From Mesorhizobium sp. M1D.F.Ca.ET.043.01.1.1 (GTDB taxonomy: Bacteria; Pseudomonadota; Alphaproteobacteria; Rhizobiales; Rhizobiaceae), in NCBI RefSeq assembly GCF_003952385.1, contig NZ_CP034444.1, positions 6,089,001 through 6,153,000 on the forward strand: DNA of 64,000 nt, given 5' to 3'. Each line of letters opens with the position of its first letter. Position 1 is the first letter of the stretch. The notes under the pieces are model-generated. The model was not told where the DNA came from, did no database searches, and was given only the letters and a program-made list of their open reading frames with translations. The position numbers were made by a program, and so were the translations under genes. This document shows, piece after piece, positions 1 through 64,000 of this stretch.

Positions 1-14
1 CTGTCAACGCGCGG

Positions 15-1217
15 CTACGACACCTGGATGTCGGCCAGCGCCGGGCCGAGATCGCCAACTGGCGTCACTTCGATGGCTTCCAGGCCGAGCCACGCCTGCA
101 TCTGCTTCAATTCATCGAAGAGTTGGGCGGCCGTCTCCGGCGGCGCGCCCAGTTCGGCGTAAGCGGCGTGGACGCGCAGCACGCTGGCCGGGCGATCGGC
201 CCTCAAGTCGACGCGGGCGACGATGCGGTCGCCGAGCAGGAAGGGCAGCACGTAATAGCCGTACTGCCGCTTTTCGGCCGGCGTGTAGATCTCGATGCGG
301 TAGCGGAAGCCGAACAGTTTTTCGGTCCGGGTGCGCTCGAAGACGACGGGGTCGAAGGGAGCGAGCAGGGCGCGGGCCTCGATCCGGCGCGGAATGCGCG
401 CGTCCTTGTGGAGGTAAACGGTCTTGTCCCAGCCCTCGACCCCTACCGGCAGCAGTTCGCCCGCCTCGACCAGTTCCGCGATGCGGTCTTTCGTGTCGCC
501 CGGCGCCAGGCGGAAATAGTCGCGCAGGTCGCCATAGGTGGCGATGCCGTGGGCGCGGGCGGAAATGCGCAGCAATTCGCGATGCGCGTCCTCGATCGAC
601 GGCACCGGCAGGTCGAGCACGGCCTGCGGCAGCACGCGTTCCGGCAGGTCGTAATAGCGTTCGAAGCCGCGCCGGTAGGCGGTGGTGATGCGTCCGGCCC
701 AGAACAGCCATTCGAAGGCGTGCTTGGCTTCGCTCCAGCCCCACCAGCCGCCATTGCCCTTATGGCCCTCGATATCGGATGCGGCGATCGGCCCGCGCTC
801 GGCCACTTGCCCGTAAATCTCGTCGATCATCTGCTTGCGCTCGCGGCCCCATTTGGCGAGGCCGAGATACATTTCCTCGCCGCGTTCGGCGCGCTGCATG
901 CGCCAGCGCATCAGCGGGTAGGTCTCGACCGGTAGGAAGGAGGCCTCATGCGCCCAATATTCAAAGACAGCGCGCCTGCGGGTGAGGGCGGCATTGTCGA
1001 GCAGCGAAAGCGGGTAGGGGCCGAGGCGCGAATAGAGCGGCATGTAGTGGGCGCGCACCACCGCGCTGACGGAATCGATCTGCAGCAGCCCGGTGCGGGA
1101 GAGCACGCGGGCGAGGTGCCTGCGGTTAGGCTCGCCGCCCGGGCGAGGGTCCGTGAAGCCCTGCGCGCCGAGCGCGATGCGCCTGGCCGCGCGAAGCGAG
1201 ATTTTTTCCTTCTTCAA
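15..1217 (-). CDS. YcaQ/AlkX-family winged-helix DNA glycosylase
   Basis: 400 aa, close to the about 410 aa of E. coli YcaQ. The family (HTH_42, formerly DUF1006) removes alkylated bases and unhooks interstrand crosslinks. The signature Q-hydrophobic-D triad is visible as Q46-I47-D48 in the segment LLQIDSVSAVVRAHYMPLYS, which marks the YcaQ/AlkX branch; the AlkZ branch has QxQ. Further family-like aromatic stretches are GGWWGWSEAKHAFEWLF and the LFGFRYRIEIY region. The start is a TTG at 1215-1217, because the next in-frame ATG lies inside the catalytic region; a weak AAAGG lies about 5 bases upstream. It is divergent from the nuo operon and seems to be a single-gene unit. Function is by family; substrate range is inference. 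Confidence 0.88.
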   Translation of the reverse strand: MKKEKISLRAARRIALGAQGFTDPRPGGEPNRRHLARVLSRTGLLQIDSVSAVVRAHYMPLYSRLGPYPLSLLDNAALTRRRAVFEYWAHEASFLPVETYPLMRWRMQRAERGEEMYLGLAKWGRERKQMIDEIYGQVAERGPIAASDIEGHKGNGGWWGWSEAKHAFEWLFWAGRITTAYRRGFERYYDLPERVLPQAVLDLPVPSIEDAHRELLRISARAHGIATYGDLRDYFRLAPGDTKDRIAELVEAGELLPVGVEGWDKTVYLHKDARIPRRIEARALLAPFDPVVFERTRTEKLFGFRYRIEIYTPAEKRQYGYYVLPFLLGDRIVARVDLRADRPASVLRVHAAYAELGAPPETAAQLFDELKQMQAWLGLEAIEVTPVGDLGPALADIQVS

Positions 1218-1550
1218 GGTGCCTTTGCCTCGATCCGTTTACCTGACGTCCAGCCGATGATTCCAGCCATGCTAGCAGGCAAATGGCGGGAGATATGTCA
1301 GGAGAGAAAAGTGGAGTAAAAAGCGAAGGAAATCAAACAGGAGCGGATCGGACCAGTTTCTTCCGATATGGCGTCCAGGGCCGCGTTTTGAACAAGGTTT
1401 GACTTGCTTCGCCGAAACCGCTGCGCTAACCCTCGCCGCGTCGCAGCATAGGGCTCCTAAAGCGGTTCAGCGGGTTAAACTGTCACGCTTCCGCATTAGA
1501 GTCCGTTGCTGTAATCAAAGTGAACTGGCCCGCCAAAGGAAAGTCGCCGC
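1218..1550. other. Divergent intergenic region upstream of nuoA
   Basis: 333 bases between the glycosylase and nuoA with no credible ORF or RNA gene. It must contain the promoter of the whole nuo operon. The only -35-like element I see is TTGACT at 1399-1404, but no convincing -10 follows at 16-18 bases. A ribosome site AAAGGAAAG precedes the nuoA ATG. No inverted repeat stands out. Confidence 0.5.
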
Positions 1551-1916
1551 ATGGCCGCACTCCTGAGTTCGTACCTGCCCATCGTCCTCTTCATCGCCGT
1601 GGCGATGGTCGTCGGCCTAGCGCTGATCATCGCGCCGTTCCTGGTGGCTTACCGCAATCCCGACCCGGAAAAGCTTTCCGCCTATGAATGCGGCTTCAAC
1701 TCGTTCGACGACGCCCGCATGAAGTTCGACATCCGCTTCTACCTGGTGTCGATCCTGTTCATCATCTTCGATCTCGAGGTCGCCTTCCTGTTCCCATGGG
1801 CGGTCTCCTTCTCCAAGCTCGGCATGCTCGGCTTCTGGTCGATGATGGTGTTCCTGGCGGTGCTGACCATCGGCTTTGCCTATGAATGGAAAAAAGGAGC
1901 GCTGGAATGGGATTGA
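1551..1916 (+). CDS. nuoA: NADH-quinone oxidoreductase subunit A
   Basis: 121 aa membrane subunit of proton-pumping complex I. Three hydrophobic segments are seen (about residues 8-32, 60-82, 88-108). Family motifs present are KLSAYECGF, carrying the conserved Cys of the loop between helices 1 and 2, and [24 protein letters not shown]. Start ATG at 1551 follows AAAGGAAAG by about 9 bases. First gene of a 14-subunit operon; its last codons overlap nuoB, so the two are translationally coupled. Confidence 0.97.
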
Positions 1917-2488
1917 ACGACAGTTCAGGCACCCTCGTCGCGCCGAAGCCCAAGGGTATCATCGACCCCAACACCGGCAGGCCGGTGGGGGAGGACGATC
2001 CCTTCTTCCTCGAAATCAACAATGAGCTGGCCGACAAGGGTTTCCTTGTCACCTCGACCGAAGCGCTGATCACCTGGGCGCGCAGCGGCTCGCTGATGTT
2101 CATGACCTTCGGCCTCGCCTGCTGTGCGGTCGAGATGATCCACACGTCGATGCCGCGCTACGACTCGGAGCGGTTCGGCGTCGCGCCGCGCGCGTCTCCG
2201 CGCCAGTCCGACATCATGATCGTCGCCGGCACGCTGACCAACAAGATGGCGCCGGCGCTGCGCAAGGTCTACGACCAGATGCCGGAGCCGCGCTACGTCA
2301 TCTCGATGGGCTCCTGCGCCAATGGCGGCGGTTACTACCACTATTCCTATTCGGTGGTGCGCGGCTGCGACCGCATCGTGCCGGTCGACATCTATGTGCC
2401 CGGCTGCCCGCCGAGCGCGGAAGCGCTGCTCTACGGCATTCTCCTTCTGCAGAAGAAGATCCGCCGCACCGGCACGATCGAACGGTGA
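1907..2488 (+). CDS. nuoB: NADH-quinone oxidoreductase subunit B
   Basis: 193 aa. Peripheral-arm subunit holding the terminal [4Fe-4S] cluster N2. The four ligand positions are visible: the tandem Cys pair in GLACCAVEM, the Cys in [11 protein letters not shown] and the Cys in [13 protein letters not shown] chose the ATG at 1907 rather than the upstream ATG at 1886 because AAAAAGGAGC (1891-1900) sits 7-9 bases before it and the protein then begins MGLNDSSG as in rhizobial NuoB. It overlaps the end of nuoA by 10 bases. The C-terminus IRRTGTIER is typical. Confidence 0.97.
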
Positions 2489-2492
2489 GCCG

Positions 2493-3098
2493 ATGACCCA
2501 GGCGTTGAACGAACTCTCCACCTATCTCGGCGAGAAGCTCTCCGGCCGCATCGGCGAAGCCGTGCTTGCCTATGGCGAGCTGAGCGTTTCCGTCGAGCCG
2601 GGCAACCTGATCGAAGTGGCGACCTTCCTGCGTGACGACCCGCGCTGCCAGTTCATCTCGATCATCGACGTCTGCGGCGCCGACTATCCGTCGCGGGCCA
2701 GGCGCTTCGACGTCGTCTATCATCTCCTGTCGCCGAAGCAGAATGTCCGCATCCGCCTCAAGGTTCAGGCCGACGAGGAGACGCTGGTGCCGTCGCTGAC
2801 ATCGGTCTATCCCGGCGCCGACTGGTTCGAGCGCGAGACCTACGACCTTTATGGCGTGCTGTTCTCCGACCATCCGGACCTGCGCCGCATCCTCACCGAC
2901 TACGGCTTCGAGGGGCACCCGCTGCGCAAGGATTTTCCGCTGACCGGCTTTGTCGAGGTGCGCTACGACGACGAGGCCAAGCGGGTCATCTACGAGCCGG
3001 TCGAGCTCAAGCAGGAATTCCGCAACTTCGACTTTTTGAGCCCATGGGAAGGGACGGACTACGTCCTGCCCGGGGACGAAAAAGCCAAGACGAATTGA
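2493..3098 (+). CDS. nuoC: NADH-quinone oxidoreductase subunit C
   Basis: 201 aa, a stand-alone 30-kDa subunit, not fused to NuoD as in E. coli. The signature is [20 protein letters not shown] followed by [22 protein letters not shown]. Start ATG at 2493 lies 4 bases after the nuoB stop; a longer open frame running upstream from 2322 is shadow sequence inside nuoB. It contributes to the quinone-proximal connecting fragment of the peripheral arm. Confidence 0.97.
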
Positions 3099-3107
3099 GG
3101 CGCCAGA

Positions 3108-4298
3108 ATGGCTGAAACCTCCGTCCGCAATTTTAACATTAACTTTGGACCTCAACATCCTGCAGCGCACGGTGTTTTGAGGTTGGTTCTTGAACTCGAC
3201 GGCGAGGTGGTCGACCGCGTCGACCCGCATATCGGCCTTCTGCATCGCGGCACCGAGAAGCTGATTGAGGCCAAGACCTACCTGCAGGCGGTGCCTTATC
3301 TCGACCGGCTCGACTATTGCGCGCCGATGAACCAGGAGCATGCCTTCGCGCTCGCCGCGGAGCGGCTGCTCGGCATCGAGGTGCCGAAGCGCGGCCAACT
3401 GATCCGCGTGCTCTATTCCGAGATGGGCCGCATCATGTCGCACATCCTCAATGTGACGACGCAGGCGATGGATGTCGGCGCGCTGACGCCGCCGCTGTGG
3501 GGCTTCGTCGAGCGCGAGAAGCTGATGGTGTTCTACGAGCGCGCCTCCGGCTCGCGCATGCATGCGGCCTATTTCCGGCCCGGCGGCGTGCATCAGGATC
3601 TGCCGCAGAAGCTGATCGAGGACATCGGCAAGTGGATCGACCCGTTCCTGAAGTCGATCGACGATCTCGACGCGCTGCTCACGCCCAACCGCATCTTCAA
3701 GCAGCGCAATGTCGACATCGGCACGGTGTCGCTGGCCGACGCCTGGGCCTGGGGCTTTTCGGGCGTGATGGTGCGCGGCTCGGGCGCCGCCTGGGACCTG
3801 CGCAAGGCGCAGCCCTATGAATGCTATTCCGAGATGGATTTCGACATCCCGATCGGCAAGAACGGCGACTGCTACGACCGTTACCTCGTGCGCATGGAAG
3901 AGATGCGCCAGTCGGCCAGGATCATGCGCCAGTGCGTCGACCTGCTGCTCGGCAAGGAAAGCAGCGGGCCGGTGTCGAACCTCGACGGCAAGGTGGTGCC
4001 GCCGAAGCGCGCGGCGATGAAGCGCTCGATGGAGGCGCTGATCCATCACTTCAAGCTCTACACCGAGGGCTATCGCGTGCCGGCCGGCGAGGTCTATGCG
4101 GCGGTCGAGGCGCCCAAGGGCGAATTCGGCGTCTATCTCGTCTCCGACGGCACCAACAAGCCTTATCGCTGCAAGCTGCGCGCGCCAGGCTTCGCGCATC
4201 TGCAGGCCATGGATTTCCTGTGCCGCGGCCACATGCTGGCCGACGTCACCGCCGTGCTTGGCTCCCTCGACATCGTGTTTGGTGAGGTCGATCGCTAA
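3108..4298 (+). CDS. nuoD: NADH-quinone oxidoreductase subunit D
   Basis: 396 aa, 49-kDa quinone-binding subunit related to NiFe-hydrogenase large subunits. Visible family motifs are [15 protein letters not shown] near the N-terminus (quinone-site histidine loop), [30 protein letters not shown], and the C-terminal [20 protein letters not shown] ending in DIVFGEVDR. Length is as expected. It starts 9 bases after nuoC and its stop abuts the nuoE ATG. Confidence 0.98.
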
Positions 4299-5600
4299 AT
4301 GTCAGTCCGTCGTCTCGCAGATGCCAGCGTCCAGCCAGCCTCCTTCGCCTTCAACAAGGCGAACGCGGCGGCGGCCCAGCAGTGGATCGCCAAATATCCG
4401 AAGGGGCGCGAGCAGTCGGCCATCATCCCGCTGCTGATGATTGCCCAAGAGCAGGAAGGCTGGGTGACGAAGGCGGCGATCGAGACGATCTCCGACATGC
4501 TCGGCATGCCGCGCATCCGCGGGCTCGAGGTCGCGACCTTCTACACGCAGTACCAGCTCAACCCGGTCGGCACGCGCGCCCATATCCAGGTCTGCGGCAC
4601 CACGCCCTGCATGCTGCGCGGCTCGGAAGCGCTGATGGATGTCTGCCGCTCGAAGATCCACCACGACCAGTTCCACACCAATGAAAAAGGCACGCTGTCA
4701 TGGGAGGAGGTCGAATGCCTCGGCGCCTGCGTCAACGCGCCGATGGTGATGATCTTCAAGGACACTTTTGAGGACCTGACACCGGAGCGCCTGGCCGAGA
4801 TCATCGATCTCTACGAGGCCGGCAAGGGCGCCACGGTGAAGCCCGGCCCGCAGAACGGCCGCACCGGCTCGGAGCCGGCGACGGGGCTGACGACGCTGAA
4901 GAGCGAGAAGGCGATCCTGAAATCCACCCGCGAGAAGGAAGCCAAGGCAGCCGCGAAGGCAGCCAAGCAAGCCGCTGCGGCAGCGCCGGCTGCTGCATCG
5001 GCCGCCGTCGTCTCGCAGGCGCCTGCCGCGCCCTCGGCCCCGGTCGGGCCATCGAAGTCCGGCAAGCCGAAAACCGACGCACCCGAAACCAGCCCGGCGC
5101 TGACGACGCCGTCGCCGGTCAAGGTTTCGCCGGCCACCGAGAAGGCGGCCAGCGTCAGGGCGCCGCGTCACTCCGCCGCCAACGCCAACCAGGCTTCTCC
5201 GGAAGTCGAAGGGGTTTCGAAGTCGCGCAGCGGGCCGATAACCAAGGCCGAGCCGGCCTCCGCCTTCAAGTCGCCCGAAACCAAGCAGCCAGCCACCAAG
5301 ACGGCCAAGCCGTCGCTCGAGGACAAGAACCGTCCGGCCGGCATCGAGCGTCCGGCGACGGTCGACGATCTGAAGCTGATCTCCGGCGTCGGCCCGAAGA
5401 TCGAAGGCACCTTGAATTCGCTCGGCATCTTCACCTTCGCCCAGGTTGCCGCCTGGAAGAAGGCCGAGCGCGAATGGGTCGACGGCTATCTCAATTTCCG
5501 CGGCCGCATCGAACGCGACGACTGGGTGAAGCAGGCCAAGGCGCTCGCCAAGGGCGGCGTCGCCGAATACATCCGCGTCTTCGGCAAGAAGCCGGTCTGA
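4299..5600 (+). CDS. nuoE: NADH-quinone oxidoreductase subunit E with long C-terminal H3TH extension
   Basis: 433 aa against about 165-240 aa for a minimal NuoE. Residues 1-180 are the thioredoxin-like [2Fe-2S] domain; the four ligands are C99, C104, C140 and C144 (cluster N1a of the NADH module). Residues about 185-350 are a low-complexity Ala/Pro/Lys/Ser linker. Residues about 354-425 form a helix-hairpin-helix-like domain with [20 protein letters not shown], like the COG3743 group (predicted flap-endonuclease H3TH). The same domain ends the gene between nuoF and nuoG. Long NuoE tails are known in rhizobia; their role is not known to me. No frameshift is needed: one open frame covers everything. 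Confidence 0.95.
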
Positions 5601-5610
5601 GGGACGAGAA

Positions 5611-6915
5611 ATGCTTCAGGACAAAGACCGCATCTTCACCAACATCTACGGCCTGTTCGACAAGTCGTTGGCCGGAGCGCAGGCGCGGGGCATCTGGGAC
5701 GATACGCCGGGCCTGATTGCCAAGGGGCGCGACTGGATCGTCAACGAGATGAAGGCAAGCGGCCTGCGCGGCCGCGGCGGCGCCGGATTCCCGACCGGGC
5801 TCAAATGGTCGTTCATGCCCAAGCAGAGCGACGGGCGCCCGAGCTACCTGGTCATCAATGCCGACGAATCCGAGCCCGGCACCTGCAAGGACCGCGACAT
5901 CCTGCGCAACGACCCGCACACGCTGGTCGAGGGCGCGCTGGTCGCCGGCTTCGCCATGGGCGCGATCGCCGCCTACATCTATGTGCGCGGCGAGTTCATC
6001 CGCGAGCGCGAGGCGCTGCAGCGCGCGATCGACGAGGCCTATGCGGCGAAGCTGATCGGCAAGAACAACACGTCCGGCTACGACTTCGACGTCTACATGC
6101 ACCATGGCGCCGGGGCCTATATATGCGGCGAGGAGACGGCGCTGCTCGAAAGCCTCGAAGGCAAGAAGGGCCAGCCGCGGCTGAAGCCGCCGTTCCCGGC
6201 CAATGTCGGCCTCTACGGCTGCCCGACGACGGTCAACAACGTCGAATCGATCGCCGTGGCGCCGACCATCCTGCGCCGCGGCGCTGCCTGGTTCTCGTCC
6301 TTCGGCCGGCCGAACAATGCCGGCACCAAGCTGTTCTGCGTCTCCGGCCACGTCAACAATCCGTGCACCTTCGAAGAGGCGATGTCGATCCCGTTCCGCG
6401 AGCTGATCGAGACCCATTGCGGCGGCATCCGCGGCGGCTGGGACAATCTGCTCGCGGTCATCCCGGGCGGCGCCTCGGTGCCGCTGGTGCCGGCCGAGCA
6501 GATCATCGACGCGCCGATGGATTTCGACGCGCTGCGAGACCTCAAATCCGGCCTCGGCACAGCGGCTGTCATCGTCATGGACAAGTCGACCGATATCGTG
6601 AAGGCGATCGCCAGGCTGTCCTACTTCTACAAGCATGAGAGCTGCGGCCAGTGCACGCCGTGCCGCGAAGGCACCGGCTGGATGTGGCGGGTGATGGAGC
6701 GCCTGGTGCGCGGCGAGGCGCAGAAGCGCGAAATCGACATGCTGCTCGATGTGACCAAGCAGGTCGAGGGCCACACGATCTGCGCGCTGGGCGACGCGGC
6801 GGCCTGGCCGATCCAAGGCCTGATGCGGCACTTCCGCGGCGAGGTCGAACGCCGCATCGATGAGTTTTCGCGCAACGCGCATCGGGTCGAGCCGGTGATG
6901 GTGGCGGCGGAATAA
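5611..6915 (+). CDS. nuoF: NADH-quinone oxidoreductase subunit F
   Basis: 434 aa, the NADH- and FMN-binding 51-kDa subunit. The NADH/FMN glycine-rich loop is seen as [16 protein letters not shown], followed by [17 protein letters not shown]. The [4Fe-4S] cluster N3 ligands are in [15 protein letters not shown] with the fourth Cys in [13 protein letters not shown]. Start ATG at 5611 has GAGGGACGAG just upstream. Together with NuoE and NuoG it forms the electron input module. Confidence 0.98.
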
Positions 6916-6990
6916 TATTTGAGAAGACGGGCAATTGCCCGGGACGGAACAGCAGGGGCGGGCGTACGAGGAAACGACCAGGAGATGTCT

Positions 6991-7671
6991 ATGGCGACAT
7001 ATTCGATAGCCTACCCGCTGATGCCCTATTTGGACGAACTCGAGAAGATGAACCAGGACCTGACCAAGATGATGCCGAGGGAGATGGCCAGCGCCGTCAA
7101 CCTCATGGCGCATCCCGTCGCGGGCGCGGCGGCGATGTCGGCGCTCGGCATGGGTCTTGCCAATCATGCGCTTGGTGTCTGGATGGGCGCGCTCTCGGGC
7201 GCCATCGAAGCCTCGCAGCGCATGTTCCAGCCGTTTCTTGACGATCTCGAGGCGCGGACCGAAGCCGCCAGCAATTCGTCCAAGGCGCGCAAGGCGACCG
7301 AGACAATTATCGCCGAGGCGCAGACCTTCGCCAGGGATGTCACCGACATCGCGGCGAACGCCACCGAGAAGGCGCTCGATGCCACAGGCGCCGACACGGT
7401 TGCCGGGACGGCAACGACTGGGCTGATGCCGGAGGATTTCAGGCAGCCCAAGGCGATCGACAGGCCGGCGACGCCTTCGGACCTGAAGGCGATCTCGGGC
7501 ATCGGGCCGAAGCTGGAGAAAGTGCTGAACGGCCTCGGCATCTGGACCTATGGCCAGATCGCCGCCTGGACGTCGCCAGAGATCGCCTGGGTCGAGGACT
7601 ACCTGTCGCTCGCCGGCCGCATCGGCCGCGACGACTGGGCCGTCCAAGCGGCGGCGCTGGCCGCGAAATAG
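6991..7671 (+). CDS. Hypothetical complex I-operon protein with C-terminal H3TH domain
   Basis: 226 aa, inserted between nuoF and nuoG. Residues 1-140 are helical and amphipathic: MATYSIAYPLMPYLDELEKM, then an Ala/Gly/Met-rich hydrophobic patch (about 37-70), then a charged helix, loosely like phasins. From residue 164 to the end there is DLKAISGIGPKLEKVLNGLG and the GRIGRDDWAVQAAALA tail, closely matching the end of NuoE ([32 protein letters not shown]). I chose ATG 6991 because GGAG at 6981-6984 leaves 6 bases before it; ATG 6985 is also possible. No function is established to my knowledge. A role in assembling or anchoring the NADH module is only suggested by its position and the shared domain. 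Confidence 0.85.
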   Translation: MATYSIAYPLMPYLDELEKMNQDLTKMMPREMASAVNLMAHPVAGAAAMSALGMGLANHALGVWMGALSGAIEASQRMFQPFLDDLEARTEAASNSSKARKATETIIAEAQTFARDVTDIAANATEKALDATGADTVAGTATTGLMPEDFRQPKAIDRPATPSDLKAISGIGPKLEKVLNGLGIWTYGQIAAWTSPEIAWVEDYLSLAGRIGRDDWAVQAAALAAK

Positions 7672-7748
7672 TGAGATGAAATGCCGGGTGCAGCGCCAGT
7701 CGCGCCCGGAAAGAGAGATTGCGGGAAATCCGCGAGGGTTTGAGGCGA

Positions 7749-9830
7749 ATGGCAAAGCTTAAGGTCGACGGGAAAGAGATCACGGTACCCGACCATTACA
7801 CGCTGCTGCAGGCGGCCGAGGACGCCGGCGCGGAAGTGCCGCGCTTCTGCTTCCATGAACGGCTGTCCATCGCCGGGAACTGCCGCATGTGCCTGATCGA
7901 GGTGAAGGGCGGCCCGCCCAAGCCGCAGGCTTCCTGCGCCATGGGCGTGCGCGACCTGCGCCCCGGCCCGAACGGCGAGCCGCCGGAGATCTTCACCAAC
8001 ACGCCGATGGTCAAGAAGGCCCGTGAAGGCGTGATGGAGTTCCTGCTGATCAACCATCCGCTCGATTGCCCGATCTGCGACCAGGGCGGCGAGTGCGACC
8101 TGCAGGACCAGGCGATGGCCTTCGGCGTCGATTCCTCGCGCTATCACGAGAACAAGCGCGCGGTCGAAGACAAGTATATCGGCCCGCTGGTGAAGACGGT
8201 GATGAACCGCTGCATCCATTGCACGCGCTGCGTCCGCTTCACCACCGAGGTTGCCGGCATTTCCGAGCTCGGCCTGATCGGCCGCGGCGAAGACGCCGAG
8301 ATCACAACCTATCTCGAACAGGCGATGACCTCGGAGCTGCAGGGCAATGTCATCGACCTCTGCCCGGTCGGCGCGCTGACCTCCAAGCCGTTCGCCTTCC
8401 AGGCAAGGCCCTGGGAGCTGACCAAGACGGAATCGATCGACGTCATGGATGCCGTCGGCTCGGCGATCCGCGTCGATTCGAGAGGCCGCGAAGTGATGCG
8501 CATCCTGCCGCGCGTCAATGAAGCGGTGAACGAGGAGTGGATCTCCGACAAGACCCGCTTCATCTGGGACGGCCTGCGCACGCAGCGCCTCGATCGCCCC
8601 TATGTGCGCAAGAACGGCAAGCTCGTTCCGGCCAGCTGGGCGGAAGCCTTCGCCGCGATCAAGGACGAGGTGGGCAAGACCGCGCCCGAGCGTATCGGCG
8701 CCATCGCCGGCGACCTCGCCGCGGTCGAGGAAATCTACGCGCTCAAGCTTCTGATGGCAGCGCTCGGCTCGAAGAACATCGACTGCCGCCAGGACGGCGC
8801 CGTGCTCGATCCGTCGCTCGGGCGCGCCAGCTACATCTTCAATCCGACCATCGAAGGCATCGAGCAGGCCGACGCGGTGCTCATCATCGGCGCCAATCCG
8901 CGCTTCGAGGCCTCGGTGCTCAACGCCCGCATCCGCAAGCGCTGGCGCGTCGGCAACCTGCCGGTCGGCGTCATCGGCGAGATCGGCGACACGCGTTATG
9001 ACTATGAGCTCATCGGCGCCGGTCCGGAATCGCTGAAGGATCTGGCTGAGGGCAACGGCACGTTCTTCGAGGTGCTGAAGAAGGCGACGCATCCGCTGAT
9101 CATCGTCGGCCAGGGCGCGCTGGCGCGCGCCGACGGGGCGGCGGTGCTCGGCCAGGCGGCCAGGCTCGCGGCAGCCGTCGATGCCGTGACGGCCGACTGG
9201 AACGGCTTTGCCGTGCTTCACAATGCTGCAGCCAGAGTCGGCGGCCTCGATGTCGGCTTCGTGCCGGGCGAGGGCGGCAAGAATGTCGCCGGCATGCTTG
9301 GCGAGACGGATCTCCTGTTCCTGCTCGGCGCCGACGAGATCGACATGGCCAGGACCGGCGGCGCCTTCGCCGTCTATATCGGCACGCATGGCGATGCCGG
9401 CGCGCACCGCGCCAACGTCATCCTGCCTGCCGCGGCCTACACCGAAAAGTCCGGTACCTATGTCAACACCGAGGGTCGCGTGCAGCAGACCAACCGCGCC
9501 GGCTTCGCGCCAGGCGAGGCGCGTGAGGACTGGGCGATCCTGCGGGCGCTTTCGGATGTGCTCGGCAAGAAGCTGCCGTTCGACAGCCTGGCGCAGCTGC
9601 GCGCCAAGCTCTATGGCGAATATCCGCATCTCGCCCGCATCGACCAGGTCCTGGCCGGCAGCGCGGACGATGTCGCCAGGGCGGCGAAGCTCGGCGGGCG
9701 GCTGAACAAGGGCGCCTTCACCTCGCCGGTGAAGGACTTCTATCTGACCAACCCGATCGCGCGGGCCTCGGCCGTGATGGCTGAATGCTCGGCGCTGGCC
9801 AAAAGCGGCTTCAAGCAGGCGGCGGAATAA
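7749..9830 (+). CDS. nuoG: NADH-quinone oxidoreductase subunit G
   Basis: 693 aa, 75-kDa iron-sulfur subunit. The N-terminal ferredoxin-like domain binds a [2Fe-2S] cluster ([18 protein letters not shown]). A His-Cys3 site is seen in [20 protein letters not shown], and further [4Fe-4S] ligands in [12 protein letters not shown]. The remainder is a molybdopterin-oxidoreductase-like domain without catalytic role, ending near [20 protein letters not shown]. The start is ATG 7749 ([13 protein letters not shown]), preceded by TGAGG; an upstream in-frame ATG at 7719 would add unconserved residues. Confidence 0.97.
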
Positions 9831-9832
9831 GC

Positions 9833-10876
9833 ATGGACACCTTCTTCTCCTTCTACGTGCTGCCGGCGCTGCTGATCCTTCTGAAGTCGGTCGTGCTGAT
9901 CGTCGTGCTGCTGATCGGCGTTGCTTACCTGCTCTATGCCGACCGCAAGATCTGGGCAGCCGTGCAACTGCGCCGCGGCCCGAACGTCGTCGGCCCCTGG
10001 GGCACGCTGCAGGCTTTCGCCGACCTTTTGAAATTCGTCTTCAAGGAGCCGGTGATCCCGTCCGGCGCCAACAAGGGCGTCTTCCTGCTGGCGCCGCTGG
10101 TGTCGGCGGTGCTGGCGATTTCGGCCTGGGCGGTCATTCCGGTAAATGAGGGCTGGGCGATCGCCAACATCAATGTCGGCATCCTCTATGTCTTCGCCAT
10201 CTCCTCGCTCGAGGTCTATGGCGTGATCATGGGCGGCTGGGCATCGAACTCGAAATATCCGTTCCTCGGCGCATTGCGCTCGGCCGCGCAGATGGTGTCC
10301 TACGAAGTCTCGATCGGCTTCGTCATCGTTACGGTGCTGCTTTGCGTCGGCTCGCTCAACCTCTCCGACATAGTCATGTCGCAGCAGGACGGCCTGGGCA
10401 CCAAGCTCGGCCTGCCCAACACCTTCCTCGACTGGCACTGGCTGTCGCTGCTGCCGATGTTCGTGGTGTTCTTCATCTCGGCGCTGGCCGAGACGAACCG
10501 TCCGCCATTCGACCTGGTCGAGGCGGAGTCCGAACTCGTCGCCGGCCACATGGTCGAGTATTCCTCGACGCCATTCCTGCTGTTCTTCCTTGGCGAATAT
10601 GTCGCCGTCGTGCTGATGTGCGCTTTAGCCACCATCCTGTTCCTCGGCGGCTGGCTGCCGCCGTTCGACTTCGCGCCCTTCACCTGGGTGCCGGGGGTGA
10701 TCTGGTTCGTGCTCAAGATCTGCCTGATGTTCTTCATGTTCTCGATGGTGAAGGCCTTCGTGCCGCGCTACCGCTACGACCAGCTGATGCGGCTGGGCTG
10801 GAAGGTCTTCCTGCCGATCTCGCTGTTCATGGTCGTCGCCACCGCGGCCTTCCTCAAGATCACGGGGTTTGCGTGA
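9833..10876 (+). CDS. nuoH: NADH-quinone oxidoreductase subunit H
   Basis: 347 aa, about eight transmembrane helices. It links the membrane arm to the peripheral arm and lines the quinone chamber. Diagnostic segments are [20 protein letters not shown] and the acidic loop [20 protein letters not shown], followed by [11 protein letters not shown] 9833 lies 2 bases after the nuoG stop. The stop codon overlaps the nuoI ATG (TGATG). Confidence 0.98.
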
Positions 10877-11367
10877 TGTCCGCTCTTGGCCAAGCTGCAA
10901 AGGCGCTGCTGCTGAAAGATTTCGTCAGCGCCTTCTTCCTGTCGATGCGCCAGTTCGTGGCGCCGAAGGAGACGATCAACTATCCGCACGAGAAGGGGCC
11001 GATCAGCCCGCGCTTCCGTGGCGAGCATGCGCTGCGCCGCTACCCCAATGGCGAAGAGCGCTGCATCGCCTGCAAGCTCTGCGAAGCGATCTGCCCGGCG
11101 CAGGCGATCACCATCGAGGCCGGCCCGCGCCGCAACGACGGCACGCGCCGCACCGTGCGCTACGACATCGACATGGTGAAATGCATCTATTGCGGCTTCT
11201 GTCAGGAAGCCTGCCCGGTCGACGCCATTGTCGAGGGGCCGAATTTCGAATTCGCGACCGAGACGCGCGAGGAGCTTTACTACAACAAGGAAAAGCTGCT
11301 CGCGAACGGCGATCGCTGGGAGCGGGAACTGGCGCGCAACATCGCGCTGGACGCGCCCTATCGCTGA
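10876..11367 (+). CDS. nuoI: NADH-quinone oxidoreductase subunit I
   Basis: 163 aa, ferredoxin-like subunit with two [4Fe-4S] clusters (N6a and N6b). Both CxxCxxCxxxCP motifs are complete: [16 protein letters not shown] and [16 protein letters not shown]. The start ATG shares its A with the nuoH stop, so translation is coupled. Length equals that of rhizobial NuoI. It is followed by a 236-base gap with two hairpins, unusual inside this compact operon. Confidence 0.98.
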
Positions 11368-11405
11368 CATTTGACGCATGGACGGGGCGAGGGACCTCGT
11401 CCAGA

Positions 11406-11512
11406 GGATGATCCCGAAAAGTTGCAGACTTTTCGGACAAGAGCATCCTCCGGAATGAAAGAGTGTCGCATGTTTCTTTCGATCGGGTCTTTCAACCCGA
11501 TCGAAACATGCG
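11406..11512. repeat. Paired palindromic intergenic element between nuoI and nuoJ
   Basis: Two adjacent hairpins fill most of the gap. Hairpin 1: CCGAAAAGT (11414-11422) and ACTTTTCGG (11428-11436), a perfect 9-base stem with a 5-base loop, extended by the outer pair GGATG (11406-11410) and CATCC (11444-11448). Hairpin 2: arms CGCATGTT...CGATCGGG and CCCGATCG...AACATGCG from 11467 to 11512, with a small bulge on the left side. The core CCGAAAAGT...TTTCGG with an adjacent GATCATGCTC-like flank recurs at 37066-37103. Such elements are common between rhizobial genes. There is no T-run after either hairpin, so operon read-through is likely. Confidence 0.7.
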
Positions 11513-11603
11513 ATAGGAAACGCAACTTTTGCCAGCCGGAGGCGGCGGCGGACATCGAGCAAGGCGCCGAGTGCCGTGTTCGGACAGGAACCCGGGGGAA
11601 CCC

Positions 11604-12224
11604 ATGCTGAGTGGACTAGAGGCGGCCTTTTTCTACCTCTTCGCCTTTATCGCCGTGGCGTCGGCCTTCATGGTCATTTCGTCGCGCAACCCCGTGCATT
11701 CCGTGCTGTTTCTGATCCTCACCTTCTTCAACGCTGCCGGCCTCTTCATGCTGACCGGCGCCGAGTTCCTGGCGATGATCCTGCTCGTCGTCTATGTCGG
11801 CGCGGTGATGGTGCTGTTCCTGTTCGTCGTCATGATGCTCGACGTCGACTTCGCCGAGATGAAGCAGGGCGCGCTGCAATACGCGCCGATCGGCGCGCTG
11901 GTCGGGCTGATCCTGGCGGCGGAACTGATCGTCGTGCTCGGCGGCTACAGCTTCGCGCCGCAGCTGGCCTCCACGGTGGCCAAGCAGACGCCGGATCTCG
12001 CCGCGCGCTCCAACACGGCCGCGCTCGGCGACATCCTCTACACGGACTACCTCTATTACTTCCAGATCGCCGGCCTCGTGCTCCTGGTCGCCATGATCGG
12101 CGCCATCGTGTTGACGCTGCGCCACAAGGAAGGCGTCAAGCGGCAGTCTATCGCCGCCCAGGTCGGCCGCACGCCGGCGACGGGCATGGAAATCCGCAAG
12201 GTCAAGTCGGGCGAGGGTATCTGA
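11604..12224 (+). CDS. nuoJ: NADH-quinone oxidoreductase subunit J
   Basis: 206 aa, five hydrophobic helices. The family pattern is present: [20 protein letters not shown], then [20 protein letters not shown] with the conserved acidic residue of helix 3, then VVMMLDVDF. Start ATG 11604 follows CGGGGGAA. It opens the second half of the operon, which encodes the membrane arm, and lies one base before nuoK. Confidence 0.96.
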
Positions 12225-12225
12225 G

Positions 12226-12534
12226 ATGGTCGTCGGCATCGCGCATTACCTGACCGTATCGGCGATCCTGTTCACGCTCGGCGTGTTCGGCATCTTTTTG
12301 AACCGACGCAACATCATCGTCATCCTGATGTCGATCGAACTGATCCTGCTCGCGGTCAACATCAACTTCGTCGCCTTCTCGGCGGCGCTGCATGACCTCG
12401 TCGGACAGGTCTTCGCCCTGTTTGTGCTGACGGTCGCCGCGGCCGAGGCCGCGATCGGACTTGCCATTCTTGTCGTCTTCTTCCGCAACCGCGGCTCGAT
12501 CGCGGTCGAAGACGTGAACCAGATGAAGGGTTGA
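12226..12534 (+). CDS. nuoK: NADH-quinone oxidoreductase subunit K
   Basis: 102 aa, three transmembrane helices, homologous to MrpC of Na+/H+ antiporters. The conserved membrane glutamates are seen in [19 protein letters not shown] and in [15 protein letters not shown]. The C-terminus [12 protein letters not shown] is as in rhizobial homologues. ATG 12226 begins one base after the nuoJ stop. Confidence 0.97.
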
Positions 12535-12545
12535 CGGGAACAACC

Positions 12546-14519
12546 ATGTACCAGGCCATCGTCTTCCTTCCGCTGCTCGGCTTCCTGATTGTCGGCCTGT
12601 TCGGCAATTCGCTCGGCGCAAAGGCATCCGAATACATCACCTCCGGCTTCCTGGTGATCTCGGGAGTGCTGTCGTGGATCGCCTTCTTCACCGTCGGCTT
12701 CGGCCACGGCGAGGTGTTCACCGTGCCGGTGCTGCGCTGGATCCAGGCCGGCGGGCTCGATGCCGCCTGGGCGCTGAGGATCGACACGCTCACGGTCGTG
12801 ATGCTGGTCGTCGTCAACACCGTGTCGGCGCTGGTCCATATCTATTCGATCGGCTACATGCACCACGATCCGGACCGGCCGCGCTTCTTCGCCTATCTGT
12901 CGCTGTTCACCTTCGCGATGTTGATGCTGGTGACGGCGGATAATCTGGTGCAGATGTTCTTCGGCTGGGAAGGCGTCGGCCTCGCCTCCTACCTGCTGAT
13001 CGGCTTCTGGTACAAGAAGCCCTCCGCCAACGCCGCCGCCATCAAAGCCTTCGTCGTCAACCGCGTTGGCGACTTCGGCTTCGCGCTCGGCATCTTCGGC
13101 GTCTTCGTGCTGTTCGGCTCGGTCAATCTCGGCACCGTCTTTGCCAACGCCGCGTCCTTCCTTCCGGCCGAAGGCGCGCCGGAGGGCGCCGCCGTACTCA
13201 CCTTCCTCGGCAATGCGCTCGACAAGCACACGGCGCTGACGGTGGTCTGCCTGCTGCTCTTCATGGGCGCCATGGGCAAGTCGGCGCAGGTGCCGCTGCA
13301 CACCTGGCTGCCCGACGCCATGGAGGGCCCGACGCCCGTCTCTGCGCTGATCCATGCCGCCACCATGGTGACGGCCGGCGTGTTCATGCTGGCGAGGCTT
13401 TCGCCGCTGTTCGAGCTGTCGCATTCGGCGCTCACCGTCGTAGTCTTCATCGGCGCCTTCACCGCCTTCTTCGCGGCGACCGTCGGTCTGGTCCAGAACG
13501 ACATCAAACGCGTCATCGCCTATTCGACCTGCTCGCAACTCGGTTACATGTTCGTGGCGCTCGGCGTCGGCGCCTATGGCGCGGCGATCTTCCACCTGTT
13601 CACGCACGCCTTCTTCAAGGCGCTGCTCTTCCTCGGCTCGGGTTCGGTCATCCACGCCGTCTCCGACGAGCAGGACATGCGCAATATGGGCGGCTTGAGG
13701 ACGCTTATCCCCAAGACCTACTGGATGATGGTGATCGGCACGCTGGCGCTGACCGGCGTCGGCATCCCGGCGACGGTGATCGGTACCGCCGGCTTCTTCT
13801 CCAAGGACGCCATCATCGAAGCATCCTTCGCCAGCCACAATGCGGTCGCGGGCTTCGCCTTCATCCTGCTGGTGATCGCCGCCGGCTTCACCAGCTTCTA
13901 CTCCTGGCGGCTGATCTTCATGACCTTCCACGGCGAGCCGCGCGCCAGCCACGAGGTCATGCATCACGTGCATGAATCGCCGCCGGTGATGCTGGTGCCG
14001 CTCTATGTGCTGGCCGCCGGCGCTTTGTTTGCCGGCATCGCCTTCCACGGCGCTTTCATCGGCGAAGGCTATGGCGAGTTCTGGAAGGCATCGCTGTTCA
14101 CGCTGCCGGAGAACCACATCCTGCACGAGATCCACGAATTGCCGCTGTGGGTGGAACTGGCGCCGTTCATCGCCATGGTCATCGGCTTCGCGGTTGCCTG
14201 GAAGTTCTACATCCGCTCGCCGGAGCTGCCGCGGAGCGTCGCTGCCAACCATCGCCTGCTCTACGGCTTCCTGCTCAACAAGTGGTACTTCGACGAACTC
14301 TACGACTTCCTGTTCGTGCGCCCGGCGAAGCGCCTTGGCCGGTTCCTGTGGAAGACCGGTGACGGCGCCATCATCGACGGGCTCGGCCCCGACGGCATCT
14401 CGGCGCGCGTCGTCGACGTCACCAACCGGGTCGTCAAGCTGCAGACCGGCTATCTCTACCACTATGCCTTCGCCATGCTGATCGGCGTGGCCGCTCTCGT
14501 CACCTGGATGATGCTCTGA
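12546..14519 (+). CDS. nuoL: NADH-quinone oxidoreductase subunit L
   Basis: 657 aa, distal antiporter-like proton-pumping subunit with about 16 helices. Visible landmarks are [18 protein letters not shown] with the conserved helix-5 Glu, [37 protein letters not shown] and [20 protein letters not shown]. The C-terminal lateral helix region ends LVTWMML. ATG 12546 was chosen over an in-frame TTG at 12531 that overlaps nuoK. Its stop overlaps the nuoM start. Confidence 0.98.
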
Positions 14520-16024
14520 TGACCGACTGGCCAATCCTCTCGCTGGTCACCTTCCTGCCGCTGGTTGGTGTTCTGCTCATTCTGCCGATCAGCGACAACA
14601 GCGAAAACGCGCGCCGCAACATCCGCTCGATCGCCTTCATCACGACGGCGTTCACCTTCGTGGTGTCGCTGTTCATCTGGAAGGGCTTCGACAATTCGCA
14701 GGCCGGCTTCCAGTTCGTCGAGAAGCACGCCTGGCTGGATTCAGGCATCTCCTACCATATGGGCGTCGACGGCATCTCGATGCTGTTCGTGATCCTGACC
14801 ACCTTCCTGATGCCGCTCAGCATCCTCGCCTCATGGGAGGCGATCGAGAAGCGGGTCAAGGCTTACATGATCGCCTTCCTGATCCTCGAGACGCTGATGA
14901 TCGGCGTGTTCTGCGCGCTCGACATCGTGCTCTTCTATGTCTTCTTCGAGGGCGGCCTGATCCCGATGTTCATCATCATCGGCGTCTGGGGCGGCAAGCG
15001 GCGCGTCTATGCATCGTTCAAGTTCTTCCTCTATACGCTCGCCGGCTCGGTGCTGATGCTGCTCGCCATCATGGCGATGTTCTTCCAGTCAGGCACGACC
15101 GACATCACCACGCTGCTGACGCACAACTTCCCGGCCAACATGCAGACCTGGCTGTGGCTCGCCTTCTTCGCCTCCTTCGCGGTGAAGATGCCGATGTGGC
15201 CGGTGCACACCTGGCTGCCGGACGCGCATGTCGAGGCGCCGACCGCCGGCTCGGTCATCCTGGCCGCCATCCTCCTGAAGATGGGTGGATACGGCTTCCT
15301 GCGCTTCTCGCTGCCGATGTTTCCGCTGGCGTCGGAGACATTCGCGCCGCTGATCTTCACGCTGTCCGTCGTCGCCATCATCTACACCTCGCTGGTGGCG
15401 CTGATGCAGGAGGACATGAAGAAGCTGATCGCCTATTCGTCGGTCGCCCATATGGGCTTCGTCACCATGGGCATCTTCGCGATGAACCAGGAAGGCGTGC
15501 AGGGCGCGATGTTCCAGATGCTCAGCCACGGCCTCGTCTCCGGCGCGCTGTTCCTGTGCGTCGGCGTCATCTACGACCGCATGCACACACGCGAGATCGA
15601 CGCCTATGGCGGCCTGGTCAACAACATGCCGAAATACGCCACCGTGTTCATGATCTTCACCATGGCCAATGTCGGCCTGCCGGGCACCAGCGGCTTCGTC
15701 GGCGAGTTCCTGACCATGCTCGGCGTTTTCCGGGTCAACACCTGGGTGGCCTTCTTCGCCGCCACCGGCGTGATCCTGTCGGCCGCTTACGCGCTCTGGC
15801 TCTACCGCCGCGTGATCTTCGGCGCACTAACGAAGGAAAGTCTGAAGAACCTGCTCGACCTGTCGCCGCGCGAGAAGGCGATCATCTACCCGCTGGTCGT
15901 GCTGGTCATCTTCTTCGGCGTCTACCCGGCGCCGGTGTTCGACGCCACGACGCAGTCGGTCAAGGCACTCGTCACCAACGTCACCGCATCCATCAATTCC
16001 GCGCAGACCGCGGCGGCGAACTGA
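14519..16024 (+). CDS. nuoM: NADH-quinone oxidoreductase subunit M
   Basis: 501 aa antiporter-like membrane subunit. Landmarks are [20 protein letters not shown] with the essential helix-5 Glu, [20 protein letters not shown] with the helix-7 Lys, [19 protein letters not shown] and [20 protein letters not shown]. The start ATG shares one base with the nuoL stop. Length and motif spacing match the family. Confidence 0.98.
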
Positions 16025-16037
16025 CGGGGGAAAAACC

Positions 16038-17474
16038 ATGACGCCGGACCTTCTCTCCAGCCTTTCGCTCTCGACGCCGGAGCTGATCCTCGCCATCGGC
16101 GCGCTGGCGCTTCTGATGGTGGGCGCCTATTCGCGCTCCAACAACACGACGACGGTGACCGGCCTAGCGGTCGCGGTGCTTGTGATCGCCGGCCTGTGGC
16201 TGGCTTCCTCGGGCGGCGAGGGGGCTGCCTACGGCAGCGCCTTCGTCCAGGATTCCTTCGGCCGCTTCATGAAGATGCTGGCGCTGATCGGCTCGGCCGT
16301 GACGCTCGTCATGTCGATGCGCTTCGCCAGGCAGGAGCATTTCGACAAGTTCGAATATCCGGTGCTGATCGTGCTCTGCACGCTCGGCATGATGCTGATG
16401 ATCTCGGCCAACGGCATGATCGGGCTCTATCTCGGCCTCGAGTTGCAGTCTCTGGCGATCTATGTGCTGGCGGCGATCAACCGCGACAACCTCCGCTCGA
16501 CCGAGGCCGGCCTCAAATATTTCGTGCTCGGCGCGCTGTCGTCCGGCATGCTGCTCTACGGCATCAGCCTGGTCTACGGCTACACCGGCAATACCGGCTT
16601 CCACGAAATCGCGACGGCGCTCGGCAGCGGCGAGCGCCAGCTCGGCCTGGTCTTCGGCCTGGTGTTCGTGCTCGCGGGCCTTGCCTTCAAGATCTCCGCC
16701 GTGCCGTTCCACATGTGGACGCCGGACGTGTATGAAGGCGCGCCGACGCCGATCACCGCCTTCCTGGCCGCGGCGCCGAAGATGGCGGCGATGGCGCTGA
16801 TCGTGCGCGTCACCATGGGCGCCTTCAAGCCGATCGCCGCCGACTGGCAGCAGATCGTCGTCTTCATCTCGATCGCCTCGATGGCGCTCGGCGCCTTTGC
16901 CGCCATCGGCCAGACCAACATCAAGCGCCTGATGGCCTATTCCTCGATCGGCCACATGGGCTACGCGCTGGTCGGCCTTGCCGCCAACAGCCAGGCCGGG
17001 GTGCGCGGCGTCGCCATCTACATGCTGATCTATCTGGTGATGACGCTCGGCACCTTCGCCTTCATCCTCGCCATGCGGCGCAAGGAGGGCAATGTCGAGC
17101 AAATCGGCGATCTCGCCGGCCTGGCTTCAACCAATCCGATGATGGCCACCATCCTCACCATCCTGATGTTCTCGCTGGCCGGCATCCCGCCGCTCGCGGG
17201 CTTCTGGGGGAAGTGGTACGTGTTCCTGGCCGCCATCAACGCGCATCTCTACGCGCTGGCGATTATCGGCGTGCTGGCTTCGGTGGTGGGCGCCTATTAT
17301 TACCTGCGCATCATCAAGATCATGTGGTTCGACGAGCCTGTCGGCGGCTTCGTGCCGATGGCCAGCGAACTGCGGCTCGTTCTCGGCGTCAGCGGCGCCT
17401 TCGTGCTGTTCTACGTGCTGATCGGCGGACCGATCGGCAGCTACGCCGAAGCCGCCGCAAAGACCTTCTTCTGA
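16038..17474 (+). CDS. nuoN: NADH-quinone oxidoreductase subunit N
   Basis: 478 aa, third antiporter-like subunit. Landmarks are [20 protein letters not shown] with the conserved Glu, [40 protein letters not shown] and [20 protein letters not shown]. Start ATG at 16038 follows GGGGGAAAAACC. It closes the complex I operon; birA begins 4 bases after the stop and is probably co-transcribed. Confidence 0.98.
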
Positions 17475-17478
17475 CGGG

Positions 17479-18300
17479 ATGGCATTTCGGCTGGCTCCAA
17501 CCGCGGCGTCGGAGGGATTCCGGATCGAGGCCCATGACAGCGTCGGCTCGACCAATGCGCTGGCGCTCGAGCATGCGCGGACCGGCGATCCCGGCAAGCT
17601 CTGGGTGGTCTCGAAGAAGCAGGAAAGCGGGCGAGGGCGGCGCGGCCGCGCCTGGGCGACGCCCGAGGGCAATCTGGCGGCGACGCTGCTCCTGGTTCCC
17701 GGCGGCGAGCTCAGGCTTGCCGCAACGCTCGGCTTCGTCGCCGGGCTTGCGCTTGCGGATGCGCTCGACGCCGTCGTCCCGCAAGGCCGGATCGCCGTTG
17801 CCCTGGACGGCGTCAGCGAAGGACGCAATCGCTTCGAATTGAAATGGCCGAACGACGTGCTGGCCTCCGGCGCCAAGCTCGCCGGCATCCTGCTGGAGTC
17901 GGCCATGCTCGATGGCGGCCGCTTTGCCGTCGCCGTCGGCATCGGTGTCAATGTCGTGGCTTACCCGCAGGATCTGCCTTATCCGGCGACTTCGCTCAAG
18001 GCGCTGGGCGCCAATTGCGATGCCGAGACGCTGTTCCTGGCGCTCTCCGACGCATGGAGCGAAAATGCCCGATTGTGGGACGACGGGCGCGGGCTTACCG
18101 CCATCAGGAAGCGCTGGCTGGCCCGGGCGGCCGGGCTCGGCGGTGAGGTTGCTGTCAGAATTGACGGCAATGTGGTGCGCGGCGTCTTCGAGACCATTGA
18201 CGAGGACTGCCGTTTCGTGATCCGCGACGATGATGGATCCGTTCTGACGATCGCGGCCGGCGACGTGCATTTCGGCGCGGTCGCGTCAGCGCGGGTATAG
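17479..18300 (+). CDS. birA: Biotin--[acetyl-CoA-carboxylase] ligase
   Basis: 273 aa. It activates biotin with ATP and attaches it to the biotin carboxyl carrier protein. The biotinyl-AMP loop is GRGRRGRAW (51-59) and the KWPNDV motif is at 122-127, followed by KLAGILLES. The N-terminal winged helix of E. coli BirA is absent, so it is a non-repressor type. Placement directly after nuoN is a known rhizobial arrangement. Start ATG 17479 lies 4 bases after nuoN with GACGGG upstream. Confidence 0.95.
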   Translation: MAFRLAPTAASEGFRIEAHDSVGSTNALALEHARTGDPGKLWVVSKKQESGRGRRGRAWATPEGNLAATLLLVPGGELRLAATLGFVAGLALADALDAVVPQGRIAVALDGVSEGRNRFELKWPNDVLASGAKLAGILLESAMLDGGRFAVAVGIGVNVVAYPQDLPYPATSLKALGANCDAETLFLALSDAWSENARLWDDGRGLTAIRKRWLARAAGLGGEVAVRIDGNVVRGVFETIDEDCRFVIRDDDGSVLTIAAGDVHFGAVASARV

Positions 18301-18396
18301 TTTTGTTTTTGCGCAATTCCGGACGGAAAACCGTGACACACTCTTCCTGGAATTGCGCTGGTGGCTTGGCCTGAGCGGCCAGGAAGGAAAGAATGC

Positions 18397-20067
18397 ATGG
18401 CGAATAAAGATAACGCCGAGCTCGTCTTCGCGCCGCTTGGCGGCGTCGGCGAGATCGGCATGAACTTCGCCCTCTATGGCTACGGGCCGGCCGACGCGCG
18501 CGAGTGGATTATCGTCGATGTCGGCGTAACCTTTCCCGACACCGCGCATCCGGGCGTCGATCTCATCCTGCCCGATACGCGCTTCATCGAGGAGAACCTC
18601 GACGGCTTGCGCGGCATCGTCATCACCCATGCGCATGAGGACCACTATGGCGCGCTGCTCGACATCTGGCCGAAGCTCAAAGCGCCTGTCTGGATGACGC
18701 CGTTCACCGCCGGCCTGCTCGAGGCCAAGCGGCAGGGCGAGCAGAATGCGCCGAAGATTCCGGCATCGATCTACCGGGCCGGCGAGAAGTTCACCATCGG
18801 GCCGTTCGAGATCGAGGCCATTCCGGTGGCGCACTCGATCCCCGAGCCGATGTCGCTGGCGATCGCCTCGCCGGCCGGCACCGTCATCCATACCGGCGAC
18901 TGGAAGATCGATCCGGCGCCGACGATCGGGCCCATGACAGACGAGGCGCGCTTCCGCGCCTATGGCGACAAGGGCGTGCTGGCGCTGATCTGCGATTCCA
19001 CCAATGCATTAAGGGAAGGCGAGTCGCCGTCGGAAGTGGCGGTGGGCGAGGGCCTGAAGGGCGTCATCGAGAAGGCCAAGGGCCGCGTCGCGGTAACCAC
19101 CTTCTCCTCCAATGTCGGGCGCATCGTGTCGATCGCCAGGGCGGCGCGCGACGCCGGCCGGCAATGCCTGGTGCTCGGCCGCTCGCTGAAGCGCGTTATC
19201 GATGTCGCGGGTGAGCTCGGCTATATGGACGGCCTGCCGGAATTCATCGCCGAGGAGGATTACGGCTTCATCCCGCGCGAGAACCTGGTGATCATCTGCA
19301 CCGGCAGCCAGGGCGAGCCGCTGGCGGCACTGGCGAAGCTGTCGCGCGACGAGATGAAGTCGGTGGCGCTGACGGCCGGCGACACGGTGGTGTTTTCCTC
19401 ACGCACCATTCCCGGCAACGAGAAGGCAATTCTCGAGATCAAGAACCGGCTGATCGATCTCGGCATGAAGATCATCGAGGACGGCGATGCGCTGGTCCAT
19501 GTTTCCGGCCATCCGCGCCGCAGCGAATTGCGCAAGATGTATGAATGGGTGCGGCCGCAGATCGGCGTGCCGGTGCATGGCGAGGCGGCGCATCTGGTGG
19601 CGCAGGGCTCGCTGATGTCGATGTCGGGCATCGGCCAGGTGGCGCAGGTGCGCGACGGCGACATGCTGAGGCTCTGGCCGGGCCCGGCCACGATCATCGA
19701 CCAGGTGCCGTTCGGCCGCCTCTACAAGGACGGATACTTGATCGGGACCGACCAGGCGATGGGCATACGCGACCGGCGCAAGCTGTCCTATGCCGGCCAT
19801 GTCGCGGTCAATGTCGTGCTCGACGACAAATACGAGCTGGCCGGCGACCCTGATCTGGTCGCCATCGGCGTCGCCGAGGCGGACGCCAGCGGCGAGACGC
19901 TGGAAGACCTGATGCTCGATGCGGCAATCGGCGCGGTGGACTCGATCCCCCGCCAGCGCCGAAAAGACCTCGACCTGGTGCAGGAGGCAGTGCGTCGCGC
20001 GGTGCGCGGCGCCGCCAACGAAGCCTGGGGCAAGAAGCCGCTGGTGACGGTGTTCGTCACGCGGTGA
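18397..20067 (+). CDS. rnj: Ribonuclease J (metallo-beta-lactamase / beta-CASP)
   Basis: 556 aa. RNase J has 5'-3' exonuclease and endonuclease activity in mRNA and rRNA processing. The metallo-beta-lactamase core motif HAHEDH is at 78-83; further metal-site and beta-CASP motifs are IHTGDWKID, LICDSTNA, TFSSNVGRI, IICTGSQGEP, FSSRTIPGNE and the C-terminal VHVSGHPRRSEL. I chose ATG 18397 (MANKDNAE) because AGGAAGGAAAG ends 5 bases before it; a GTG at 18361 is in frame but less likely. It lies about 96 bases after birA. Confidence 0.95.
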   Translation: MANKDNAELVFAPLGGVGEIGMNFALYGYGPADAREWIIVDVGVTFPDTAHPGVDLILPDTRFIEENLDGLRGIVITHAHEDHYGALLDIWPKLKAPVWMTPFTAGLLEAKRQGEQNAPKIPASIYRAGEKFTIGPFEIEAIPVAHSIPEPMSLAIASPAGTVIHTGDWKIDPAPTIGPMTDEARFRAYGDKGVLALICDSTNALREGESPSEVAVGEGLKGVIEKAKGRVAVTTFSSNVGRIVSIARAARDAGRQCLVLGRSLKRVIDVAGELGYMDGLPEFIAEEDYGFIPRENLVIICTGSQGEPLAALAKLSRDEMKSVALTAGDTVVFSSRTIPGNEKAILEIKNRLIDLGMKIIEDGDALVHVSGHPRRSELRKMYEWVRPQIGVPVHGEAAHLVAQGSLMSMSGIGQVAQVRDGDMLRLWPGPATIIDQVPFGRLYKDGYLIGTDQAMGIRDRRKLSYAGHVAVNVVLDDKYELAGDPDLVAIGVAEADASGETLEDLMLDAAIGAVDSIPRQRRKDLDLVQEAVRRAVRGAANEAWGKKPLVTVFVTR

Positions 20068-20078
20068 CGAACAAGGGA

Positions 20079-20171
20079 ATAGGGGAGTAAGGCAGTAGGG
20101 GAATAGGGAAGAATAAGCAGTTTGTATTTGTTCAGACTCGTTTCCCTACTGCCCTACTCCCTTACTCCCCT
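20079..20171. repeat. Imperfect inverted repeat after rnj
   Basis: The left arm AGGGGAGTAAGGCAGTAGGG (20081-20100) is complementary to the right arm CCCTACTGCC...TTACTCCCCT (20144-20171), with an 8-base insertion in the right arm and about 43 bases between. The left side also has short direct repeats of the type GGGAATAGGGG. It lies between rnj and mce. No terminator T-run is seen. Confidence 0.65.
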
Positions 20172-20186
20172 AAAGCGGAGCGCTTT

Positions 20187-20591
20187 ATGCTCGGACGCCT
20201 GAACCATGTCGCGCTAGCCGTGCCGGACCTGGCCGCGGCGAGCGCGGCCTATCGCGAAATGCTGGGGGCCCGGCTGAGCGAGCCGCAGGCACTGCCGGAG
20301 CACGGAGTGACGGTGGTGTTCGTCGATGTCGGCAACACCAAGATCGAGCTGCTGGAGCCGCTGGGCGATGCTTCGCCGATCGCCGCATTCCTCGAGAGGA
20401 ATCCCTCGGGCGGCATGCATCACGTCTGTTACGAGGTCGACGACATCCTGGCCGCGCGCGATCATCTCAAGGCGAGCGGTGCGCGCGTGCTCGGCGACGG
20501 CAACCCGAAGATCGGCGCGCATGGCAAGCCGGTGCTGTTCCTGCACCCCAAGGACTTCTTCGGCACGCTGGTGGAACTGGAGCAGGCATGA
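20187..20591 (+). CDS. mce: Methylmalonyl-CoA epimerase (VOC family)
   Basis: 134 aa. It interconverts (R)- and (S)-methylmalonyl-CoA in propionyl-CoA metabolism. The VOC fold starts MLGRLNHVALAVPDLAAASA with the metal-binding His; other family pieces are FVDVGNTKIELLEPLG, GGMHHVCYEVDDI and the final FGTLVELEQ with the metal-binding Glu. The start ATG 20187 follows AGCGGAGCGCTTT. Its stop overlaps the next ATG by four bases. Confidence 0.94.
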   Translation: MLGRLNHVALAVPDLAAASAAYREMLGARLSEPQALPEHGVTVVFVDVGNTKIELLEPLGDASPIAAFLERNPSGGMHHVCYEVDDILAARDHLKASGARVLGDGNPKIGAHGKPVLFLHPKDFFGTLVELEQA

Positions 20592-20872
20592 ACTGGGTTT
20601 CCTTCGTAGCGCTGTTCTTCGTCACATGGTGGCTGGTGCTGTTCGCAGTGCTGCCGTTCAGCCTGCGCACCCAGGACGAGGATAAGGACGTGACGCTGGG
20701 CACCGTTTCGAGCGCGCCCAAGGGACCGCACATGCTGCGCGCGGCGATCCGCACGACGATCGTGACCGCGATCGTGATAGGCATTTTCTACGGGCTGACG
20801 AGGGGGCTCGGCCTTGGCTTCGATGACATTCCGCACATCGTGCCGGACTTTAGTCATACTACCGGCAACTAA
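20588..20872 (+). CDS. DUF1467 family small membrane protein
   Basis: 94 aa, two predicted membrane helices (about 3-22 and 54-74) joined by a polar loop with RTQDEDKDVTLGT and GPHMLRAAIRTT. It matches the alphaproteobacterial DUF1467 family, usually found between mce and proS. The ATGA overlap with mce implies coupled translation. Function unknown. Confidence 0.9.
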   Translation: MNWVSFVALFFVTWWLVLFAVLPFSLRTQDEDKDVTLGTVSSAPKGPHMLRAAIRTTIVTAIVIGIFYGLTRGLGLGFDDIPHIVPDFSHTTGN

Positions 20873-21007
20873 AGTCCTACATAGTCTCCGCAAGTATTGA
20901 GCCGCCGGCGCGCGCTTTGGTTGAAATCGGAAGCCGGCTTCCGATTTTCGCGGCTAATTATGGGTAATGCTGTTTGGCAGTCTGTCGTGCTAAGCAGATG
21001 ATTGCAC

Positions 21008-21037
21008 AAAAAAAATGCAAGGCACGAGGCCTTGCAA
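21008..21037 (-). terminator. Rho-independent terminator on the minus strand
   Basis: Read on the minus strand: a perfect stem TGCAAGG/CCTTGCA (plus-strand positions 21016-21022 and 21030-21036) closed further by a C-G pair, with a 5-base loop, followed directly by eight T residues (21015 down to 21008). It is a textbook intrinsic terminator in this direction only. No minus-strand protein gene ends here, so it implies a non-coding transcript. Confidence 0.8.
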
Positions 21038-21159
21038 TTTAAACGCGTCCGATCCGTTTCCGGTGTCCGGCGGCAGCGAGTTACCGCGCCTAGATCGCAT
21101 CCTCCCAAGACTTTGACCGCGTAGGAGAGCAGATTTTTCTCCGCCCTCTCGGTTATCGG
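21008..21159 (-). ncRNA. Probable trans-acting small RNA, about 150 nt, between DUF1467 gene and proS
   Basis: A complete transcription unit is visible on the minus strand: -35 CGTGAC (21193-21188), 17-base spacer, -10 TCTAGT (21170-21165), a predicted start near 21159, and the intrinsic terminator at 21037-21008. Internal helices are possible, such as GGCGCGGTAAC with the later CTGCCGCC, and CTCTCC with GGAGGA. The only overlapping reading frame has no family resemblance. As I recall, the rhizobial small RNA family alpha-r9 (Smr9C of Sinorhizobium meliloti, about 149 nt) lies next to proS; length and place agree, but this needs a covariance-model test. Confidence 0.62.
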
Positions 21160-21164
21160 CGCAC

Positions 21165-21193
21165 ACTAGACCAAGGCAGGCGACAATGTCACG
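21165..21193 (-). promoter_or_regulatory. Sigma-70 type promoter of the small RNA
   Basis: CGTGAC (21193-21188) resembles the rhizobial -35 CTTGAC; TCTAGT (21170-21165) is the -10; the spacer is exactly 17 bases. It is positioned to fire leftward into the RNA that ends at 21008. Confidence 0.5.
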
Positions 21194-21448
21194 AAGAATT
21201 TTGCCTCTAAATGGGCAATATCGTGCTGCACTGCACAATAGTGGGGCAAGGCTTGCTTGTGAATCGATCAAATAGCCGGAAGCGGCACTTTGGCGGCCAA
21301 ACACGCCTTTTTGATCATGCGCAGAACACCCCAACACTTTGGCGCGCTCGGGTTTCCATTCTGTCATGAAATGGCTATGAAGCCCGGGCAAGCAGCCTCG
21401 TGCGCGCCGATTCCACGCGCCGCAATTTTTTCATTCACGGACCAGTCC

Positions 21449-22774
21449 ATGCGTTTGTCGCGCTACTTCCTGCCCATTCTCAAAGAAAACCCCCGCGAGG
21501 CGGAAATCGTCTCGCATCGGCTGATGCTGCGCGCCGGCATGATCCGCCAGCAGGGGCAGGGCAGCTTCTCCTGGCTGCCGCTCGGCAAGCGGGTGCTGGA
21601 CAAGGTCTGCCAGATCATCCGCGAGGAGCAGAACCGGGCAGGCGCGCTGGAAATCCTGATGCCGACCATCCAGTCGGCGGACCTGTGGCGCGAGAGCGGC
21701 CGCTACAACGACTACGGCAAGGAGATGCTGCGCATCAAGGACCGGCAGGACCGCGACATGCTCTACGGTCCTACCAACGAGGAAATGGTCACCGAGATCT
21801 TCCGCGCCTACGTCAAGTCCTACAAGGACCTGCCGCTCAATCTCTACCACATCCAGTGGAAGTTCCGCGACGAGGTGCGTCCCCGCTTCGGCGTCATGCG
21901 CAGCCGGGAATTCCTGATGAAGGACGCTTACTCCTTCGATCTCGATTTCGAAGGCGCCAGAGCCGCCTACAACCGCATGTTCGTCTCCTATCTCAGGACG
22001 TTTACGCGCATGGGCCTGCAGGCCATTCCGATGCGCGCCGACACCGGCCCCATCGGCGGCGACCTCAGCCACGAGTTCATCATCCTGGCCGACACCGGCG
22101 AGAGCCAGGTGTTCTGCGACCGCGCCTATCTGTCGCTGGACGTGCCCGGCGCGGACACGAACTTTTCAAACGATACCGAGATCGGCGGCATCGTGAAGAA
22201 ATGGACGACGCCTTACGCCGCCACCGACGAGATGCATGACGAAACGGCCTGGGAGAAGGTCTCCGAAGGCGACAGGCTTTCGGCGCGCGGCATCGAGGTC
22301 GGCCACATCTTCCACTTCGGCGAGAAGTATTCGAAGCCGATGAATGCCAAGGTCACCGGGCCCGATGGCAAGGACCATTACGCTTCGGGCGGCTCGTACG
22401 GCATCGGCCCGTCGCGGCTTGTCGCGGCGATCGTCGAGGCGAGCCACGACGAGAACGGCATCATCTGGCCGGAAACGGTGGCGCCGTTCGACATCGGCCT
22501 GATCAATATGAAGGCAGGCGATGGCGAATGCGACCGCGTCTGCGACGAGGTCTACGCGGCGCTGACTTCGGCCGGCAAGGACGTGCTTTATGACGACACC
22601 GACCAGCGGCCGGGCGGCAAGTTCGCGACCGCCGACCTGATCGGCCTGCCCTGGCAGGTGATCGTCGGCCCGCGCGGCGTAGCCGCCGGCGAGGTCGAGA
22701 TCAAGAACCGCCGCAGCGGCGAGCGCGAGACGCTGCCGATCGCCGAAGCCAAGAAACGCTTGGGAATCGCCTGA
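21449..22774 (+). CDS. proS: Prolyl-tRNA synthetase, short alphaproteobacterial type
   Basis: 441 aa, against about 570 aa for E. coli ProRS: the editing (INS) domain between motifs 2 and 3 is absent, as usual in alphaproteobacteria. Class II motifs are seen: [43 protein letters not shown] (motif 2), and [10 protein letters not shown] (motif 3). The anticodon-binding domain has [20 protein letters not shown]. The start is ATG 21449 ([10 protein letters not shown]); an upstream in-frame ATG would add unconserved residues. The leader from about 21200 to 21448 shows no recognisable structure. lolC/E starts within its stop codon. Confidence 0.96.
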
Positions 22775-24056
22775 TGAACGAGGCGGCTGCAGCTCGATCG
22801 CCGGCAGGCGCCTTTTCAGGCTTCGAGCGCATGGTGGCGTGGCGCTATCTGCGTTCGCGCCGCAAGGAGACGGTGATCTCCGTCATCGCCTCGATCTCCT
22901 TCCTCGGCATCATGCTGGGCGTCGCGACGCTGATCGTCGTGATGGCGGTGATGAACGGTTTTCGTGCCGAACTGCTCACCCGCATCCTCGGCGTCAACGG
23001 CCATCTGATCGTGCAGCCGCTGGATTCGCCGCTGGAGGACTACGCGCAGGTGGCGAGCCGCATCAACGGCGTTTCCGGCGTCAAATACGCCATCCCGCTG
23101 ATCGACGGGCAGGTGCTGGCGCAAGGCAATGTCGGCGGCGGCACCGGAGCGCTGGTGCGCGGCATTCGCGCGGAAGACCTCAACAAGATCTCGATCGTGT
23201 CCGGCAACATCAAGCAGGGCACGCTAGACGGCTTCGACACCGGCGAGGGCGTGGCGATCGGCAAGCGCATGGCCGAGAATCTCGGCCTTGTGCTCGGCGA
23301 CACCATCACGATGATTTCGCCTGAAGGCGACGTCACGCCGCTCGGCACCACGCCGCGCATGAAAGGCTACAAGGTGGCGGCGATCTTCGAGGTCGGCATG
23401 TCGGAGTATGACAGCTCGATCGTCTACATGCCCTTCTCCGAGGCGCAGCTCTATTTCAACATGGACGGGCGGGCGCAGACCATCGAGATCTATGTCGACA
23501 ATCCCGACAATGTCGATGCGCTGAAGCCGCCGGTCGAGCAGGCGGCGCAACGGCCGATCGACCTCGTCGACTGGCGCCAGCGCAACGAGACCTTCTTTTC
23601 GGCGCTGCAGGTCGAGCGCAACGTGATGTTCATGATCCTGACGCTGATCGTGCTGGTGGCGGCACTCAACATCATTTCGGGCCTTGTCATGCTGGTGAAG
23701 GACAAGGGCCACGACATCGCCATCCTGCGCACAATGGGCGCCTCGCGCGGGGCAATCCTGCGCATCTTCCTGATGACCGGGGCCGCGATCGGCGTGACGG
23801 GCACGATCGCCGGCGTGCTGCTCGGCGTCGTCATCTGCCTCAACATCGAATCGATCCGCCAGTTCTTCTCCTGGATGACGGGCAGGATATTGTTCAATCC
23901 CGAGCTCTATTTCCTCAGCCAGCTGCCGGCGAAAATGGACCCGCGCGAGACCACCTATGTCGTCATCATGGCGCTCAGCCTGTCCTTCCTCGCCACGGTA
24001 TTTCCGGCATGGCGGGCGGCACGGCTCGATCCGGTCGAAGCCTTGAGGTACGAGTG

Positions 24057-24057
<1 letters not shown>
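22774..24057 (+). CDS. lolC: Lipoprotein-releasing ABC transporter permease (LolC/LolE family)
   Basis: 427 aa. Inner-membrane subunit of the Lol complex that extracts lipoproteins for delivery to LolA. Topology fits the family: one N-terminal helix (about 28-55), a large periplasmic domain, then three C-terminal helices (about 283-305, 325-355, 385-410). Family motifs are [20 protein letters not shown] and [20 protein letters not shown]. Alphaproteobacteria often have one LolC/E-type permease that may act as a homodimer; assignment to C or E is not possible here. It is coupled to proS and lolD by one-base stop/start overlaps. Confidence 0.93.
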
Positions 24058-24737
<680 letters not shown>

Positions 24738-24877
24738 GGCAGGCCGATATTCGGATGAGGCCGGCCTGGGAATGGCAGCTTCCTGCGCTTCCGGTACTCA
24801 CCTACTATAAGTACGCTCCGTTCCGGTTCTCGGAATCCGCCATTCTCGACTCGGCCTGATCCGAATCTCGACCTGCC
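24738..24877. repeat. Interspersed palindromic element, copy 1
   Basis: It begins right after the lolD stop with GGCAGG...ATTCGGATGAGGCCG and ends with CGGCCTGATCCGAATCTCG...CTGCC. Inside are TTCCTGCGCTTCCGG and CCGGTTCTCGGAA. The same inner phrases and order occur at 26538-26715. There is no ORF. It is probably a non-coding genomic repeat that can form a long hairpin and may help end lolD transcription. Confidence 0.75.
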
Positions 24878-24989
24878 TTCGGCCCGGTTCTGCGACGACC
24901 CCAAAAAGAGCCCAACCTTCTCGTCAATCTTTCCTTAACCTTACCCAAACGGATCGCTCGAATTCGCTCGGCGTGCCGCTTAGCGATCG

Positions 24990-25024
24990 TTGACATTCGA
25001 ACAAAATTAGAACAAATTACGAAC
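24990..25024 (+). promoter_or_regulatory. Promoter with double LexA (SOS) box
   Basis: TTGACA (24990-24995) is a perfect -35. Downstream GAAC occurs three times (24999-25002, 25010-25013, 25021-25024), each separated by exactly 7 bases. That is two overlapping copies of the alphaproteobacterial SOS box GTTC-N7-GTTC, read on the opposite strand. The boxes cover the expected -10 region (about 25013-25019, AT-rich but not consensus), so bound LexA would block RNA polymerase. The next start codon is 25047. Confidence 0.75.
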
Positions 25025-25046
25025 ATATGAAAAACAGGAGAGAGTT

Positions 25047-25133
25047 ATGGCCGATCTGGTTCAGGATGTCGTCTCGCTGGTTTGCATGAGCACCTTTCTC
25101 ATTTCCATGGCGATCTGGATTGGCGCCATGTGA
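25047..25133 (+). CDS. 28-aa SOS-controlled membrane micro-protein (SidA-like in size and control)
   Basis: 28 codons, too short for ordinary gene calling. It has a strong ribosome site, AGGAGAGAG, with its AGGAG about 8 bases before the ATG. The product starts MADLVQD and is hydrophobic from residue 8 to 28 (VVSLVCMSTFLISMAIWIGA), enough for one inner-membrane helix with an acidic N-terminus. The promoter carries the triple GAAC LexA site. Caulobacter SidA is a 29-aa, SOS-induced inner-membrane protein that blocks cell division through FtsW/FtsN; the likeness here is in size, topology and control, and I claim no sequence homology. Function is inference. Confidence 0.72.
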   Translation: MADLVQDVVSLVCMSTFLISMAIWIGAM

Positions 25134-25140
25134 TCAGGCG

Positions 25141-25219
25141 GTCCGCCGCGGACGGACAAGAGCCCGCCCGTTGTTCGGGCGGGCAAAAAAAGGCCCGCCC
25201 GGGGATGGGCAAGAGCCCA
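25141..25219. repeat. Cluster of GC-rich alternative hairpins after the micro-ORF
   Basis: GTCCGCCGCGGAC (25141-25153) is a short palindrome. Then GCCCGCCCG (25162-25170), CGGGCGGGC (25176-25184) and again GCCCGCCCG (25193-25201) allow two mutually exclusive 9-base stems, with seven A residues (25185-25191) between the second and third segments. TGGGC-AAGA-GCCCA follows (25206-25219). The stems would be very stable in the RNA but lack a downstream U-run on either strand, so they are not a canonical intrinsic terminator. They may protect or end the short SOS transcript. Confidence 0.6.
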
Positions 25220-25287
25220 CCTCTTGTTAAGTCTTTCTTGGCCGCACGGCCGCTAGGCTGCTCCTTAAAGACGGGGAGCCAAAGGCA

Positions 25288-26538
25288 GTGTCGGTCATCG
25301 TCACGGTCACTCTCGTGGCCGGAAATCTCGGACTGATCTTTTTGCTGATGACCGTGCCGCTCGGGCGGCGCACGGTGACCGTCAGTCGTGTGATAGAGGC
25401 CGATCGGAAACGCCTCTGGCAGGCGCTTTGGCCGTTCGGCGCAGATGCCGGCTGGTCGGGTGAGATCCTCTCCGCCGAACCCTTGGACGGCGAGGGGACG
25501 GCGCTGATCAAACTGTCCTGGGAAGGGCGGGATGGCCGGCCGATCGAACGCAAGGCGCGCTTCGACGATGTGGCGGAAGGCAGCCGCTTCTCGATGCGCG
25601 TCATCGAGGATACGGCGCTCGATCCCTCGTTCTGGGCCGACTATCGCGAAACGACCGAACTGGTGCTCGAAGGCGGTGCGACGCGGGTCACGCTGACGCA
25701 GACCGACCGTTATCGCGGCGTCGCCTTCCTGATCTTCCGTTACTTCGCCATGCGCCGCGAACTCGCCAAGCTCAAGGTCTGGGCGAGAACCGGCAAGTAT
25801 CGCAAGGGCGGCTGGTTCGAGCATCCGGTTAGCCAGATCGGCTTCGCCGTGCTTTCGGCCTTCATCCTGTGGCCGTTCTTCGGTCTCAATCCCGGCGGGC
25901 TGGCGCTGGCCGCGATCCTGACCTCGGTGGTGGCGCTGCACGAGCTTGGCCATATGGCGGCGTTCCGCCTGACGGGGCATCGGCGGGCGCGCATGATCTT
26001 CATCCCGCTGCTCGGCGGCATCGCCATAGGCGGCAGGCCCTATGACAGCCGCTTCGAGGTCGCCTTCGTGGCGCTGATGGGGGCCGGCTTCTCCGCCTTC
26101 CTGGTGCCTCTGCTGATCGCCGCCAGCGGCGTTGCCGGCAGCGAAGGGCACCGCTTGGCGGCGTTGCTGCTGGCAACACTTGCCGGCTGTGCGTCGCTGT
26201 TCAACATCGCCAATCTGGTGCCGGTGTGGAAGTTCGACGGCGGCCAGGTGCTGCGCCAGATCTGCCCGGGCCCGGTCGTTCTCGCGCTGGCGTCCTTCCT
26301 GCTGCTGACTGCCCTCTTGGCGCTCGGTTGGCGTGCCGGCTTCTCGCCCAGCTTCCTGCTTGTCGCCGGCGCGGTGTTCTCGATCCTCAGCCTGATCACC
26401 GTCGGAAGCGGCGTGAAGCCGCGCCACGAGCTGAAGCCGATCCATGCCTTCGACCGCCTGGCCATGGCCGGCGCGCTGCTCGCGGTCTTTGCCATCCACG
26501 GCTATGGCGTGCTCTGGGCCTCCGCACAGCTGATGTAG
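25288..26538 (+). CDS. SRPBCC-domain / M50 site-2-protease-like fusion
   Basis: 416 aa. A short N-terminal hydrophobic segment (1-22) precedes a soluble domain (about 28-145, VSRVIEADRKRLWQALWPFG start) that reads like a polyketide-cyclase/START fold. From about 185 there are several membrane helices with the zinc metalloprotease motif HELGH at 218-222 and the third-ligand motif NLVPVWKFDGG (D317), as in S2P proteases. Start GTG 25288 has GGGGAG and AAAGG upstream. Intramembrane proteolysis is inferred from the intact motifs; no substrate is suggested by neighbours. It ends in the arm of a long palindrome. Confidence 0.78.
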   Translation: MSVIVTVTLVAGNLGLIFLLMTVPLGRRTVTVSRVIEADRKRLWQALWPFGADAGWSGEILSAEPLDGEGTALIKLSWEGRDGRPIERKARFDDVAEGSRFSMRVIEDTALDPSFWADYRETTELVLEGGATRVTLTQTDRYRGVAFLIFRYFAMRRELAKLKVWARTGKYRKGGWFEHPVSQIGFAVLSAFILWPFFGLNPGGLALAAILTSVVALHELGHMAAFRLTGHRRARMIFIPLLGGIAIGGRPYDSRFEVAFVALMGAGFSAFLVPLLIAASGVAGSEGHRLAALLLATLAGCASLFNIANLVPVWKFDGGQVLRQICPGPVVLALASFLLLTALLALGWRAGFSPSFLLVAGAVFSILSLITVGSGVKPRHELKPIHAFDRLAMAGALLAVFAIHGYGVLWASAQLM

Positions 26539-26715
26539 GGTGTGCTGAGATTCAAGTGATGCCGGCCTGCAAACGCTGGGTTCCTGCGCTTCCGGCCTTC
26601 GCCGGCCGGAGCACTCATGAGTGGCCTAGCAGCTAAACTAAGGCTACGGCCGGCGTAGGCCGGTTCTCGGAACCCAACGTTTTCCACGCGGCCTGACCTG
26701 AATCTCAGCACACCC
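26538..26715. repeat. Interspersed palindromic element, copy 2
   Basis: Perfect 17-base terminal arms: GGGTGTGCTGAGATTCA (26538-26554) and TGAATCTCAGCACACCC (26699-26715). Inside, TTCCTGCGCTTCCGG and CCGGTTCTCGGAA match the element at 24738-24877, and a further GGCCTTCGCCGGCC palindrome is present. It lies between the convergent M50 gene and lipB and its arm uses the M50 stop codon. A role as a two-way terminator is likely from position. Confidence 0.8.
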
Positions 26716-26723
26716 TTGGGGGG

Positions 26724-27467
26724 TCAACCTGCCTTACGCGCCGGTTGGGCATTCGGAACTGCCGCAGGCCCGAACACATCCTCGAAGGCGGATTTCAGCG
26801 CGAGATCGAGGTCGGCCATGGTCACCGGCAGGCCGAGGTCGACAAGGCTGGTGACGCCATGGTCTTGTACGCCGCAGGGCACGATGCCGCTGAAATGGGA
26901 AAGCTCCGGCTCGACATTGATGGCGATGCCGTGAAAGCTCACCCAACGCCTGAGCCTGATGCCTATTGCCGCGATCTTGTCCTCGGCGGGTGAGCCGTCC
27001 GGCAGGGCAGGGCGGTCCGGCCGCACCACCCAGACGCCGACCCGGTCCTCGCGCCGCTCGCCGCGCACGTTGAAGGCGGCAAGGGTGCCGATGATCCATT
27101 CTTCCAGCGCGGCAACGAAGGCGCGGACATCCTCGCGCCGACGCTTGAGGTCCAGCATGACATAGGCCACGCGCTGTCCCGGACCGTGATAGGTGTATTC
27201 GCCGCCGCGGCCCGCGGCAAAGACGGGAAAACGATCGGGCTCGATCAGGTCCTCGATGCGCGCGCTGGTGCCGGCGGTGTAGAGCGGCGGATGCTCGACC
27301 AGCCAAACCATCTCGCTGGCGGCGCCGGTGCGGATCGCCTCGGCGCGCGCTTCCATGAAGGCAAGGGCATCCGGATAGGAAGTGAGGCCGGGCTCGATCA
27401 CCCATTCGACCGGCGCCGAACCGGGAAGGGGCAGGAACGACGTGGCGATCTGGCTGCGTTCTGTCAT
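26724..27467 (-). CDS. lipB: Octanoyl-[acyl-carrier-protein]:protein N-octanoyltransferase
   Basis: 247 aa. It moves octanoyl groups from ACP to lipoyl domains of 2-oxoacid dehydrogenases and the glycine cleavage H protein. The family motif [20 protein letters not shown] and the catalytic-Cys region [15 protein letters not shown] are present, with [20 protein letters not shown] between. I chose ATG 27467 ([10 protein letters not shown]); the frame extends upstream to 27611 but without family resemblance. Single gene. Confidence 0.95.
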
Positions 27468-27702
27468 GGACTGTTCGTTTACCGACTGTGTACGCCGGGT
27501 CCCAAACCTGTTGCAGCTTGGGGCGGCATTACGCCTGCGCTTATATGGCGGCAATCGGCCAAAACGTCCAGTTCCGGTAGTGCGATACCAGCTCCGCAAA
27601 GGGTTGTGCAAATCAGCGACGATTATTCCGCACGGCGCACTTGTTTCGCCGGAAACGATTTGCTACAGGCCCCGGGCCGGACGGTTCCGGCTCCTACCAC
27701 GT
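27468..27702. other. Intergenic region between lipB and tRNA-Leu
   Basis: 235 bases with promoters for lipB (leftward) and the tRNA (rightward) expected. For the tRNA, TTGTTT (27641-27646) and a weak TACAGG (27664-27669) are spaced by 17 bases, about 35 bases before the tRNA. No ORF or repeat is evident. Confidence 0.4.
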
Positions 27703-27787
27703 GCGGTCGTGGCGGAATTGGTAGACGCGCAGCGTTGAGGTCGCTGTGGGGCAACCCGTGGAAGTTCGAGTCTTCTCGACCGCACCA
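27703..27787 (+). tRNA. tRNA-Leu (GAG anticodon)
   Basis: 85 nt including an encoded CCA. Acceptor stem GCGGTCG (27703-27709) pairs with CGACCGC (27777-27783), then A and CCA. The anticodon stem CAGCG/CGCTG encloses the loop TTGAGGT, so the anticodon is GAG (reads CUC and CUU). A long variable arm (GTGGGGCAACCCGTG) marks a class II tRNA, and GTTCGAGTC is the T arm. No integrated element is seen at its 3' end. Confidence 0.97.
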
Positions 27788-27935
27788 AATCTCCCCCGAG
27801 ATATCGCTTTGGTCGACTGACGGACGAGCAGGCTCGTCACTGCGCGGCTGGCAATGCGACGTCGTTCGCAGCGGACGTACCAGAGCGAAGGCGCGTCCTG
27901 CCGATTGGCTCACCGCTATGGGCAGAAACCCGCGC

Positions 27936-30615
27936 CTACCCCGTCCAGCCAAGGCCAGCGGAGATGCAATTGATCGACACAAGCAGGGCATCGGTCGCCC
28001 GTTTCTGATCCGCCGTGCCGGTATTTGCCCGAACTTCGCGCAGCAGATGGGCCTGCAGCCGGTGAATGTCATCCATCTGTCGCCGCAGGTTGTCGAATCG
28101 CCGCTTGAACATCGGAAAGCGCGCGGAAAGATCGCCGCCCGTGAGGTCGCCGATCAAGCGCCGCGTCAGCTCGTATTCGGCGGCGACACGGGCGTGGATT
28201 CGGCGGGCCGCATCGCTGTCGGACACCAGGCTCGCGTAGAGCTGCGCGATCTCCATGTCGGCCTGGTAGAGCGTCTTCTCGGCCTCATCGACGATCAGGC
28301 GGAAGAAGCGCGAGTGCTCGAACATGCGAGCCAGAAGCTCGCGCCCGGCCTCGCCGCGCACTGTAACGAAAGAGCTGAGCGCACTGCCGATGCCATACCA
28401 GCCGGTCAGCAGATGACGGTTCTGGCTCCAGGCGAAAACCCAAGGAATGGCGCGCAGGTCGGCAATGCCGCTGGCGCCGAAACGGCGATCCGGCCGTGAA
28501 CCCATTTTCAGGAGCGCCAGTTCGGCGACGGGGCTCGCCTGGTTGAAATAATCGAGGAAGCCGGGCTCGGCCATCAGCCCTGCATAGGATGCCTGCGACA
28601 TGCCGGCGAGCGCTTCCAGCGCTTCGTCGAACTCGGGTGTCGTCTCTCCGTCGGCGGGCGATCCGACACTGTGGGCCAGCACGCCGGCGGCGAGGATCTC
28701 GAGCTGGTTTAGGCCCGTGCCGCGATTGGCGAATTTCGACGACACGACCTCGCCCTGCTCGGTCACCCGCATGGTTCCGGTGACAGTGCCTGCCGGTTGC
28801 GCCGCGATCGCCCGGCCGGTCGGCGCGCCGCCGCGGCTGACGGAGCCGCCACGACCGTGAAAGAAGCTGATCCTGACCTTGTGCTTGCGCCCGACGGCAG
28901 CGAGGCGCTTTTGCGCTTTTGCCAGTTCCCAATTGGAAGCGAGGAAACCGCCGTCCTTGTTGGAATCGGAATAGCCGAGCATGATTTCCTGGCGGGCGCC
29001 GAAATCTTGCGTCGTCCGCCTCACCAGGGAAACGCCGAGCAATCCATTCAGGATCCCAGGGGCAGCCTGCAGATCGGCGATGGTCTCGAACAAAGGCACG
29101 ATCCGCAGCCTGATTGTGCCGCCGCCATCGGGCGCGGTTGAAAGTCCGCAATATTGCGCCAGCAGATAGACGGCGAGCAGATCGTCGGCCGAGCGGGTCA
29201 TGCTGAGAATGAAGGAGCCGACAGCGTCGGCATCCGAGCTTAGGATGTGCTCGCGAATGACGGAGAATGTCGAAAGCAGTTCAGATGCTTCAGGCGAGAG
29301 CCGGCCTTCGTCGATCTCCAGCCGCTCGCCCTGGCTGAGGCCCGCGCGAATGCGCGCCGACCATTGCGGCGTGCCGGCCGCGACTGGATCGGCGGGATGT
29401 GTCAGCGCAAACAGCTCGGCCAGCACCCGGTTGACGACCGTGGAGTTCTGCCGGATGTCGAGCGAGACCGTGCGGAAGCCGAAGCTTCCGACCTGCCAAA
29501 GCAGGGGCCGGACGAAACGCTTGGCAACCGCGCGCCCTCCGATCGCTTCGAGCACTGAAGACAGCGCGCTGAGATCGGCACGAAACGTCTCTGCAGAGAG
29601 GTATGCCGACGTACCGCCGTCCCGCGTGGCCGCCAGCCGGGCAAGCATGGCTGAAGCGAACTGACGAAGCGGTTCGTCAGGGTTGCGGGCGGCGATCGCC
29701 TGCGCCTGTCCGCTTCTATCAAGCGCCGTTTGCAGCACCGGCTTGAAGCCGGCGGGCAGGTCGATGACGTTCGAGCTGGCGCTGAGCACACTCACCAGCC
29801 GCTGCACCTGCGCCAGATACCAGGCTGTGGTGGTATTGCGGTATTCGGACAGGGCATGGGCGGTGGCTGCCGCCGTCACATTTGGATTGCCGTCGCGGTC
29901 GCCGCCGATCCACGAGGCATAGCGCATGAAGGAGGGAATCCTGATCGGCTCTCCCGGATAGTGACGTTCGAAAGCGCTTTCAAGCTTGTCATAGAGCTGC
30001 GGCGTTGCCTCGAAGATGACTTCGCGAAAGAAGTGCAGGCCCCAGGCAATTTCGCCTTCGACCGTCGGACGCTCCAGTCGCAATTCGCCCGTCATCCACA
30101 GAAGCTCGATCTCGCTTTCCAGATCGGCGACCAGCAGGTCGCGTTCGCGCGGCGCCCAGCGCGGCTGGTCGAGCTCGGTCAGCTTGCGATAGATGCGGCG
30201 GTGGATCTCCAGCACCGTGACGCGCTTGGCCTCCGTCGGGTGGGCGGTCATGGTCGGCCCGACGGATAGCTCGTTCAGCGTCCCTTGGACTTGCTCCGCG
30301 GAATGGCAAATTCGCCGCCATCTGCGCGACCACGCTGGCGAAGGACCCGGGCACCTCGTCGGCGCCCGCGCCTTGCTCAAGCTCGCGCCGCGCCCGCATG
30401 GCAAGCAACTCGTCGGCAATCGTCAGCAACTGGAACCACACGCCGCTCGCCTGGAGCGCCGGGATGCGCTGCTCAGGGGCGAGGGAGACAAGCGACCTGC
30501 GCCCGGTCAGGATGGCAGCGATCTCGGGCGCGCGCGCGCTTGCGACCTGAAGCAGCAGGCGCATCAAAAGGCTGCGCTCGTCCTCACGAAACTTGATGCG
30601 TCTGCTCTGTTCCAA
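27936..30615 (-). pseudogene. ppc: Phosphoenolpyruvate carboxylase, interrupted by a one-base frameshift
   Basis: PEP + bicarbonate to oxaloacetate, the carboxylation step of the serine cycle. Codons from the TTG at 30615 down to about 30316 read MEQSRRIKF...GSFASVVAQMAANL. The rest reads in another frame: HSAEQVQGTLNELSVGPTMT then AHPTEAKR and on to the conserved end ISAGLGWTG. Removing one of the two C residues opposite 30305-30306 joins them into an 892-aa protein, the normal size. PEPC motifs TAHPTE, SWIGGDRDGNP, FFHGRGGSVSRGG and MLGYSDSNKDGG are intact. Either a true frameshift or a sequencing error. Last gene of the serine-cycle operon, 64 bases after the hydroxyacid dehydrogenase. Confidence 0.88.
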
Positions 30616-30679
30616 ACCGCTTTTCCTGATCCGTCCGCATCGATTGCCGCCGCGTCCTGGATTGAGGCCGGGCCGGCTT

Positions 30680-31648
30680 TCAGGCGACCCGGTCGGGGAC
30701 CGGACGACCCTCGAAGAAGGCGGTCAGGTTCTCCACCACCTTCATGCCCATCGCCACCCGCGTTTCCTCGGTCGCGCTGCCGAGATGCGGCAACAGAACG
30801 ACGTTCTCCAGCAGTTTCAGCGCCTCCGGAACGGCCGGCTCGCCGTCAAAGACGTCGAGGCCTGCACCGGCGATCTCACGCCTTTCCAGTGCGCCGATCA
30901 GGGCATCCTGGTCGACGACGTCGCCGCGCGCCGTGTTGATCAGAAAGGCGCTGCTTTTCATCGACCGCAGACGTCGGGCATCGATGAGATGGCGGTTTTC
31001 CGCGCCGCCCGGACAGTGCAGAGACACGAAATCGGATGCCGCGAGCACATCCTCCAGAGCTGGCATCTGCACCGCGCCCATGGCGCGCGTCTCGTCATCA
31101 TCGACCGGTGACCGGTTGAAGAAGACGATCTTCATGCCGAAGCCGAAATGCGCGCGCCTGGCCGTCGCCTTGCCGATGCGGCCCATGCCGACAATACCCA
31201 GGGTCTTGCCCGAAACCCTGGCGCCGGCCATGTGGGTCGGCGACCAGCCGCGCCACTCTCCGGCCCGCAGCTGCCGCTCGCCCTCGCCAGTGCGGCGCGC
31301 GACGGCCAGGATCAGGCTGAGGGCGAGGTCGGCGGTGCAATCGGTCAGCACGCCGGGCGTGTTGGTCACCACGATGTCGCGGTCGCGGGCGGCCGTGACA
31401 TCGATATGGCTGAAGCCGACGCCGAAATTGGCGATGATCCGCGTGCGGGCGGCGCTGTCGGGAAACACCGTGGAAGGCAAACGGTCGCTGACCGTTGCCA
31501 GGATCGCGTCGAAATCCGAGAACGCCGAGGTCATTGCGGCAGGACTAAGCGGCGCATCGCTGGTATTGAGCGTGGTGTCGAAGCGCTCGGTAAGGATCGC
31601 CTCGACGGCGGCCGGCCATCTGCGGGTGACAATCAAACGCGGTTTCAT
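30680..31648 (-). CDS. D-2-hydroxyacid dehydrogenase, probable hydroxypyruvate/glyoxylate reductase
   Basis: 322 aa. NAD(P)-dependent D-isomer dehydrogenase. The Rossmann motif is TLGIVGMGRIGKATA; the substrate-binding loop is ANFGVGFSHIDV; catalytic residues are the Arg in LINTARGDVVDQ, the Glu in FDGEPAVPE and the His in VVLLPHLGSATEET. In the serine cycle this activity turns hydroxypyruvate, made by the Sga transaminase of the same operon, into D-glycerate; that role is inferred from context. I chose ATG 31648 (MKPRLIVTR); ATG 31666 is an alternative. Confidence 0.9.
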   Translation of the reverse strand: MKPRLIVTRRWPAAVEAILTERFDTTLNTSDAPLSPAAMTSAFSDFDAILATVSDRLPSTVFPDSAARTRIIANFGVGFSHIDVTAARDRDIVVTNTPGVLTDCTADLALSLILAVARRTGEGERQLRAGEWRGWSPTHMAGARVSGKTLGIVGMGRIGKATARRAHFGFGMKIVFFNRSPVDDDETRAMGAVQMPALEDVLAASDFVSLHCPGGAENRHLIDARRLRSMKSSAFLINTARGDVVDQDALIGALERREIAGAGLDVFDGEPAVPEALKLLENVVLLPHLGSATEETRVAMGMKVVENLTAFFEGRPVPDRVA

Positions 31649-31725
31649 CGAATTCTCGCCGATCAAGGGGTCGCCGCCATGCTCGCGCCGACCCAGACGT
31701 CATATGTTGCGGGCTATGCGGGTCG

Positions 31726-32625
<900 letters not shown>

Positions 32626-32639
32626 TTTTTCGACCTCCC

Positions 32640-33827
32640 TCAGGCTGCTTTTTTCTTCTTGGCGGCCGCGCGCCAGGCGGCGACGGCCTTCTCGGCGGCT
32701 TCGGCCAGCGTGTCGGCAACGATCACCTTCTCGCCGGACTCGGCCAGGATCTTGCGCCCTTCCTCGACCTTGGTGCCGGAGAGGCGCACCACCAGCGGCA
32801 CGTCGACGCCGACCTCGCGGATCGCCTTGATGACGCCTTCGGCGACCCAGTCGCAGCGGTTGATGCCGGCGAAGATGTTGACCAGGATGGTCTCGACATT
32901 CTTGTCGCCGAGCACGGCGCGGAAGGATTTCGCCACCCGCTCCGGAGAGGCGCCGCCGCCGATGTCGAGGAAGTTGGCCGGCTCGCCGCCGGCGATCTTG
33001 ATCATGTCCATCGTCGCCATGGCGAGGCCGGCGCCGTTGATGATGCAGCCGATATTGCCCTCCAGGCCGACATAGGAAAGGCCGCGGTCGCTGGCGAAGG
33101 TTTCGCGCGGGTCTTCCTGGCTCTTGTCGCGCAATTCGGAGATCTCCGGGCGGCGGAACAGCGCGTTCTCGTCGAACGACATCTTGGCGTCGAGCGCGAC
33201 CAGGCTGCCGTCGCGGGTCACCACCAGCGGATTGATCTCCAGCATCGAGGCGTCGTAGTCGCGGAACACCTGGTAGCAGCCGAGGATGGTCTCGGTCGCC
33301 TTGCCGATCAGGTTGCTTTCGAGGCCGAGACCGAAGGCGATCTCGCGCGCCTGGAAGCCCTGCATGCCGACACCGGGATCGACGGTGGCGCGGATGATGG
33401 AATCCGGCTTCTTTTCGGAGATGTCCTCGATCTCCATGCCGCCGGCGGCCGACGCCACGATCATGACGCGCTCCTCCTTCCGGTCGAGCACGAAGCCGAG
33501 ATAGAGCTCCTGCGCGATGTCGACCGCCTCCTCGAGATAGAGGCGCGAGATCAGCTTGCCGCGCGGGCCGGTCTGCTGGGTCACCAGCTTGCGCCCGAGC
33601 ATGGCTTCCGCCGCGTTGGAGATCTCTTCGTCGTTGGAGCAGAGCTTGATGCCGCCGGCCTTGCCGCGCGCGCCGGAATGAACCTGCGCCTTCAGCACCC
33701 ATTTCGAGCCGCCGATCTCGCGTGCCCGGTAGGTCGCCTGCTCGGGGCTGTAGGCAAGCCCGCCGCGCGGCACATGCACGCCATGGCGGGCGAGCAGTTC
33801 CTTGGCCTGGTATTCGTGAATGTCCAT
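32640..33827 (-). CDS. mtkA: Malate--CoA ligase subunit beta (malate thiokinase)
   Basis: 395 aa, SucC-like ATP-grasp subunit: [17 protein letters not shown] at the N-terminus, [17 protein letters not shown] as the nucleotide-binding segment, LEINPLVVT for metal binding, and [14 protein letters not shown]. The C-terminus is rich in Ala and Lys. With MtkB it forms the heteromeric ligase. True succinyl-CoA synthetase is normally in the sdh/suc region with mdh, which is not present here, supporting malate thiokinase. Confidence 0.94.
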
Positions 33828-33847
33828 CTTGTCCTCCCGGTAGTTCT

Positions 33848-34810
33848 TTAATGTGCCGCGCTATGCGCCTGGCCGGCGCGCTCGATCGCCTCGCTGACAA
33901 CCAGCACGTTGCGCGCCATGCGTTCGGACGCCGCGTCGATCATCTTGCCGTCGAGCGCTGCCGCACCCTTGCCCTGCGCCTCCGCCTCCTTCAGCACCTC
34001 GAGGATGCGGCGGGCGCGCGTGACCTCCTTCTCCGGCGGCGAGAACACGTCGTTGGCCAAGGCGATCTGCGAAGGGTGGATCGCCCACTTGCCTTCGATG
34101 CCGAGTGCGGCGGCGCGCCTGGCGGCTGCCTTGTAGCCCTCGGGATCGGAGAAATCGCCGAACGGCCCGTCGATCGCGCGCAGGCCGTAGGCGCGACAGG
34201 CGACCGTCATGCGCGACAGGGCGAAGTGCCACTGGTCGCCGGGATAGTCGGGATTCAGCCCGCCGATGTTGACGGTGCGCGCCTTGTTGCTTGCGGCATA
34301 GTCAGCGACGCCGAAATGCATCGCCTCCAGCCGGCCGGGCGTGGCGGCGATCGCCTCGACATTGGCCATGCCGAGCGCGGTCTCGATCAGCGCTTCGAGG
34401 CCGACGCGGGTCTTGAAGCCCTTGGCCATCTCGATCTGGTTGACCAGCGCTTCGACCATATAGAGGTCGGCCGGCACGCCGACCTTCGGCACCAGGATCG
34501 TGTCCAGCCGGTCGCCGGCCTGTTCCATGACCTCGACGACGTCGCGGTACATGTAATGGGTGTCGAGGCCGTTGATGCGCACCGAGACGGTCTTGCCCCT
34601 GGCGCGCCAGTCAATGTCGTTCAGCGCCTGGATGATGTTCTTGCGGGCGCGTTCCTTGTCGGGCGGCGCCACCGCGTCCTCGATGTCGAGGAAGATGAAG
34701 TCGGCGGCGCTGTTCGCCGCCTTGTCGATCATCTCGGGGCTGGAGCCCGGAACCGCCAGCTCGCTGCGCTGCAGCCTGAGCTTCTTGAGGTGGTTGATGG
34801 TGTGGCTCAT
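33848..34810 (-). CDS. mcl: L-malyl-CoA/beta-methylmalyl-CoA lyase (HpcH/CitE family)
   Basis: 320 aa. It splits malyl-CoA into glyoxylate and acetyl-CoA, closing the serine cycle. Family features are [40 protein letters not shown] with the Mg-binding acids, [32 protein letters not shown] and the C-terminal [19 protein letters not shown]. It is 10 bases after sga and 20 bases before mtkA, so all are one transcript. Confidence 0.95.
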
Positions 34811-34820
34811 CGTCTGCTCC

Positions 34821-36011
34821 TCACGCTGCCTCGGCGACCGGCATTGCCGCGGTGCGCCGGAAATGGTCGATCGCGGCCGCCACGCCGGAGCCCGGCGCCA
34901 GGCGCACGCCGCAATCGAGCAGCGCCATTTCGGCGGCCGACAGCGAGGCGCAGACCATCACCTCGTTCAGCCAGCCGAGATGGCCGATGCGGAAGACCTT
35001 GCCGGCCACCTTGTTGAGACCGCCGCCGAGCGAGGTCTGGTAGGTGCGGTAGGCGCGCTTGACGACGTCGGCGCTGTCGATGCCTTCCGGCACCAGGATC
35101 GCGCTGACCGTGTCGGAGTGCCATTGCGGCGCCTTGGCGCACAGCTTCAGCCCCCAGGCGTCGACCGCCTTGCGCACGCCTTCGGCGAGGCGGTGGTGAC
35201 GGGCGAAGATGTTCTCCAGCCCTTCCTCGGCGATGAGGTCGAGCGAGGCGCGCAGGCCGCGCAGCAGCTGCGTGGCGGGCGTGTAGGGGAAATAGCCGGT
35301 ATCGTTGGCGCGGATCATGTCCTCGAAGGAGAAGTAGCACCGCCGGTGGGTCGAGACCCGCGACGCGGCAAGCGCCTTCTTGCTGACCGACAGGAAGCCG
35401 AGGCCGGCGGGCAGCATGAAACCTTTCTGCGAGCCGCTGACGGCGCAGTCGACGCCCCACTCCTCCTGGCGGAAATCGATCGAGCCGATCGACGACACGC
35501 CGTCGACGAAGAGAAGGGCAGGGTGGTTCGCGGCGTCAAGCGCGGCGCGGCAGCCGGCGACGTCGCTGGTGACCCCGGTCGCGGTCTCGTTCTGGGTGCA
35601 GAAGACCGCCTTGATGCGGTGCGCCTTGTCGGCCCGCAGCCTTTCCGCGTAGAGGTCGAGCGGCACGCCCGTTCCCCATTCGCAGTCGATGACGTCGACG
35701 TCGAACCCGAGGCGCTCGGCCATGTCGACCCACAGATGCGAGAATTGGCCGAAGCGCGACATCAGCACCCGGTCGCCGGGGCTAAGCACGTTGGTCATGG
35801 CCGCTTCCCAGGCGCCTGTGCCTGACGAGGGGTAGATGAAGACGCGGCCGGTCTCGTTCTTGAACACGCGTTTGATGTCCTCGAACAGCGGCAGCGTCAG
35901 ATTGGGGAAGGAGGCGGCGCGCATGTCCTCCATCGGCAGGTTCATCGCCTGCCGGACCTCTTCGGGAATGTTGGTGGGTCCCGGGATGAAAAGATGATTG
36001 AACCCAGCCAT
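34821..36011 (-). CDS. sga: Serine--glyoxylate aminotransferase
   Basis: 396 aa, PLP-dependent class V aminotransferase. It turns serine and glyoxylate into hydroxypyruvate and glycine. Motifs: FIPGPTNIPEEVRQAM at the N-terminus, YPSSGTGAWEAAMTNVLSPG for cofactor binding, VDGVSSIGSIDF, and the PLP lysine K196 in VSGSQKGFMLP. First gene of the serine-cycle operon, next after the LuxR-type regulator in the same direction. Confidence 0.95.
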   Translation of the reverse strand: MAGFNHLFIPGPTNIPEEVRQAMNLPMEDMRAASFPNLTLPLFEDIKRVFKNETGRVFIYPSSGTGAWEAAMTNVLSPGDRVLMSRFGQFSHLWVDMAERLGFDVDVIDCEWGTGVPLDLYAERLRADKAHRIKAVFCTQNETATGVTSDVAGCRAALDAANHPALLFVDGVSSIGSIDFRQEEWGVDCAVSGSQKGFMLPAGLGFLSVSKKALAASRVSTHRRCYFSFEDMIRANDTGYFPYTPATQLLRGLRASLDLIAEEGLENIFARHHRLAEGVRKAVDAWGLKLCAKAPQWHSDTVSAILVPEGIDSADVVKRAYRTYQTSLGGGLNKVAGKVFRIGHLGWLNEVMVCASLSAAEMALLDCGVRLAPGSGVAAAIDHFRRTAAMPVAEAA

Positions 36012-36083
36012 GCGCGAACTCCTCCGATCGTTTGGGATGGTGGAGGAAGTTTCGTTTCGATCGCGCCTCGCAACAACACCTTG

Positions 36084-36140
36084 CCGGGTAAGTTGTCGCC
36101 ACGCACGGGTAGGGGCGGACCTACCCGGCCCGCCTACCCG
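36084..36140. promoter_or_regulatory. Repeated CGGGTAGG motifs upstream of sga, candidate operator
   Basis: CGGGTAGG (36106-36113) and CCTACCCG (36120-36127) form a perfect 8-base inverted repeat with a 6-base spacer. A second CCTACCCG lies at 36133-36140 and contains the stop codon of the regulator gene. A weaker CCGGGTAAG lies near 36084-36092. The block is 73-129 bases before the sga start codon. It could be a binding region for the neighbouring regulator or the hairpin ending its transcript; there is no T-run. Confidence 0.5.
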
Positions 36141-36862
36141 AAAGGCGGTTTGGAACTGCGGCGCTTCTCATTCGCATAGAGCGCGACGGCCATGGCGCGG
36201 TTGCGCACGTCGAGCTTGTCGTAGAGATTCTTGAGGTGGTACTTCACCGTGTTCTCCGAGATCCCGGTCCGGGTCGCGATCTGGAGATTGGTCCAGCCGT
36301 CGGACAGCACCGCAAGCAGCTCGCGCTCGCGCACGGTGAGCTGCGACAGCGGCGTGTCATTGACCTTGTTGATGTCGATGTAGGGGATGCAGATGCGCCC
36401 GTGCGCGACTGCGAGGATCGTCTCGAAAATGATCGGCGGATCGTCGAACTGGAAGCAGTAACCCTGGGCGCCGAGCCGCACGCACTGCTTCAGGATGCCG
36501 ACGTCGTGGTCGTTGGAAAAGACCGTGATGCGCAGGTCGAGCTTGCGGCTCTGGACTTCGGCCAGGATGTCGGCGCCGTCCATGTCGGCGAGCTTCCAGC
36601 CGATGACGGCGACGTCGAACCCGGTGCTCTCCGCCAGTTCAAGGAATTGCTTGCCGCTCTGCACGGAACTCAGGAGCTCGAAACGCCCGTCGCATTCCAG
36701 CATCTCGCGGAGCGCCGATACAACGAGCGGATTGCGCTCGGCAACGACAACGCGCACGCGCCTCGAGCCAACTGCTTCGTTCGTTTTCCCCGACTCGAGG
36801 TTCAAGGCCTGCCGCTTGTCCTTTCGATCTCGCGCTTGCCGGCCGCTGCAGGCCTGCATCAT
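36134..36862 (-). CDS. LuxR/NarL-type regulator with degenerate receiver domain
   Basis: 242 aa from ATG 36862. Residues about 35-155 have the receiver fold, but the key residues are changed: the acidic pair is E42-R43, the phospho-acceptor position is G88 (VIGWKLADMDG), and the conserved Lys is Q138 (GYCFQFDD); S116 is kept. Phosphorylation is therefore unlikely. Residues about 173-230 are an intact GerE-type HTH (LTVRERELLAVLSDGWTNLQ, ISENTVKYHLKNLYDKL). No sensor kinase is nearby. The gene lies just before the serine-cycle operon in the same direction, so it is the probable regulator (inference). An open frame continues upstream to a TTG at 36958, which I consider less likely. Confidence 0.85.
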   Translation of the reverse strand: MMQACSGRQARDRKDKRQALNLESGKTNEAVGSRRVRVVVAERNPLVVSALREMLECDGRFELLSSVQSGKQFLELAESTGFDVAVIGWKLADMDGADILAEVQSRKLDLRITVFSNDHDVGILKQCVRLGAQGYCFQFDDPPIIFETILAVAHGRICIPYIDINKVNDTPLSQLTVRERELLAVLSDGWTNLQIATRTGISENTVKYHLKNLYDKLDVRNRAMAVALYANEKRRSSKPPFG

Positions 36863-37065
36863 GACAATTCTGCCCCAACCGTGAGGTGGCGCTCTTTCCG
36901 CAGCGACATGCTCTGTCGCGCCGGCTGAACCCGCAAAATGCCGCGCGACCCGCTTCAACTGGAGGCGTCACGAGCAGATTTCGCCGCAGATTCCGTACGC
37001 TAGGGCAATGTTTTGCCGAGACGAATCGCGTCGCGGCGCTATCTGCCGCACAGGCATCGGATTTT

Positions 37066-37103
37066 CCCGAAATGCGGTTTCCACTTTTCGGGATCATGCT
37101 CTA
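37066..37103. repeat. Rhizobial-type palindromic element fragment
   Basis: CCCGAAA (37066-37072) and TTTCGGG (37086-37092) form a 7-base stem, followed by ATCATGCTC. This matches in parts the hairpin between nuoI and nuoJ (GATGATCCCGAAAAGT). It lies between the regulator and mgtE, within a 287-base gap that otherwise shows no gene. Confidence 0.6.
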
Positions 37104-37149
37104 GACCTGATTCACACCCTTTCCGGATTCCTGTTGGCGGGAGGCGCTG

Positions 37150-38568
37150 GTGGAAAGCCAGGACAGACAGATGACCGGCGCCAAGACCGCTGAGGAAGGC
37201 GGCGCCGACATTTATGGCGAGGACGGCGCGGTCCGCGCTTCCTTCCTTGCGCAGATCGGCGCTGCCATCGCCGATCGCGACACGCTCACCTTGAAACGCG
37301 AGGTCGACGATCTCCATCAGTCGGAACTCGGCGACCTGTTGGAAGCGCTCCACCCTGAGCAGCGCCGCGCGCTGGTCGACTTGCTCGGCTCCGATTTCGA
37401 TTTCTCCGCGCTGACCGAGGTCGACGAGGCGATCCGTCTCGACATCGTCGACAATTTGCCCAACGAGCAGATCGCCCAGGCCGTGCAGGAGCTCGATTCC
37501 GACGATGCGGTCTACATCCTGGAAGACCTCGACCAGGAAGACCAGGACGAGATCCTCTCACAGCTGCCCTTCACCGAGCGCATCAGGCTGAGGCGCGCGC
37601 TCGACTATCCGGAAGAAACGGCCGGCCGGCGCATGCAGACCGAGTTCGTCGCCGTGCCGCCGTTCTGGACGATCGGGCAGACCATCGACTACATGCGCGA
37701 GGACAAGAACCTTCCCGATCGCTTCAGCCAGATCTTCGTCATCGACCCGAGCTTCAAGCTGGTCGGCGCCATCGATCTCGACCAGATCCTGCGCACCAAG
37801 CGCGCGGTGAAGGTCGAGGAGGTGATGCATGAGACGAAGCATGCCATTCCGGCCACCATGGACCAGGAAGAGGCCGCGCGGGAGTTCGAGCAGTACGATC
37901 TGCTGTCAGCCGCCGTGGTCGACGAGAACGACCGTCTTGTCGGCGTGCTTACCATCGACGACGTCGTCGATGTCATCCAGCAGGAGGCGGAGGAAGACCT
38001 TCTGCGCATGGGCGGCGTCGGCGACGAAGAGCTATCCGACACGGTACTGGCGACGTCGCGTTCGCGTGTGCCGTGGCTGCTCGTGAATCTGATCACGGCG
38101 TTCCTGGCGGCCTCGGTGATCGGCCTGTTCGACCGGACGATCGAGCATATCGTGGCGCTGGCGGTGCTGATGCCGATCGTCGCCGGCATGGGCGGCAATG
38201 CCGGCTCGCAGACCATGACCGTCACCGTGCGGGCGCTGGCGACGAAGGACCTCGATATCTACAACGCCGCCCGTATCATCCGCCGCGAGGTCGGCGTCGG
38301 CTTCATCAACGGCATCGTGTTCGCAGTGCTGATCGGCATGGTCGCCGGGGTCTGGTTCCATGACCGCAATCTGGGCGGCATCATCGCCGCGGCGATGATC
38401 ATCAACATGTTCGCGGCGGCGCTCGCCGGGATTCTCATTCCACTGCTGCTCGACCGCTTCAAGATCGATCCGGCGGTGGCTTCCGCCGTCTTCGTCACCA
38501 CCGTCACCGACTGCGTCGGCTTCTTTGCCTTTCTCGGACTGGCCACTTGGTGGTTCGGCATTCCCTAA
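37150..38568 (+). CDS. mgtE: Magnesium transporter MgtE
   Basis: 472 aa. The domains are in MgtE order: N-terminal helical domain (about 35-150) with DLLEALHPEQRR and YILEDLDQEDQDEILSQLPF, tandem CBS domains (about 160-280; FVIDPSFKLVGAID, VVDENDRLVGVLTIDDVVDV), then five membrane helices with the pore signature PIVAGMGGNAGSQTMTV. A GTG start at 37150 is chosen because GGGAGG lies 6 bases before it; ATG 37171 is an alternative. Mg2+ is the usual substrate. No M-box riboswitch is recognisable upstream. Confidence 0.94.
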   Translation: MESQDRQMTGAKTAEEGGADIYGEDGAVRASFLAQIGAAIADRDTLTLKREVDDLHQSELGDLLEALHPEQRRALVDLLGSDFDFSALTEVDEAIRLDIVDNLPNEQIAQAVQELDSDDAVYILEDLDQEDQDEILSQLPFTERIRLRRALDYPEETAGRRMQTEFVAVPPFWTIGQTIDYMREDKNLPDRFSQIFVIDPSFKLVGAIDLDQILRTKRAVKVEEVMHETKHAIPATMDQEEAAREFEQYDLLSAAVVDENDRLVGVLTIDDVVDVIQQEAEEDLLRMGGVGDEELSDTVLATSRSRVPWLLVNLITAFLAASVIGLFDRTIEHIVALAVLMPIVAGMGGNAGSQTMTVTVRALATKDLDIYNAARIIRREVGVGFINGIVFAVLIGMVAGVWFHDRNLGGIIAAAMIINMFAAALAGILIPLLLDRFKIDPAVASAVFVTTVTDCVGFFAFLGLATWWFGIP

Positions 38569-38581
38569 GAGAATGCTACAA

Positions 38582-38600
38582 TTGACTTTTACGTAAGTGC
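38582..38600 (+). promoter_or_regulatory. Candidate MerR-type operator upstream of the MerR gene
   Basis: TTGACT (38582-38587) as a -35 is followed at once by the palindrome TTACGTAA (38589-38596) within ACTTTTACGTAAGT. MerR-family regulators bind dyads between -35 and -10, and LiuR-type boxes, as I recall, centre on ACGT with flanking A/T. The -10 is not clear. This suggests autoregulation. Confidence 0.35.
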
Positions 38601-38714
38601 CGTGCGACGTTGCCTTGGGGTCACATGCCGATTCCGGCACATGACGGGGTTTGATCGGAGGAAGGGCGACGCTCCTGCGCGGCGATGCCTGGATGTTTGG
38701 GCGTGGGAGCAAGA

Positions 38715-39101
38715 ATGCGGGAATATTACACGATCACCGAGCTGACGCGCGAATTCGACGTGTCGACCCGGACGTTGCGGTTCTACGAGGACGAAGGGCT
38801 GGTGCAACCGATCAGGCGCGGCCGCACGCGGCTGTTTCGCCCGTCCGACCGGCATCTCATCCGTCAGATCATGCGCGGCAAGCGCCTTGGCTTCTCGATC
38901 GCCGAAATCCGCGAAATCATCCAGATGTACAAGGAGCCGCCCGGCGAGGTCGGCCAGCTCAAGCTGATGATCAGGCGCATCGAGGAGAAGCGCGAGGACC
39001 TGCGCCAGAAGCGGCGCGATCTGGAAGAAACGCTTGCCGAGCTCGATCAGGCGGAGGAGTCCTGCGTGGAGCGGCTGGCGGAACTCGGCGTCAACACCTG
39101 A
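38715..39101 (+). CDS. MerR-family transcriptional regulator, LiuR-like
   Basis: 128 aa from ATG 38715 (MREYYTITELTREFDVSTR). The N-terminal winged helix has TLRFYEDEGLVQPIRRGRTR and LFRPSDRHLIRQIMRGKRLG; the C-terminus (about 75-125) is a long coiled coil of charged residues with one Cys (ESCVERLAELG). The sequence is like regulators of branched-chain amino acid or acyl-CoA breakdown (LiuR group), but no such genes adjoin. A GGGAGCAAGA site precedes the start. Confidence 0.85.
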   Translation: MREYYTITELTREFDVSTRTLRFYEDEGLVQPIRRGRTRLFRPSDRHLIRQIMRGKRLGFSIAEIREIIQMYKEPPGEVGQLKLMIRRIEEKREDLRQKRRDLEETLAELDQAEESCVERLAELGVNT

Positions 39102-39140
39102 AGGGCCGCCTGCTTTCGTTGAACTGGCGAACGATCAACC

Positions 39141-39653
39141 GTGTTCATAATTCTGGCCTGGCTGTTCGCAGCCGCAGTCGTCGTCCACAACCTGGAAGAA
39201 GCATTTCTGTTGCCCGCCTGGTCGGAGCAGGCTGGGCGCTGGCACAGGCCCGTCGGGGTGCGCGAATTCCGGTTCGCCGTGTTCGCACTCACCGCTCTTG
39301 CCGGTGGTGCGGCGTTGCTCGCTGCCGTGCAGGGGCGGGAGAGCTTTGGTGCTTATGTGTTGTCCGGCTATGCGCTGGCGATGCTGCTCAATGTGGTCTT
39401 TCCACACCTCCTCGCCACGATAGTCATGCGCCGCTACATGCCGGGCACGGCGACCGCTCTTGCCTTGAACCTGCCGGTCACCGTCGCCCTGCTGCGTCAG
39501 GCGTTTGAAGAGGGGTATATTTCGTCGATGCGTTTTGCGTTGGCGGGGCCGGCCGTCGTGCTGGCGATTGTGCTGTCGATCCCAGCGCTGTTCTGTCTCG
39601 GCCGGAAACTGTGGCCCGACACCGCAAAAGCGTCACGCCGAACGGCGGGCTGA
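39141..39653 (+). CDS. HXXEE-domain membrane protein
   Basis: 170 aa, about five hydrophobic helices. The HNLEEAF motif in the first helix (residues 16-22) is the hallmark of the HXXEE family, whose function is unknown. A further conserved-looking segment is NVVFPHLLATIVMRRYMPG. The start is a GTG at 39141, 39 bases after the MerR gene. Convergent with the following methyltransferase-like gene. Confidence 0.8.
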   Translation: MFIILAWLFAAAVVVHNLEEAFLLPAWSEQAGRWHRPVGVREFRFAVFALTALAGGAALLAAVQGRESFGAYVLSGYALAMLLNVVFPHLLATIVMRRYMPGTATALALNLPVTVALLRQAFEEGYISSMRFALAGPAVVLAIVLSIPALFCLGRKLWPDTAKASRRTAG

Positions 39654-39664
39654 TTTTGCCAGGC

Positions 39665-40141
39665 TCAGATCCAGCGCCGCACCCTTTTTGCATAGTCCCG
39701 ATATTTCTTGCCGAACTTCGCCGCCAGCATCTTTTCCTCCTTCTCGATCGCCATCTTCTGCGTCGCGAAGGCGGCGAGGAAGGCAAAGAGCAGGAACCAG
39801 GCGATGCCGGTGATGAAGGAGACGCCGATCAACAGCAGCGTGTTGGCGAGATACATCGGGTTGCGGGTGATGCCGAAGGGGCCTGACGTCACCAGATGAT
39901 CGGGCTCGGCATTAGGATTGAGCGTCGTCCTGGCGCGCACCATGGCGCGGATCGCCGTGACCCAGAGCGCCGCGACGCCGAAGAGCGCCACCCAGCCGGC
40001 GCCGACCAGGATGTCGCCGAAGATGTCGCCGATCCAGGGCAGCGGGTAGAACATGCCAAGCACGACGCTGAGTGCGATCGCCGCGACATAGATCACAGGC
40101 GGCCAGGGGATGAACCCATGCTTCGGCTGGGTGCCGGTCAT
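39665..40141 (-). CDS. Isoprenylcysteine carboxyl methyltransferase-like membrane protein
   Basis: 158 aa, four hydrophobic helices. It has the ICMT/PEMT-family hallmark TSGPFGITRNPMYLANTLLL and the C-terminal EKEEKMLAAKFGKKYRDYAK used for SAM binding. The bacterial substrate is not known. ATG 40141 overlaps the stop of the preceding DUF1624 gene by four bases, so the two form an operon. Confidence 0.85.
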   Translation of the reverse strand: MTGTQPKHGFIPWPPVIYVAAIALSVVLGMFYPLPWIGDIFGDILVGAGWVALFGVAALWVTAIRAMVRARTTLNPNAEPDHLVTSGPFGITRNPMYLANTLLLIGVSFITGIAWFLLFAFLAAFATQKMAIEKEEKMLAAKFGKKYRDYAKRVRRWI

Positions 40142-41142
40142 TGTTGCCCTCCCTCCATCTTGCTTTCGGTCGCTGCGGTGCAGGTGCTGGCGAGATCGGC
40201 AAGATGCGATTTCCAGATCTCGGACTGGTCGTTGCTGTAGAGCTTGTCGAGAGATCCTTCGCCCTTCAGCGTGTCGAGCATGCAGCCACAATAGCTGGAA
40301 CAGAACTTCGTGTCCTGCTGCTGTTCACACTGCGCCTGGCAAGCCGGCAGGAAGCCGGCGTCCTTGTCCTGCGGCGTGGCGGGCATGGCCTGCGAAAGCA
40401 GCCAGACCGAGCCGAACAGCAGCGGCTGATGGATGAGGTAGAAGGCGAGGCTGTGCCGGCCGATGAAGGTCAGCGGATTCGACCAGCGGCCGGGCATCCA
40501 GGTTCCCAGCCGGGCGAGAAGACCGGAGGCTGAAGCGAGCTTGACGACCGCGATGCCTGCGAGCACCGCGCCGAACCATGGAAACAGCGGCACATAGTCG
40601 TTGGAGCGCGGGTTGGTCGCCGACAATCCGACCCACCACAGCGCCGGATGGTCGAAGACTTCCGATCGCAGATAGTAGGGTGCTGCAATCACGGCTGCCG
40701 CGACGATCGCCGTCAGCAGTGCCGGCAGCCTGAGGAAGGCAAGGCCGAGCAGGCTCGCCAGCGCGATCTCGTGCAGGATGCCGAAGAAGATGAAGCCGTC
40801 CGGCGTCGCGATGTAGGTGATGGCCGAGATGGCGATCGCCGCCACGGCGACCATGGCAAAACGCTTCCAGAAGCTCGGCCAGCGGATCTGGCGGCCATGC
40901 GCCAGGAACAGGCTGACGCCGACCAGGAACAGGAAGGTCGAGGCGATGCAGCGCGCGTAGAGCTTCCACCAGCCGAAAGCGGTTAGCCCCGGCGTGGTGT
41001 AGCCGAAATTCTCGAGATCCCAGGTGAAGTGGTAGCTCGCCATCGCGATCAGCGCGATTCCGCGCAGGATATCGAAGGCGACGATGCGGCTGTGTTTCGG
41101 CGCGTCCTGAGCGGCTTCGCTCGTCGTTTGAAGGCTCATCAT
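40138..41142 (-). CDS. DUF1624 / heparan-alpha-glucosaminide acetyltransferase-like membrane protein
   Basis: 334 aa, about eight hydrophobic helices. It begins RIVAFDILRGIALIAMASYH with the early membrane His typical of the acyltransferase-like DUF1624 family, and ends the helix part with GRHSLAFYLIHQPLL. A soluble Cys-rich C-terminal tail follows (CQAQCEQQQDTKFCSSYCGC), which is uncommon and could be disulfide-bonded or bind metal. ATG 41142, with GCGAG upstream. Activity unknown. Confidence 0.82.
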   Translation of the reverse strand: MMSLQTTSEAAQDAPKHSRIVAFDILRGIALIAMASYHFTWDLENFGYTTPGLTAFGWWKLYARCIASTFLFLVGVSLFLAHGRQIRWPSFWKRFAMVAVAAIAISAITYIATPDGFIFFGILHEIALASLLGLAFLRLPALLTAIVAAAVIAAPYYLRSEVFDHPALWWVGLSATNPRSNDYVPLFPWFGAVLAGIAVVKLASASGLLARLGTWMPGRWSNPLTFIGRHSLAFYLIHQPLLFGSVWLLSQAMPATPQDKDAGFLPACQAQCEQQQDTKFCSSYCGCMLDTLKGEGSLDKLYSNDQSEIWKSHLADLASTCTAATESKMEGGQQ

Positions 41143-41362
41143 CTCGCATTCCGATTCAGTCGTGCCAAACGACTATCACGGTTCTGGCCAACAACAGAGG
41201 GCGGATCGGCGGCTGCCATTCCGGCGGCATGGCAAGCCGCTTTAGGCCAGCGGCGGAAAGCCTTTGACCGGCTTCGCTTTTCGGCTTCTCGGAGTCGATT
41301 TCCTGCTACCGGTCCGCCACTGGTCCGGCCAGATTGGCGGGCGATTCACTTTCGGAGGGCCG

Positions 41363-42562
41363 ATGTCCACCCATGTGCGCCATCCGATCTGGCTTCCGGC
41401 CCTGAGGCCCGCCGATGCGCGCACCTTCGCCTCGCTCTACGCGGTCGAATCGTTTGCCCGCGCCACGATCTCGAGCGTCATCCCGATCCAGGCTTACGAA
41501 ATCCTGCACAGCGAGCAGATCGTCTCGATCCTCTACACCGTCGTGTCGCTGCTCGGGCTTTCGGTGACATTGTTCATGCCGATGCTGATCCGCCGCTTCG
41601 CGCGGCGCTGGGTCTATACGGCCGGCTGCCTGATGCTGGCGATCGGCTCGGTGTTCTTCGTCACCCACACGCTGCCGGGGCAGCTCGCCGGCATGCTTTG
41701 CCGTGTCATGGGGGCGAGCGCGCTGTCGATCACGCTCAACCTCTACATCATGGACCACATCCGCAAGGCCGACTTCATGCAGGCGGAATCGCTGCGCATG
41801 GCGTGGTCGATGTTCGCCTGGACCGGCGGGCCGACGCTGGGCATCTTCCTCTATACCCGATTCGGCATCTATGCCGCGCATGGCGCGGTCGTGGCGTTTG
41901 CGCTGGCGCTGCTTGCGCTGTTCTGGACCTACCGGCTGGGCGATAACCCGTCGATCCGCCCCGGCAAGAGCCGTCCGGCCAATCCGCTTGCCAATATCGG
42001 CCGCTTCATCGCGCAGCCGCGGCTCAGGCTCGCCTGGCTGATCGCCTTCGGCCGCTCCTGCTTCTGGACGACCTTCTTCGTCTATGGCCCGCTTTTCATG
42101 GTGATCACCGGCGAGGGCAAGCTTGCCGGCGGGCTGCTGGTGTCGGCAGGCAATGCGCTGCTGTTCATGGCGATCTTCTGGGGCAGGGCGGGCAAGCGCT
42201 TCGGTGGCAGACGCACCATGACCTTCGCCTATTTCGCCATGGCGGCAATGCTTTTTGCCGCGGGCGGCGTCGGCCAAGCCGCGCCGCTGCTCACGGCCGC
42301 GTTCCTGCTCTGCGGCGCGCTCTTTACGATTGCGCTCGACGCGCTGGGCTCGACCGCCTTCATGCGCTCGGTCCGTTCCTATGAGCGGGCGCAGATGGCG
42401 GCGGTCTACCGCACCTATCTCGACTTCTCCGAGCTGACACCGCCGCTGGTCTATTCGGTGGTGCTCACCTTCTTCGGCCTCGGCTCGGTCTTCGTCACGC
42501 TCGGCATACTGGCCGCCTTCTGCGGCTTCTTCACCTGGCGCTATCTGCCGAAGTCGTTTTGA
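41363..42562 (+). CDS. Major facilitator superfamily transporter
   Basis: 399 aa, about twelve hydrophobic helices split by a charged loop near the middle (GDNPSIRPGKSRPANPLANI). Typical MFS pieces are the basic loop LIRRFARRWVYTAG between helices 2 and 3 and GRAGKRFGGRRTMTFA between helices 8 and 9. Substrate cannot be told. CGGAGGG lies about 5 bases before ATG 41363 (MSTHVRHPIW), which fixes the start. Confidence 0.85.
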   Translation: MSTHVRHPIWLPALRPADARTFASLYAVESFARATISSVIPIQAYEILHSEQIVSILYTVVSLLGLSVTLFMPMLIRRFARRWVYTAGCLMLAIGSVFFVTHTLPGQLAGMLCRVMGASALSITLNLYIMDHIRKADFMQAESLRMAWSMFAWTGGPTLGIFLYTRFGIYAAHGAVVAFALALLALFWTYRLGDNPSIRPGKSRPANPLANIGRFIAQPRLRLAWLIAFGRSCFWTTFFVYGPLFMVITGEGKLAGGLLVSAGNALLFMAIFWGRAGKRFGGRRTMTFAYFAMAAMLFAAGGVGQAAPLLTAAFLLCGALFTIALDALGSTAFMRSVRSYERAQMAAVYRTYLDFSELTPPLVYSVVLTFFGLGSVFVTLGILAAFCGFFTWRYLPKSF

Positions 42563-42758
42563 TCAGCGAGCGGGCTGGTACGCTGCATCGCGCCTGCCCG
42601 CCCACTTGGATCCGGCTGCATCGGCTGTTCCCCCGCTCCCGACAGCCGGCACCCCGGACCAGGCCGTTGTGAATTGCGGGGCCATTGTGGTGTCCGGGGA
42701 CCGCCCTTAAGGTCGCTTGCCGATGCCGGCGCCTGCCGGCTGGCGAGGGCCGCAAAGC

Positions 42759-43445
42759 ATGTCTGCAAGAACGATGTCGCTTACCGAGGAACTGGTAGCT
42801 CGTTGCTTTCGCATCGTCGAAGACACCGGGCCCGATCCTAACGCCGCGCATCTGGATGACGCCGACTACGATGCGATGCTGGACATCCTGGAAGCGGAAC
42901 TCCCAGCTAGCGAGCCGCTCTGGCTGTTCGGCTATGGCTCGCTGATCTGGAAACCCGAGATCGAGCATGTCGAGGAGCGCGTCGCCGTGGCGCGCGGCTG
43001 GCATCGCTCTTTCTGCATGAAGATGACCCGCTGGCGCGGTACCAAACAGAGTCCGGGCCTGATGATGGCGCTGGATCGTGGCGGCCAATGCAAGGGCGTA
43101 GCATTCCGCCTGAACGGTGGCGACCGCCGGCGGGCTCTGGACAAGCTTTTCCGCCGCGAGATGACGCTGAAGCCAACCAGCTACCACCCCCGCCTGCTGC
43201 AGCTTGCAACCGACAAGGGGCCGTTGAAAGCGCTCGCCTTCGTCATCAATCGCAAGGGCACCACCTATGCCGGCCCGCTCGGCGAAAGCGAGGTGGTGGA
43301 AAGGCTGGCGACGTCCTGCGGCCATTGGGGTTCAGGCGCCGACTATCTCTACAACACCGTCAAGAATCTCGAAGCGCGCGGCATTCACGACGCCCATCTG
43401 TGGCGGCTGCAGCAGCTTGTCGCTGAAAGAATCGCCGCTTCCTAG
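42759..43445 (+). CDS. chaC: Glutathione-specific gamma-glutamylcyclotransferase (ChaC family)
   Basis: 228 aa. ChaC enzymes split glutathione to 5-oxoproline and Cys-Gly. The substrate loop is LWLFGYGSLIWKPEIE and later family segments are RGTKQSPGLMMALDRGGQCK and GPLGESEVVERLA with a candidate catalytic Glu. The start is not certain: ATG 42759 has GAGGG about 9 bases before; ATG 42774 is an alternative. The 196-base gap to the MFS gene contains only short palindromic GC stretches. Confidence 0.88.
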   Translation: MSARTMSLTEELVARCFRIVEDTGPDPNAAHLDDADYDAMLDILEAELPASEPLWLFGYGSLIWKPEIEHVEERVAVARGWHRSFCMKMTRWRGTKQSPGLMMALDRGGQCKGVAFRLNGGDRRRALDKLFRREMTLKPTSYHPRLLQLATDKGPLKALAFVINRKGTTYAGPLGESEVVERLATSCGHWGSGADYLYNTVKNLEARGIHDAHLWRLQQLVAERIAAS

Positions 43446-43492
43446 CATGCGAATCCATGGCGCAATCGCGTTTGGCGATGACGGAAATTGGT

Positions 43493-43520
43493 TTGCCGCC
43501 TGCAGCGATTCTGCCTATAG
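43493..43520 (+). promoter_or_regulatory. Promoter of the riboswitch-controlled cbt/cob operon
   Basis: TTGCCG (43493-43498), a 16-base spacer, and CTATAG (43515-43520), near the rhizobial -10 CTATAT. The predicted start at about 43527 coincides with the 5' strand of the riboswitch P1 helix. Confidence 0.55.
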
Positions 43521-43526
43521 TCGGTG

Positions 43527-43706
43527 CCGTCGTCGGTTCCGTTTTTGGAGCCAAGAGGGAATGCGGTGAGGGTGAATTTCCTGCCCAAAGCCGTGGCTGC
43601 CCCCGCAACTGTGTGCGGTAGTCCTCTCCATAGACCACTGGGGATTTTTCCTCGGGAAGGTGGGGAAGGGCGCGGATCCGCGAGCCAGGAGACCTGCCGG
43701 CGACGG
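43527..43706 (+). promoter_or_regulatory. Cobalamin riboswitch
   Basis: The closing helix P1 is CCGTCGTCGG (43527-43536) with CCGGCGACGG (43697-43706), one mismatch. Conserved pieces appear in order: GGGAATGCGGTGAGG, GCTGCCCCCGCAACTGT, GACCACTGGGG and the B12-box-like AGCCAGGAGACCTGCC. Downstream, GCCCTC (43723-43728) and GAGGGC (43734-43739) form a hairpin just before AAAGGA (43741-43746) and the cbtB ATG, a plausible translational switch. High cobalamin should lower expression. Confidence 0.94.
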
Positions 43707-43752
43707 GAAAGTTGACTTCGATGCCCTCGGGTGGAGGGCGAAAGGACAAGAC

Positions 43753-43932
43753 ATGAATACCGCTTCCGTCTCTCTCGGCGCCTCCGTCTCCTCGCAGTCG
43801 CGCGTCATGCAGCTGGCTCTGGCCGCGCTGCTCGGCATTTTCGTCGTCGGCTTTGTCGGCTTTTCGCATATCGATGCGGTCCACAACGCTGCGCACGACT
43901 ATCGCCATTCGATGGCGTTTCCCTGCCACTGA
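43753..43932 (+). CDS. cbtB: Cobalt transporter subunit CbtB
   Basis: 59 aa, one membrane helix (about 21-40) followed by the His-rich end HIDAVHNAAHDYRHSMAFPC typical of CbtB, likely the cobalt-binding part. ATG 43753 is 6 bases after AAAGGA in the riboswitch expression platform. CbtA follows by 15 bases. CbtAB replaces other cobalt importers in B12-making alphaproteobacteria. Confidence 0.94.
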   Translation: MNTASVSLGASVSSQSRVMQLALAALLGIFVVGFVGFSHIDAVHNAAHDYRHSMAFPCH

Positions 43933-43947
43933 GGAAGGCCTTACACC

Positions 43948-44739
43948 ATGAATCTGTTTCGCAACGTCGTGTTCATCGCGGCGATCGCGGGGCTCGTGGC
44001 GGGCATCGCGCTCGCCTGCATGCAGGCCTATGCGACCGTGCCGCTGATCCTCAAGGCGGAAGTGTATGAAAAGGCAGGCGGCGGCCATCACCACGACCAT
44101 GCCGCCACAACCACCGACAACAATGCGATGAGTTCGGCCGCGCCGGCGGCGATGAGCAGCGCGGCTCCAGCGCCTGCCGACGCGGCAGCTCCGGCCGAGG
44201 ACGAAGGCTGGGCGCCGGCCGACGGCTTCGAGCGCTTCGCCTTCAACGTCGTCGCCAACATCGTCACCGGCATCGGTTTCGCGCTGATCCTGGTCGCGGT
44301 CTCGGAGTTTGCCGGTGGCATCGGCAATTGGCGTCAGGGAGTATTCTGGGGCCTTGCCGGTTTTGCCGTGTTCACTTTGGCGCCCGGCCTCGGCCTGCCG
44401 CCCGAACTGCCGGCGATGCCGGCGGCCGAGCTCCTGCCGCGCCAGATCTGGTGGATCTCGACTGTGGCTGCGACCGCCGCCGGACTTGGCCTGATCGCCT
44501 TTCGCAAGTCGCTGCCGCTGGCGATCCTCGGCGTCGCGTTGATCGTTGCTCCGCATATCGTCGGCGCGCCGCAGCCAGACAGCTTCGAGACGGCAATTCC
44601 GGAAGGGCTGCACCATCAGTTCGTGGTTGCCGTGACGCTCACCGACCTGGTGTTCTGGCTGGTGCTGGGCGCAGTTGTCGGCGTGGTGCGCGGCCGCTTC
44701 GCCGGCGCGGCGACCAGCCTGCGCGGCAGCTTTGCCTGA
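43948..44739 (+). CDS. cbtA: Cobalt transporter subunit CbtA
   Basis: 263 aa with five or six hydrophobic helices. After the first helix is the metal-binding-like segment GGGHHHDHAATT, then an Ala/Pro-rich linker, and later APGLGLPPELPAMPAAELLP and EGLHHQFVVAVTLTDLVFWL, all typical of CbtA. It acts with CbtB in cobalt uptake. Its 3' end overlaps the likely TTG start of cobU. Confidence 0.94.
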   Translation: MNLFRNVVFIAAIAGLVAGIALACMQAYATVPLILKAEVYEKAGGGHHHDHAATTTDNNAMSSAAPAAMSSAAPAPADAAAPAEDEGWAPADGFERFAFNVVANIVTGIGFALILVAVSEFAGGIGNWRQGVFWGLAGFAVFTLAPGLGLPPELPAMPAAELLPRQIWWISTVAATAAGLGLIAFRKSLPLAILGVALIVAPHIVGAPQPDSFETAIPEGLHHQFVVAVTLTDLVFWLVLGAVVGVVRGRFAGAATSLRGSFA

Positions 44740-45253
44740 TCGCGCCGAAGGTCGGCTGACCTTCATCATCGGCGGCGCGCGCTCCGGCAAGAGCGCGCAT
44801 GCCGAAACCCTGGTCACGGCAAGCCCGTCGCCCTGGGCCTATATCGCCACCGCGCAAGCCTATGACGACGAGATGCGCGAACGCATCGCGCTCCATCGCG
44901 CGCGGCGCGGCGAAGGCTGGGCGACCGTCGATGCGCCTCTCGACCTCACCGGCGCGATTGAGGCTTTGCCCGATCACCAGCCGGTGCTGATCGATTGCCT
45001 GACATTGTGGCTGACCAATCATATGCTGGCGGACCATGATCTCGAGGCCGAGTGCCGGCGGCTCTCGGATGTGCTGTCGCGGCCGCGCGGGCCCTGGTTC
45101 GTGGTGGCGAACGAGGTCGGGCTCGGCATCGTGCCGGACAATGCGCTGGCGCGCCGGTTCCGCGACGCCGCCGGCCGGCTCAACCAGCAGGTCGCGGCCG
45201 TCGCCGACAGCGTGCTGATGATGGTGGCGGGGCTGCCGCTCAAGGTGAAGTGA
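44732..45253 (+). CDS. cobU: Adenosylcobinamide kinase / adenosylcobinamide-phosphate guanylyltransferase
   Basis: 173 aa, the usual length of CobU/CobP. It phosphorylates adenosylcobinamide and adds GMP for nucleotide-loop assembly. Walker A GGARSGKS is near the N-terminus; ATAQAYDDEMRERIALHRAR and the signature NEVGLGIVPDNALARRFRDA are present. No ATG lies before Walker A; a TTG at 44732 overlapping the cbtA end gives the right length, with a GTG at 44675 as alternative. Confidence 0.93.
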   Translation: MPDRAEGRLTFIIGGARSGKSAHAETLVTASPSPWAYIATAQAYDDEMRERIALHRARRGEGWATVDAPLDLTGAIEALPDHQPVLIDCLTLWLTNHMLADHDLEAECRRLSDVLSRPRGPWFVVANEVGLGIVPDNALARRFRDAAGRLNQQVAAVADSVLMMVAGLPLKVK

Positions 45254-45254
45254 C

Positions 45255-45869
45255 ATGGCCGAAATCGACGATAAGGATGCCGAGCGCCATCGCGCCAAGA
45301 TGGCCAAGCGCAAGGCGGTGCAGGATGCCGAGGTGGCCGGCAAGACGATCGAGAAGGGACTGCTGATCGTCAACACCGGGCCGGGCAAGGGCAAGACCAC
45401 CGCCGCCTTTGGCCTGGCGCTCAGGATGCTCGGCTACGGCAAGCGCGTCGGCGTCGTCCAGTTCATCAAGGGCAAATGGCACACCGGCGAGAAGAACGCC
45501 TTCGCCGCTTTCGGCGATCGCGTGGTGTGGCATGCGATGGGCGAGGGCTTCACCTGGGAGACCCAGGACCTGAAGCGCGACATTGCCGCCGCCGAGGCCG
45601 CGTGGGCGAAGGCACTGGAGCTGATGGCCGATCCTTCGATCAGCCTCGTCGTGCTCGACGAGCTCAACATCGCGCTGCGCTATGACTATCTCGATCTCGA
45701 GAAGGTGGTTGCGGCGCTGAAGGCGCGTCGCGAGGATTTGCATGTCGTCGTCACCGGCCGCAACGCCAAGCCACCGCTCGTCGAGGCGGCGGATCTCGTC
45801 ACCGAGATGGGGCTGACCAAGCACCATTTCTCGGCGGGCGTGAAGGCGCAGCAGGGGATCGAGTTCTAG
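45255..45869 (+). CDS. cobO: Cob(I)yrinic acid a,c-diamide adenosyltransferase
   Basis: 204 aa, CobA/CobO/BtuR family. It transfers adenosyl from ATP to Co(I) corrinoids. The P-loop is VNTGPGKGKTTAAFG; other family segments are VGVVQFIKGKWHTGEK, LVVLDELNIALRYDYLD and VVTGRNAKPPLVEAADLVTE. It starts one base after the cobU stop. Its last four bases overlap the end of cobD on the other strand. Confidence 0.96.
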   Translation: MAEIDDKDAERHRAKMAKRKAVQDAEVAGKTIEKGLLIVNTGPGKGKTTAAFGLALRMLGYGKRVGVVQFIKGKWHTGEKNAFAAFGDRVVWHAMGEGFTWETQDLKRDIAAAEAAWAKALELMADPSISLVVLDELNIALRYDYLDLEKVVAALKARREDLHVVVTGRNAKPPLVEAADLVTEMGLTKHHFSAGVKAQQGIEF

Positions 45870-46855
45870 CCGCTGATCAAAATGGTCAGGTAGATCACGA
45901 CCGCCGACAGAACCCCGAACAGAGCGATCAACAGCCCGTCGGCGATCCGGTAGAGTTTCAACGCCTGCCTGATGTCGGTGCTCTCGGCCTCGCGCCGGCC
46001 GCCTTCGCCCATGAAGGCGTCCTCGACCATCTCGCCGCCATAGCTGCGCGGCCCGGCCAGGGACAATCCCAGCGCGCCGGCCATGGCGGCTTCCGGCCAG
46101 CCGGCATTGGGCGAACGGTGTTTCTTCGCGTCGCGCCGCATGACCTGCCAGGCGTTGCGAGGATCGGCGCCCTTGACCAGGAAGGCCGCGAGCACGATCA
46201 GCAGGCCGGTGAGCCGCGAGGCCGGCAGGTTGATCAGATCGTCGAATCGCGCGGCGGCGCGACCGAAGGCCTCGTGTTTGGGCGTACGATGACCGATCAT
46301 CGAATCGGCGGTGTTGGCGGCCTTGTACGCAGCCCCCCCGGCCAGCCCGCCGATGCCGGTCCAGAAGGCGGGCGCGACGATGCCGTCGGAGAAATTCTCG
46401 GCCAGGCTTTCGATCGCGGCACGGGCGATGCCTGCCTTGTCGAGCTTTTCCGGATCGCGGCCGACGATGCGCGAGACGGCGATGCGGCCGAGCGTCAGGC
46501 CACCGGTCTCCAGCGCGTCGGCAACATCCTCGACATGCTCCGCCAAGCTCTTCTGCGATAGCAGCGAAGATCCGAGTATGGCCGCGATAACCAGGCCGGA
46601 GGGGAAGATCAGCCAGAGCAGCACATGCAGCGTCAGGCCGATGGCGGCGGGCACCAGCAGGATGACGAGAAGCGCCTGGACGCCGCGACGGCGACGCAAT
46701 TCGTCGGAATCGGTCGCGCGGTTGAGCCTGCGATCGAGAAAGGATATCAGCCTGCCGATCCAGGTGACCGGATGGCCGATGGCGTTGAACAGCCAGTCCG
46801 GATAGCCAAGGATACGTTCAACGGCGAGTGACAGGAAAGCGATCAGGATCGACAT
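45866..46855 (-). CDS. cobD: Adenosylcobinamide-phosphate synthase (CbiB/CobD)
   Basis: 329 aa membrane protein. It joins aminopropanol phosphate, made by CobC, to adenosylcobyric acid. Family motifs are ERILGYPDWLFNAIGHPVTW, ESLAENFSDGIVAPAFW, AYKAANTADSMIGHRTPKHE and SPNAGWPEAAMAGALG. It is transcribed opposite to cobU-cobO and cobC. Its start codon (46855-46853) shares three bases with the cobC ATG (46854-46856) through the palindrome CATG. Confidence 0.95.
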   Translation of the reverse strand: MSILIAFLSLAVERILGYPDWLFNAIGHPVTWIGRLISFLDRRLNRATDSDELRRRRGVQALLVILLVPAAIGLTLHVLLWLIFPSGLVIAAILGSSLLSQKSLAEHVEDVADALETGGLTLGRIAVSRIVGRDPEKLDKAGIARAAIESLAENFSDGIVAPAFWTGIGGLAGGAAYKAANTADSMIGHRTPKHEAFGRAAARFDDLINLPASRLTGLLIVLAAFLVKGADPRNAWQVMRRDAKKHRSPNAGWPEAAMAGALGLSLAGPRSYGGEMVEDAFMGEGGRREAESTDIRQALKLYRIADGLLIALFGVLSAVVIYLTILISG

Positions 46856-47909
46856 GAAGCTTCTGGATGGAGCGATTGCTGCGGTGGATCACGGCGGATC
46901 CCTCGGCCGGGCGAGCGCGCTCTTCCCCCACGCGCCACGGCCTTTCGTCGATCTTTCGACAGGTATCAATCCGCACTCCTACCCGCTTTTCGATCTGCCC
47001 GCCACCGCCCTGTCGCGATTGCCGGAATCCGATCGGCTGCGCGAATTGGCCGAAATTGCGGCCAGAACCTATGGCGCGCCGTCGGCGGCGCATGTCGCGG
47101 CAGCACCGGGCACGCAGATCCTCCTGCCGCGCGTCGCTTCGCTGGTGGGGCCCGGCAAGGCGCTGGTGCTCGGTCCGACCTATGCAGAGCACGCCCGGGC
47201 CGCCGCGATCGCTGGCCATGCGGCTGCGGAGGTGAACGACTTCGAGGCGTTGGCGGACGCGCACCTTGCCGTGCTGGTCAACCCGAACAATCCGGATGGG
47301 CGGGTGATCGAAAGGGATCGCCTGCTCGGCCTTGCCGCGCGGCTGCGCAGGAAGGGCGGGCTGCTGGTCGTCGACGAAGCCTTCATGGATGTCGGCCCGA
47401 CCGAACACAGCTTGGCCAATGATGTCGGCGAGGGCGGCATCGTGGTGCTGCGCTCTTTCGGCAAGTTCTTCGGCCTCGCCGGCGTCAGGCTCGGTTTCGC
47501 GCTTACCGACACGCTGACTGCCGAGCGGCTGGAGGCGCAGCTTGGGCCGTGGGCCGTTGCCGGACCGGCGCTGGAATATGGCATTCGCGGGCTGTCCGAC
47601 ACCGAATGGCAAGCCGCCATGCGCAGACGCCTCGCTGAAGACGCCGGGCGGCTCGACGCATTGTTCGGCAAGGCCGAAGTGCCGGTTGCCAGCGGAACGA
47701 CACTGTTCCGCTATCTGTCTTTCACGGATGCCCCAACCCTGTTTTCGGCGCTAGGCGAACGTGGCATTCTGCTGCGCCATTTTGCCGGGCGGCCACAAGT
47801 CTTGCGAGCCGGCTTGCCGGGCAGCGAGGCCGAATGGCAGCGCCTCGAAAGCGCGCTCGCCGCCTGGGCCGCGCGGCGCAAGGATATGGGCAAGGAGTCC
47901 GGACGATGA
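46854..47909 (+). CDS. cobC: L-threonine-O-3-phosphate decarboxylase
   Basis: 351 aa, fold-type I PLP enzyme. It makes (R)-1-amino-2-propanol phosphate for the cobalamin side chain. Visible are VDLSTGINPHSYPL, VLVNPNNPDGRVIERDRL, LLVVDEAFMDVGP and the PLP lysine in VLRSFGKFFGLAGVRLGFAL. Adjacent divergent cobD uses its product. The start ATG overlaps that of cobD; a later start is not obvious. ATGA overlap with the phosphatase gene downstream. Confidence 0.94.
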   Translation: MKLLDGAIAAVDHGGSLGRASALFPHAPRPFVDLSTGINPHSYPLFDLPATALSRLPESDRLRELAEIAARTYGAPSAAHVAAAPGTQILLPRVASLVGPGKALVLGPTYAEHARAAAIAGHAAAEVNDFEALADAHLAVLVNPNNPDGRVIERDRLLGLAARLRRKGGLLVVDEAFMDVGPTEHSLANDVGEGGIVVLRSFGKFFGLAGVRLGFALTDTLTAERLEAQLGPWAVAGPALEYGIRGLSDTEWQAAMRRRLAEDAGRLDALFGKAEVPVASGTTLFRYLSFTDAPTLFSALGERGILLRHFAGRPQVLRAGLPGSEAEWQRLESALAAWAARRKDMGKESGR

Positions 47910-48415
47910 TCCATGTCTGTCCGCTGTCGAAGATCGAGGAGACTGTGGCGAGGACCGGCGCCGAGCATTTGCTTTCGCTGCTTGCGGCCGGCACCGACGT
48001 TGTCCGCCCGGCCTCGATCCTCGCGGAAAACCATCTGCATCTGGTCATGCATGACATCGCCGTCGCGCAGGACGGCATGACCATGCCGGGCGAAGAGCAT
48101 GTGCGCGCGCTTCTCGACTTCGCCTATCGCTGGGACCGGACCAAGCCGATGGTCGTGCACTGTTATGCCGGCATCAGCCGCTCGACGGCGTCCGCCTATA
48201 TCATTGCGGCGGCGCTGGCGCCCAAACGCGACGAGGTGGAACTGGCCAAGACGCTGCGTTTCCTGTCACCGTCGGCGACGCCCAATCCGCGGTTAATCGC
48301 CGTCGCCGACACCTTGCTTGGACGCGACGGCCGCATGATCGCGGCGATCGAGGCGATTGGGCGCGGCGCCGATGCCTTTGAAGGGACTCCCTTCGAGCTC
48401 GATATCCAGGCTTAA
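47906..48415 (+). CDS. Protein-tyrosine-phosphatase-like protein
   Basis: 169 aa. It has the CX5R phosphatase loop with C86 and R92 in VVHCYAGISRSTASAYI, preceded by HLHLVMHDI with a possible general-acid Asp. It resembles the conserved COG5350 group common in alphaproteobacteria. Start ATG 47906 overlaps the cobC stop, with AAGGAG upstream. The tie to cobalamin synthesis by operon is unexplained; it might remove a phosphate from an intermediate, but that is speculation. Confidence 0.82.
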   Translation: MIHVCPLSKIEETVARTGAEHLLSLLAAGTDVVRPASILAENHLHLVMHDIAVAQDGMTMPGEEHVRALLDFAYRWDRTKPMVVHCYAGISRSTASAYIIAAALAPKRDEVELAKTLRFLSPSATPNPRLIAVADTLLGRDGRMIAAIEAIGRGADAFEGTPFELDIQA

Positions 48416-49215
48416 GACAGCCAGTCCGCAAGCTTGGCCTTACGAACTTCCCTCACCAGGTTGATGAAGCCATCGGCCTGATGCTCGGCGGTGAGCCGGC
48501 CTTTTTCGGCGGTGGCGATGCTGGCGTCGCCGACCACCCCGTTCGGGTTGAGGTCGCTGGCGATCCAGGCGAAGGCATGCGTGCCGGTGTGGCGCAGCAG
48601 GGCGAATTCCTTTTCGGCGCGACCGACATTGGAGGCGAAATCATCGGCCTTGGTCATGTCGACGAGGTCGGGCCGGAAGCGCAGCATCAGCGAGGTCTCG
48701 ACGTCGCCGCCATGGATGCCGTGACGGTCCTCCAGCTCGGTGTACATGCCGGCCGGACGGCCGAAACGCTGCCAGCTGGTCTTCACCGCCAGCATCTTCG
48801 CGCGCACACGCAATTCGCGCGTGACGATGCCCATGATCTCCTCGTTGCCGCCATGCGAGTTGACGACGATCAGTTTTCTCACGCCAGCGCGCGCGATCGA
48901 CAGGCCGAGCTCGGTCCATGCATCCACCAGCGTGGTGGCCGGCAGGGTGAGTGTGCCAGGCGCATGCAGATGCTCGTTCGACTTGCCGACCGCCTGGACC
49001 GGCAGGATGCGGATATCGAGGTCGTCGGGCAGGCGCGCGATCACCGTCTCCAGCATGCCGGTCATGATCGAGGTGTCGGTCGAGACCGGAAGGTGCGGAC
49101 CATGCTGCTCGATCGCCGCCACCGGCAGGACGGCGATCGTTGCCTCCGCGTCGATCGAGGCGTATTCGGTCGTCCGGTAATCGCCCCACCACACCCGTCT
49201 TGTCGTCAATTTCAT
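48412..49215 (-). CDS. Creatininase-family amidohydrolase
   Basis: 267 aa. Metal-dependent hydrolase family including creatinine amidohydrolase and MftE-type peptidases. Metal-binding motifs are AAIEQHGPHLPVSTD, VNSHGGNEEIMG and HGIHGGDVETSLML. I chose ATG 49215 (MKLTTRRVWWGDY); the Shine-Dalgarno GGGAG lies unusually close to it. Overlaps convergently with the phosphatase gene by four bases. Its RidA neighbour and the divergent transporter suggest catabolism of a cyclic amide or N-heterocycle. Creatinine itself is only one possibility. Confidence 0.88.
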   Translation of the reverse strand: MKLTTRRVWWGDYRTTEYASIDAEATIAVLPVAAIEQHGPHLPVSTDTSIMTGMLETVIARLPDDLDIRILPVQAVGKSNEHLHAPGTLTLPATTLVDAWTELGLSIARAGVRKLIVVNSHGGNEEIMGIVTRELRVRAKMLAVKTSWQRFGRPAGMYTELEDRHGIHGGDVETSLMLRFRPDLVDMTKADDFASNVGRAEKEFALLRHTGTHAFAWIASDLNPNGVVGDASIATAEKGRLTAEHQADGFINLVREVRKAKLADWLS

Positions 49216-49279
49216 CTCCCGATTGGCCCAGCTGTCACACTGGGGATGATCTAAAGCGCCTGGCCGTTCCGGGCAACCA

Positions 49280-49663
49280 TCAGCCGGCAGCAAGCACCTC
49301 GACCTCGACCTTGAATTCCAGGCGCGCGAAGCCCGAAACGATCATAAGTGTCGAGGCCGGCGCCGGATCGGAAAAGAGGCGGTTGCGGACATCCATATAG
49401 GCCTGCAGATGCGCGCGGTCGGTGACGAAGGCGTTGATGCGCACGACGTCGTTCAGCGTCAGCCCGGCTTCGCTGAGTATCGCGGCAATGTTCTTGAAGC
49501 AGAGCTCGGTCTGCGCGCCGGCATCCTCAGGGACGGCATCATCCGGCGCTATGCCCAGCTGACCGGAGCACAGGACGATACGCTTTCCCGCCGGAATTTC
49601 GACGCCGTGGCTATAGCGGGCAAAGGGCGGCTTGATCGATTGGGGGGCGAGGTATTTGAGCAT
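49280..49663 (-). CDS. RidA/YjgF-family reactive imine deaminase
   Basis: 127 aa. RidA proteins hydrolyse enamine/imine intermediates, and some act in pyrimidine or amide degradation. Family pieces: SHGVEIPAGKRIVLCSGQLG, NIAAILSEAGLTLNDVVRIN, FVTDRAHLQAYMDVRNRLF and the end VSGFARLEFKVEVEVLA with the usual active-site Arg. 64 bases before the creatininase gene, same direction, probable two-gene unit. Confidence 0.9.
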   Translation of the reverse strand: MLKYLAPQSIKPPFARYSHGVEIPAGKRIVLCSGQLGIAPDDAVPEDAGAQTELCFKNIAAILSEAGLTLNDVVRINAFVTDRAHLQAYMDVRNRLFSDPAPASTLMIVSGFARLEFKVEVEVLAAG

Positions 49664-49910
49664 GGCATTCTCCTGTCCGCCGGCAGACTAAGGCCGGATT
49701 CACGAAACCTTCAAGATGCGGTTCATGCCGCCCGGGCGATTATGGACAGGCGTCCAAAAAATAGGCACGATGCCCCTCGTACAGCATGACCCGTCCGGTC
49801 TCGGCAATGACTGCCGCGCAAGCAGGCGGCCCAGGCGGTGGCATGTGTCTTGCTTCTTGAACAAATGGTGTCGAGCCCAGCGCGCAGCGCGCCGGAGCCA
49901 AGAGAGGGTG
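49664..49910. other. Divergent promoter region of the catabolic cluster
   Basis: 247 bases between ridA (leftward) and the ABC transporter operon (rightward). A palindrome TGGAC-AGGC-GTCCA lies at 49743-49756, followed by an A-rich stretch; it is a candidate operator for a shared regulator. No regulator gene adjoins, and no sigma-70 pair is convincing. Confidence 0.4.
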
Positions 49911-50921
49911 ATGTTTATGCACGGAAAAGAGAAGATCCTGGCAGGCGCGATCGCGCTGCTGGCGGCCGGCACGATGGGCGCCGCGGCCAATGAGAAGGTC
50001 ACCTTCGGCACCAACTGGCTGGCCGAGCCGGAACATGGCGGCTACTACCAGGCGATCGCCGACGGTACCTACGCCGCCTGCGGCCTCGACGTCACCATCA
50101 TGCAAGGCGGCCCGCAGGTCAGCGGCCGGCCGATGCTGCTTGCCGGCAAGATCGATTTCTACATGGGCGGCAACCTGCTCTCGGCCTTCGATGCGGTGCA
50201 GCAGGGCATTCCGATGCGCGTCGTCGCCGCCGACTTCCAGAAGGATCCGCAGGTCATCATGTCCCAGCCGGGGCAGGGGCTCGACAAGTGGGAAGACCTG
50301 AAGAACGCGGATCAGTACATCCTCGGCGACGAAGGCGCGCAGACCTTCTTTCAGTGGATGGTCACCGATCTCGGCTTCGACGCTGCAAAGCGCGTGCCCT
50401 ACACCTTCAATCCGGCGCCGTTCATCGCCAACAAAAAGTCGATCCAACAGGGCTATGTGACGTCCGAACCCTTCGCCGTGCAGAAGCAGGGCGGTTTCGT
50501 GCCGAACCAGTTCCTGCTCGCCGACAATGGCTGGGATACCTATGCCACGACGATCGAGGTGATGCAGGACACGATCGACAAGCGGCCGGAGGTGGTGCAG
50601 TGCTTCGTCGATGGCTCGGCCAAGGGCTGGTACAATTATCTCTACGGCGACAACAAGGCCGCCAACGATATGATCAAGAAGGACAATCCGGACATGACGG
50701 ATGAGCAGATCGCCTTCTCGATCGAGCAGCTGAAGAAGTTCGGCATCGTCGATTCCGGCGATACGGAAAAGCTCGGCATCGGCGCCATGACGGATGCGCG
50801 CATCCAGAGCTTCTACGACAAGATGGTCAAGGCCAAGGTCGCGCAGCCGGGCATCGACATCAAGAAGGCCTATACGCTCGCCTTCATCAACAAGAGTGTC
50901 GGAATGGAGCTGAAGAAGTAA
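49911..50921 (+). CDS. ABC transporter substrate-binding protein (NMT1/THI5-like)
   Basis: 336 aa. Residues 1-29 form a signal peptide (basic start HGKEK, hydrophobic core, cleavage near AAA/NEK). The mature part has the NMT1/SsuA-like fold: VTFGTNWLAEPEHGGYYQAI, GKIDFYMGGNLLSAFDAVQQ, GYVTSEPFAVQKQGG. Such proteins bind taurine, nitrate, thiamin precursors or pyrimidines. AGAGAGGG precedes; ATG 49911 or ATG 49917 could be the start. The deaminase downstream favours an N-heterocycle ligand (inference). Confidence 0.88.
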   Translation: MFMHGKEKILAGAIALLAAGTMGAAANEKVTFGTNWLAEPEHGGYYQAIADGTYAACGLDVTIMQGGPQVSGRPMLLAGKIDFYMGGNLLSAFDAVQQGIPMRVVAADFQKDPQVIMSQPGQGLDKWEDLKNADQYILGDEGAQTFFQWMVTDLGFDAAKRVPYTFNPAPFIANKKSIQQGYVTSEPFAVQKQGGFVPNQFLLADNGWDTYATTIEVMQDTIDKRPEVVQCFVDGSAKGWYNYLYGDNKAANDMIKKDNPDMTDEQIAFSIEQLKKFGIVDSGDTEKLGIGAMTDARIQSFYDKMVKAKVAQPGIDIKKAYTLAFINKSVGMELKK

Positions 50922-50936
50922 GGCGGCCTGCCTGAG

Positions 50937-51755
50937 ATGATCCAGGAGAAAGTGGCGCGGAAGCCGGCATCGAGCGAGAGCCCGATGCTGCTTTCGCTGC
51001 GTAATGTCGGCAAGGTCTTCTCTAACGGCGTGACGGCGCTGAGCAAGGTCGACCTGGCGATCCGGGAGGGCGATTTCCTCAGCCTGCTCGGTCCGTCGGG
51101 CTGCGGCAAGTCGACTGCGCTTCGGCTGATCGCCGGCCTGTCGACGCCGACCTCCGGCCAGCTCGACTGGCGCGGCTCGATCGATCGCTCGAATATCGGC
51201 TTCGTCTTCCAGGAGCCGACGCTGCTGCCCTGGGCCAGCGTCTTCGACAATGTCTGGCTGCCGCTCCGGCTGAAGGGCGTGTCGCGTGCAAATGCCGAGC
51301 CGGCGGTGATGGAAATGCTGTCGCGCGTCCACCTCAACGGCTTCGAGACCGCAGTGCCGCGCGAGCTTTCCGGCGGCATGAAGATGCGCGTCTCGATCGC
51401 GCGGGCCATGGTGACCAAGCCGCGCATCCTCCTGATGGACGAACCCTTCGCCGCGCTCGACGAGATCACCCGCTTCAAGCTCAACAACGACCTTCTGGAG
51501 CTTTGGCAGGACGAGCGCTTCACCGTCGTCTTCGTCACGCACAGCGTCTTCGAGAGCGTGTTCCTGTCCAGCCGCGTCGTCGTCATGGCGGCGCGGCCGG
51601 GCCGCGTCTTCGGCGAGCTTGCAGTCGATGCGCCCTATCCGCGCGACGAGGCGTTCCGCACCTCGCCCGACTATGCGGCGCTGTGCCGGCAGGCGTCGGA
51701 CGTGCTGGTCAATGCCATCAACTCAACCGCCGGATCCCATCATGACGGCCATTGA
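50937..51755 (+). CDS. ABC transporter ATP-binding protein (SsuB/TauB-like)
   Basis: 272 aa. Walker A GPSGCGKST, Q-loop IGFVFQEPTLLPWASVFDN, signature LSGGMKMRVSIARAM, Walker B ILLMDEPFAALDE, switch His in VFVTHSVFESVFLSSRV. It belongs to the nitrate/sulfonate/taurine class, fitting its NMT1-type partner. Starts 15 bases after the binding-protein gene and overlaps the permease gene by 14 bases. Confidence 0.93.
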   Translation: MIQEKVARKPASSESPMLLSLRNVGKVFSNGVTALSKVDLAIREGDFLSLLGPSGCGKSTALRLIAGLSTPTSGQLDWRGSIDRSNIGFVFQEPTLLPWASVFDNVWLPLRLKGVSRANAEPAVMEMLSRVHLNGFETAVPRELSGGMKMRVSIARAMVTKPRILLMDEPFAALDEITRFKLNNDLLELWQDERFTVVFVTHSVFESVFLSSRVVVMAARPGRVFGELAVDAPYPRDEAFRTSPDYAALCRQASDVLVNAINSTAGSHHDGH

Positions 51756-52593
51756 AGACACAGCCCTGAAGCTCGACCCGGAAGAGGCGCGCCGCGTCCG
51801 CCAGGAGCGGCTCGAGCGGATCGGCAAATGGGTGCTGCCGCTGGCGATCATGGTGCTGGCGATCTGGCTGTGGGACCGCATCTGCGTCTGGAACGAGATC
51901 CCGCAATACATCCTGCCGCGCCCCGGCGTGGTGCTGAAGACACTGCATGACGATGCCGGCCTGTTGTCCTCGTCGCTGCTGGTGACACTCAGGATCACCT
52001 TCCTCAGCCTGCTTCTCGCCGTCATCGGCGGCGTCGGGCTGGCGGTGCTTTTCGCGCAGTCGAAATGGGTGGAGATGTCGTTCTTCCCCTTCGCCATCGT
52101 GCTGCAGGTGACGCCGATCGTCGCGATCTTTCCGCTGATCAACATCTACATCAACAACCAGACGACCAAGCTTCTGCTCTGCGCCTGGATCGTCGCCTTT
52201 TTCCCGATCCTCTCCAACACCACGCTTGGGCTGAACTCGGTCGACCGCAACCTGCGCGATCTGTTCAAGCTCAACGGCGCGACCCGTTGGCAGCAACTGC
52301 GCTACCTGCGCCTGCCGGCGGCGATGCCCTATTTCCTCGGTGGGCTGAAGATCGCCGGAGGCCTGTCGCTGATCGGCGCCGTGGTGGCGGAATTCGTCGC
52401 CGGCGCGCAGGGGCAATCGTCGGGTTTGGCCTCGCGCATCATCGAGGCCGGCTACCGGCTCAACGCGCCGAGGCTGTTCGCGGCGCTGATCCTGATCTCG
52501 CTTACCGGCATCCTGATCTTCCTGGTGCTGTCGCTGATGTCGCATCTCATCCTGCGCCGCTGGCACGAGAGCGCGCTGAAGCAGGAGCGGTAG
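51742..52593 (+). CDS. ABC transporter permease (BPD type)
   Basis: 283 aa with about six membrane helices. The EAA loop is seen as GLNSVDRNLRDLFKLNGATR followed by LRLPAAMPYFLGGLKIAGGL. The N-terminus is long and charged (LKLDPEEARRVRQERLERIG). ATG 51742 lies within the end of the ATPase gene. It completes the importer. Confidence 0.93.
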   Translation: MTAIEDTALKLDPEEARRVRQERLERIGKWVLPLAIMVLAIWLWDRICVWNEIPQYILPRPGVVLKTLHDDAGLLSSSLLVTLRITFLSLLLAVIGGVGLAVLFAQSKWVEMSFFPFAIVLQVTPIVAIFPLINIYINNQTTKLLLCAWIVAFFPILSNTTLGLNSVDRNLRDLFKLNGATRWQQLRYLRLPAAMPYFLGGLKIAGGLSLIGAVVAEFVAGAQGQSSGLASRIIEAGYRLNAPRLFAALILISLTGILIFLVLSLMSHLILRRWHESALKQER

Positions 52594-52626
52594 GGTGGTT
52601 CGTCCCGTCACCCAGGAGAGCAGCGG

Positions 52627-53928
52627 TTGATTCCGGTTTCGACTTCATACCATCTCGCCAACGTCCGTGTTCATCGGTCGCTGACGCCCGGTCTCGCCGC
52701 GACCTTCGACGCCGATGGTCTCGCGCTTGCCGACATGACCGTGGCCAACGGCAAGATCTCCAGCATCGTCGCGCACGGCAAATCGAAGGCCCTGGCCGAG
52801 GCCGTCGATCTCGGCGGCCGCATCGTGCTGCCGTGTTTCGTCGACTGCCATACCCATATCGACAAGGGCCATATCTGGCCGCGAAAACCCAATCCCGACG
52901 GCACCTTCATGAGCGCGCTCAATGCCACTGGCGCCGACCGCGCCGCGCGCTGGAACGCTGAGGACGTCGCGCGGCGCATGGATTTTTCGCTGCGCTCGGC
53001 CTACGCGCACGGCACCAAGGCCCTGCGCACGCATCTCGACAGCGTTGCGCCGCAGGAAGAAATCTCCTGGCCGGTGTTCGAAACGATGCGCGAGACTTGG
53101 CGCGGACGCATCGACCTGCAGGCCGCCTGCCTGCTCGGCATCGAAGGGGTGCGCGACAAGGCCTGGTTCGAGCGGCTGGCGAAGCGCGTCGCTGTGGCCA
53201 AGGGCGTGCTCGGCGTCGTCACCTATATGGTGCCCGACCTCGAGGAGTTGCTCGACCAGGTTTTCGCGCAGGCGATCAAGCACGGGCTCGACCTCGATTT
53301 CCATGCCGACGAGACAGACGACGTCGCGGCCATCTCGCTGAAGAAGATCGCCGAAGCTTCGTTGTGGAATGGTTTTGACGGCAATATCCTGGTCGGCCAT
53401 TGCTGCTCGCTCTCGCGCCAGCCGGATCTCGAGGTGCTCGACACGCTGGACAAGGTGGCGAAGGCGGATCTCGCCGTGGTGTCGCTGCCGATGTGCAACC
53501 TTTATCTGCAGGACAGGCGCAACAATCAGACCACCCCGCGCTGGCGCGGCGTGACGCTGCTGCACGAGATGAAGGCGCGCGGCATCAAGGTGGCGGTCGC
53601 CTCCGACAACACGCGCGATCCGTTCTACGCCTATGGCGATCTCGACATGCTGGAAGTCTACCGCATGGCGACGCGCATCCTGCATTTCGACCATCCGATC
53701 GGCGACTGGCCGAAGGCTGTAGCGGCGACGCCAGCCGAGGTGATGCGCCTGGAAGGCGTCGGCACGCTTGCCGTCGGCGGCAACGCGGACTTCATCGTCT
53801 TCAAGGGGCGCAATTGGACCGAATTGCTGTCGCGGCCGGAATCGGATCGCATCGTCGTGCGCGACGGCCGGGCGATCGAACGCAAGCTGCCCGACTATGC
53901 CGAACTCGATGAACTGATGGTGGAATGA
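52627..53928 (+). CDS. Cytosine-deaminase-like amidohydrolase
   Basis: 433 aa, amidohydrolase superfamily (CodA/COG0402). Metal ligands: H75 and H77 in DCHTHID, the His in LDLDFHADETDD, the His in LVGHCCSLSR, and the Asp in VASDNTRDPFYAYGDLDMLE, the last being the typical cytosine deaminase signature. It may act on cytosine, isoguanine, creatinine or a related ring. The start is a TTG at 52627, fixed by AGGAG (52614-52618) 8 bases upstream and no nearby ATG. It overlaps the next gene by 4 bases. Confidence 0.87.
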   Translation: MIPVSTSYHLANVRVHRSLTPGLAATFDADGLALADMTVANGKISSIVAHGKSKALAEAVDLGGRIVLPCFVDCHTHIDKGHIWPRKPNPDGTFMSALNATGADRAARWNAEDVARRMDFSLRSAYAHGTKALRTHLDSVAPQEEISWPVFETMRETWRGRIDLQAACLLGIEGVRDKAWFERLAKRVAVAKGVLGVVTYMVPDLEELLDQVFAQAIKHGLDLDFHADETDDVAAISLKKIAEASLWNGFDGNILVGHCCSLSRQPDLEVLDTLDKVAKADLAVVSLPMCNLYLQDRRNNQTTPRWRGVTLLHEMKARGIKVAVASDNTRDPFYAYGDLDMLEVYRMATRILHFDHPIGDWPKAVAATPAEVMRLEGVGTLAVGGNADFIVFKGRNWTELLSRPESDRIVVRDGRAIERKLPDYAELDELMVE

Positions 53929-55325
53929 TGGATATCGCAGCGCTGAAGCGCGATCTCGAAGGGCTGAAGATCGACGACCATCCGGCGATCGTCCAGCAGA
54001 AGAGCCGTGACTTCTACTGGTACAGCCCGGTTCTGAAGCAGCAGCTCGACCATATCACCGGCGACCTCATCGTCACACCGAAGAACGAGGACGAGGTGAT
54101 CCGTGTGCTTGCCGCCTGCCACAGGCACAGCGTTCCGGTCACGCCGCGCGGCAGCGGTACCGGCAATTACGGACAGGCAATGCCGCTGTCGGGCGGCGTG
54201 GTGCTCAATCTCGCCGAGATGAACGAAGTAAAGGCGGTCGCGCCGGGACGCGTGGTGACCGGAGCGGGTGCGGTGCTGGCCGATATCGACAGAGCGACGC
54301 GCGCCCATTCCGCACAGGAACTGCGCATGTCCCCGTCGACCTACAATACCGCATCGATCGGCGGCTTCGTCGCCGGTGGCTCGGGCGGCGTCGGCTCGAT
54401 CCGCTGGGGCGGATTGCGCGACCTCGGCAACGTCATCCGGCTGAGGACCGTGACGATGGAGGCCGAGCCGCGCGTCATGGAGCTCACGGGCGAGGACGTG
54501 CTCAAGGTCATGCACGCCTACGGCACCAACGGCATCATCACCGAGGTCGAGATGCCGCTGACGGCCTCATACGATTGGATCGACGTCATCGTCGGCTTCG
54601 ACGATTTCATGGATGCGGCCGGCTTCGGCAACGATCTGGCCGTCCAGGACGGCATATTGGCGAAGCTGATCACGCCGATAGCGGCGCCCATCCCTTACGA
54701 CTATTTCAAGCGCCACCAAAAATTCTTCCGGCGCGAGCAGAGCATCGTGGTTTGCATGATCGCGCCGCATGCGATGGACGCCTTCGTCGCTTTCGTCCAC
54801 AGCACCAAGGGCGAAATCGTCTTCCGCGCCGACCGGGAAACTGATCTCAAGGGGCTGCCGCCGGCCTACGAGCTGACCTGGAACCACACGACGCTGCGCG
54901 CCATCCGGGTCGATCCGACCATCACCTATCTGCAGGCGCGCTATCCGTCGCCGGACCACCTCGCTCACGTCAAGGCGATGGTCGACCGCTTCGGCGACGA
55001 GGTGCCGGCGCATCTCGAATTCATCCGCTTCGACGGCGCGATCGGCGCCGCCGGCCTGCCGCTGGTGCGCTTCACAACGGAAGAGCGGCTGGATGAGATC
55101 ATCCGCATCCACGAGGACAATGGCTGCTGGATCTTCAACCCGCACCGCTACACGCTGGAAGAGGGCGGCATGAAGCAGACCGACGAGGTGCAGCTTGCCT
55201 TCAAGCGCGAGACCGACCCGCAAGGCCTGCTCAACCCGGGCAAGATGATCGCTTGGGAAAACCCAAACTATGACTACCGCTCCGGCAAGTCGTTCCTGTT
55301 CAAGGGGCTGCAAAAGGCGGGCTGA
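53925..55325 (+). CDS. FAD-linked oxidase (PCMH/GlcD-like)
   Basis: 466 aa. The PCMH-type FAD domain has VTPRGSGTGNYGQAMPLSGG, MSPSTYNTASIGGFVAGGSG and GGLRDLGNVIRLRTVTME. The C-terminal part ends TDPQGLLNPGKMIAWENPNY as in D-lactate/glycolate dehydrogenase relatives. Substrate unknown; a 2-hydroxyacid or ring oxidation is possible. Start ATG 53925 (or 53928) overlaps the deaminase stop, and its stop overlaps the following gene, so all are translated together. Confidence 0.87.
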   Translation: MMDIAALKRDLEGLKIDDHPAIVQQKSRDFYWYSPVLKQQLDHITGDLIVTPKNEDEVIRVLAACHRHSVPVTPRGSGTGNYGQAMPLSGGVVLNLAEMNEVKAVAPGRVVTGAGAVLADIDRATRAHSAQELRMSPSTYNTASIGGFVAGGSGGVGSIRWGGLRDLGNVIRLRTVTMEAEPRVMELTGEDVLKVMHAYGTNGIITEVEMPLTASYDWIDVIVGFDDFMDAAGFGNDLAVQDGILAKLITPIAAPIPYDYFKRHQKFFRREQSIVVCMIAPHAMDAFVAFVHSTKGEIVFRADRETDLKGLPPAYELTWNHTTLRAIRVDPTITYLQARYPSPDHLAHVKAMVDRFGDEVPAHLEFIRFDGAIGAAGLPLVRFTTEERLDEIIRIHEDNGCWIFNPHRYTLEEGGMKQTDEVQLAFKRETDPQGLLNPGKMIAWENPNYDYRSGKSFLFKGLQKAG

Positions 55326-55906
55326 TGAAAATCCTCGTCCTCTTCGCTCATCCGGTGGAGACCAGCTTCAATGCCGGCCTGCACCGAGTGATCGTGGAGC
55401 GCTTGACGGCAGCAGGTCACGCGATCGACGACTGCGATCTCTATGCCGAGGATTTCGATCCCAGGCTGACGCGGGCAGAACGGCTCGGCTATCACGACCA
55501 GCGCGGGCCGAACGACGCGGTCGCCGGCTACGTCGAAAGGCTGCGCAAAGCCGAAGCGCTGGTGCTGTCGTTTCCGGTGTGGAATTACGGCTATCCGGCG
55601 ATCCTGAAAGGCTTCTTCGATCGCGTCTTCCTGCCAGGCGTGTCGTTCAAGCTGGTCGACGGCAAGGTTCAGCCGACGCTGCACAACATAAGCAAGTTGG
55701 CGGCCATCACCACCTATGGCGGCAGCCGGTTTCGCGCCATGCTGATGGGCGATCCGCCGCGCAAGGTGGTGAAGCGCATGCTGCGCGCCACCATCAAGCC
55801 TGGCGCTCCGGTCTCCTATCTCGCGCACTATTCGATGAACCTGTCGACCGACGCGTCGCGAGCGGCATTCACGGCGAAGGTGGCCGCCAGCATGGATCAA
55901 TTCTGA
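55325..55906 (+). CDS. NAD(P)H dehydrogenase (quinone), flavodoxin-fold, copy 1
   Basis: 193 aa. KdgF-unrelated, flavodoxin_2-type reductase: MKILVLFAHPVETSFNAGLH, DLYAEDFDPRLTRAERLGYH, VLSFPVWNYGYPAILKGFFD RVFLPG (two joined segments), and AAITTYGGSRFRAML for flavin binding. It likely uses NAD(P)H and FMN/FAD to reduce quinone-like or azo substrates. A tandem paralogue follows at once, with a one-base stop/start overlap. Confidence 0.86.
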   Translation: MKILVLFAHPVETSFNAGLHRVIVERLTAAGHAIDDCDLYAEDFDPRLTRAERLGYHDQRGPNDAVAGYVERLRKAEALVLSFPVWNYGYPAILKGFFDRVFLPGVSFKLVDGKVQPTLHNISKLAAITTYGGSRFRAMLMGDPPRKVVKRMLRATIKPGAPVSYLAHYSMNLSTDASRAAFTAKVAASMDQF

Positions 55907-56490
55907 TGCGCGTGCTGGTGGTCTATTGCCATCCGGTTCCCGAGAGCTATTGCGCGGCAATCCGCGACACCGCCGTCGAGGTGCTGGAGAGGAGAGGCTG
56001 GGACGTGCGGCTGCTCGACCTCTATGCCGAGAACTTCAATCCAGTGATGAGCTGCGAGGAGCGGCGCTTGTACAATGAGCGCGCGCCCCAGGATCCGGCG
56101 CTCGAACCACATTTCGATCATCTGATGTGGGCGGAGGCGATCCTCTTCATCTATCCGACCTGGTGGTACGGCCTGCCGGCGATGCTGAAGGGCTGGTTCG
56201 ATCGCGTGTGGGCGGCCGACATCGCCTTCAAGCTTCCGGCCGGCAAGGGGCGGATCACGTCGCTGATGAGGCATGTGACCAAGGTCGGCGTCATCACCAC
56301 TTGCGGCGCGCCGACGTGGTGGAGCGTGGTCGTCGGCCAGCCCGGCCGCAAGACCATCCTGCGCGGCATGCGGGCGCTGTGCGCGACACGCTGCAAGACG
56401 TTTCTGGCACATTACCTGATGGACGCCTCGACGCCGAAAAGCAGGGCGGCGTTTCTGGCGAAGGTGCGGGCGAGGCTGGAGCGGTTTTGA
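55906..56490 (+). CDS. NAD(P)H dehydrogenase (quinone), flavodoxin-fold, copy 2
   Basis: 194 aa, paralogue of the preceding protein: MRVLVVYCHPVPESYCAAIR, LLDLYAENFNPVMSCEERRL, FIYPTWWYGLPAMLKGWFDR and VGVITTCGAPTWWSVVVGQP align along the whole length, showing an older tandem duplication. The two may form a heterodimer or act on successive substrates. Last gene of the transporter-deaminase operon; a large palindrome follows 8 bases after the stop. Confidence 0.86.
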   Translation: MRVLVVYCHPVPESYCAAIRDTAVEVLERRGWDVRLLDLYAENFNPVMSCEERRLYNERAPQDPALEPHFDHLMWAEAILFIYPTWWYGLPAMLKGWFDRVWAADIAFKLPAGKGRITSLMRHVTKVGVITTCGAPTWWSVVVGQPGRKTILRGMRALCATRCKTFLAHYLMDASTPKSRAAFLAKVRARLERF

Positions 56491-56498
56491 AGGCCGGA

Positions 56499-56656
56499 CT
56501 TTCCCTTCTCCCCTTGTTGTGGGAGAAGGTGTCGCCGAAGGCGACGGATGAGGGGTGTTCCAGGGAAAGCCGGCGGCTCACTGTGCTGGAACACCCCTCG
56601 TCCGTCTCGGCGCTATCGCGCCGATCCACCTTCTCCCACAAGGGGAGAAGGGAAAG
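56499..56656. repeat. Long nested palindromic element
   Basis: Outer arms CTTTCCCTTCTCCCCTTG...GGGAGAAGGTG (56499-56531) and CACCTTCTCCC...CAAGGGGAGAAGGGAAAG (56628-56656) are near-perfect complements. Inner arms GGATGAGGGGTGTTCCA and TGGAACACCCCTCGTCC (about 56546-56562 and 56587-56603) add a second stem, and the short hairpin GTCGCCGAAGGCGAC lies between. It is a widely dispersed kind of rhizobial repeat and sits between convergent operons, where it may end transcription from both sides. Confidence 0.85.
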
Positions 56657-56661
56657 CGCCG

Positions 56662-59109
56662 CTACATCCTCACCCTTTCCGCCTTCGGATCGTACATCGG
56701 CTTCAGCGAGGCTTCGGCCGCAAACCGCTCCCCGGCGATCTCGACTTCGTAGGACGAGGCCAGCACATCCGCCTCGCTTTCACCTTGGCACGGCACATAG
56801 CCGAGACCGATGGCGCCGCCGAGATGGTGGCCATAGTTGCCCGAGGTGATCGGGCCGACGATCTTGCCGTCGCGCAGGATCGCCTCGTTGTGGAAGAGCA
56901 GCGGCTGCGGGTCTTTCAGGCGGAACTGGACCAGCCGGCGGGACAGGCCGGCCTCCTTCTTTCGCAACACGGCATCGCGGCCGATGAAGCCGGCCTTGCT
57001 CGTCTTCACTGCGAAGCCGAGGCCGGCTTCCAGCACATTGTCCTCGTCGGTGATGTCGTGGCCGAAATGCCGAAAAGCCTTTTCGATACGGCAGGAATCC
57101 AGCGTGTGCAGGCCGCAGAGCTTCAGGTCGACATCGGCGCCGGCATCGGCGATCGCCTCGAAGACGTGCGCCGCCTGCTCGGTCGAGACATAGAGCTCCC
57201 AGCCGAGCTCGCCGACATAGGTGACGCGGTGGGCGCGGGCCAGCCCCATGCCGATCTCGATCTCCTGAAAAGTGCCGAACGGGTTGGCCTCGTTGGAGAA
57301 GTCGTTCGGGCTGATTTTCTGGATCAGGTTTCGTGACTGCGGACCCATCAAGCAGATGACCGCTTCGGCCGCGGTCACTTCGGTGATGACGACGAACTCG
57401 TCGGCGACATGCCGTCTCAGCCAGGCAAGGTCGCGCTGCAAAGTGGCGCCCGGCACGACGAGGAAATAGGCCGTCTCCGAAAGCCGCGTCACGGTGAGGT
57501 CGCTCTCGATGCCACCCTTGGCGTTCAGCATCTGCGTGTAGACGATTTTTGCCGGCGCCACGTCCATGTCGTTGGCGCATAGCCGCTGCAGGAAGGCACA
57601 GGCATCGCGCCCCTCGACGCGGATCTTGCCGAAGGAGGTCATGTCGAACACGCCGACACCGTTGCGCACGGCGAGATGCTCCTCGCGCTGGTTGTCGAAC
57701 CAGTTCTGCCGCTTCCAGGAATAGCGGTATTCGCGCTCCTGGCTCTCGCGGGCAAACCAGTTGGCGCGCTCCCACCCGGCGACTTCGCCGAAGACGGCGC
57801 CGCGCGCTTTCAGGTGCTCGTGCAGCGGCGAGCGGCGCACGCCGCGCGAGGTCGCCATCTGGCGGTAGGGGAAATGGTCGGCGTAGAGCAGGCCGAGCGT
57901 TTCGGAGACGCGTTCCTTAAGGTAGCGGCGGTTCTTCTGAAACGGCTGGGCGCGGCGGATATCGACCTCCCAGAGATCGAAGGGCGCTTCGCCGTCATTG
58001 ATCCACTGCGCCAGCGCCATGCCGGCGCCGCCGGAAGAGACGATGCCGATCGAATTGTAGCCGGTCGCCATCCAGTAGCCGGCAAGTTCTGGCGCCTCGC
58101 CGAGATAGTAGCGGTCGTCCGGCGTGAAACTCTCGGGGCCGTTGAAGAAGGTGTGGATGCCCGCCGTGCCCAGCATCGGCATGCGGTTGACGCCCATTTC
58201 CAGGATCGGCTCGAAATGGTCCATGTCCTCGGGCAGCTGGTCGAAGCAGAAATCCTCGCGGATGCCGTCCATGCCCCAGGGTTTCGCCACTGGCTCGAAG
58301 GCGCCGAGCATCATCTTGCCGGCATCTTCCTTATAGTAAGCGCACTCGTCCGGCACGCGCAGCACGGGCAAGCGGGTCAGCCCCGGGATCGGCTCAGTGA
58401 CGAGATAGAAGTGCTCGCAGGCGTGCAGCGGGATGGTGACGCCATTCTGGCGGCCGAGTTCGCGCGCCCACATGCCGGCGCAGTTGACGACGATGTCGGT
58501 CTCGATCGTGCCCTGTTCGTCGCCCTGCGCCCAGGAGACGCCGGAGACGCGGCCTCCCTTGGTATGGACCTTGGTCACCTTGACGTTCTCGATGACGGCC
58601 GCGCCGCGCTGGCGCGCACCCTTGGCCAGCGCCATGGCGATGTTGGCCGGATCGCACTGGCCGTCGAGCGGCAGGTGCACGGCGCCGACCACGTCCGACA
58701 CATTGAGATGCGGATACATCTCCTTGACTTCGCTCGGCGAAATTTCGCGCACGTCGACATCGAAGGCGCGGGCCAGCGAGGCCTGCCTATAGATTTCGTG
58801 CTTGCGCTCTTCGGTGAGCGCCACCGTGATCGAGCCGACCCGGCGCATGCCGGTGCCGACGCCGGTCTCGGGCTCGAGCTTGACGTAGAGGTCGGCCGAA
58901 TATTTCGCCAGCCGCGTCATGTTCTGCGAGGCGCGCAGCTGGCCGATCAGGCCGGCCGCGTGCCATGTGGTGCCGCAGGTAAGCTGCTTGCGCTCGAGCA
59001 GAACGATGTCGGTCCAGCCGAGCTTTGCCAGGTGATAGGCGACCGAGCAGCCGGAAACGCCGCCGCCGATGATGACGGCGCGGGCTTTGGCGGGAATGGT
59101 CTTGGTCAT
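56662..59109 (-). CDS. Dimethylglycine/sarcosine dehydrogenase-like FAD oxidoreductase with GcvT domain (copy 1)
   Basis: 815 aa. Residues about 8-380 are a DAO-type FAD domain: AVIIGGGVSGCSVAYHLAKL, and W49-H50 in TWHAAG, where the His is the usual covalent FAD site. Residues about 430-800 are a GcvT-like folate-binding domain (GVGVFDMTSFGKIRVEGRDA, VGELGWELYVSTEQ, CGLHTLDSCRIEKAFRHFGH). The family demethylates dimethylglycine or sarcosine, passing C1 to tetrahydrofolate. Start ATG 59109 overlaps the aminotransferase stop by four bases. Substrate is not certain. Confidence 0.9.
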   Translation of the reverse strand: MTKTIPAKARAVIIGGGVSGCSVAYHLAKLGWTDIVLLERKQLTCGTTWHAAGLIGQLRASQNMTRLAKYSADLYVKLEPETGVGTGMRRVGSITVALTEERKHEIYRQASLARAFDVDVREISPSEVKEMYPHLNVSDVVGAVHLPLDGQCDPANIAMALAKGARQRGAAVIENVKVTKVHTKGGRVSGVSWAQGDEQGTIETDIVVNCAGMWARELGRQNGVTIPLHACEHFYLVTEPIPGLTRLPVLRVPDECAYYKEDAGKMMLGAFEPVAKPWGMDGIREDFCFDQLPEDMDHFEPILEMGVNRMPMLGTAGIHTFFNGPESFTPDDRYYLGEAPELAGYWMATGYNSIGIVSSGGAGMALAQWINDGEAPFDLWEVDIRRAQPFQKNRRYLKERVSETLGLLYADHFPYRQMATSRGVRRSPLHEHLKARGAVFGEVAGWERANWFARESQEREYRYSWKRQNWFDNQREEHLAVRNGVGVFDMTSFGKIRVEGRDACAFLQRLCANDMDVAPAKIVYTQMLNAKGGIESDLTVTRLSETAYFLVVPGATLQRDLAWLRRHVADEFVVITEVTAAEAVICLMGPQSRNLIQKISPNDFSNEANPFGTFQEIEIGMGLARAHRVTYVGELGWELYVSTEQAAHVFEAIADAGADVDLKLCGLHTLDSCRIEKAFRHFGHDITDEDNVLEAGLGFAVKTSKAGFIGRDAVLRKKEAGLSRRLVQFRLKDPQPLLFHNEAILRDGKIVGPITSGNYGHHLGGAIGLGYVPCQGESEADVLASSYEVEIAGERFAAEASLKPMYDPKAERVRM

Positions 59110-60287
59110 GCGGCCTCGCGGCGGTAGTTGGAGGCGAAGCGGCGCAGGCGAAGCGCTGCCTCTTTAAGAACGGGTTCCGGCTGGCAGAGGCTGACCCGGA
59201 TGTGGCCGGCGGCGGCCCTGCCAAAGCTCGATCCCGGCATGACGCCGACTTTTTCCTTGTCGAGCAGGCCCCAGGCGAATTTTTCGTCGTCAGGCTCGAT
59301 CGCCGAGATGTCGAGCATGACATACATGCCGCCCTCCGAGCCGTGCACGGTGACGTCGTTCATGCCGCGTACGGCCTCCAGCATCAGCGTCCGGCGCGCG
59401 GCGTAGCGCTCGGCGATTGCCTTCACGCCGTAATGGTTTTCGAGCGCCTCGGCGCAGGCAATCGAGATGAAGGCCGGCAGGCCGTAGGTCGTCACCAGGT
59501 TGAGGTCGGTGAGCAGCCTGATCATCTCTTTCGGACCGGTCAGCCAGCCCATGCGCCAGCCGGTCATGCCGTGGCTCTTCGACATGGAATTGATGACCAG
59601 CGTGCGCTCGGCCATGCCGGGGAGCGAGCGCGGCGAGATGTGCTCGCCGCCGCCGAGCGTCCAGTAGACCTCGTCGGACAGCAGCCAAAGATCGTGCTCG
59701 TTGCAGATTTCGGCCAGTTGCTCGAGCCGTTCGCGCGAATAGACGGCACCCGTCGGGTTGTTCGGCGTGTTGATCAGGATCGCGCGCGTGTTGGACCTGA
59801 GCGCCGCGCGGATCATATCGGCATGCGGCTGGAAGCCGTCCTCGGCCGGCGTCTCGACAACGGTGAAGCTGGCGCCGGCGGCGCTGAACGTATTGGGGTA
59901 GGTGGCGTAGTAGGGTGCGACGACGATGGCGTGGTCGCCTGGGTCGAGCACGCCTTGCACGGCCGCGTAGAGCGCGCCTTGGCCGCCAGCTGCGGCGATG
60001 ATCTCGTCGGGTTCCGTCTGCATGCCGGTGCAAGCGGTGGAGGTCGCCGCCATCGCCTTGCGCAGGCGCGGCAGGCCGGGCAGGGGCGTGTAGTGATGGT
60101 TGCTGCCGCGAACGGCGTTGACGCAGGCCTCGATCGTTTCCGAAGGCGTGTCGAAATCGTGGTCGCCGACCGACAGCATGATGACATCCTCGCCCGCCTG
60201 CTTGCGGGCCCAGGCTGCGGAGTGGACCTCCCAGCCATCCTTGCCCGAGGGTACGATGCCGGTGATGCGCGATGATGGTCTAGGCAT
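59106..60287 (-). CDS. Class I/II pyridoxal-phosphate aminotransferase
   Basis: 393 aa from ATG 60287 (MPRPSSRITGIVPSGKDGWE), preceded by CCGGAG. PLP-site lysine in INSMSKSHGMTGWRMGWL, the NPTG motif in INTPNNPTGAVYSRERL, SDEVYWTL and the final Arg in AAAGHIRVSLCQPE are visible. Substrate not identifiable; amino-acid aminotransferase by family. It lies between the two dehydrogenases and after the methyltransferase, with an 8-base overlap with the latter. Confidence 0.88.
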   Translation of the reverse strand: MPRPSSRITGIVPSGKDGWEVHSAAWARKQAGEDVIMLSVGDHDFDTPSETIEACVNAVRGSNHHYTPLPGLPRLRKAMAATSTACTGMQTEPDEIIAAAGGQGALYAAVQGVLDPGDHAIVVAPYYATYPNTFSAAGASFTVVETPAEDGFQPHADMIRAALRSNTRAILINTPNNPTGAVYSRERLEQLAEICNEHDLWLLSDEVYWTLGGGEHISPRSLPGMAERTLVINSMSKSHGMTGWRMGWLTGPKEMIRLLTDLNLVTTYGLPAFISIACAEALENHYGVKAIAERYAARRTLMLEAVRGMNDVTVHGSEGGMYVMLDISAIEPDDEKFAWGLLDKEKVGVMPGSSFGRAAAGHIRVSLCQPEPVLKEAALRLRRFASNYRREAA

Positions 60288-61185
60288 GTGGAACTCCGGA
60301 AATTTCGTGTCCGCCTCGCACGAGCCGATCGCGCAGGGCGGCGATATGGGCCGGTCCGACCTCGCAGCAGCCGCCGACGATGGCTGCACCGGCCTCGACC
60401 CAGCCGACGGCCTGATCGGCATAGGCCGGCGGATCGAGATCGTGGCGTGCGTGCAGCACTTCGACAGTGCCGCCATGCTTGAGCGCCTCGACCGAGGTGA
60501 AGCCGTTGGCATAGGCGCCGACCGGTCCACCGAGGGCGATCAACTCGGGCAGCGCTGCGCCGATCGCTTCGGGCCGGCAGCAGTTGAGCAGCCGGGCAGC
60601 GACAGGCAGATCGCGGAGCACGCCAGCTGCGGCTGCAATGCTTTCGCCGCTGCGCAGGCGTGGCGTGCCTTGATCGGCCAGTGTCCAAGATACCCATACA
60701 GGCTTGCCGCTTTCCGCTGCAGCGGTGACGGCGGCGCGTGCCTCATCGGCGGAAGCCATGGTTTCGCATAGGAACAGATCGACGCCATCGGCCTGCTCGG
60801 CAACAATGCGGCGATAGGTGTCGAGCGTCTCCTCGAAGGAGATGGTGAGCTTTGGCGCATAGCTGCCGAACAAAGGCGAGAGACAGCCGGCGATGGCCGC
60901 GTCACCGGCTTGCTCGCAAGCTTGCCTGGCAAGTTCAATGCCGCGCGCCTGAAGCGATTTGAACAGCTCTTCCGCGCCCTCGCGAGCCAGCCGCTCGGGC
61001 GTCGCCGAATAGGTGTTGATGGTGATGACGCGGGCGCCCGCCTTGATGAACTCCCCGTGCAGGTCGCGCACCAGGTCCGGTTCGTCGATCAGAACCCTCG
61101 CCGACCACAAGGGCGTCGGTTCCGATTTGCTGCGGCGGACCAGTTCCTGGCCCATGCCGCCATCGGTGAGAATGACGGACCTCAT
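60280..61185 (-). CDS. Homocysteine S-methyltransferase family protein
   Basis: 301 aa. Zinc-binding motifs are intact: NCC with C202 (ARLLNCCRPE) and GGCC with C273 and C274 (IVGGCCEVGP). The N-terminus VILTDGGMGQELVRR is as in betaine- or S-methylmethionine-homocysteine methyltransferases. With two dimethylglycine/sarcosine dehydrogenase-like neighbours, a betaine donor is likely (inference): betaine + homocysteine to dimethylglycine + methionine. It overlaps both neighbours. Confidence 0.9.
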   Translation of the reverse strand: MRSVILTDGGMGQELVRRSKSEPTPLWSARVLIDEPDLVRDLHGEFIKAGARVITINTYSATPERLAREGAEELFKSLQARGIELARQACEQAGDAAIAGCLSPLFGSYAPKLTISFEETLDTYRRIVAEQADGVDLFLCETMASADEARAAVTAAAESGKPVWVSWTLADQGTPRLRSGESIAAAAGVLRDLPVAARLLNCCRPEAIGAALPELIALGGPVGAYANGFTSVEALKHGGTVEVLHARHDLDPPAYADQAVGWVEAGAAIVGGCCEVGPAHIAALRDRLVRGGHEISGVPHA

Positions 61186-63635
61186 GCCCGCAACCTCTCA
61201 TTCTTCGGATCCCACAGCGGCTCGTCTTTCTGCACCACCGCCTTGAAGCGGTCGCCGAAGATCTCGACTTCGACAGCCATGCCCGCTTCGGCGAGATCGG
61301 CGCGCAGCATGCCGAGCGCGATCGACTTCTCGACCCGGTGGCCATAGCCGCCCGATGTCGTCTCGCCGACGACCCTGCCGTCATGCCAGAGCGTCGACAT
61401 ATAGGGCGCGTCGCATTCGCCGGGGTTCTCGACGACCAGGGTGACGAAGCGCTTCTTCACGCCCTGCTGCTTCTCGTTGAGCAGTGCAGCCTTGCCGCGG
61501 AAGTTTGGCTTGTCCCATTTGACGAAACGCTCCAGCCCGCCCTGCAGGATCGTATAGTCGGTCGAAAGGTCGCCCTTCCAGCCGCGGTAGCCCTTTTCCA
61601 GACGCAGGGAATCGAGCGCGTACATGCCGAAGGGCTTCAGCCCGTGCTTCTGGCCGGCGGCCCAGACAGCATCGAACACCGTCGCCGTGTCTGCGACCTT
61701 GGTGTGGATCTCCCAGCCGAGCTCGCCGGTGAAGGAGACGCGCACCAGCTTCGACCAGCGTCCGGCGATCGTCGTTTCCTGATGCGTCAGCCACGGAAGC
61801 GTCAGGTCGGCGGCGCAGACCTCGGCAAGGATTTTTCGCGAGTTAGGGCCGGCAAGGATTTGTGTTGAATATTCCTCGGTCCGGTCGGTCAGCGTGAAGG
61901 CGGCATCCGCCGGCATGCGCGACTTCAGCCATTCGAGATCATGCCACTGGGCTACCGCCGCGGTGATCAGCGTCATCAGGTCTTCGCGGTGGCGCACGAC
62001 CGACATTTCGGTGACGATGCGGCCCTTGTCGTCGGCGAAGTAGACGAGGCCGATACGGCCGGGCTTTGGCACGAGACCGGTGACCTGCAGCGCCAGCCAC
62101 TCGGCGGCGCCCGGGCCTTCGAGGTTGAAGCGGGAGAAGCCGGGCAGGTCGAGGATGCCGGCGGCGTCGCGCACGGCCAGGCATTCCTGGCGCACGCTCT
62201 GCTGCCACGGCCCGTCGCGGCGGAAGGTGAGCGTCGATTCCTCCGAAATGTTGTCGCCGGGCCCGGCATACCAGGTGGCGCGCTCCCAGCCGTTATAGGC
62301 GTCGAACTGGCCGCCCAGCGCCTTGATGCGATCGTGCAGCGGCGACAGCTTGCGGTCGCGCCCTGCCGGCCAGGCGTGGCGCGGGAACTGGATGGCGTAT
62401 TCGTTGCCGTAGATTTCCATGCCCTTGGCGACGCAATAGTCGGGTGCTGAGGCAAAGGAAGTGAAGCGGCGCGGGTCGCAGGACCACATGTCCCATTCGG
62501 TCTGGCCCTCGGTCACCCATTCGGCCAGCACCTTGCCGGCGCCGCCGCCTTGCGCGATGCCGAAGGTGAAGACGCAGGCCTCGAAGGCGTTCGGCACGCC
62601 GGGCATCGGCCCGATCAGCGGGTTGCCATCCGGCGCATAGGGGATCGGACCGTTGATCACCTTGGAGAGGCCGGCGGTGCCGAGGATCGGCACGCGGGCA
62701 ACGGCATCGGCGAGATAATGCTCCAGCCGGTCGAGATCGTCGGGGAAGAGCTGGAAGGAGAAATCCTCCGGCATCGGATCGTTGTGGGTCGCCCAGTGCG
62801 CGCGGCAATTGCGCTCATAGGGGCCGAGATTCATCCCGGTCTTTTCCTGGCGCAGGTAATAGGAGGTGTCGACGTCGCGCAGCAGCGGCAGTTTCTTGCC
62901 CTGCTCCTTCGTCCAGGCGGCGAGTTCAGGGATCTCCTCGAACAGGATGTATTGATGGCTCATCACCATCATCGGCACTTCGCGGCCGAACATTTTTCCA
63001 ACCTCGGCGGCACGGTAGCCGGCGGCGTTGATGACGATCTCGCAGCGGATTTCGCCCTGCGGCGTCGCGATCACCCATTCGCCGTTCTCGCGGCGGGCGC
63101 CGGTAACCGGGCAGAAGCGGATGATCCTGGCGCCCATGTCGCGAGCGCCCTTGGCCAGCGCCTGTGTCAATTGCGCGGGGTCGATGTCGCCGTCGCTCGG
63201 GTCGTAGAGGGCGCCCTTGAGGTCATGCGTCTCGATGAAGGGATAGCGGCGCTTGATCTCGTCGAGGCCGACGACGTCGATGTCCATGCCCTGGTAGCGG
63301 CCCATGCCCTTGGCGCGCTGGAACTCCTGCATGCGCTCCTTGGTGTGGGCGAGCCTGAGCGAGCCGGTGACGTGGTAGTTCATCGGATAGTCGACCGCGT
63401 CGGCGAGACCGCGGTAGAGCTCGGTCGAGTAGCGCTGCATGTTCATCAGCGACCATGACGAGGAGAAGGTCGGCACGTTGCCGGCCGCGTGCCAGGTCGA
63501 GCCGGAGGTCAACTCGTTCTTGTCCAGAAGCACGCAGTCGGTCCAGCCAGCCTTGCAGAGGTGGTAGAGCGAGGAGGCGCCGACGACACCGCCTCCGATG
63601 ATCACCACGCGCGCCGTGGTCGGCAAACCGGCCAT
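61182..63635 (-). CDS. Dimethylglycine/sarcosine dehydrogenase-like FAD oxidoreductase with GcvT domain (copy 2)
   Basis: 817 aa, same architecture as the protein at 56662-59109: VVIIGGGVVGASSLYHLCKA, W48-H49 in STWHAAGNVPTF, then the GcvT-like half with AGILDLPGFSRFNLEGPGAA, FTGELGWEIHTKV and GMYALDSLRLEKGYRGWKGD. The two share length and domain order but differ in many active-site flanks, so they may act on successive N-methyl substrates. ATG 63635 lies 20 bases after the cupin gene and has a GGAGGGAGAAC-like site. Confidence 0.9.
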   Translation of the reverse strand: MAGLPTTARVVIIGGGVVGASSLYHLCKAGWTDCVLLDKNELTSGSTWHAAGNVPTFSSSWSLMNMQRYSTELYRGLADAVDYPMNYHVTGSLRLAHTKERMQEFQRAKGMGRYQGMDIDVVGLDEIKRRYPFIETHDLKGALYDPSDGDIDPAQLTQALAKGARDMGARIIRFCPVTGARRENGEWVIATPQGEIRCEIVINAAGYRAAEVGKMFGREVPMMVMSHQYILFEEIPELAAWTKEQGKKLPLLRDVDTSYYLRQEKTGMNLGPYERNCRAHWATHNDPMPEDFSFQLFPDDLDRLEHYLADAVARVPILGTAGLSKVINGPIPYAPDGNPLIGPMPGVPNAFEACVFTFGIAQGGGAGKVLAEWVTEGQTEWDMWSCDPRRFTSFASAPDYCVAKGMEIYGNEYAIQFPRHAWPAGRDRKLSPLHDRIKALGGQFDAYNGWERATWYAGPGDNISEESTLTFRRDGPWQQSVRQECLAVRDAAGILDLPGFSRFNLEGPGAAEWLALQVTGLVPKPGRIGLVYFADDKGRIVTEMSVVRHREDLMTLITAAVAQWHDLEWLKSRMPADAAFTLTDRTEEYSTQILAGPNSRKILAEVCAADLTLPWLTHQETTIAGRWSKLVRVSFTGELGWEIHTKVADTATVFDAVWAAGQKHGLKPFGMYALDSLRLEKGYRGWKGDLSTDYTILQGGLERFVKWDKPNFRGKAALLNEKQQGVKKRFVTLVVENPGECDAPYMSTLWHDGRVVGETTSGGYGHRVEKSIALGMLRADLAEAGMAVEVEIFGDRFKAVVQKDEPLWDPKNERLRA

Positions 63636-63655
63636 GTTCTCCCTCCAACGTTTAT

Positions 63656-64000
63656 TTAGTACACCGGCGGCGAAACCACCCAGATGACGACCGCCGGCTC
63701 GGCGCCTGGATTGCGCCAGCGAAACGGCTTGCCTTCGAAACGGAACGAGTCGCCTTCGCCAAGCCGATGCCAGACGCCGCCGATCTCGATCTCGAACGTG
63801 CCGGACGCGACATAGCCGGCTTCCTCCGTCGGGCGGCGCGCTTCGGTCTTCAACTCGGCGCCCGGCGCGAAAACAGAGCGCAGCATCTCGAAGCTACCGC
63901 CAAGGTCGGGCGACAGAAGCTCCTCCACGAGGCCCGATTCGCTTGTGCCAAGCGAGCGGCGGCTGCCGCCGCGCACGACCACGCCGCGCTCCTGTTCGAC
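63656..64000 (-). CDS. Cupin-domain protein, C-terminal part of a probable XRE-cupin regulator (cut by window edge)
   Basis: The open frame runs to the edge of the window, so the start is missing; at least 114 codons are present. The visible part is a cupin barrel: RGGSRRSLGTSESGLVEELL, SPDLGGSFEMLRSVFAPGAE, EEAGYVASGTFEIEIGGVWH, GEGDSFRFEGKPFRWRNPGA and a stop after VSPPVY. This pattern is usual for regulators with an N-terminal XRE helix-turn-helix before the cupin. It is upstream of and in line with the dehydrogenase cluster, so it is the likely regulator. The HTH itself is not seen here. Confidence 0.8.
   Translation of the reverse strand, partial: VEQERGVVVRGGSRRSLGTSESGLVEELLSPDLGGSFEMLRSVFAPGAELKTEARRPTEEAGYVASGTFEIEIGGVWHRLGEGDSFRFEGKPFRWRNPGAEPAVVIWVVSPPVY

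Follow-up and report, generated by a model that had tools for sequence, protein, structure and literature searches.

A 28-residue predicted membrane peptide behind SOS-type boxes in Mesorhizobium, a probable ortholog of the Caulobacter division inhibitor SidA

Halting cell division is one of the central outputs of the SOS response, and outside the range of SulA each lineage seemed to own an unrelated inhibitor. SulA of Escherichia coli has the SOS checkpoint role in common with the gene described here, but it targets FtsZ and is described as not widely conserved beyond gammaproteobacteria in the account of PMC4211646, which gives yneA, divS, chiZ, and sidA as unrelated division inhibitors. In the same account, SidA of Caulobacter is a 29-aa inner-membrane protein that interacts with FtsW, with suppressors in ftsW and ftsI (PMC4211646), and the filamentation of a Caulobacter delta-lexA strain depends on sidA (PMC12700426). 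The transmembrane segment of YneA binds transmembrane helix 7 of FtsW, and models placing SidA on FtsW are, in their authors' own words on them, not of high confidence (PMC13396833).

Several of these systems resemble the present locus when compared by description. DidA, also of Caulobacter, is induced by damage and inhibits division from the inner membrane by acting on FtsW/I/N; it differs in being SOS-independent and induced through DriD (PMC4211646). YneA of Bacillus, SosA of Staphylococcus, and ChiZ of Mycobacterium are likewise damage-induced small membrane division inhibitors, although YneA carries a LysM domain. TisB and DinQ of E. coli are SOS-controlled single-transmembrane micro-peptides, but they are membrane-acting toxins under antisense RNA control, and no such RNA was found at the window locus. 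The closest system is SidA of Caulobacter crescentus (CCNA_02004), which shares the LexA-type direct-repeat box, a single helix in 28–29 aa, the lolC-lolD...dnaE neighbourhood, and an alignable profile. Known suppressor mutations in Caulobacter are ftsW A246T and ftsI I45V. The rhizobial peptide differs from it in having 28 rather than 29 aa, an acidic rather than basic N terminus, and Trp at residue 24 rather than 19.

The window, that is, the whole stretch of DNA analysed, covers 64 kb of a 7.13-Mb Mesorhizobium genome. Its features around the micro-ORF are as follows.

22774-24057, + strand: lolC-type permease gene, upstream neighbour, belonging to the conserved lolC-lolD-sidA block (ORF; homologs beside the micro-ORF in other loci by tblastn)
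24057-24737, + strand: lolD-type ATPase gene, immediate upstream neighbour (ORF; start set at the internal ATG at 24057)
24990-24995, + strand: -35 element TTGACA (sequence)
24999-25013, + strand: first SOS box, GAACAAAATTAGAAC (sequence; conserved in genus and family)
25010-25024, + strand: second SOS box, GAACAAATTACGAAC, overlapping the first (sequence; full triple in 22/30 genus loci)
25036-25044, + strand: Shine-Dalgarno sequence, AGGAGAGAG (sequence)
25047-25133, + strand: 28-codon membrane micro-protein gene, proposed sidA ortholog (ORF, conservation, profile comparison)
25162-25184, + strand: GC-rich hairpin of 9 bp after the ORF, followed by no U-run
25288-26538, + strand: M50-family membrane protease gene, downstream (PF02163, E 4.8e-9)

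Direct reading of positions 24990-25133 gave TTGACA, three GAAC half-sites, a ribosome site, and the 28-codon ORF, as an earlier note on this DNA had described. The hexamer that the note had called a -35 element is present, and its three GAAC half-sites (24999-25002, 25010-25013, and 25021-25024) proved correct base for base, lying at 11-base steps with two exact 7-base gaps and thus forming two overlapping boxes. The strong ribosome site it had claimed lies where the list places it. The ORF runs from the ATG at 25047 to the stop codon at 25131-25133 and encodes the 28-aa product MADLVQDVVSLVCMSTFLISMAIWIGAM. Its one hydrophobic helix, also claimed in the note, was confirmed, with a best 19-residue Kyte-Doolittle mean of 2.12 compared with 2.08 for the Caulobacter ORF; in size and hydropathy the product thus matches the single-transmembrane inner-membrane peptide of about 29 aa that SidA is, its membrane location being predicted. 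The note's placement of the gene on its own, with lolD on one side and an M50 protease gene on the other, holds for the window. The direct repeat GAACN7GAAC / GTTCN7GTTC is the alphaproteobacterial LexA box, and its Caulobacter form has been tabulated (PMC9578287). A LexA-type direct-repeat box therefore covers the promoter region in the window as it does in sidA, and LexA would be expected to bind there.

A scan with the sigma-70 consensus found no good -10 element, and a full promoter was therefore not detected. The hairpin at 25162-25184 was rejected as a terminator, its A-run being on the wrong strand; it is non-canonical for the + strand because no U-run follows, and no canonical + strand terminator was found directly after the ORF. 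No Rfam family exceeded its gathering score between 24740 and 25330. Two weak minus-strand matches, at 21.2 of 41 and 19.9 of 49.5 bits, were discarded as far below their gathering scores; the former was to the suhB/mmgR RNA family at 25147-25217, a stretch with GC-rich hairpins downstream of the ORF and ahead of the M50 gene.

We next asked how far the boxes exceed chance. The 64-kb window holds two GAACN7GAAC pairs, both being the overlapping ones described here; shuffled windows had a mean of 1.48 pairs, and 45 of 100 shuffles reached 2, so the bare pair is not significant against shuffles. Genome-wide the pattern was not enriched either (162 pairs compared with 195 for the reversed pattern), and counting of bare boxes was dropped as evidence. 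The triple with up to two mismatches was not enriched in the window (6 compared with a shuffle mean of 3.86). The exact GAAC triple occurs once in the window, with ∼0.005 expected per window by our own arithmetic at an assumed 62% GC. Since bare-pair counts are not enriched, the argument rests on conservation. The genome's own lexA gene has GAACACAACTGGAAC upstream, and its recA gene has the one-mismatch box GAACAAAAAAGGTAC (GAACN7GTAC) 73 bases upstream (L372), of the same type as a one-mismatch box found at one family locus (L186).

Conservation within the genus was examined among 61 genomes, 37 of the genus and 24 from other families. The peptide was encoded in all 37 genus genomes at 79–100% identity, and the 24 others gave two weak matches at E of about 1. 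The identical peptide occurred in genomes named Mesorhizobium (among the best 80 of 139 matches). Thirty of the 37 genus loci were read; the GAACN7GAAC pair was kept in all 30 and the full triple in 22. In the 23 of 30 upstream regions that align, TTGAC and the pattern AACAGGAGAG.GTT were each kept at a level of at least 90%. The earlier note had proposed checking the ORF at the codon level. Over 27 distinct ORF sequences pN/pS was 0.104, compared with 1.6 and 5.7 in the other two frames, and differences by codon position numbered 679, 76, and 2136; amino acids rather than codons are conserved. These results indicate that the ORF encodes a protein that is subject to purifying selection and is preceded by a conserved operator. 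Among the 30 loci, a lolD homolog was present in 26, as it also adjoins the micro-ORF in many other loci, and an M50 gene was present in 25, in the place that dnaE occupies in other lineages. Five loci (L006, L022, L023, L029, and L030) had lolD and no M50 gene within 1.5 kb, three had M50 without lolD, and L002 was cut by a contig end.

A search of 247 Rhizobiaceae genomes gave a match at E≤10 in 139, in 71 of 109 genera, the weakest of which resemble random matches within long open frames. We read the 26 best loci and fetched 60 further stretches, of which a regular-expression ORF filter recognised 36, giving 62 loci outside the genus. Before boxes were counted, six box-less copies away from lolD and dnaE and one locus with an undefined start (L199) were set aside. 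The strict GAAC pair was present in 51 of the 55 remaining loci; the four exceptions carried a one-mismatch form (L037, L186, and L207) or a two-mismatch form (L183). Box and ORF are thus kept together in genus and family alike, the joint conservation that the earlier note had also put forward for checking. Either or both of lolD and dnaE lay in the fetched stretch of 42 of the 62 loci. In 13 loci, box and ORF occurred together in a fetched stretch that contained no lolD, dnaE, or M50 gene (L041, cut upstream by a contig end, L042, L045, L047, L053, L054, L056, L164, L168, L175, L194, L198, and L217), and the conserved unit is therefore the box plus the ORF, not the neighbour.

Two observations concern neighbours in these loci. 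In L047, L053, and L217 the ORF is followed by an opposite-strand gene that resembles lipB by eye. The diverged copy MLGFVRDVVSLLAMGGFLTCASLWITLI (L207, genome G160), behind one-mismatch boxes, lies downstream of a gene that resembles ssb by eye.

To the order we applied a protein-only profile of 26 rows (24 from Rhizobiaceae and two from family f50) that held no DNA information. Among 199 genomes, 51 had a match at E≤0.05; for the other 148, absence and insensitivity of the search are not separable in this count. The 26 order loci outside the family comprised two training rows, 21 short-frame loci, and three long-frame loci; matches with long frames and those lacking a box were kept in the tally. 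GAACN7GAAC preceded the ORF on its own strand, at a distance of no more than 150 bases, in 16 of the 21 non-training short-frame loci, compared with 0 of 21 for the reversed motif, and dnaE and/or lolD lay beside all 21, including the five without a strict box (one of these, L242, is cut by the contig start). One long-frame match (L237) had both a box and dnaE, and the other two had neither. Because the profile was blind to box and neighbours, we regard this search as the cleanest result. Five loci of family f35 (L223, L252, L253, L255, and L243) carry an additional opposite-strand box, GTTCN7GTTC, 18 bases further on (46 in L243).

A wider profile was used for the class, where 67 of 385 genomes had a match at E≤0.3; absence and search insensitivity are again not separable in the count of the 318 without one. 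The 27 non-training loci divided into 20 short-frame loci, 11 of them with a box, and seven long-frame loci with none. The 11 boxed loci and one without a strict box (L273) lay beside lolD or dnaE, three of these neighbour counts having come from the same places re-fetched as L320, L322, and L336. The eight of 20 short-frame loci with neither box nor lolD/dnaE are probably chance matches. Because the profile rows were partly picked through their boxes, the class box count is weaker evidence than that of the order. With profile A1 alone the family had seemed to end at Rhizobiaceae; this was rejected when weak matches with boxes revealed the insensitivity of that profile. Family f61 has members of 46–47 aa (L270, L271, and L266), and a protein-database search with one f61 member returned five proteins of 43–47 aa; three carry the name hypothetical protein, and one of the three is from a Parvibaculaceae bacterium.

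Family f115 we take to be the Caulobacteraceae from a PopZ label sequence, to which genome G1021 gave a match of 100% over 177 residues. With a profile that contained three f115 rows, 127 of 149 f115 genomes matched at E≤0.1, the weakest being uncertain. Among 30 Caulobacteraceae loci read, a box was present in 29 and dnaE adjoined all 30. When GAAT was allowed in the first half-site in a set of 20 loci, box plus ORF were found in 16; within this set they were not found in L361, L362, and L367, and L363 gave a spurious match only. The match in G1021 (E 0.033) corresponds to an ORF of 29 aa with SOS boxes ahead of it, and the gene order there is lolC, lolD, a nucleoside hydrolase gene on the opposite strand, the ORF, and dnaE. 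Published locus tags give sidA as CCNA_02004 (PMC11034885), the adjacent CCNA_02005 as an inosine-uridine nucleoside hydrolase (PMC3667746), and CC1926, in the older numbering, as dnaE (PMC1839093). From these tags, the gene order, and the size, the G1021 ORF is therefore almost certainly sidA, an identification made by locus order and size rather than by a printed SidA sequence. Two other records (PMC11031950 and PMC10811719) were discarded as sidA sources, since "sida" in them is the name of the Sidak test.

We then compared the two groups of peptides directly. In a single hhalign comparison, 23 Rhizobiaceae rows aligned with 21 Caulobacteraceae rows at a probability of 73.6% (E 2.9e-5) over 19 gapless columns with 21% identity. 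In a rerun the score was 20.9; the highest value among 300 shuffles of the Caulobacter profile columns was 17.9, and the reversed profile scored 8.4. Taken alone, this suggests a modest sequence link between the rhizobial and Caulobacter peptides; intermediate lineages bridge both by profile. The shared core extends from an acidic residue at position 7 to Phe 17, and its motif [DE]xx[SAG]hx5F fits every one of the 60 distinct peptides from Rhizobiaceae, all but one of the 21 rows from Caulobacteraceae, and all 16 further rows of profile A3 (15 from the order and one from family f61). Among five more distant rows (one from the order and four from outside it), one fits the motif and four fit a looser form. 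Trp is at residue 24 in 56 of the 60 rhizobial peptides compared with residue 19 in Caulobacter, and the mean net charge is -1.9 compared with +0.9; topology or the contact face may therefore differ. Around the gene, the window keeps lolC-lolD as in Caulobacter, and the M50 gene replaces dnaE on the downstream side.

Since profile, synteny, and SOS box agree, the rhizobial peptide is very probably the counterpart of SidA by descent, and orthology to sidA is well supported. The earlier note had proposed a functional counterpart of SidA; neighbourhood, box, and profile support that proposal and extend it to orthology, the function still being one that we infer.

We therefore favour, at a probability of about 0.83, a LexA-repressed SidA ortholog that, once DNA is damaged, would act through FtsW to stop septal wall synthesis. 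LexA would sit on the two overlapping direct-repeat boxes and, as these operators overlap the promoter, would block it. Upon DNA damage, RecA would trigger self-cleavage of LexA, allowing transcription of a short mRNA that carries a strong ribosome site. The 28-residue single-helix peptide would then insert in the inner membrane and bind the divisome once assembled; its contact would by analogy be FtsW and, by way of FtsW, also FtsI/FtsN, so that septal peptidoglycan synthesis would be halted until repair is done. Rhizobiales grow at the pole, and the outcome therefore need not be simple filaments.

The size class, single helix, and LexA-type promoter would also suit an SOS-induced, membrane-depolarising type I toxin of the TisB/DinQ type that slows metabolism and favours persistence with no divisome block; DinQ is a toxic single-transmembrane peptide in the E. 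coli inner membrane. We consider this improbable. Neither Pfam nor NCBIfam gave a match for any of the four peptides tried, the threshold for the window peptide being E≤10, and the antisense RNA that controls TisB and DinQ has no counterpart among Rfam families above gathering score at 24740-25330, where an undescribed RNA could escape. The ribosome site lies close behind the boxes with no long structured leader, and profile and synteny favour sidA.

A second alternative, to which we give a similarly low weight, is that a SidA-derived peptide has drifted in rhizobia to another membrane target, such as the polar growth machinery or the adjacent M50 protease. The differences in charge and Trp position from Caulobacter SidA and the presence of an M50 gene next to the ORF in 25 of 30 genus loci are consistent with such a shift. 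However, the acidic-to-Phe core is common to Rhizobiaceae, other Hyphomicrobiales, and Caulobacteraceae, and the neighbour varies (no M50 in five genus loci, dnaE elsewhere, and none of these neighbours in 13 family loci).

In work presumably by Hadjeras and colleagues, a translated small ORF of Sinorhizobium meliloti, sORF25, was mapped to the 5'-UTR of dnaE1 (PMC10117765), a position that fits the family. That record and the lack of a canonical + strand terminator directly after the ORF would suit a leader peptide or uORF regulating the downstream gene (dnaE elsewhere, M50 here), but this role is very unlikely: box and ORF remain paired in front of different downstream genes (dnaE, M50, others), and it is amino acids rather than codons that are conserved.

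SidA is already known as a kind of protein; what appears new, from comparison of genomes, is the breadth of the family, the lolD-sidA-dnaE synteny, and the box-less copies. Among the matches listed, titles and the beginnings of abstracts in the open-access literature reported no sidA outside Caulobacter, no conserved lolD-sidA-dnaE place, and no box-less copies. These data suggest that a checkpoint known from one model species may be widespread in alphaproteobacteria: putative sidA genes now extend beyond Caulobacter to rhizobia, to more families of Hyphomicrobiales, and to additional alphaproteobacterial families, for the most part at a single chromosomal position, and the stretch beside dnaE is a place to look for them. 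They offer a candidate gene where the effector of DNA-damage arrest is not known, sequence variants from nature with which the FtsW contact could be mapped, and a test case for the action of a septal inhibitor in pole-growing bacteria.

The six box-less relatives in Rhizobiaceae away from lolD and dnaE are L212 (2089-2166, + strand), L189, L193, L171, L201, and L214. Pfam places a CI-type protein (domains HTH_3 and Peptidase_S24) and DUF5131 near L212, and DUF3799 (PDDEXK-like) proteins beside L189 and L193; L171 has only a sub-threshold HTH match nearby. Because of these neighbours, we read the stretches of L212, L189, and L193 as prophage-like, and the box-less copies may possibly be phage division inhibitors. 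Tentatively, and with rather more doubt than confidence, SidA could be the ancestral SOS division checkpoint of much of Alphaproteobacteria, long kept between lolD and dnaE, moved, LexA box included, to new sites in certain rhizobia, and acquired by temperate phages, in which box-less copies next to nuclease or repressor genes would act as phage-controlled division inhibitors resembling Kil of phage lambda. A search of phage records gave no match for one prophage-type copy, and viral contigs searched with profile A6 gave 52 pattern stretches, none of which was confirmed. The profile of the box-less copies matched the rhizobial profile at 98.4%, a circular value since the copies were found with a rhizobial query. 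In PHROGs, the window peptide gave one weak match, phrog_1692, at E 0.037.
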